Part shown: positions 1 to 23,403 of the stretch, piece after piece | Layout of the letters: each line of letters starts with the position of its first letter | Position numbering within the stretch: the first letter of the stretch is position 1 | IMG/VR virus record: IMGVR_UViG_3300028299_000243 | Location: 1-23,403 of that record | Direction: 5' to 3' (one strand) | DNA from: a virus | DNA length: 23,403 bases | Translations under genes and position numbers: made by a program | Notes under the pieces: model-generated | Database searches by the model: none | Told to the model about the DNA's origin: nothing | What the model saw: the letters and a program-made list of their open reading frames with translations, nothing else

Positions 1-1185
1 AGATTGCAGATTTGTCTGCCCGATAAAATCCCCCAGGTTGGCGAAGATCGTCTTCCCCGCAGCATCCGGATTGCCCAGCATCGCCTCCAGCGACTGGAGA
101 AAGGTCCGGGTTGAAGGATCGCCGATGTCAGCCTGGATGGCCTTGACCTGGCCGTCCAGCGACAACGCCTCAACAACCATGTTCGACCATACCATGGAGG
201 GTACATACGCCACGTCTCCACCAACGGTGCAGGTGATCCCCGAAACCGTCATTCGATAGACGTCGCCCACCTGCCACTCTGCCGCCAGGAATTGCACGGA
301 CGTATAGACACGGCCATCCGCCGCGATGAACGTTGGTTGCGTGATTCCCACCGCAGAGAAGGCGCCGCCGCCCGTCGATTTTGCCAACTCGACGACGATT
401 GCCGCGATGTTGATATCCGCAAACAAGACCGCGCCCGTATCGATGTCCATCAAGGATATCGAAAACTGCATGAAGGCGTTTTCCTCAACCGTTGCCGTGG
501 CAGACTTCTCCGTTCGGAGTTGAATCGCTGCGCCGCCGAGCGTTTCCTGAACCCACTGGAGCCGTTCAAGAACTGTGCCATCCTCGTTGGATGTTACCGC
601 TGAAGAGTCAAAGACGTTGTTCGCGTCATTTCGTCCCAGCGAAATGAGCGATTCATGAACTACCAGGATCTCGTCCAAGCCGTCCACGATCTGACTGAAG
701 GCATCTACTGTGAATGTTCCGGTAAGACTCACATAATCGGTGATCTTCCGCACCTCATGTTCCGGAGCTGCTGCAGCGGCAAACGTCGGATATCCCGCGC
801 CGCAATCGACGCTGTTCGTCCCGGCGGAGATTACCTCCCCGTCATCAAAGTCGCCGCTGCGAGACGTGACAATATAGGTTGTGGATGTGAGTTTTGCCAC
901 AACCACGCAGGTTTCGGCGCTGTCGTCGCCCGTCAGCGTCGCTCCTGCTGCAAAATCCGCAGGTGCTGGCGCCCCGTCGACCGTAAGCAGTTCGTTTGCC
1001 CCTTTGATCACCTGCAGATAAAAATGATTATTGAAATAATCATCGCCATACCCGGAGAGGTGAGCGCACACAACAGCCGTTGTCGACGGCGTCATGTCGC
1101 TGTTGCAGGCTCCGGCAAAGGCAATCCCTTTTATTAATCCAGAAAGTTCCATACCCCCGGTAAAGGGGTTGATTTTGACTGTCAT
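1..1185 (-). CDS. Phage tail/fibre-type structural protein, N-terminal 395 codons (runs off left edge)
   Basis: An uninterrupted frame runs from ATG at 1185 to the window edge with no stop. The start MTVKINPF is preceded by GGGAGG at a good distance, and that site overlaps the end of the 84-aa gene at 1201. The N-terminal part (about residues 15-140) reads as beta-rich modules, with a stretch (TGDDSAETCVVV... TSRSGDFDDGEVI) of the kind seen in tail-associated proteins. The middle has an LxRLxWVQE-type helix near residue 205. The last residues seen (GDPSTRTFLQSLEAMLGNP, then GDFIGQTN) resemble the helical linker found near the C-terminus of many phage tail and fibre proteins. Its place after the ejection genes matches the gp17 fibre slot of T7-like phages. 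Receptor binding is inferred from position only. No enzyme motif is visible. Confidence 0.8.
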   Translation of the reverse strand, partial: MTVKINPFTGGMELSGLIKGIAFAGACNSDMTPSTTAVVCAHLSGYGDDYFNNHFYLQVIKGANELLTVDGAPAPADFAAGATLTGDDSAETCVVVAKLTSTTYIVTSRSGDFDDGEVISAGTNSVDCGAGYPTFAAAAAPEHEVRKITDYVSLTGTFTVDAFSQIVDGLDEILVVHESLISLGRNDANNVFDSSAVTSNEDGTVLERLQWVQETLGGAAIQLRTEKSATATVEENAFMQFSISLMDIDTGAVLFADINIAAIVVELAKSTGGGAFSAVGITQPTFIAADGRVYTSVQFLAAEWQVGDVYRMTVSGITCTVGGDVAYVPSMVWSNMVVEALSLDGQVKAIQADIGDPSTRTFLQSLEAMLGNPDAAGKTIFANLGDFIGQTNLQS

Positions 1186-1200
1186 TATACTATCCTCCCT

Positions 1201-1455
1201 TTACGAGTAAGTGTATGTTCCGCGGTTATCCCAGACCTTGGTATAGTCATTGACTCCTGCCGCAAATGTAAGCGACGTCACGTTGCGGCTGGCATCGTAG
1301 CCGACCTTGGCGATTTGCCATTCCCCGGCAGACGATACCGCGCCGGGCCGGGCTCTGCCGATATATTCGGGATCGCCGGCAGCGTTGTACGCTACGACCA
1401 TCTGCATGTCGCAGTGGGCGAATGGGAATGAAATTGAATGATTATTGATTGTCAT
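1201..1455 (-). CDS. Small phage structural protein (84 aa), fibre-cluster accessory
   Basis: The protein starts MTINNHSISFPF and ends NRGTYTYS. The frame is open further upstream to an ATG at 1524, but that start lies in the T-run of the terminator. A near-perfect AAGGAGGT five bases before 1455 fixes the shorter start. The protein is beta-rich (VVAYNAAGDPEYIGRARPG, then a WQIAKV strand) and ends in a KVWDNRGTYTYS motif. I recognise this as the small single-domain protein often found next to tail-fibre genes in phages of Gram-negative bacteria, with a Y-I/V-G-x-A/R-xPG, W-x-I and W-D-x-R pattern. Its molecular role is unknown to me; a fibre or virion decoration component is plausible. It is followed after 15 bp by the 395-codon partial gene, and both would depend on transcription through or around the terminator at 1525-1563. 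Confidence 0.8.
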   Translation of the reverse strand: MTINNHSISFPFAHCDMQMVVAYNAAGDPEYIGRARPGAVSSAGEWQIAKVGYDASRNVTSLTFAAGVNDYTKVWDNRGTYTYS

Positions 1456-1460
1456 TGTGC

Positions 1461-1468
1461 ACCTCCTT
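1461..1468 (-). promoter_or_regulatory. Shine-Dalgarno that sets the start of the 84-aa gene
   Basis: Read on the minus strand this is AAGGAGGT, five bases before ATG at 1455. It is the strongest ribosome-binding site in the window and rules out the upstream ATG at 1524. Confidence 0.85.
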
Positions 1469-1524
1469 TCGTAAGTTTTGTGGTGTAAGTCAGGCGATGC
1501 CTTCGGTAAGGAAGGAATCGACAT

Positions 1525-1563
1525 AAAAAAAACCGGGTCAGCATCCGAATGCCGACCCGGTTT
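1525..1563 (-). terminator. Strong intrinsic terminator after the giant gene
   Basis: On the minus strand a 10-bp perfect stem (AAACCGGGTC pairing with GACCCGGTTT, 1554-1563 with 1530-1539) continues through one G-T wobble and a further 4 bp (GCAT/ATGC) to a four-base TCGG loop. Eight T residues follow (1525-1532, partly shared with the stem base). In this orientation it should end transcripts leaving the giant gene, and also any transcript started at the promoter at 1597-1626. The A-tract on the other side of the stem is short (about three), so function on the plus strand is weak. Confidence 0.92.
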
Positions 1564-1590
1564 AAATTTCTGTCAAAAAGTTTTATAGTG
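1525..1590 (-). ncRNA. Putative ~65-nt small RNA or attenuated leader
   Basis: This is defined only by its borders: a predicted start about 7 bases after the -10 box at 1597-1602, and an intrinsic terminator ending near 1525. The interval has no ORF of note. The first 30 or so bases are A/T-rich and unstructured, and the remainder is the terminator hairpin. It could be a stand-alone small RNA, or a leader where read-through or antitermination controls the two downstream genes. No known RNA family is recognised. Confidence 0.4.
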
Positions 1591-1596
1591 GTCGCT

Positions 1597-1626
1597 AGTA
1601 TAAACGGTCACATTTTAAAATGTCAA
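1597..1626 (-). promoter_or_regulatory. Sigma70-like promoter in the gap before the fibre genes
   Basis: On the minus strand TTGACA (1621-1626, perfect -35) is followed after 18 bases by TATACT (1597-1602, five of six matches to the -10). It starts 11 bases past the giant gene's stop codon (1637-1639). It is the best non-coding promoter match I found. The predicted start is near 1590, in front of the terminator rather than after it. Confidence 0.75.
1610..1623. promoter_or_regulatory. 14-bp perfect palindrome inside the promoter (possible operator)
   Basis: ACATTTTAAAATGT is a perfect inverted repeat with no central gap. It overlaps three bases of the -35 box and fills most of the -35/-10 spacer of the 1597-1626 promoter. 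A dimeric repressor bound here would block RNA polymerase. No second copy was noticed in this window, and the regulator is unknown. Confidence 0.5.
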
Positions 1627-1636
1627 GTGAGTAGTT

Positions 1637-4600
1637 TCACCTGGCAATCTTCCCTTCCCGTATCTTCTCCCTGTTCTCCCGGACGATCTCGATCTTGATC
1701 CTCTGCCGGATTCCCTTCCGTGCGCTTGCCACAATTCTCGAAACCGCATCCGACTTGCGTTTATCGCTCATCGTTTCCCATTGCGCCGAGTCGACCAGGG
1801 GCAGGAGGCGTTTTCGCGCGATCTCACTTGTCTTTTCCAGGTAGCGACCATACTGTTCCATCGTCATTTTAAACGGGGTCCCTGCTATCTCGACGGACCG
1901 GCTGGGCGGCGCCGTACGCAAAATACCTTGTGCGGCCATTTCCTGCATCGCCTCATAAACCCGGTCTTTTCCCTTGGCCTTCGTGATCGGCAGGACAGCG
2001 GCAGGCGCCTCCCGGGCAATCACGGCAAGTTTCTCGTTGAGCCGCTTGGCGTATGCCTGCTTCTCCTCTTCGTCATAGGACGGGTTCGCCTCGATCCGCG
2101 ACTGTTCCTTTCGAAGATCCTGTATCCGGACGGATGCCTGCGCACGGGTCTGTTCCGGTGATACCGAGACGATGTTAATCCCGAACCATCTTCCCAGAGC
2201 CTGGCCCGCGGAAACCTCCCGGCCCCATCGATCTTCGCCGCCCGCAATCGCTCGGCCCGCATACCCGATTGCCCCCTGTCGTGTTGCCATCGACGGTATC
2301 CAGATGTTGCCCATGTACTCCAACAGCTTCGCCGCCTTCATCCACGCAGGGTCGAGCTGGTTATAAATCGGTGTCCCGAAATAAGAATGGAGGGGGGGTT
2401 GATCCTCCCGTGCCGAAAGCCCCGTGTAGAGCATCGACAAAAAGGGGTTCGATATTCCCATGTCGCGAATTCCCTCGCCCAGATCGGCAGCCCTCATGTC
2501 GCGCGCGATCGCCAGATAGTTTCCCCAGGGGAAGAAGTATTCCAGGTTAACCCACTGCCATTTTCCATTGTCACTCTTCCAGGGCAGGATCATCATCGAC
2601 CCGCTCTTCTTGATGTAGGCCGGGAGCTGCTTCTCGAGGTCTTCCCAGTCGTCGTCGTCCAGGTCGTTGAATCCCATAGCGAGCGCCTTCGTCGCCGGGT
2701 AGATCAACGCGAACTTCGCCAGCACCCAGGGCCGCTTTTTCAGCGATTCAAAGATGAGGGGGGCTATTTTGTACTGATATGTTGCGAATGGCATGATCGT
2801 CTGGCGGAGTCCCTTGATCGACCGGGAGGTCAGTGAGTAATCCATACCCCACTTCATCGCCTCCAGCGTCGCCTCGTCGATGGATGTGCCCGCCTCGCGT
2901 CGTTCGATAAAAATCGCCAGTTTATTGATGTCGTCGATCTTCCCGTAATACTTTGCCACGTTCTTCACCGCGATCAGTATCTGGTCGATCCTTCCTCCCT
3001 TCACCTTCCGGAATTCGTCCAGGACGTTATTGATCTCCGAGACAAACCAGTTGGTGTGGAAGAGTCCCATGCCGAAGGCCTCTTCGTAATGTTCGTCTTT
3101 GGCCTTCATCGACTCGCAGGCCCGGATGATATCGCCGGGGATTTTCGCAAGCGGCCTCCCGCGCATGTTGTTCTGTATGATGTTGGAGACGATGTTACGC
3201 ACCGCCGTAGGGATATTCAACGCCACTTTCCCCATCTTGAAGATCGCCATCCCCTGCCGCTCGATCTCCAGGATCGTATCCATGAGTCTCCCGCGATTGG
3301 TCGCCATGTCCAGGACCGGCATCAGGTCGTCTGCAATGGCTGCCTGGACAAAGGCGCCTGCCAACGGGCCATATCCCTTCGAGTTCGGGAGCTGCACAAA
3401 ATCACCAGGCATATTCTCCGATTCCGCCTCCGCTTTGTCCAGGGCTTCATGCAGGATGCGGTGGATCTCCGCGACCTCCGGCGTCTGGTGTTTGGCCAGC
3501 ATCGCATCGTAGGTCTTGGCCTCTTCGACGAGTTTCCCGATACCCATTGTCACGTTGCGTCTGGTCCGGCCACGTATGGGTGCCTTCAGCGGCTTCCCGA
3601 CGGGGACGGTGATAAGCGACGGCTGCCATACCCAGTCGGCGTTTTCGGCAATCGACTGGAGGTAGTCATACTTTGCGATATCGGTGAGCGCCTTTCCCAT
3701 CCCGACCGGCACGGCCACAGATGCATCCTCGATGAGTCCCAGTTCCTTCTTCTGCTGCATGGTCAGTTTGGTGTTTCGGCTCTTGGTGTAGGAGAGGTTC
3801 AGTTTCCCCGTCGACGTCAGGAAAATGGGCGCGTCTTCGCCCATGACGTGCTTGGCATACATGTAATGGATATACTTCCCGCGATACTTCTCAAACTGCC
3901 CCTCGGCGATGATCTCGCGATCCACCAGCATCTCGCCGATCACTTCCGTGCGGCGGCGGATCATTGCCGCCGTCTCGCGAACCTCCTCAGGCAGGGTCTC
4001 GATCGGGATATCACCGTTCAGATACCAGAACATATCTTTCTTAACCTGGTCCGGGTAGGCGTCTACCTTTTTATGGAGTTCCTCGATGAACCGGGTCGCC
4101 CGGGCGACATTCCCCATCGCCCCGTACCGCTTCGCCAGTATCTTGTCTCCATCGGACACCGTCGAAAAAGGCTGCCAGAACTCCTTCCAATGCTTCGCGA
4201 AGGCCTTGATTGCCCCTCCCGTGGCCGGTGATCGTGCGCCCATCAGCTCCAGTCCGCGTTTTGCAGCCTTGGTCGCAGGTTTGACGATTGTCTCTTCCAT
4301 CGCCTTCTCTGCCATATCCCCGGCTTTCATCAGCAGCGTAAATTCACCGCTGGGGCCTGCTTTGTGCAGTGCTTTTTTTCCCTCCGCCAGCAGATACGCC
4401 AGGTCGCTATCGCCATACTGTCCCAGTTTCGCGAACCCGAGACGACGCAAGGCTTGCCGGATAGACCCCAGCGCCTCTTTCGCCCGCTGGATGAGCGTCG
4501 GCGACTTCTGCCCGATAAGCGCCAGTAGTTCTGCGGCTATCCGCGCATTCCGCATCTCCGGCGTCGTCTCCGTCTTCGCGTCTTTCCAGTAGGCGTCAAA

Positions 4601-7600
4601 ATCCGCCCGGATGCCGTACTTGTCCGCTATTTTTGCCAGTCCCTGGTATCCGCCCAGCCTGGTGTACAGTTTTGCTAATTGTTGAATACTGCCCTTCCCG
4701 AAGAGTTTAAAAATACCAAGATGCCCGTACACTTCATGAAAAATTGACTTTTCAAGTTGTTCTCTGGTAGCATGGGCGTCACGAATCAAATAAATGGAGC
4801 CATCCTTATGCAAGACAGCGTAAGTATTATCCTTGGTGCCGCCGGCATCCTCTGCGGCTGTGCGTACCTCCTCCGGGAGCGCATCAAACGAGTCCGCAAG
4901 TTTCAGCGTGACGAGGCTGCCAAGTTTGCTCATCTCGCGAAAATCCCCTATGACATCACCAGCGTCTTCAACGGAGATCGGTGTATCTACCCGGACCGAC
5001 GCAGCTGATCGGGCGAGGAAGTCTGTGGTTTCTTTTTTAATGGTCTCGCCCCATTCAAAGGCTCCCCTGTGCTCTACCTCGCTTCCCGTTATGTCGATTA
5101 CGTCAAGAAGGTCAAGCTGTAGTGCCTTTGAAAACCTGATAATGTTTTTGAGGTTTACTGCCCGATTCGGGGAGACGACGAACATGCCCGTCGCATTGCG
5201 CTTCTCCGCTTCTTTCAAGATGTCAGACTGTGTTTTCCCCCGCAGGTTATTGTAGTCTGCGCCCTCGTAAGTCGCAACGGGGGTATTTTTTGTATCTACG
5301 AGGATTATGCCGCCATCCGGCATTGTTATGGCCGAGTAGGCCATTACGTCTTCAGGACGCAGGAATTTCACAGCGGAGTTGCTTATAGTCTTAAACTCGC
5401 GGGCTACTTTTTTCAACTTTCCGATCTTCTGATCTCCAGGTGTGATGGGAGCCGCCGTTTCCCCATTCACATGTGCCGAATAAAAACCATGAGCAACTGC
5501 AATCATATCTCTGGCAACTCTGGATGTACCGCGAAGTGCGTTATCGAGGGCGTTAAACACAGCCGTGTCCTCGGGGCTCAATGCAGCATTCCCGGAGGGG
5601 TGCTGATGCAGCAACCAGATATTCTTTGCCGCTGGCGTGTTAAGGACCTGTCCGGCAAGTTCTCCTGTACCGGCCATAGAAGCGACTTTTGTGCCGATAG
5701 TATGCGCGATGATGTTTATGATGTTGTCGTTTGTGTCGGTGACGACGGCAAGGAAATGTTCGTTAGGATATTTTACAAGGTTGATTTGTCCGATGCGGGC
5801 AATATCTGCTGCGGTTTCTGCTCTTCTTCCGCCTTTGTAGTATCCCTGGAGGACGGAGACGACTTCGGGCCGAGGCCCACGCCGTATGGCGCCGGTGCCG
5901 GACCCGTCGTCATGCCTATTCTCTCTTCCTGCGGCTGGTATATCACCGAAGAGTGAGAGTTGTTCTTTAATGATGTTTTCATGGCTGTATTGTACGCCCC
6001 TTTCATGTATTTGTAAACCTTTTTCTGTGCCGCCCAGGATTTCATGCTCGTCGTCGAGCGGATTTTCTATCGTACCTGCCGCCTCGTCACCAACCGGCGT
6101 GGCCTTCGTCGCCCCCAGTTCGGCGAGAATCTGGCTGTACTGCTCTTTAAGCCCTGCCAGTGTATCGGTAAACTGAAAGGGCTTTTTAACCTCCGCCTTC
6201 ATGATGGCAAGATTCTTTTCCTGCTTTTCGATTGAGGAGGCAATTTCCGCGGGCCGTTCTACAATTCCCTTCAGGATATGCCGGAGCGATGTCAGAATCC
6301 CGTCCAGACCGCCATGAAGGGTATCCTGTGCGGCCAGTGTCTCTATCCTGGTTTTTTCATCCCCGAACGTGTTGGTAAACTGAACCTCCCGTGGATCCAG
6401 CTGGTAGCTATAGACAAAGCGGTGATCCTTGATCTGTTGCGTTCGTTTAACCTGGCCTGCGGGGAGTGTCTGCTCGGCCTTGATGGTGATCGTCAGATTT
6501 TTACCGTTAATCTGTGCCGTGATGCGCGCTTCGATATCGGTGATCTGTTTTGTCCACCCATCGGGAATGGTCCAGTCTTTGTCCTTCCTGAGTGATCGCG
6601 AGAGCCGGTCCTCATTGGTGGGGTTTGCTTCGCGCTTCTGGAGATCCGAGATGAGCTGCGCATAGGACTTTTCAACCCTCTCTTCGGCCTTGCCGAGCGC
6701 CGCCTGGAGCGCCTTCTTCCCCTCCTTCGTGTCATCGTAGCTCTTCGCGTCGACAGTGAATGTGTACTGGTTATCGGGATAGGTCTTTTCAACATCTTGT
6801 TTTTCTTTTTCCGCCTTCGTGATGTTGGCCTTTGCCCGTGCCAATTGTCCCTCCGACTGGCTGAGCTGCGACCGCAGTTGTCCGATCGTCCTGCGATGAC
6901 CATCCGCCAGGATGGCAATCTCCCGGATCTGATTTTCCAGTTCAAAGCGTTTTTTTACCAGAGGATTCCCGGCCGAGGCGGCCATCAGGTCTTCAAAGGT
7001 GAACTGGAGTTCGTCCGCTGGATCATCGAAGCTTCGTCCTTCCAGCTTCCCGCGAAGGAGCTGGTTTATAAACTTCTGTTTCTTCTGGAGCCGGTCGTAG
7101 GTCACCGAATCGAGGGTATTGATCACAGCATAGGCGAGGACCTCCACTTCCTGGTTTGTGTTTCCGGGCCGCAGTATCCTGCCGTTTCGCTGTTCGAAAT
7201 CCATCGGCCGCATTGGTGCATCCACATGATGAATTGCGACCAGTCGCTCCTGAACATTGACTCCAATCCCAAGTTTGCTGGTAGAGCCGATCACAACGCG
7301 GATCGCGCCCGCATTGATCTTTTCAAAAAGGGACTCTTTCGTCGCATCGGTGTTGTATTTGTTTTCCGTGATATTCGCGATCTGGGTCTCAGGCACTCCC
7401 ATGCCGACGAGTTTCTTTTTGATATCGTCGTAGAGGCTGAACCCGTTCGGCCCGCGGTATGTATCGGCGAAGACCAGTTGCGTCCCCGGGACCTCCTGGC
7501 TTTCCTCCCAGCGATTGAACACCTCCTGCACTACCCGGTTTGTCTTGCTGTCTGGATTGTCAGCCGCATCGGCGTGCACCAGACGCAGGTCTATCGCGGC

Positions 7601-10600
7601 CTGTTTTGCCCGGTTGAAAAGCAGAAGAGGAACATGGGACAGCTCTTTTTTCTCCATTCCCGAGAGGTTGTTCCACTCCGCGCGTTCCTGCCGGATCCGT
7701 TCGATCTCGTCGGCCAGTTCCTGGGACCGCGGAATCGCCACGGACTGGATGCCGTCGCCTTTCAGCTTCGGGATCATATTCGTCCAGCCGGGCACGTCCT
7801 CCTGGAGGATCACGTCGGCCGCCGTCTGCCACATCTTGATCAGTTCGGGTCCGTTTACGTATTTATTGAATCTCTCGATGTCCTTGAACTCGCCCGTCTC
7901 GGTCATCTCCAGTGTCCGTGTCGTGTCGCCGAACATCGATGCGAAACCGTCAAAGTGTCCCGCGCCGAATTCTGCCAGAAGGTCCGGACGTACGTATCGC
8001 AACAGCGTCCAGAGTTCTGCCGTCGTGTTCGATACCGGTGTCCCGGTCGCCAGGTAGATGTTTTTCCCGCGGGTCTTCTCCTGGACTGCGCGCGCTTTCA
8101 TCAGGAACCGGAAGGATTTGGCCGCGGCGCCCCGGTCGAGCCCCTTGACGTTTCCCATCTTTGTGCTGAAATCGCCCCGTTTGTAGTGGTGAGCCTCATC
8201 GACCAGGACGGCGTCAATCCCCATTTCGTCGAAATAGATCGTATCAATTCCATGGGCGGAGTCTTTAAGGGCTTCCAGCCTGGCTTCCTTGCGCTTGAGC
8301 ATTGCGTGAAGCTGCTTGACCGTCGGCGCATCTCCGCGTTTCGGCTTATCGATATCTCCACCGAGTTCGAGAATCGCGGCCTTGATCTCCTCCAACTGCT
8401 CTTCGATGAATGCCGCCTCCCGTTCGGGGTTGACATTCAAATCATCGAAAAACGAATGAGGAATGATGATCATATCGTAGTCGTTGGTCGCGATACGAGC
8501 CAACAATGCCCGCCGTGCGCTTTTTGCCCGGTCGTTCTTAGACGGGCAGAGAATCCGTGCGGCAGGATAGAGGTTCTTTGCCTGGCCGGCAAACTGGTTC
8601 ACCGTGGATCCCTGAACTACGATCAGCGGTTTATGCGCCTGGCCGGTCCTGCGAAGTTCCATCGCAAGCGTAGCGTACATGTAGGTTTTCCCCGTTCCCA
8701 CGGCATGGGCAAAGACTGTGCTTCCCTGAAGGCCCCGGCTGACCGCGCCTTTCTGGTGGGCGCGCAGGGTGATCAGATGGCTTGCGTGCGGATAATGATC
8801 AATCCCGGGAACGTCATATTGCCGGACGACATAGTTGTTCTTCTCCCGGTTGTAAACCGCGGCAACGGCCGACGCATGGCTGGTGTGCTCCAGCACATAC
8901 TCCTTGAACGCCGTCTGAATCTCTCTCTGTTTCTGCTGAGCATTAAGACTTTTTGCCTGGTTCTTCACCCGTTTTTCATCGATAAGGTCATAAATCTCCG
9001 TTCGATGAAGATTGAGACAATCCTCCACCAGTTGTGTCCCGGAGCGGCCTTCCGAGCCCCACACGGTGTAATTTGGTGAGTTCCTGTTCCAGTTGCCGGC
9101 GTCATTGACCGTCCAGCGGCTGACCTCGTCTTCGCCTACCTTTACTGTGGCGAGCGTCGCCGTAGCCCGGCCCTCCATCTTTTCCGCCATAAAGCCGTCG
9201 ATCACCGCCTCAGGTATCCATTCCGACCCCAGACGAAAATAAATCTCGTCGATCGTCAGCTCGGGGGGTTGTACGGCCCGGAGCGCTGCCGCGTTCTTCT
9301 TTGCTCCCTGCTCCTCGGCAATCCGAAGCTTCTCCCGGACGTTCCCCGAAAGGTATTCGCTGCGAGACTCCAGCAAGCCGTTGGCCGGATTCAGAAAGGC
9401 AAGTTCTTTCTCGATCAGTTCGGCCTGGACCGCAACCGTGTCCTTCCCCAGGAGTGCGGCGATATAATCCGGGCTGATATGGTTCTTGTAGGTGAGGCTG
9501 ACGTTCACCGCATCTTCGATATTCTCCGACGTTACCGGTTCGGAGAATGGAAAGAGGGTCCGCTTCGTGAAGATATCCGCCTTCGTGAAGATATCCTGGT
9601 TGCGGGTCCGTGTCTCTCCTTTGTTTTTGCCTTTGCCGACAACATAGGTAACCGGTTTTTTTACAATGTTTTCCAGCGCCAGGACTAAGGGAAACTCCAC
9701 GTCGTCGGCAAGAAATGTGCTCGGTTTTTCGTTAAACGCTCCATACTTCTGCCGGTAGCGGTCATAGTCGCGATTCAGTTTTCGCTGGAGTTCAGCGATA
9801 TCTTCCGTAGTCGCATCCTCTTGCTGCATCGTCATGATCAGCTTCCCGGCCATATCCCGGACGGAGATAAATGAAGCCGCCTGGAGAACCTTCTTCCGTT
9901 CCGCCGCCCATTCAGGCGCAACCATGACGCCGGAGTTATTCACATAACTGAGCGTGCCATCTTTCAGGACAAAGGTCCCGGCTTTGGTCCCCGCTTCCGC
10001 CCGCTGTATCGCGGCCGGTTCAGTGGCGTTCTCTGCGGTAAAAATCCCCTGCGGCAGCCGGACGACGGCCTCGTCGATCTGTTCTGTCAGCGGCCTGCTA
10101 TCATCGGGGGCAAGTGTGTATTCTTCCTTGCCTCCGTACATCGTCCCGGCCATGGAGTGCTTCCCAAGGACCATCTCGGGGTGCTGCGCAAAATACTCGT
10201 TGATCGACACATCCGTTCCATCCATCGTTTTGACTGGTGCGGTGGTCCTCCATGCGTTCCTGTCCCGATAGGCTTCTGCCGTCTTTTTCCGGAGAATGAT
10301 GATGTCCGTCGTAACATCCGTTCCGGCGTTCTTTCCGAAGGCATTGTTTGGCAGGCGTATCGCGCCGACCAGGTCAGCCTTGTCGGCCAGGAGTTCACGC
10401 GCCTTCCCGTTTTTCGTTGAATCCATCGTGTAGCGCGACGTGATCGCGATTACGACACCGCCGGGGCGGAGCGCATCAACGGACCGGGCAAAGAAATAGT
10501 TGTGAATCGACCAGCCGGAATAGGCGGGGTGCGCAGTATCGGTGATCGGGTAGTTCCCGAAGGGAAAATTGGAGATGACCAGGTCCACGGAATTGTCGGG

Positions 10601-13600
10601 GATACCCTGCGCTTTTTCGAAGCCGGTGATCTGGATATCGGCCTGCGGGTAGAGCTGGGAGAGAATCTGCCCGCTCATCCTGTCAAGTTCCACGCCCTGA
10701 AGTTGAACCCGTCCGGCGAAGTCGGCGGGTATTAAGCCCAGGATATGACCGATCCCTGCCGCAGGTTCCAGAACCCTTCCTCCCTCGAATCCGAGTCTGC
10801 GCCCCGAGCCCCATAACCCATGCTCGATTACCTCTCTCGACGTATAGTGGGCGTTTAGCGTCGAGGCCTCGGCGGACTTCCACTCCTCCGCAGTCAATAT
10901 TCCGCCCAGCAACGGATGGAGTTTCCGCCCATACTTGGCTTCCCATGCTTCGTACTTTTCGGCCTCGGCCGTATTGAAATAGGAGGCCGGGTTTCTGTAT
11001 CGCCAGTGCTCGGGATTTTCATCGTGATGCTGAATGTAGGTTGCGAATTCGGGGTTAAAAACGTCCTGGGCTACGGCGCCCCATCCGGAGTATTGCAAAA
11101 GGATCTTCTGCTCCGCAGGTGTTGCGGCGCGTTTTTCTGTGACGAGTTTTTTTGATAATTCAATGGCGCGGATATTAGCGTTGATCCGGGCTACCTTCCC
11201 GGAATGGAAGAGGACGTCGGCAGGTTCGATGCGGGTGTTTACACCCAGATCTCCGTTGGGTTGTCGGGATCGACGGGCAGGTTGTCCGCCCACTTCTGAA
11301 TTTCCTTTTCCAGTTTCTCCGGCAGCGGCTCCGGCGGGTTGTCCCGGAACGCCGGGCCGTCCGGCGGCGACAGGATGTACTGGCTCGCCACTTCGTCGGC
11401 CTCTTCCCGGCTCTTCCCCTTGTCGAGAAGGTTGCAGATCATTTTGTAGGCGACTGCTGCTTTTCTGTCCAGATACGCCTTCAGTTTCCCCGACTGGTAG
11501 AGTTGTTTCACCCGTTCGGGATAGTTCTCCAGCATCCAGTCCAGGCGTTCCTGCCAGTACCGCCAGAGTTCCTGATGGGGATTCACCACGAGAAATTCCT
11601 TTTCCTTCTTCATGGCCGGCTTCTCCTTCCTTTGTATGTAATGTAACGGCGGCCGCGCCTTTTGTCAAGTCATTTTCCGTCACCTCCATGTAGAATCGTT
11701 TGATATACGGGATGATCGCCTGGGCCTCGAATCCGCGTGCGGTGAACTGGCTGACCGTCTCCTTCATCCACTCCTTGACTTCGATCGCCGCCGCGCGGAA
11801 GTGGACGTATGTCGCCTGCAGGTGTGGTTTGATCGCCTGATAGAGTTCTTCATCGAAGACGCCGCCGCCCATCATGCTGATCGGACCCTTGCCTGCCCGC
11901 TTCATGATCTCCGCGATCGCGTCATAGGAAGAGGCCACGCCTTTGGCGACCTCCGATGCGGCCTTTCCCAGAGACGCGGCAGGCTTGATCATGTCTTTTT
12001 TGATCCCCAGCGCCTCCTGGAGTTGCGCCGTCGGATCGCCGTTGTAGAAGCTCCAGACCTTCTTCGGCCCGTACCAGCGCCCGCCCGCCCGCTTGATCGT
12101 CTCTGAATGTGCCTTGGTGTTTCCGGAGACGTTCCATACGGTCTTGCCTGTGTTGGTTGCGCCTTTCGTAACGACCAGACCCAAGTCAGCCAGGCTCTGT
12201 GCCCCGGTCACGGTGGCCGCCATGGCGGGCGGTCTCTGTGCGGTCGCGATCGCAACTCCCTGACTCTGCGCCCGTTTCTCCGGCAGATATTTCTTCGCCT
12301 CCTCCGGATACTTCGCGGCCCATGCATCGAATGCTTCCTGGTATAGCACGGCTTTTTGTCGCGCCGATTCCGCCCGGGACCTCGCATCCCGGATGTTTTC
12401 CGGTTTTCTTGCCCGCTGCGCCGCCGCATCGCTCTCCCTTGCCCGCTGTTTGGAATAGGTTACGGTGTAGAGCACATGACTGGGCTCCTTGAATCCGCCA
12501 TCAACATTGATATCGGGAATCGCCGTGGGTGCGGGTCCTACTTCACGGGTGATATCTTTTTCACTCGCGGAAAGCTCCACACCGGAATCCATTTTCACCA
12601 TATAGTAATGGTCGACAGTTCGACTGCCTCCGAACATCGTCTGCATGACTATCGTATCGACTTTACTGATCGTCCCATGTCGCCCGGATTTTAATACAAC
12701 GCGATCTTCCTTCTGAAACGCCGCGCCCTCGGCCTTCTCCTTTAAAGATTCGGATGCCTTTGTCTCTGCCGGTTCTTTTTTTGCGACTGCGGCCGTGACA
12801 GGCTTCATGCCGGTTGCCGTTGTTACACCCCGGTTCGGCGCAGTTTTCTTCGGCAGGTTCTCGATGCCCTTTGCGATACGATCCTTGACTGATCTTTCGG
12901 CTTCGTACCGTGCATCGTCCGGGGTATGTCCGAAACCGACAACCCCTTCATGCGGTCCTGCCTTTACGGTTGCCTGGTATCCATCTTTCCATACCCCGCT
13001 GGTCTGCTTTGTGATATTAATTTCCAGTTCGGGTCCGGCCTGATCAACCGTCTTTTTCTCCATCTCTGCCAGCGCTTCCCTCGCCAGTGCATCGAACTCG
13101 TCGTCTGTGAGAACATCGCCCGTCTTCGGTCCAGGCTTTGCTTCCTCCGTGGCCGTGACTTCCTTCGCTGTTTCTTCCGGTGCTTGAATCTGGTCTTGTT
13201 TCTCCTGTTCTGCTGCCGTTTCCGGGACACTGCTGCCGGGGCTAAACTCCGTTGCTTCCTCCGTCTGGTTTAAATAATCGACGCCCCTGATGATCGTGCC
13301 GTCTTTTACTTTCCGGATCGTGCCGTCTTTCAGGGTAACGTTCCCCTGGTCGTCGATATCGGTAACGGTAAATTCTTCACCGGCAATGACAAACCGGTCC
13401 CCCTCCAGAAGATCCTTCACGGCGATCTGTTTATCCCGGACGGGGTAAAACCCCTTTTCCGCCCAGAACGGTTCTTCCAGGACCCGGCCGGGGATGCGTT
13501 CAGATGCTGCGGCAACGATCGCGTCATAAACTTCTTTCTGTTTTTCCGTCATGCCTGCGCCGGTCTGCGCCTTTTTGATCACGGTAAGCGCATCGTCCTT

Positions 13601-15961
13601 CGATAGGGACATTCCCTGTTTATTAACATCGGTCAGCCAGTCCACGCCGGCAGTTACTCTTTGAAACGTGTCATCGGGGCGGACGACCAGGCCCGCAGTG
13701 CCTGCGTTTTGAAGCTGGCTTTCCATGAGGCTCAGCAGGTACCGGTGCTGCATGTCTATTTCTGTGGCTATCTCCGGACTGACATGGTCCTTATTTTCTT
13801 CCTCCGATATAATTCCTTCATCTGTAACGGGAGTCTTTTTCGATTTAATTCCCAGTATCTGAAGCGACTGCGGGATGGTCTTTGCGACTGCGGGCGTCTG
13901 GAGAATTATTTCCAGAACCTTTTTTTCGTCTTCCGGCAGCCGGCCCTGGCTTGCCTCTTCCTGCAGGACAGCGATGTCCTGGTCCGACGGTCGCTGTGCA
14001 GGCCAGAAGGATAACGTTTTTCGGGCATAGGTTACCGCCCTTAGTTTCCTGTTTCGTTCCTCCCTCAGGATATTTGATTCCCGGTCACGGATATCCTGTT
14101 CCCGTTTGGCATCGATGGAGTCGATCCGGGCTTTTATCAGAAGAGGGCGCATGGCATCGAGATCAACAGGCTGGCCGTTCAACTGATACAGTCCCCTGTC
14201 GTCGGGTGTGATGATCAGACCCAGGCCGGGGCTTTGTGTGTCCGCGGGAGAGGCGGCGATGGCCGTTACCAGCCGTTTTTCAGAAAGGCTGAATGTCTCG
14301 TCGAAGATCTTCTGCTTTGCCGGATCGTCGCCCGCGAGTTGAGATCGCAAGGTGTCCCGGTTCGCCATGGCCTGATCGATCTGTATCTTCCGGGCTTGCA
14401 TGTCTTCCGACGCCGCGGCCTGTTCCTCTGCATCTCTGCGGGCAATTTTTGCCTTCCGCGCCTCTTCAAGCGCCTGTTGATTTTCATCATTCAGGTCGGA
14501 AAGGCTCAAGTCGAAGAGGTTCTCTCCTTTCTTCCTGTTTTCTGCCGACCTTACCTGATCGATTGTCTGTGCCAGAGGTTCTTCCAGCGCAATGTCTTTC
14601 CCCGCAGCCGGCCCGGATAAAAGCGCGCCCGAGCCGGGGTCTGTTTGCGTTTTGACGGCAGGCGTCGGTGCATCCTTTTCTTTCGCCCTGGTTTCGGTTT
14701 TGCCGAATATTCCCGGGGGCGGCGTATATTTACCGTCTCCATACAGCAGATAACTGACCATCTCTTTTGCGTTCACTTCGGGAATGATCGTTTGTTGAGC
14801 TATATCCTTGACTTCGGTTCCTCCGGTAATGACGTCGGCCCCCGGAGGTGTCTCTTCGAGTTTCGTCCGGATCTCGTTGATCCGGGTGTCCAGGCGCAGG
14901 GAGATGTCCTCATCGGAAATCCCTTCATCCTTGAGGGCAAAGACCATATCCTTGACGGCAAGTTGATCGGCCAGATCGTTGTACTGTTTGACCTGGGCCT
15001 TGTGGACGCTGGTTCCAATCGTTCCTCCGGCGATGCCTCCTAACGCTCCGCCAATGATGCCTGACTCCAGAATCCGGCCGATGTTGTCGGTCAGTTCCTG
15101 CTCCGGTTTATGCCCCAGCTTTTCCACCAGAACATTGACGGCCTCCTGGGCTGATTCCGTCGAACCCTCTAAAAATGCCTGCCGGACAAAGCGCTTTATC
15201 AGCCTGTCTGCGCCTGCCTGTTTCAGAAACAGGTTGTCGAATGGAAGAAGCTCGAGAAGACTGTTGACAGTTCCTGCTGCCAGACCTTCCACGGTGGCGA
15301 TGCGCTCTATGGTGTCGGCGTCATAGGCCCCGTCCTGTGTCATTTCCTGTTTTGCCTGGGTGTATGCGCTTCCTGCTTCCACCGTCATGGATCCGGCCCA
15401 CGAGCCTGCCAGAGAAGCGGCGCGGATGGCCTTAACTCCCCAGTCTGCCGCCCGTGCTGCACGCATGACGCCATATCCCGGCAGCATCATCGCAGCCATA
15501 TTTGGAAGGTTTTCGCCGACGCTGCGAACCCACCAGCGCCAGTCGCCCAAGCGTTCATGATGTTCCCATACCGTCCCTTCTGTAAGGTAATCCGGGCGTT
15601 TCAGGACTTCGCTTTCCTGGAGATTCTGAAGATAGTCCCGCGCCGTTCCCGCTCCGGGCAGACCGATCATCTCCGCCGTTCCCGCCACAGCCTCGCCGGT
15701 ACCGACCACTCCGGATGCCAGTGCGGAGACGGTTTCTGCAACCATACCGCGTGGTTTGGGGGGCTTCGGCTTATTTTCACTGCCGGAATCGTTCTCTTGG
15801 GAAAAAATACCGGCGTTTCTTTTTCGGACGGCCTCGACGAAATCAAAAGTAGATTCAGCCGCGGGCGTTTCATTTGCGGCGGGATTCTGGGTTTCTTGGG
15901 AAAAAATACCAGCATTTCTTTTCCGGACGACATCGACGAAATCAAAAGTAGATTCAGGCAT
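1637..15961 (-). CDS. Giant virion-type polyvalent protein (4774 aa): DarB-like methylase-helicase plus two metallopeptidases
   Basis: The start is MPESTFDF, with GAGG seven bases before ATG at 15961 and 15 bp after the previous stop. Order along the protein: duplicated 21-residue motif (residues 3-23 and 36-56); Gly/Ala-rich amphipathic region (about 60-330, with a GIIGGALGGIAGGTIG stretch near 300) that could contact membranes; charged helices; a beta/SH3-like module near 850-900 (GDRFVIAGEEFTV); another near 1080-1140; a small GGRWYGPKKVWSF domain near 1280-1307; a disordered linker 1450-1575; an N6-adenine methyltransferase; an SNF2-type helicase; coiled coil about 3000-3100; a RadC-like JAMM domain; an HEVYGH metallopeptidase; and a C-terminal large-polyvalent region. 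P1 DarB, a packaged methylase-helicase, protects injected DNA from type I restriction, and the same job is inferred here. The gene occupies the gp16 slot of a T7-like ejection cluster, so virion packaging is likely. I saw no lytic transglycosylase motif. A second gene is nested at 11239-11613. Confidence 0.93.
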   Translation of the reverse strand: MPESTFDFVDVVRKRNAGIFSQETQNPAANETPAAESTFDFVEAVRKRNAGIFSQENDSGSENKPKPPKPRGMVAETVSALASGVVGTGEAVAGTAEMIGLPGAGTARDYLQNLQESEVLKRPDYLTEGTVWEHHERLGDWRWWVRSVGENLPNMAAMMLPGYGVMRAARAADWGVKAIRAASLAGSWAGSMTVEAGSAYTQAKQEMTQDGAYDADTIERIATVEGLAAGTVNSLLELLPFDNLFLKQAGADRLIKRFVRQAFLEGSTESAQEAVNVLVEKLGHKPEQELTDNIGRILESGIIGGALGGIAGGTIGTSVHKAQVKQYNDLADQLAVKDMVFALKDEGISDEDISLRLDTRINEIRTKLEETPPGADVITGGTEVKDIAQQTIIPEVNAKEMVSYLLYGDGKYTPPPGIFGKTETRAKEKDAPTPAVKTQTDPGSGALLSGPAAGKDIALEEPLAQTIDQVRSAENRKKGENLFDLSLSDLNDENQQALEEARKAKIARRDAEEQAAASEDMQARKIQIDQAMANRDTLRSQLAGDDPAKQKIFDETFSLSEKRLVTAIAASPADTQSPGLGLIITPDDRGLYQLNGQPVDLDAMRPLLIKARIDSIDAKREQDIRDRESNILREERNRKLRAVTYARKTLSFWPAQRPSDQDIAVLQEEASQGRLPEDEKKVLEIILQTPAVAKTIPQSLQILGIKSKKTPVTDEGIISEEENKDHVSPEIATEIDMQHRYLLSLMESQLQNAGTAGLVVRPDDTFQRVTAGVDWLTDVNKQGMSLSKDDALTVIKKAQTGAGMTEKQKEVYDAIVAAASERIPGRVLEEPFWAEKGFYPVRDKQIAVKDLLEGDRFVIAGEEFTVTDIDDQGNVTLKDGTIRKVKDGTIIRGVDYLNQTEEATEFSPGSSVPETAAEQEKQDQIQAPEETAKEVTATEEAKPGPKTGDVLTDDEFDALAREALAEMEKKTVDQAGPELEINITKQTSGVWKDGYQATVKAGPHEGVVGFGHTPDDARYEAERSVKDRIAKGIENLPKKTAPNRGVTTATGMKPVTAAVAKKEPAETKASESLKEKAEGAAFQKEDRVVLKSGRHGTISKVDTIVMQTMFGGSRTVDHYYMVKMDSGVELSASEKDITREVGPAPTAIPDINVDGGFKEPSHVLYTVTYSKQRARESDAAAQRARKPENIRDARSRAESARQKAVLYQEAFDAWAAKYPEEAKKYLPEKRAQSQGVAIATAQRPPAMAATVTGAQSLADLGLVVTKGATNTGKTVWNVSGNTKAHSETIKRAGGRWYGPKKVWSFYNGDPTAQLQEALGIKKDMIKPAASLGKAASEVAKGVASSYDAIAEIMKRAGKGPISMMGGGVFDEELYQAIKPHLQATYVHFRAAAIEVKEWMKETVSQFTARGFEAQAIIPYIKRFYMEVTENDLTKGAAAVTLHTKEGEAGHEEGKGISRGESPSGTLAVLAGTPGLDAGELSRTGETTLPVGETEGVSGQKSSSRLQNDLQPSRQGEEPGRGRRSGEPVHPVAAGRPGVPGQPAGAAAGETGKGNSEVGGQPARRSRQPNGDLGVNTRIEPADVLFHSGKVARINANIRAIELSKKLVTEKRAATPAEQKILLQYSGWGAVAQDVFNPEFATYIQHHDENPEHWRYRNPASYFNTAEAEKYEAWEAKYGRKLHPLLGGILTAEEWKSAEASTLNAHYTSREVIEHGLWGSGRRLGFEGGRVLEPAAGIGHILGLIPADFAGRVQLQGVELDRMSGQILSQLYPQADIQITGFEKAQGIPDNSVDLVISNFPFGNYPITDTAHPAYSGWSIHNYFFARSVDALRPGGVVIAITSRYTMDSTKNGKARELLADKADLVGAIRLPNNAFGKNAGTDVTTDIIILRKKTAEAYRDRNAWRTTAPVKTMDGTDVSINEYFAQHPEMVLGKHSMAGTMYGGKEEYTLAPDDSRPLTEQIDEAVVRLPQGIFTAENATEPAAIQRAEAGTKAGTFVLKDGTLSYVNNSGVMVAPEWAAERKKVLQAASFISVRDMAGKLIMTMQQEDATTEDIAELQRKLNRDYDRYRQKYGAFNEKPSTFLADDVEFPLVLALENIVKKPVTYVVGKGKNKGETRTRNQDIFTKADIFTKRTLFPFSEPVTSENIEDAVNVSLTYKNHISPDYIAALLGKDTVAVQAELIEKELAFLNPANGLLESRSEYLSGNVREKLRIAEEQGAKKNAAALRAVQPPELTIDEIYFRLGSEWIPEAVIDGFMAEKMEGRATATLATVKVGEDEVSRWTVNDAGNWNRNSPNYTVWGSEGRSGTQLVEDCLNLHRTEIYDLIDEKRVKNQAKSLNAQQKQREIQTAFKEYVLEHTSHASAVAAVYNREKNNYVVRQYDVPGIDHYPHASHLITLRAHQKGAVSRGLQGSTVFAHAVGTGKTYMYATLAMELRRTGQAHKPLIVVQGSTVNQFAGQAKNLYPAARILCPSKNDRAKSARRALLARIATNDYDMIIIPHSFFDDLNVNPEREAAFIEEQLEEIKAAILELGGDIDKPKRGDAPTVKQLHAMLKRKEARLEALKDSAHGIDTIYFDEMGIDAVLVDEAHHYKRGDFSTKMGNVKGLDRGAAAKSFRFLMKARAVQEKTRGKNIYLATGTPVSNTTAELWTLLRYVRPDLLAEFGAGHFDGFASMFGDTTRTLEMTETGEFKDIERFNKYVNGPELIKMWQTAADVILQEDVPGWTNMIPKLKGDGIQSVAIPRSQELADEIERIRQERAEWNNLSGMEKKELSHVPLLLFNRAKQAAIDLRLVHADAADNPDSKTNRVVQEVFNRWEESQEVPGTQLVFADTYRGPNGFSLYDDIKKKLVGMGVPETQIANITENKYNTDATKESLFEKINAGAIRVVIGSTSKLGIGVNVQERLVAIHHVDAPMRPMDFEQRNGRILRPGNTNQEVEVLAYAVINTLDSVTYDRLQKKQKFINQLLRGKLEGRSFDDPADELQFTFEDLMAASAGNPLVKKRFELENQIREIAILADGHRRTIGQLRSQLSQSEGQLARAKANITKAEKEKQDVEKTYPDNQYTFTVDAKSYDDTKEGKKALQAALGKAEERVEKSYAQLISDLQKREANPTNEDRLSRSLRKDKDWTIPDGWTKQITDIEARITAQINGKNLTITIKAEQTLPAGQVKRTQQIKDHRFVYSYQLDPREVQFTNTFGDEKTRIETLAAQDTLHGGLDGILTSLRHILKGIVERPAEIASSIEKQEKNLAIMKAEVKKPFQFTDTLAGLKEQYSQILAELGATKATPVGDEAAGTIENPLDDEHEILGGTEKGLQIHERGVQYSHENIIKEQLSLFGDIPAAGRENRHDDGSGTGAIRRGPRPEVVSVLQGYYKGGRRAETAADIARIGQINLVKYPNEHFLAVVTDTNDNIINIIAHTIGTKVASMAGTGELAGQVLNTPAAKNIWLLHQHPSGNAALSPEDTAVFNALDNALRGTSRVARDMIAVAHGFYSAHVNGETAAPITPGDQKIGKLKKVAREFKTISNSAVKFLRPEDVMAYSAITMPDGGIILVDTKNTPVATYEGADYNNLRGKTQSDILKEAEKRNATGMFVVSPNRAVNLKNIIRFSKALQLDLLDVIDITGSEVEHRGAFEWGETIKKETTDFLARSAASVRVDTPISVEDAGDVIGDFREMSKLGSLVTLKLADSFDALPEEVRTAAEDAGGTKDNTYAVLHKDGSIYLIRDAHATREQLEKSIFHEVYGHLGIFKLFGKGSIQQLAKLYTRLGGYQGLAKIADKYGIRADFDAYWKDAKTETTPEMRNARIAAELLALIGQKSPTLIQRAKEALGSIRQALRRLGFAKLGQYGDSDLAYLLAEGKKALHKAGPSGEFTLLMKAGDMAEKAMEETIVKPATKAAKRGLELMGARSPATGGAIKAFAKHWKEFWQPFSTVSDGDKILAKRYGAMGNVARATRFIEELHKKVDAYPDQVKKDMFWYLNGDIPIETLPEEVRETAAMIRRRTEVIGEMLVDREIIAEGQFEKYRGKYIHYMYAKHVMGEDAPIFLTSTGKLNLSYTKSRNTKLTMQQKKELGLIEDASVAVPVGMGKALTDIAKYDYLQSIAENADWVWQPSLITVPVGKPLKAPIRGRTRRNVTMGIGKLVEEAKTYDAMLAKHQTPEVAEIHRILHEALDKAEAESENMPGDFVQLPNSKGYGPLAGAFVQAAIADDLMPVLDMATNRGRLMDTILEIERQGMAIFKMGKVALNIPTAVRNIVSNIIQNNMRGRPLAKIPGDIIRACESMKAKDEHYEEAFGMGLFHTNWFVSEINNVLDEFRKVKGGRIDQILIAVKNVAKYYGKIDDINKLAIFIERREAGTSIDEATLEAMKWGMDYSLTSRSIKGLRQTIMPFATYQYKIAPLIFESLKKRPWVLAKFALIYPATKALAMGFNDLDDDDWEDLEKQLPAYIKKSGSMMILPWKSDNGKWQWVNLEYFFPWGNYLAIARDMRAADLGEGIRDMGISNPFLSMLYTGLSAREDQPPLHSYFGTPIYNQLDPAWMKAAKLLEYMGNIWIPSMATRQGAIGYAGRAIAGGEDRWGREVSAGQALGRWFGINIVSVSPEQTRAQASVRIQDLRKEQSRIEANPSYDEEEKQAYAKRLNEKLAVIAREAPAAVLPITKAKGKDRVYEAMQEMAAQGILRTAPPSRSVEIAGTPFKMTMEQYGRYLEKTSEIARKRLLPLVDSAQWETMSDKRKSDAVSRIVASARKGIRQRIKIEIVRENREKIREGKIAR
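1640..4264 (-). other. C-terminal large-polyvalent-protein region of the giant protein (residues ~3900-4774)
   Basis: This long, mostly helical segment is typical of the C-termini of giant phage polyvalent proteins (the LPD38 type, from memory). It includes NIPTAVRNIVSNIIQNN near residues 4246-4262, a hydrophobic TIMPFATYQYKIAPLIF stretch and a PWGNYLAI-type aromatic segment, ending in a basic tail (ENREKIREGKIAR). Hydrophobic and aromatic content suggests virion packing or membrane contact during ejection, but the function is not established. No catalytic motif is visible. Confidence 0.6.
4382..4984 (-). other. Predicted zinc metallopeptidase domain of the giant protein (residues ~3660-3860)
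   Basis: The motif is HEVYGH (H3742, E3743, H3747) in the context IFHEVYGHLGIF. The histidines are one residue further apart than in the usual HExxH. The HExxGH spacing is known from dipeptidyl peptidase III (M49), and similar HEx2GHxG motifs recur in polyvalent proteins. A downstream ARIAAELLALIG helix could supply a third acidic ligand, but that is a guess. The domain follows the JAMM domain after about 290 residues. Possible roles are peptidoglycan passage, host protein cleavage or self-processing. Confidence 0.6.
5440..5810 (-). other. RadC-like JAMM/JAB metallopeptidase domain of the giant protein
   Basis: HQHPSG (H3452, H3454) followed by SPED (D3465) gives the full HxHPSG-x4-S-x2-D zinc signature of the RadC/JAMM fold. 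It is preceded by a strand-rich LAVVTDTNDNIINI segment and a conserved-looking LNTPAAKNIWLLH helix-strand. RadC-type JAMM domains are frequent in phage antirestriction polyvalent proteins. Substrate unknown: a peptide or isopeptide bond is expected from the fold. All metal-binding residues are present, so it should be active. Confidence 0.82.
7082..8794 (-). other. SNF2-type superfamily 2 helicase module of the giant protein
   Basis: Motif I is AHAVGTGKTYM (GTGKT about 2421-2425), motif II is DEAH (2588-2591), motif III lies in the ATGTPVSNT stretch, and the second lobe has GSTSKLGIGVNVQE and motif VI QRNGRILRPGN (about 2923-2933). All ATPase residues are intact. Fused to an N6 methylase this is the DarB-like arrangement found in phage and conjugative-element antirestriction proteins. 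It would translocate on DNA and couple to methylation or displacement of restriction complexes. Confidence 0.92.
9563..9598 (-). repeat. 18-bp tandem duplication inside the giant gene
   Basis: The plus-strand unit CTTCGTGAAGATATCCGC is followed immediately by a copy differing at two adjacent bases near its end (CTTCGTGAAGATATCCTG). It doubles a six-residue unit (DIFTKADIFTK) between the methylase and helicase domains. Being a multiple of three, it keeps the frame. It looks like recent replication slippage. Confidence 0.8.
10262..11194 (-). other. N6-adenine DNA methyltransferase domain of the giant protein (residues ~1590-1900)
   Basis: A QYSGWGAVAQ entry helix leads to motif I VLEPAAGIGHILG (about 1728-1740) and motif IV VISNFPFGNYP (about 1795-1805). 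Motif IV is NFPF rather than the common NPPY/F, so the first proline is replaced by Phe; related forms (NVPF, NIPF) occur, as I recall, in polyvalent methylases. The domain ends near TDIIILRKK. Expected activity is SAM-dependent adenine methylation, presumably protecting the incoming phage DNA. Confidence 0.88.
11239..11613 (-). CDS. Nested 124-aa helical protein, overlapping the giant gene in another frame
   Basis: ATG at 11613 has GGAAGGAG nine bases upstream (11623-11630), and a TTGACA/TACATT promoter-like pair lies just before it. The protein begins MKKEKEFLVVNPHQELWRYW and ends DNPTEIWV. It has five Trp and six Tyr, a helical core and a mixed-charge C-terminus. In the same interval the giant frame (residues 1450-1575) has no F, W, Y, M or C and is rich in G, P, R and S, so the nested frame carries the folded protein. 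The core pattern (LDWMLENYPERVKQLYQSGKLKAYLDRKA..., then KSREEADEVASQYIL) resembles TnpV and DUF1896-type small proteins linked to mobile-element methylase-helicase genes. That similarity is from memory and weak. Function is unknown. It lies at the junction just before the methylase domain. Confidence 0.75.
   Translation of the reverse strand: MKKEKEFLVVNPHQELWRYWQERLDWMLENYPERVKQLYQSGKLKAYLDRKAAVAYKMICNLLDKGKSREEADEVASQYILSPPDGPAFRDNPPEPLPEKLEKEIQKWADNLPVDPDNPTEIWV
11623..11630 (-). promoter_or_regulatory. Internal ribosome-binding site for the nested gene
   Basis: GGAAGGAG nine bases before ATG at 11613, inside the giant coding frame. It is the main translational evidence that the nested frame is used. 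Confidence 0.65.
11640..11668 (-). promoter_or_regulatory. Possible internal promoter for the nested gene
   Basis: On the minus strand a perfect TTGACA (11663-11668), a 17-base spacer and TACATT (11640-11645, four of six) precede the nested ATG by about 30 bases. It lies inside the coding sequence of the giant gene (encoding LTKGAAAVTLHT), so chance occurrence is possible. Confidence 0.4.
15795..15957 (-). repeat. 64-bp direct repeat, 99-bp period, encoding a doubled N-terminal motif
   Basis: Copies at 15795-15858 and 15894-15957 are nearly identical and encode TFDFV-x2-VRKRNAGIFSQE at residues 3-23 and 36-56 of the giant protein. The spacers between the copies differ, and substitutions inside the copies are few and mostly silent or conservative (DV/EA). 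The motif is amphipathic and basic in its centre. A docking or sorting tag for virion packaging is one explanation. Confidence 0.85.
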
Positions 15962-15976
15962 CGTTATTCCTCTGTT

Positions 15977-17140
15977 CTAATATATGCCGGGTGCCCCGGA
16001 TAACATATTCACATCACCCGACAAATCCGACACCGCGGGTGCCGCCGCTGATTTCTGCCTCGATGAAAGAAGCTCTGCCTGCTGGAGCAGGTAGTCATAG
16101 GCGCCCTTGTAATCGCCTTTTTTCATTCTATCTTCGTGCTGCTTGTTTATTGCATCGCGAAGGGTTTCCGGCGCTAACGTCTGAATGATTGTTGCAGCTT
16201 CTATAGTCTTATCATCAAAGAACGGGTCAACGGCTATCTTTTTTCTCATTACCTCAAAAGCATCGGGGGCAGAATTCAAATCGTCTCCCGCCGACTTGAT
16301 TTCTTTTAATCCCGCCCGGACTGTCTGGACTGTCTGTGCGGCCTCCGCGGCTGTTTGCCCGTCTGATATTAACTTTGAAATCAGGGCAGACTCGTCTTTA
16401 GCCGACCATGCAGCGTCTTTCTGCGTCATCCGCCCGTACATGACCCCCTGCGCCACCGCTTTTTTGTATTGCTGCTCCAGCATTGGGATATCTTTCGGGT
16501 TTGCCGCAGGTAGAGCTTTTTCTATGGCCTTTCGCCTCTCATTGGCTAGAGCCATCCCAAAGTGTGGTATATATCCCCGAAATCGAGTCATAAGTTTATC
16601 GGCGTCATTCCGTGTGTACGAGGCATTCGGGTCGGAAAAACCCATGGCGGTTAATATTTCCGGGTCGATGCCCTCGCTCTGTGCCCATGATGATAGCGGC
16701 TGTTTCTCTAGCCCGCGGTTGATCACATCTGTCTGCGTATCCGCAAACTTTGTCCGCGCTTCGTTCTCCGCTATCTGTGATGGAATCACCCGGCCCTGTT
16801 GCGTCAGGGTGTCCTTACGGTATGCAGCCTCCGCCGCTTGACCCTCTCCAGTAAGTTTCTCACGAGCCTGATTAGCGCGAACAGCCTCCGCCGCTTGGCC
16901 TTTGTCGATATCGATCCGGGCCAGCTCTCGGAGGTTCGCAATTTTATCCCTTTCCGCTCCGCTTCGAACCAGCTCCGTTTCCGTATTGACTTTGGCCAGG
17001 TCCAGTTTCAGGTTTGACTCGCGCACCTTTGTTGCCATGTAATCGGCCATGATATCCCGGAGCGAAAGCCGGGTTTCCTTCAACGCTTCCGGGACCGCGC
17101 CATAGGGGTTATTTCCAAATCCAAAATTTACGTTAGGCAT
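15977..17140 (-). CDS. Helical ejection (internal virion) protein, gp15-like position, 387 aa
   Basis: It starts MPNVNFGFGNNPYGAVPEAL with GGGAGG six bases before ATG at 17140, 18 bp after the GNAT gene. Residues about 25-170 are long charged helices (NLKLDLAKVNTETELVRSGAERDKI... and similar) with a repeated GQAAEA unit at about residues 80 and 99, consistent with coiled coil. The rest is helical and soluble (QPLSSWAQSEGIDPEILTAMGF; a KKAVAQGVMYGRMTQKDAAW helix). No enzyme motif or membrane segment is seen. Position between a gp14-like protein and the giant gene, 15 bp upstream of the latter, suggests part of the DNA-ejection apparatus. I do not recognise it by sequence alone. Confidence 0.78.
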   Translation of the reverse strand: MPNVNFGFGNNPYGAVPEALKETRLSLRDIMADYMATKVRESNLKLDLAKVNTETELVRSGAERDKIANLRELARIDIDKGQAAEAVRANQAREKLTGEGQAAEAAYRKDTLTQQGRVIPSQIAENEARTKFADTQTDVINRGLEKQPLSSWAQSEGIDPEILTAMGFSDPNASYTRNDADKLMTRFRGYIPHFGMALANERRKAIEKALPAANPKDIPMLEQQYKKAVAQGVMYGRMTQKDAAWSAKDESALISKLISDGQTAAEAAQTVQTVRAGLKEIKSAGDDLNSAPDAFEVMRKKIAVDPFFDDKTIEAATIIQTLAPETLRDAINKQHEDRMKKGDYKGAYDYLLQQAELLSSRQKSAAAPAVSDLSGDVNMLSGAPGIY

Positions 17141-17158
17141 AATGAACCTCCCTTTGTA

Positions 17159-17584
17159 TCAATCTTTTAAAAAAGCGGTATCCTCACCGCACAGGGACAT
17201 GATAAAGCTTTGCATATGATCCTCTACCGGCGACATCCCCCAGGATTCCATCATTTTTTTAAATGGCGGAGACGCCGTTACGCCATAAAGAAATGTGCAC
17301 CCCTGCGCGACGGCAATGGATCTAAGGGTAGTAAACAATTGCGCAAAGGCCTCCTGTCTTTCCTGCGGCTGTACCTCTCTTGATCCGGTAGCCCACGTGG
17401 GCATTGCCACGCTTCCGGGAACCAGATACATGAAAAGCGCGCCGATAAATGTTCCGTCGTCCCGCTGGGCCACATATCCCGTCTTCGGTAAAAAGGCAAT
17501 AGGGCAGGGTGGCCAGCCATAATGTTCCCAGATTGACAGAAGTTTTTGGTAATGCTTTGCTTTATCAAATTTCACTAATTTCAT
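17159..17584 (-). CDS. GNAT-fold acetyltransferase-like protein (141 aa), gp13-like position
   Basis: The start MKLVKFDKAKHY at 17584 is set by GGAGG nine bases upstream (17594-17598), which lies within the end of the previous gene; the two overlap by 20 bp, so translational coupling is likely. An upstream ATG at 17608 in the same frame has no such site. The sequence has GNAT character: GYVAQRDDGTFIGALFMYLV (beta strands 2-4), a helix RQEAFAQLFTTLRSIAVAQGCTFLYGVT and a C-terminal FKKMMESWGM followed by a last strand. The usual R/Q-x-x-G-x-G/A acetyl-CoA loop is not clear, so catalysis is doubtful. T7 gp13 (DUF2833), a virion-assembly protein of 138 aa in the same operon context, has a GNAT-like fold as I recall, so this may be a structural relative rather than an enzyme. 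Confidence 0.75.
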   Translation of the reverse strand: MKLVKFDKAKHYQKLLSIWEHYGWPPCPIAFLPKTGYVAQRDDGTFIGALFMYLVPGSVAMPTWATGSREVQPQERQEAFAQLFTTLRSIAVAQGCTFLYGVTASPPFKKMMESWGMSPVEDHMQSFIMSLCGEDTAFLKD

Positions 17585-18878
17585 GTTCCAGATCCTCCAG
17601 CATGGCATTGCGCATGGTCATGGAATTGAGGCAGGCCAGCCGGTCGTCATCAGATACCGAAGGTCCCTGATCTGTCTCGCAGAGATCGGCAAAAATAATT
17701 CCATTGACACATATAAGGTGATTTTGCGTGATCACAGGGTACACCCGGACCGGTTGATCTGCTGGAACCGGCTCTGCGTGACTGCTGTTTTTTACGCGCA
17801 GCCATCGTCCGTCTTCAAACACGGCATGGCCGCCTTCAACCTGGACGCCTTTATACCGGCAGATATTCCCGGCCAGGACAACACCGACGCCGAGGACATC
17901 ATCTCCCGCATACAGGCAATCACCAATCCGCACATCCTCCACAGGCACCGTCGATTTATCCGCCATCAACACAGGCGTCCCTGCGACAAAACAGAAGATT
18001 TCGCTGACGACCAGGCCGACGCCTCCTCCGATGACCGCGCCCCACGGGCCGCCGACCGAGCCAATCTGGGCGCCCACAATCGCTCCGGAAACTGCTCCTC
18101 CTGCCGCGGCGGATACCCGTCGCTGGTCTTCTTCGCCCCCTATGTTCAAGGCGTCCATGATCGCATTCGTCGCAAATTGGGTGGCAATCCCCGCTCCTGC
18201 GGCAAAAAGGGAGGTCGAGGCCGAAACGCCAGTTCCAGCCGTAACACCCTTTTTAGCTACCTCCTTAGTTGCTTCTTCAGATGCCCTTTGCGCTACTGCG
18301 CCGCTGCCGCCTGAAGCCCAGCCCGCGGCAGCCATATCACCACTGGCATTTAACCCGGCCTGCTGGGTTGCCTGGGTTCCAACTCCTTGCGCCAGTGCCG
18401 TTTGCGCACCTGCTTCGGTCATTTTTTCTGCTACAGTCGACCCGGCTGTGCCGGTTATTCCTTGTGCTACAGTCGGTGCGGTCTTTGAAGTGGCAAGGTC
18501 CCGCAGACTGAAACCGGTCTTATCCGCCAGATAGGCGCCGGTAAGTGTCAATCCCGCAGACTGGATGCGATTGCTCTGTTGTGCCTGTTCCTTACTGGCT
18601 TCCATCTGTTGTGCTTGAAGCGCCTCATTTTTTGCCGCGATGTCTTTTGTCAACGCCTGGCTGGTGTCAAACTGTTGTGCCGTTTGAGCCAGGGAAACGT
18701 CCGCCTGCCGTGTATCTTCTGCCAGCTTTTTTTCTTCGAAAGCATTCGCCTTATTGCTCTGTACCAGCCCCCGGTATGCAGGCAACTGAGCCAGGAGCAG
18801 TGATGCGGGAGATACTTTGCGCCTCAAGCCTGTCACGGCACTGTATTGCGGGTTTACGATTTCAGGAAGGTTCAGCAT
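17565..18878 (-). CDS. gp14-like ejection protein with C-terminal Hint domain (437 aa)
   Basis: ATG at 18878 follows GAGG a few bases after the previous gene. Residues about 45-110 are an Ala/Gln coiled coil (AQTAQQFDTSQALTKDIAAKNEAL). Residues about 110-260 are Ala/Gly-rich. A hydrophobic glycine-rich stretch (about 258-295, AAAGGAVSGAIVGAQIGSVG then GAVIGGGVGLVV) could enter a membrane. Immediately after it, at Cys297, begins a Hint domain: CFVAGTPVLMADKSTVPVEDVRIGD, then GHAVFEDGRWLRV, ending TQNHLICVNGIIFADLCETD (about 297-400). No C-terminal His-Asn is present, so splicing is not expected; cleavage at Cys297 is possible. In the usual TxxH block the Thr position appears to be Glu (VEGGH). 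The place after the nozzle gene matches T7 gp14. Confidence 0.82.
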   Translation of the reverse strand: MLNLPEIVNPQYSAVTGLRRKVSPASLLLAQLPAYRGLVQSNKANAFEEKKLAEDTRQADVSLAQTAQQFDTSQALTKDIAAKNEALQAQQMEASKEQAQQSNRIQSAGLTLTGAYLADKTGFSLRDLATSKTAPTVAQGITGTAGSTVAEKMTEAGAQTALAQGVGTQATQQAGLNASGDMAAAGWASGGSGAVAQRASEEATKEVAKKGVTAGTGVSASTSLFAAGAGIATQFATNAIMDALNIGGEEDQRRVSAAAGGAVSGAIVGAQIGSVGGPWGAVIGGGVGLVVSEIFCFVAGTPVLMADKSTVPVEDVRIGDCLYAGDDVLGVGVVLAGNICRYKGVQVEGGHAVFEDGRWLRVKNSSHAEPVPADQPVRVYPVITQNHLICVNGIIFADLCETDQGPSVSDDDRLACLNSMTMRNAMLEDLEHEISEI

Positions 18879-18884
18879 AATAGT

Positions 18885-19412
18885 TTACCTCGTTCCCAAA
18901 TGGGCGTTTACGACTCGGCGCAGTTCCTCATTGGCCAGTCTGGAGAGTGTGATTTGCTCGTCATGTTTCCTTGCAAGCTCTGCCGCTTTTTCCTCGGTTT
19001 TCTTTAACTCGACATTCTGGGCTGCAAAACTCAGTCCTTGAACGCCAAGATTCAACAAACCCAGACCGGTGGCCCATTTATTCTGCTTCTCCCATGTATG
19101 CATCATGTCCACTGCCTGCCGGTAATTGGCATTCAATCCCCTGGTCTCTTCTGCGGTTTTCGTATCAAACTGTCTGGTCTTTTCCGCAGTATTCGTATCA
19201 AACTGCCTGGTCTTTTCCGCCAGTGCTTTTTCTCCGATAGTCAACCGATTTGCAAAATCCTGTTCCTGGGTTGCCTTCTCTGCCTCGCCGGCTGCATACG
19301 TTCTGATTACGCCGGACGTATCGGGCACAGCCTGCATACTCACGGGCGTTCGTGCTATCCTTCTCAGGGAATTTTCCAGATCGTAGGCATTTTCTATAGT
19401 TTCTCCTGCCAT
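18885..19412 (-). CDS. Coiled-coil virion-associated protein with 11-residue repeats (175 aa)
   Basis: AAGGAGG lies seven bases before ATG at 19412, 12 bp after the nozzle gene. The sequence is largely helical and charged. Residues about 64-96 contain three 11-residue units (AEKTRQFDTNT, AEKTRQFDTKT, AEETRGLNANY), a right-handed hendecad-type coil. A short apolar helix (WATGLGLLNLGVQGLSFAAQ, near 115-135) is followed by another coil to the C-terminus. The layout resembles the neighbouring 437-aa protein without its Hint domain, which suggests both belong to the ejection complex. Not identified by family. Confidence 0.75.
   Translation of the reverse strand: MAGETIENAYDLENSLRRIARTPVSMQAVPDTSGVIRTYAAGEAEKATQEQDFANRLTIGEKALAEKTRQFDTNTAEKTRQFDTKTAEETRGLNANYRQAVDMMHTWEKQNKWATGLGLLNLGVQGLSFAAQNVELKKTEEKAAELARKHDEQITLSRLANEELRRVVNAHLGTR
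19156..19221 (-). repeat. 33-bp tandem repeat encoding hendecad coil units
   Basis: Two adjacent 33-bp copies (19156-19188 and 19189-19221) differ at only a few bases and encode AEKTRQFDT-x-T twice. A third, decayed copy follows toward 19129. The 11-codon period matches the coiled-coil repeat. Confidence 0.8.
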
Positions 19413-19424
19413 GGTGATTCCTCC

Positions 19425-22364
19425 TTAATGTACATCATCGCGTAAAATTTCGTCTTCATATCCCCATACCAACGGGCGAACGCCCTTGGCGGTGGCGTTT
19501 GTATGTGTCGTAAACCGGAGTTTATGTGTCCATGCGTCCAGGTTAACGGGCTGTGTTTTTCTCACATGACGATTGTCGTCGGAGAGTGCAACAGGCGCAA
19601 GAGTGGTGGGGAGCGTTGCGCCATCCGCGTAATGTTCAATGGCCATCGTCTGGACTTCCGCCATTGCAACACAGACCAGTTTCACACGTTTAATCCTTAC
19701 CAGGTCAAAAATACTTTCTGTAGGCAGGAATTCCCCTGTTGCTACGGATTGCACGATATCATCACCATCCCAGGTCGTTCCATCTTCCAGCCTCATCAAA
19801 AAACCGTCATTGCGGCACCCGATGGCATATTGTTTATTGACGGCATCGGCAACACGAAAACCCGCCTGCGGGTATGTATAAAAGGATCCCGATGGAACTT
19901 TTTGAAACCAGCGTTTCAGAGTCATGTTGTAGACGACCCATAATTGTGAATCAAAGAAATCGATTAAGGAGGAGGCCTGCTTTGCCGGGTACATCTTGAA
20001 GTAATAGGGCACGCCGTTGACAATAGTTTTTGCGATGCGAGGGATTCCGGACAGGGCCGATGGTGTATATGCAGGTACGGTGTTTGTCGCGCCATCATAG
20101 AGCAGTGAAGATGCCGCTGCCGGGTATGCCTCGAAATAATACGGCGTTCCGTCTGACACGGTCTCCAGTGTGTGCATCGACCCCGAAACCGCACCGGCCC
20201 CAAGAGTATATGGACTCGTGAGTGCATCGTCGCCGGTCCCGCCTTCCACTGCTGATATGGTCGGATAGGCAACCACATAGTGATATAATCCCCCCGCTGA
20301 AAAACGAATCACGACCGGTGTTCCTGATAACGTCGCGTCATCGAACGTTTGTATTGCCAGTGGAGAAACGACAGCGTCGTTATTGATTGGCAGGATCAGA
20401 TTATATTCGGGATAATCGGGGTCAAACCAGCCCACGGCCCGTGCAATTTTTTCGAAAGATATTCGGCGCGAGTCACTCGGATCGAAGTAACATTCAAGGC
20501 CGGGAATCGGGGTCAATCCCCCCGCGTCAAACATATATGGTCCGGCATAGGATAGCCACGCAGCGATGCTTCGGGCGCTCATTGCCTCCTGCGATTCTGA
20601 TACCTGACAGGTATCCAGGGTTAATGGCGCCGGGCAGCCGATTGTGTCTGATATAGGGTAGATTGTATATGTAGCTGTATCGATTCCATGCAGCAGTTGA
20701 GTTGCATGGGCCTTCAGAAAAATTCCGAAGGTGTAGATAGAGCTTCCGAGCCGGTTATAAACCTCGGCGGCGCAGGTAAGTTCCTCCGGCCCCGGGAAAA
20801 AAAGAGGGGCTTTACCGTCACCCAGGCTGGAATCATCCCCGTTCCACGACTCCGTGCTGCCGGCCATGGGAAAATCAACCCTGTTGCCCTCGTTTGTCGA
20901 AGTCAGGTTGCACAGCATGGGCCGATCCTGATAAACAAAGGGGAATTTATATCCCAGGGCGTTTAACTGAGGCGCGGGGATCGCCTGTATCTGGTCAATC
21001 CATACATCCGCAGAGAGGGTTGCGCTAACCTTGATCCGGTAATACCACAATGTCAGACCGAACTGATTTTTTTGCATCTCCACGCCAAAAGCCGGCGGTG
21101 TCCAGGAAACAAAACCTCTTTGGGCCAGCGTCTTCCCGGATACATCTGTAAGATCGACAAAACCGGAGACGGCGGCATAGGCAGAACCGGTCCAGTATTC
21201 GACGCTGAGAATCGAGGCGTTCGTATTGATCTTGCCCGTTTCTTTTGCATACATGATGATATTGAGGGCGCACGTCCGTTCAGATAATCCGACATCGATA
21301 TATTCGGCGCTGGTCAAGCCCCCGACGCTTGCCACTTCGCCGCTTGCTGCCGTTGCAATCCCGTCGGTTGATTCTAACACAGCCATGGTGTCGTCGATCC
21401 AGGCTCCGGCATGGTAATGGCGGCATTGAATAACCGGCCGGAGTGCTCCGTCCCAGACATCCAGCACCGGCTGGAAAGGAGCATCAACCGTAAGTTGATA
21501 GATCTCCGCAGACCCTGCGCTCAGGGTAAATTGATACCAGTACAAAAGCCGGTTCTCCAGGAGTTTTAACACAGATGTTGAAACAGTGGACGGCCATGTA
21601 ATCGTTCCATCTTCAGTCAGCCCGTTTGTGTTGTCGGTGATGACCAGCGCCGACCAGGCCGCTCCGGTCCATTCCTTGCATGTGATGGATGCCGCTCCGG
21701 CATTGTATGTTTTTATGTATGGTTTTATACCCGACAACTTTCTTGTCGAACCGACGAGAAAGACAAGGGCTCCGGCTGCTATTGCGGCATAGTTTCCGGT
21801 TGTTTGCAGGGCGTTTCGGACAGCGATCGTGAAGTTCTGGGGATTTGTCAGCGCGCTTGTCACCGCGGCGGATGACGTTATGAATGCGGCAGGCGGGATC
21901 TCATCGCCACCGTATATCTGCGACGTCTTCCCGTTACAGTATGCGATCTGGTTATTTGGCCATTTGGAAAAACGACCCAGCCCTGCGTCTGCGTCATCCA
22001 CATAGAGCGGCGTGGTTTCAAAATCCTTTGGATTGGGAATATCTTCCGATGCAGTATGTGCGATGGTCTGAATGATCGCGGATGAGCTTTCGTCGAAGGT
22101 CAATGCTTGAACCAATGTCCGGGACAAAACGCCGAAGGGCGAACGCAACTGGATGCCTGATCGGCCCTTGACATAGCTCGGATGCGGCGTTGCATTGATT
22201 TTACTGTAACCTGCGACGCCTTCAAGCAAACCGGTTTGCCCATAGCGCCAGTTCTGTATGTCTGTATAATTTTTCGCGCCGACACCCAGCGGATCCACGG
22301 ATGGAAGCCACTGCCCGTTAAAAAATATTTGTTTTCTTGGGTTGCGTTTACCTTCTGTTGCCAT
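19425..22364 (-). CDS. Tail nozzle / packaged-DNA stabilisation protein, T7 gp12-like (979 aa)
   Basis: It starts MATEGKRNPRKQIFFNGQW; a GGATGAAG site precedes ATG at 22364 (a modest ribosome site). The N-terminus (VGAKNYTDIQNWRYGQTGLLEGVAGYSKIN) has the 'NWRY..GLLE...GY' signature of podovirus nozzle and stabilisation proteins. Two beta modules with a YWTGSAY...DLT...G.VSWTPP...YYRIKVSA pattern lie at about 225-298 and 380-467, probable carbohydrate-binding-like inserts. The PYNLILPINNDAVVSPL core, then three repeats ending VAYP, EAYPA and KMYPA (about 689-793), point to beta-propeller blades. T7 gp12 is shorter (about 790 aa), so the inserts explain the extra length. The protein should form the hexameric tube tip closing the tail. 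Confidence 0.87.
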   Translation of the reverse strand: MATEGKRNPRKQIFFNGQWLPSVDPLGVGAKNYTDIQNWRYGQTGLLEGVAGYSKINATPHPSYVKGRSGIQLRSPFGVLSRTLVQALTFDESSSAIIQTIAHTASEDIPNPKDFETTPLYVDDADAGLGRFSKWPNNQIAYCNGKTSQIYGGDEIPPAAFITSSAAVTSALTNPQNFTIAVRNALQTTGNYAAIAAGALVFLVGSTRKLSGIKPYIKTYNAGAASITCKEWTGAAWSALVITDNTNGLTEDGTITWPSTVSTSVLKLLENRLLYWYQFTLSAGSAEIYQLTVDAPFQPVLDVWDGALRPVIQCRHYHAGAWIDDTMAVLESTDGIATAASGEVASVGGLTSAEYIDVGLSERTCALNIIMYAKETGKINTNASILSVEYWTGSAYAAVSGFVDLTDVSGKTLAQRGFVSWTPPAFGVEMQKNQFGLTLWYYRIKVSATLSADVWIDQIQAIPAPQLNALGYKFPFVYQDRPMLCNLTSTNEGNRVDFPMAGSTESWNGDDSSLGDGKAPLFFPGPEELTCAAEVYNRLGSSIYTFGIFLKAHATQLLHGIDTATYTIYPISDTIGCPAPLTLDTCQVSESQEAMSARSIAAWLSYAGPYMFDAGGLTPIPGLECYFDPSDSRRISFEKIARAVGWFDPDYPEYNLILPINNDAVVSPLAIQTFDDATLSGTPVVIRFSAGGLYHYVVAYPTISAVEGGTGDDALTSPYTLGAGAVSGSMHTLETVSDGTPYYFEAYPAAASSLLYDGATNTVPAYTPSALSGIPRIAKTIVNGVPYYFKMYPAKQASSLIDFFDSQLWVVYNMTLKRWFQKVPSGSFYTYPQAGFRVADAVNKQYAIGCRNDGFLMRLEDGTTWDGDDIVQSVATGEFLPTESIFDLVRIKRVKLVCVAMAEVQTMAIEHYADGATLPTTLAPVALSDDNRHVRKTQPVNLDAWTHKLRFTTHTNATAKGVRPLVWGYEDEILRDDVH

Positions 22365-22396
22365 ATGTCTTCATCCACGTCTGAGATCAGTTTTTT

Positions 22397-23305
22397 TTAT
22401 CCACGCCGGGACTCATAGAGAGCCTGCCGGGCTATCTCGGATCTGGTGAGTTTAATTTCCGAAGCGAAGAAACCTCCGATCTGCCCGGCATCGGAATATT
22501 CTTTTTTCCCGGTTTTAAAAATTGATGCGGCACCATACGCGATGGCTTTGCAAACTCGTGAAGGAAATCGCCAGAAACCGTAATCTGAATAAACGGGGTT
22601 GGGCATGCAGATATAGTGCACGGTGATTGTGTCCCCATCGTTTGCCGATGGCGCATCGAGGATCAGAGACTTCACTGCTGCAGGCTGGATTACATACGCA
22701 TCGGACAATGTCCAATCTCCCGCGGCTCCTGCAGATCCGAACAGGGCTGTCACAAGTTGCGTCGCTTCGGAAACGGATAGAACATATCCGTTCGATGCAC
22801 CGGCAGTGTTGTGTATGATATCCCTCGGATAAACTTTGTTTGTCGTCAAAAAAAGTTTGGTGCCGTCAGAAAGGACGCATTGCCCGCCAGCCAGCGCGCC
22901 AGGCGCTGTGGCCGTGCCGGTGATCAAGGCGGAGCTTGCGGGTTTATCAATAATGGCAAAGCGGTTTGGCCAGTCTTGACTGTCTGTAAGGTTGGCCAGT
23001 ACGATGTTCTCGTAGGTGTCGCTTACGGGCCATGAGACATCGGTTCCATGACTGTATTTGAGACAGTATCTCTCTCTCCGGTCTTTAAGGTACAGTTCGA
23101 TAAAATCTGGAGGCAGATCGTAAACCTGCTGACCGGCGACTGTGGCGATATCGACTGACCCATGCAGGATTTTGGTCTCACGGCAGTACATGGCCGCGGC
23201 CTGATCCAGGCATTCATAGATCCGGCGCTGGTTTGCGTATAGTATCGACACCGCGTCGGTATCGATACAATCAAGTACTTCCTGGGTCAGGTGGATACCG
23301 TCCAT
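22397..23305 (-). CDS. Head-tail adaptor / tail tube protein, T7 gp11-like (302 aa)
   Basis: It begins MDGIHLTQEVLDCIDTDAVS. Residues 1-85 form helices followed by GQQVYDLPPDFIELYLKD, and residues about 230-302 form a C-terminal helical part (DYGFWRFPSRVCKAIAYGAA...). That split-helix layout around a beta insert is typical of gp11-like adaptors. The insert (about 110-215) has a LITGTATAP...VLSDGTKLFLTT beta module that is extra relative to the shortest homologues (T7 gp11 is 196 aa). The ribosome site is GGTGA six bases before ATG, or AGGAG at a longer 13 bases. It directly precedes the nozzle gene, as gp11 precedes gp12. Expected role: connects portal to nozzle. Confidence 0.82.
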   Translation of the reverse strand: MDGIHLTQEVLDCIDTDAVSILYANQRRIYECLDQAAAMYCRETKILHGSVDIATVAGQQVYDLPPDFIELYLKDRRERYCLKYSHGTDVSWPVSDTYENIVLANLTDSQDWPNRFAIIDKPASSALITGTATAPGALAGGQCVLSDGTKLFLTTNKVYPRDIIHNTAGASNGYVLSVSEATQLVTALFGSAGAAGDWTLSDAYVIQPAAVKSLILDAPSANDGDTITVHYICMPNPVYSDYGFWRFPSRVCKAIAYGAASIFKTGKKEYSDAGQIGGFFASEIKLTRSEIARQALYESRRG

Positions 23306-23332
23306 GTTATTTCACCGTCTCCTCTCGCTTGG

Positions 23333-23403
23333 TTAGATTTTCTTGCGTTTTTTCCCCGCCTCATCGATGGCTGCAGAGAGCGATACGGGGTTATTTGCCG
23401 GGA
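23333..23403 (-). CDS. C-terminal end of an upstream gene (22 codons, cut by the window edge)
   Basis: The frame with codons starting at 23401 reads PANNPVSLSAAIDEAGKKRKKI and stops with TAA at 23333-23335, 27 bp before the adaptor start at 23305. The basic tail looks like a real protein end, and neighbouring frames do not close as well. In T7-like order the preceding gene would be the capsid or another head protein, but 22 residues are too few to identify it. Confidence 0.6.
   Translation of the reverse strand, partial: PANNPVSLSAAIDEAGKKRKKI

Follow-up and report, generated by a model that had tools for sequence, protein, structure and literature searches.

DarB proteins guard against type I restriction (PMC9144972, PMC6630229), and in P1 the first 30 residues of DarB are a capsid-targeting signal (PMC9024508). 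Mass spectrometry has detected the giant protein of phage JC1 in virions (PMC9144972), which means that its giant frame is translated at least in part. The gene analyzed here encodes a methylase-helicase polyvalent protein of the kind described by Iyer et al. 2017 (PMC5512222), whose text mentions neither TnpV nor an overlap. TnpV itself (PF14198) is a helical protein of about 110 amino acids found in Tn4451 and many Bacillota elements, and the TnpV genes known so far carry ordinary gene annotations.

Out-of-frame nesting has been described in other settings. Rz1 is a phage gene fully nested in Rz in these same phages (PMC9144972), but the pair are lysis genes with a small host gene and are unrelated to the gene reported here. 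In the HBV polymerase spacer/preS and paramyxovirus P/C overlaps (PMC9093120, PMC3934983), a disordered, tolerant tether frame accompanies a constrained frame, as in our locus. Our case differs in occurring in double-stranded DNA phages and bacterial mobile elements, in lying within a 14-kb gene, and in that the linker of the long frame appears to be the overprinted one. The overlapping exclusion genes of Pseudomonas phage Fc02 (PMC9936078), which belong to the immunity region of a B3-like phage, were considered and judged unrelated. A search of open-licence papers returned no account of nesting within DarB, nor of a methylase gene with TnpV inside it.

Results

The window, that is, the whole stretch of DNA analyzed, is a 23.4-kb viral contig whose features are collected in Table 1. 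Its giant gene combines a methyltransferase with an SNF2-type helicase, matching the 'DarB-like' phrog_10089 (E=0) as well as ResIII, SNF2, and Helicase_C, and is assigned to the DarB type on that basis. Lying wholly within it, in phase +1, is an open reading frame for a protein with 5 Trp and 6 Tyr, which AlphaFold2 predicts to be helical (pLDDT 83, pTM 0.75). The giant frame over the same bases contains none of F, W, Y, M, or C among its 126 residues, compared with 9.1% in the whole giant protein, and is 58% G/P/R/S/E. The contrast drawn in a preliminary description, between a Trp- and Tyr-rich nested frame and a linker lacking those residues, is therefore confirmed. That description also set the nested gene exactly at the border between the N-terminal and DarB-like halves, which is broadly right: the nested frame ends about 40 nt 5' of the methylase part, and DarB-type PHROG matches begin at giant residue 1488 for the best and at residue 1587 or beyond for the others.

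Table 1. Features of the giant gene and of the gene nested within it
Feature	Coordinates	Strand	Evidence
Giant polyvalent gene, DarB-type antirestriction protein	1637..15961	-	4774-aa ORF with DarB-like methylase-helicase and RadC matches
Methylase-helicase (DarB-like) part of giant gene, directly 3' of nested gene	6065..11230	-	phrog_10089 E=0, residues 1488-3299; ResIII/SNF2/Helicase_C matches
Nested gene for a helical protein of 124 aa, probable divergent member of the TnpV family (PF14198-like)	11239..11613	-	ORF, conservation, permutation, profile, AlphaFold2
Giant-frame low-complexity linker, residues 1450-1575	11239..11613	-	One base out of phase with nested gene
Shine-Dalgarno GGAAGGAG of nested gene	11623..11630	-	9 nt 5' of ATG
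Sigma-70-type promoter TTGACA-N17-TACATT, 5' of nested gene	11640..11668	-	Near-consensus sequence
N-terminal part of giant gene, 5' of nested gene	11614..15961	-	Tandem 33-aa repeat at start

Two further elements of the window were observed. The N terminus of the giant protein carries, at 15795-15957 (-), a tandem 33-aa repeat, STFDFV[DE][VA]VRKRNAGIFSQE, in two copies whose DNA is 92% identical; by analogy with the P1 signal, it might be a capsid-targeting signal. A 437-aa ORF at 17565-18878 (-) has weak Gly-zipper (E 3e-5) and Hint/Hom_end (E 4e-4) matches and is possibly an intein-like remnant.

The nested frame recurs at the same position in other phages. One close relative, L002, emerged from a scan confirmed by tblastn. 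Its giant ORF is the same and stays open through the region, and its nested ORF also encodes 124 aa; identity to the window is 68% for the nested protein and 45% for the giant-frame linker. Scanning with the methylase part added six phage loci, all with a nested ORF at the equivalent place and phase, and every proteobacterial-type DarB phage giant gene tested has kept it in the same phase. A nested ORF also occupies this position in annotated phages recovered by tblastn, namely, Pseudomonas 8P, Erwinia PEp14, Itty13, PBC5, POI1126, Microcystis Mwe-JY07, SopranoGao, JC1, Atu_ph08, VvAW1, BcepIL02, Pseudoalteromonas Y7, and USP_25, yet none of the DarB phage records examined annotates it as a gene. 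Virion proteomics of JC1 could hardly have detected the nested protein since, being unannotated, it was not sought. Scans with nested proteins yielded 67 + 5 viral and 20 bacterial-genome loci, with hosts taken from contig titles and record hosts. The giant frame is open through nearly all of these, the third frame is interrupted in every one, and 51 nonredundant loci (<70% identical) hold the nested ORF at the same place and frame offset. The family alignment was too diverse for degenerate-pattern scans.

The searches also marked where the family is sparse. The window's nested protein had no tblastn match in phages or plasmids, and that of locus L018 had none in plasmids. P1 Ulx/DarB was rejected as a relative because the nested profile found nothing in P1 positions 1-26000; P1 DarB has no nested match at the equivalent position. 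Only a handful of further matches came from 399 genomes of the order of Variovorax and 369 of the class of Pseudidiomarina, indicating that the family is rare. The nested ORFs of Bacteroides phage BKO1-TP3 and Dolichospermum phage Dfl-JY45 are not clearly family members. Small ORFs without a Pfam match occupy the same slot and phase in BKO1-TP3 (L024, 2669-2929) and Pseudoalteromonas Y7 (L021, 2639-2932), with faint or no resemblance to the nested family; more than one kind of small gene may be accommodated there.

Three kinds of evidence indicate that the nested frame encodes a protein. Differences by codon position were counted in 18 pairs of loci for the overlap and, for flanks coding in the giant frame only, in the 17 of these pairs that were usable. 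Nested positions 1/2/3 in the overlap differed 493/409/665 times, and giant positions 1/2/3 in the flanks 966/726/2255 times. Nested position 2, the least variable in the overlap, is the giant wobble position; the wobble sites of the giant frame are thus its most constrained sites within the overlap. When giant amino acids were held fixed and synonymous codons shuffled, the window's nested frame remained open in 0.4% of permutations. Both frames are open in 51/51 nonredundant loci, against 11 (nested) and 16 (giant) expected when synonymous codons of the other frame are permuted, the giant-frame figure being conditional because contig ends, PBC5, and loci whose giant frame is broken had been excluded from the set. 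Finally, at least 4 contiguous matches to AGGAGG precede 102 of 110 homologous starts, compared with 8.7% of all ATGs, in sequences that are related and not independent; the start codon is ATG in 103 of the 110.

A G/P/R/S-rich linker in GC-rich DNA could conceivably leave a second frame open while only the giant protein matters, and some GC-rich loci (for example, L005 and L012) do keep the nested frame open under giant-codon permutation. Such a chance frame would not, however, carry homologous amino acid sequence and a conserved Shine-Dalgarno sequence in distant phages, and it is refuted by the substitution phase, by the permutation result, and by the stops that break the giant-phase frame of free-standing copies (below); we give it virtually no weight. 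The preliminary description had named two observations that would speak against the nested gene, namely, homologous giant genes with the nested frame broken and substitution constraint on the giant frame alone. Neither was seen: the frame is intact in phage homologues, and constraint falls on the nested frame and not mainly on the giant one. The proposal of a small folded gene overlapping a disordered, tolerant linker is borne out by this conservation and substitution pattern. We conclude that the ORF is a genuine conserved coding gene, nested out of phase in a DarB-type gene, with a probability of roughly 0.8.

Profile comparisons suggest the family to which the protein belongs. PF14198 TnpV matched the window protein (E 0.007, 16.8 bits) and that of PEp14 (E 4e-4, 20.7 bits) below the Pfam gathering cutoff of 27 bits, as phage members do in general. 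The profile matched 42 of 61 nested-family members at E<0.1 (best 3.6e-5), the next family matching 2. By hhalign, the nested family and TnpV aligned in register at E 0.001-0.002 with a probability of 12-20%, the TnpV alignment holding 4 sequences only; the window subfamily and the proteobacterial phage subfamily aligned at 98% and plainly form one family. NCBIfam and PHROG contain no family for the window's nested protein. Canonical TnpV itself shows this nesting, with identical phase, at 8 Bacillota-type methylase-helicase loci (gut phage-like contigs L133-L136, Cohnella L144, Monoglobus L146, Virgibacillus L147, and viral contig L151), four of them above the Pfam cutoff. These loci have 0 stops each in the giant-phase frame, whereas every free-standing TnpV (L148, L149, L152, and L154-L157) has 3-7. 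The weak but repeated matches in register and the shared nested slot support reading the nested-gene family as a divergent relative of TnpV, as the preliminary description had guessed.

In Streptococcus phage phi-SsuZKB4_rum (L137/L140), a frameshift-split TnpV lies directly 3' of an SNF2 gene that is apparently truncated within the helicase part; the Streptococcus SNF2 gene has no nested gene at the position considered here.

A kinship with DUF1896 proteins, the second guess of the preliminary description, drew weak support from structure. The best solved fold was PDB 2APL (Z 6.3, a middling value for a helical protein; rmsd 2.2 over 65 residues; next best Z 3.2), the DUF1896 protein PG0816 of Porphyromonas gingivalis. 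Sequence identity to it is 20%, and the match is not proof of kinship. Sequence matches in the PDB were rejected as designed helical repeats and chance.

Codon usage and free-standing relatives bear on which frame is older. Scored against the codon usage of the giant-gene flanks, the nested frame reached +0.17, the linker -0.26, the noncoding frame -0.23, and the flanks themselves +0.30; the nested score exceeded that of the linker in 44 of 50 loci. Intact free-standing copies with a broken giant-phase frame occur in Corticibacter (L112), Variovorax (L123), Pseudidiomarina (L120), L129, L113, and others. Because the nested frame has gene-like codons, the linker frame lacks them, and free-standing relatives exist, the small gene is probably the older and the linker overprinted on it; the giant-protein stretch over the small gene looks like little more than a wrong-frame by-product. 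Conversely, the small gene may have been born by overprinting within the linker and later escaped as free-standing TnpV-like genes, given that the phage family has many nested copies, and that its few free-standing ones may be prophage remnants. This order of events is improbable in light of the codon usage, of free-standing TnpV in such unrelated contexts as phiNJ3, an IncHI2 plasmid, and a Vescimonas element, and of the rarity with which a conserved helical fold arises from de novo frames. The existence of both free-standing and nested copies makes the age order and the function directly testable.

In Pseudidiomarina (L120, 4974-5762), the nested-family domain forms the N terminus of a 262-aa protein with a hydrophobic C terminus, in a locus that also has a McrB-like AAA protein and HsdM.

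The suggestion that the halves of the giant gene were once separate genes with the small gene between them drew evidence in both directions. In PBC5 (L013 = L030, 2116-2470), the frame switches about 45 nt 5' of the nested start and the N- and C-terminal halves are separate ORFs, although the switch could possibly be a sequencing error in an old record. In L005 and Virgibacillus, however, the start of the DarB-half gene precedes the nested gene by only about 100-240 aa (about 120 aa in L005), which makes the nested gene part of the N-terminal linker of the methylase-helicase. What precedes the nested gene varies between loci.

The nested sequence of PBC5 is the in-frame end of the annotated orf33. 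Only because orf33 continues into the nested frame does phrog_938 'endolysin' match the relatives, the nested protein corresponding to its last 102 residues, and an endolysin identity was rejected. The same continuity might suggest that the small protein is the C terminus of the N-terminal half, reached by ribosomal frameshifting and without internal initiation. Such an origin is very unlikely, however, as the conserved Shine-Dalgarno sequence and ATG (103/110) stand at the N terminus of the conserved domain, many loci have stops just upstream in the nested frame, and free-standing copies begin at about the same Met.

A separately initiated product is consistent with the signals 5' of the nested gene, among them the promoter-like sequence at 11668-11640, which is absent from the preliminary description. 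Five of 6 loci in the clade of the window (the window, L002, L005, L006, and L007) have a site with at least 10/12 matches no more than 90 nt from the start, against a background of 0.4-0.8% of stretches of equal length in these loci. Most other loci have no such promoter, and internal initiation on the giant mRNA is therefore taken as the putative general route.

Discussion

We propose a model in which the giant frame was extended through an older small gene, so that the linker would be an alternative-frame reading of that gene, under no demand but to stay disordered and free of stops. The small protein would have a translation start of its own, with ribosomes initiating internally at its Shine-Dalgarno sequence on the giant mRNA; in the window's clade, a separate host-type promoter would probably serve it as well. 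It is predicted to fold as a small helical protein. Most likely, it would regulate, or act as a small partner to, the methylase-helicase/antirestriction system in which its gene is embedded. This role is favored by the constant position beside the methylase-helicase and by two free-standing copies near hsdM, one in Variovorax (L123), divergent from hsdM-hsdS-hsdR, and one in Pseudidiomarina (L120). We advance the role tentatively, at somewhat less than even odds.

Alternatively, the small gene may be a lysogeny or early accessory gene, such as a regulator or a superinfection exclusion gene, parked in the linker with no tie to the methylase-helicase. A near-consensus sigma-70 promoter of its own within a late virion gene, as seen in the window's clade, would suit such a gene, as would the adjacency of TnpV to recombinases or HTH genes elsewhere. 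We consider a parked gene rather unlikely, as the equivalent nested slot beside the methylase-helicase in both proteobacterial and Bacillota elements argues for linkage and the promoter is absent from most other loci.

More broadly, the TnpV superfamily may represent an overlooked small subunit, translated on its own, of methylase-helicase antirestriction proteins in phages, plasmids, and conjugative elements of several bacterial phyla, with the giants having arisen by out-of-frame read-through and the central linker being the overprint. We offer this combined proposal with some reserve, as a possibility slightly more apt to fail than to hold. If true, the fusion would have run across a gene still in use.

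In double-stranded DNA phages and bacteria, few long genes are known that are nested on the same strand and clearly proven by comparison. The gene described here recurs in public phage genomes from Erwinia, Klebsiella, Pseudomonas, Agrobacterium, Burkholderia, Vibrio, and others, where sequence databases have missed it. It is a candidate new component of the DarB antirestriction system and gives context to the orphan TnpV family. It also suggests a route by which genes may be fused while the gene between them is kept.
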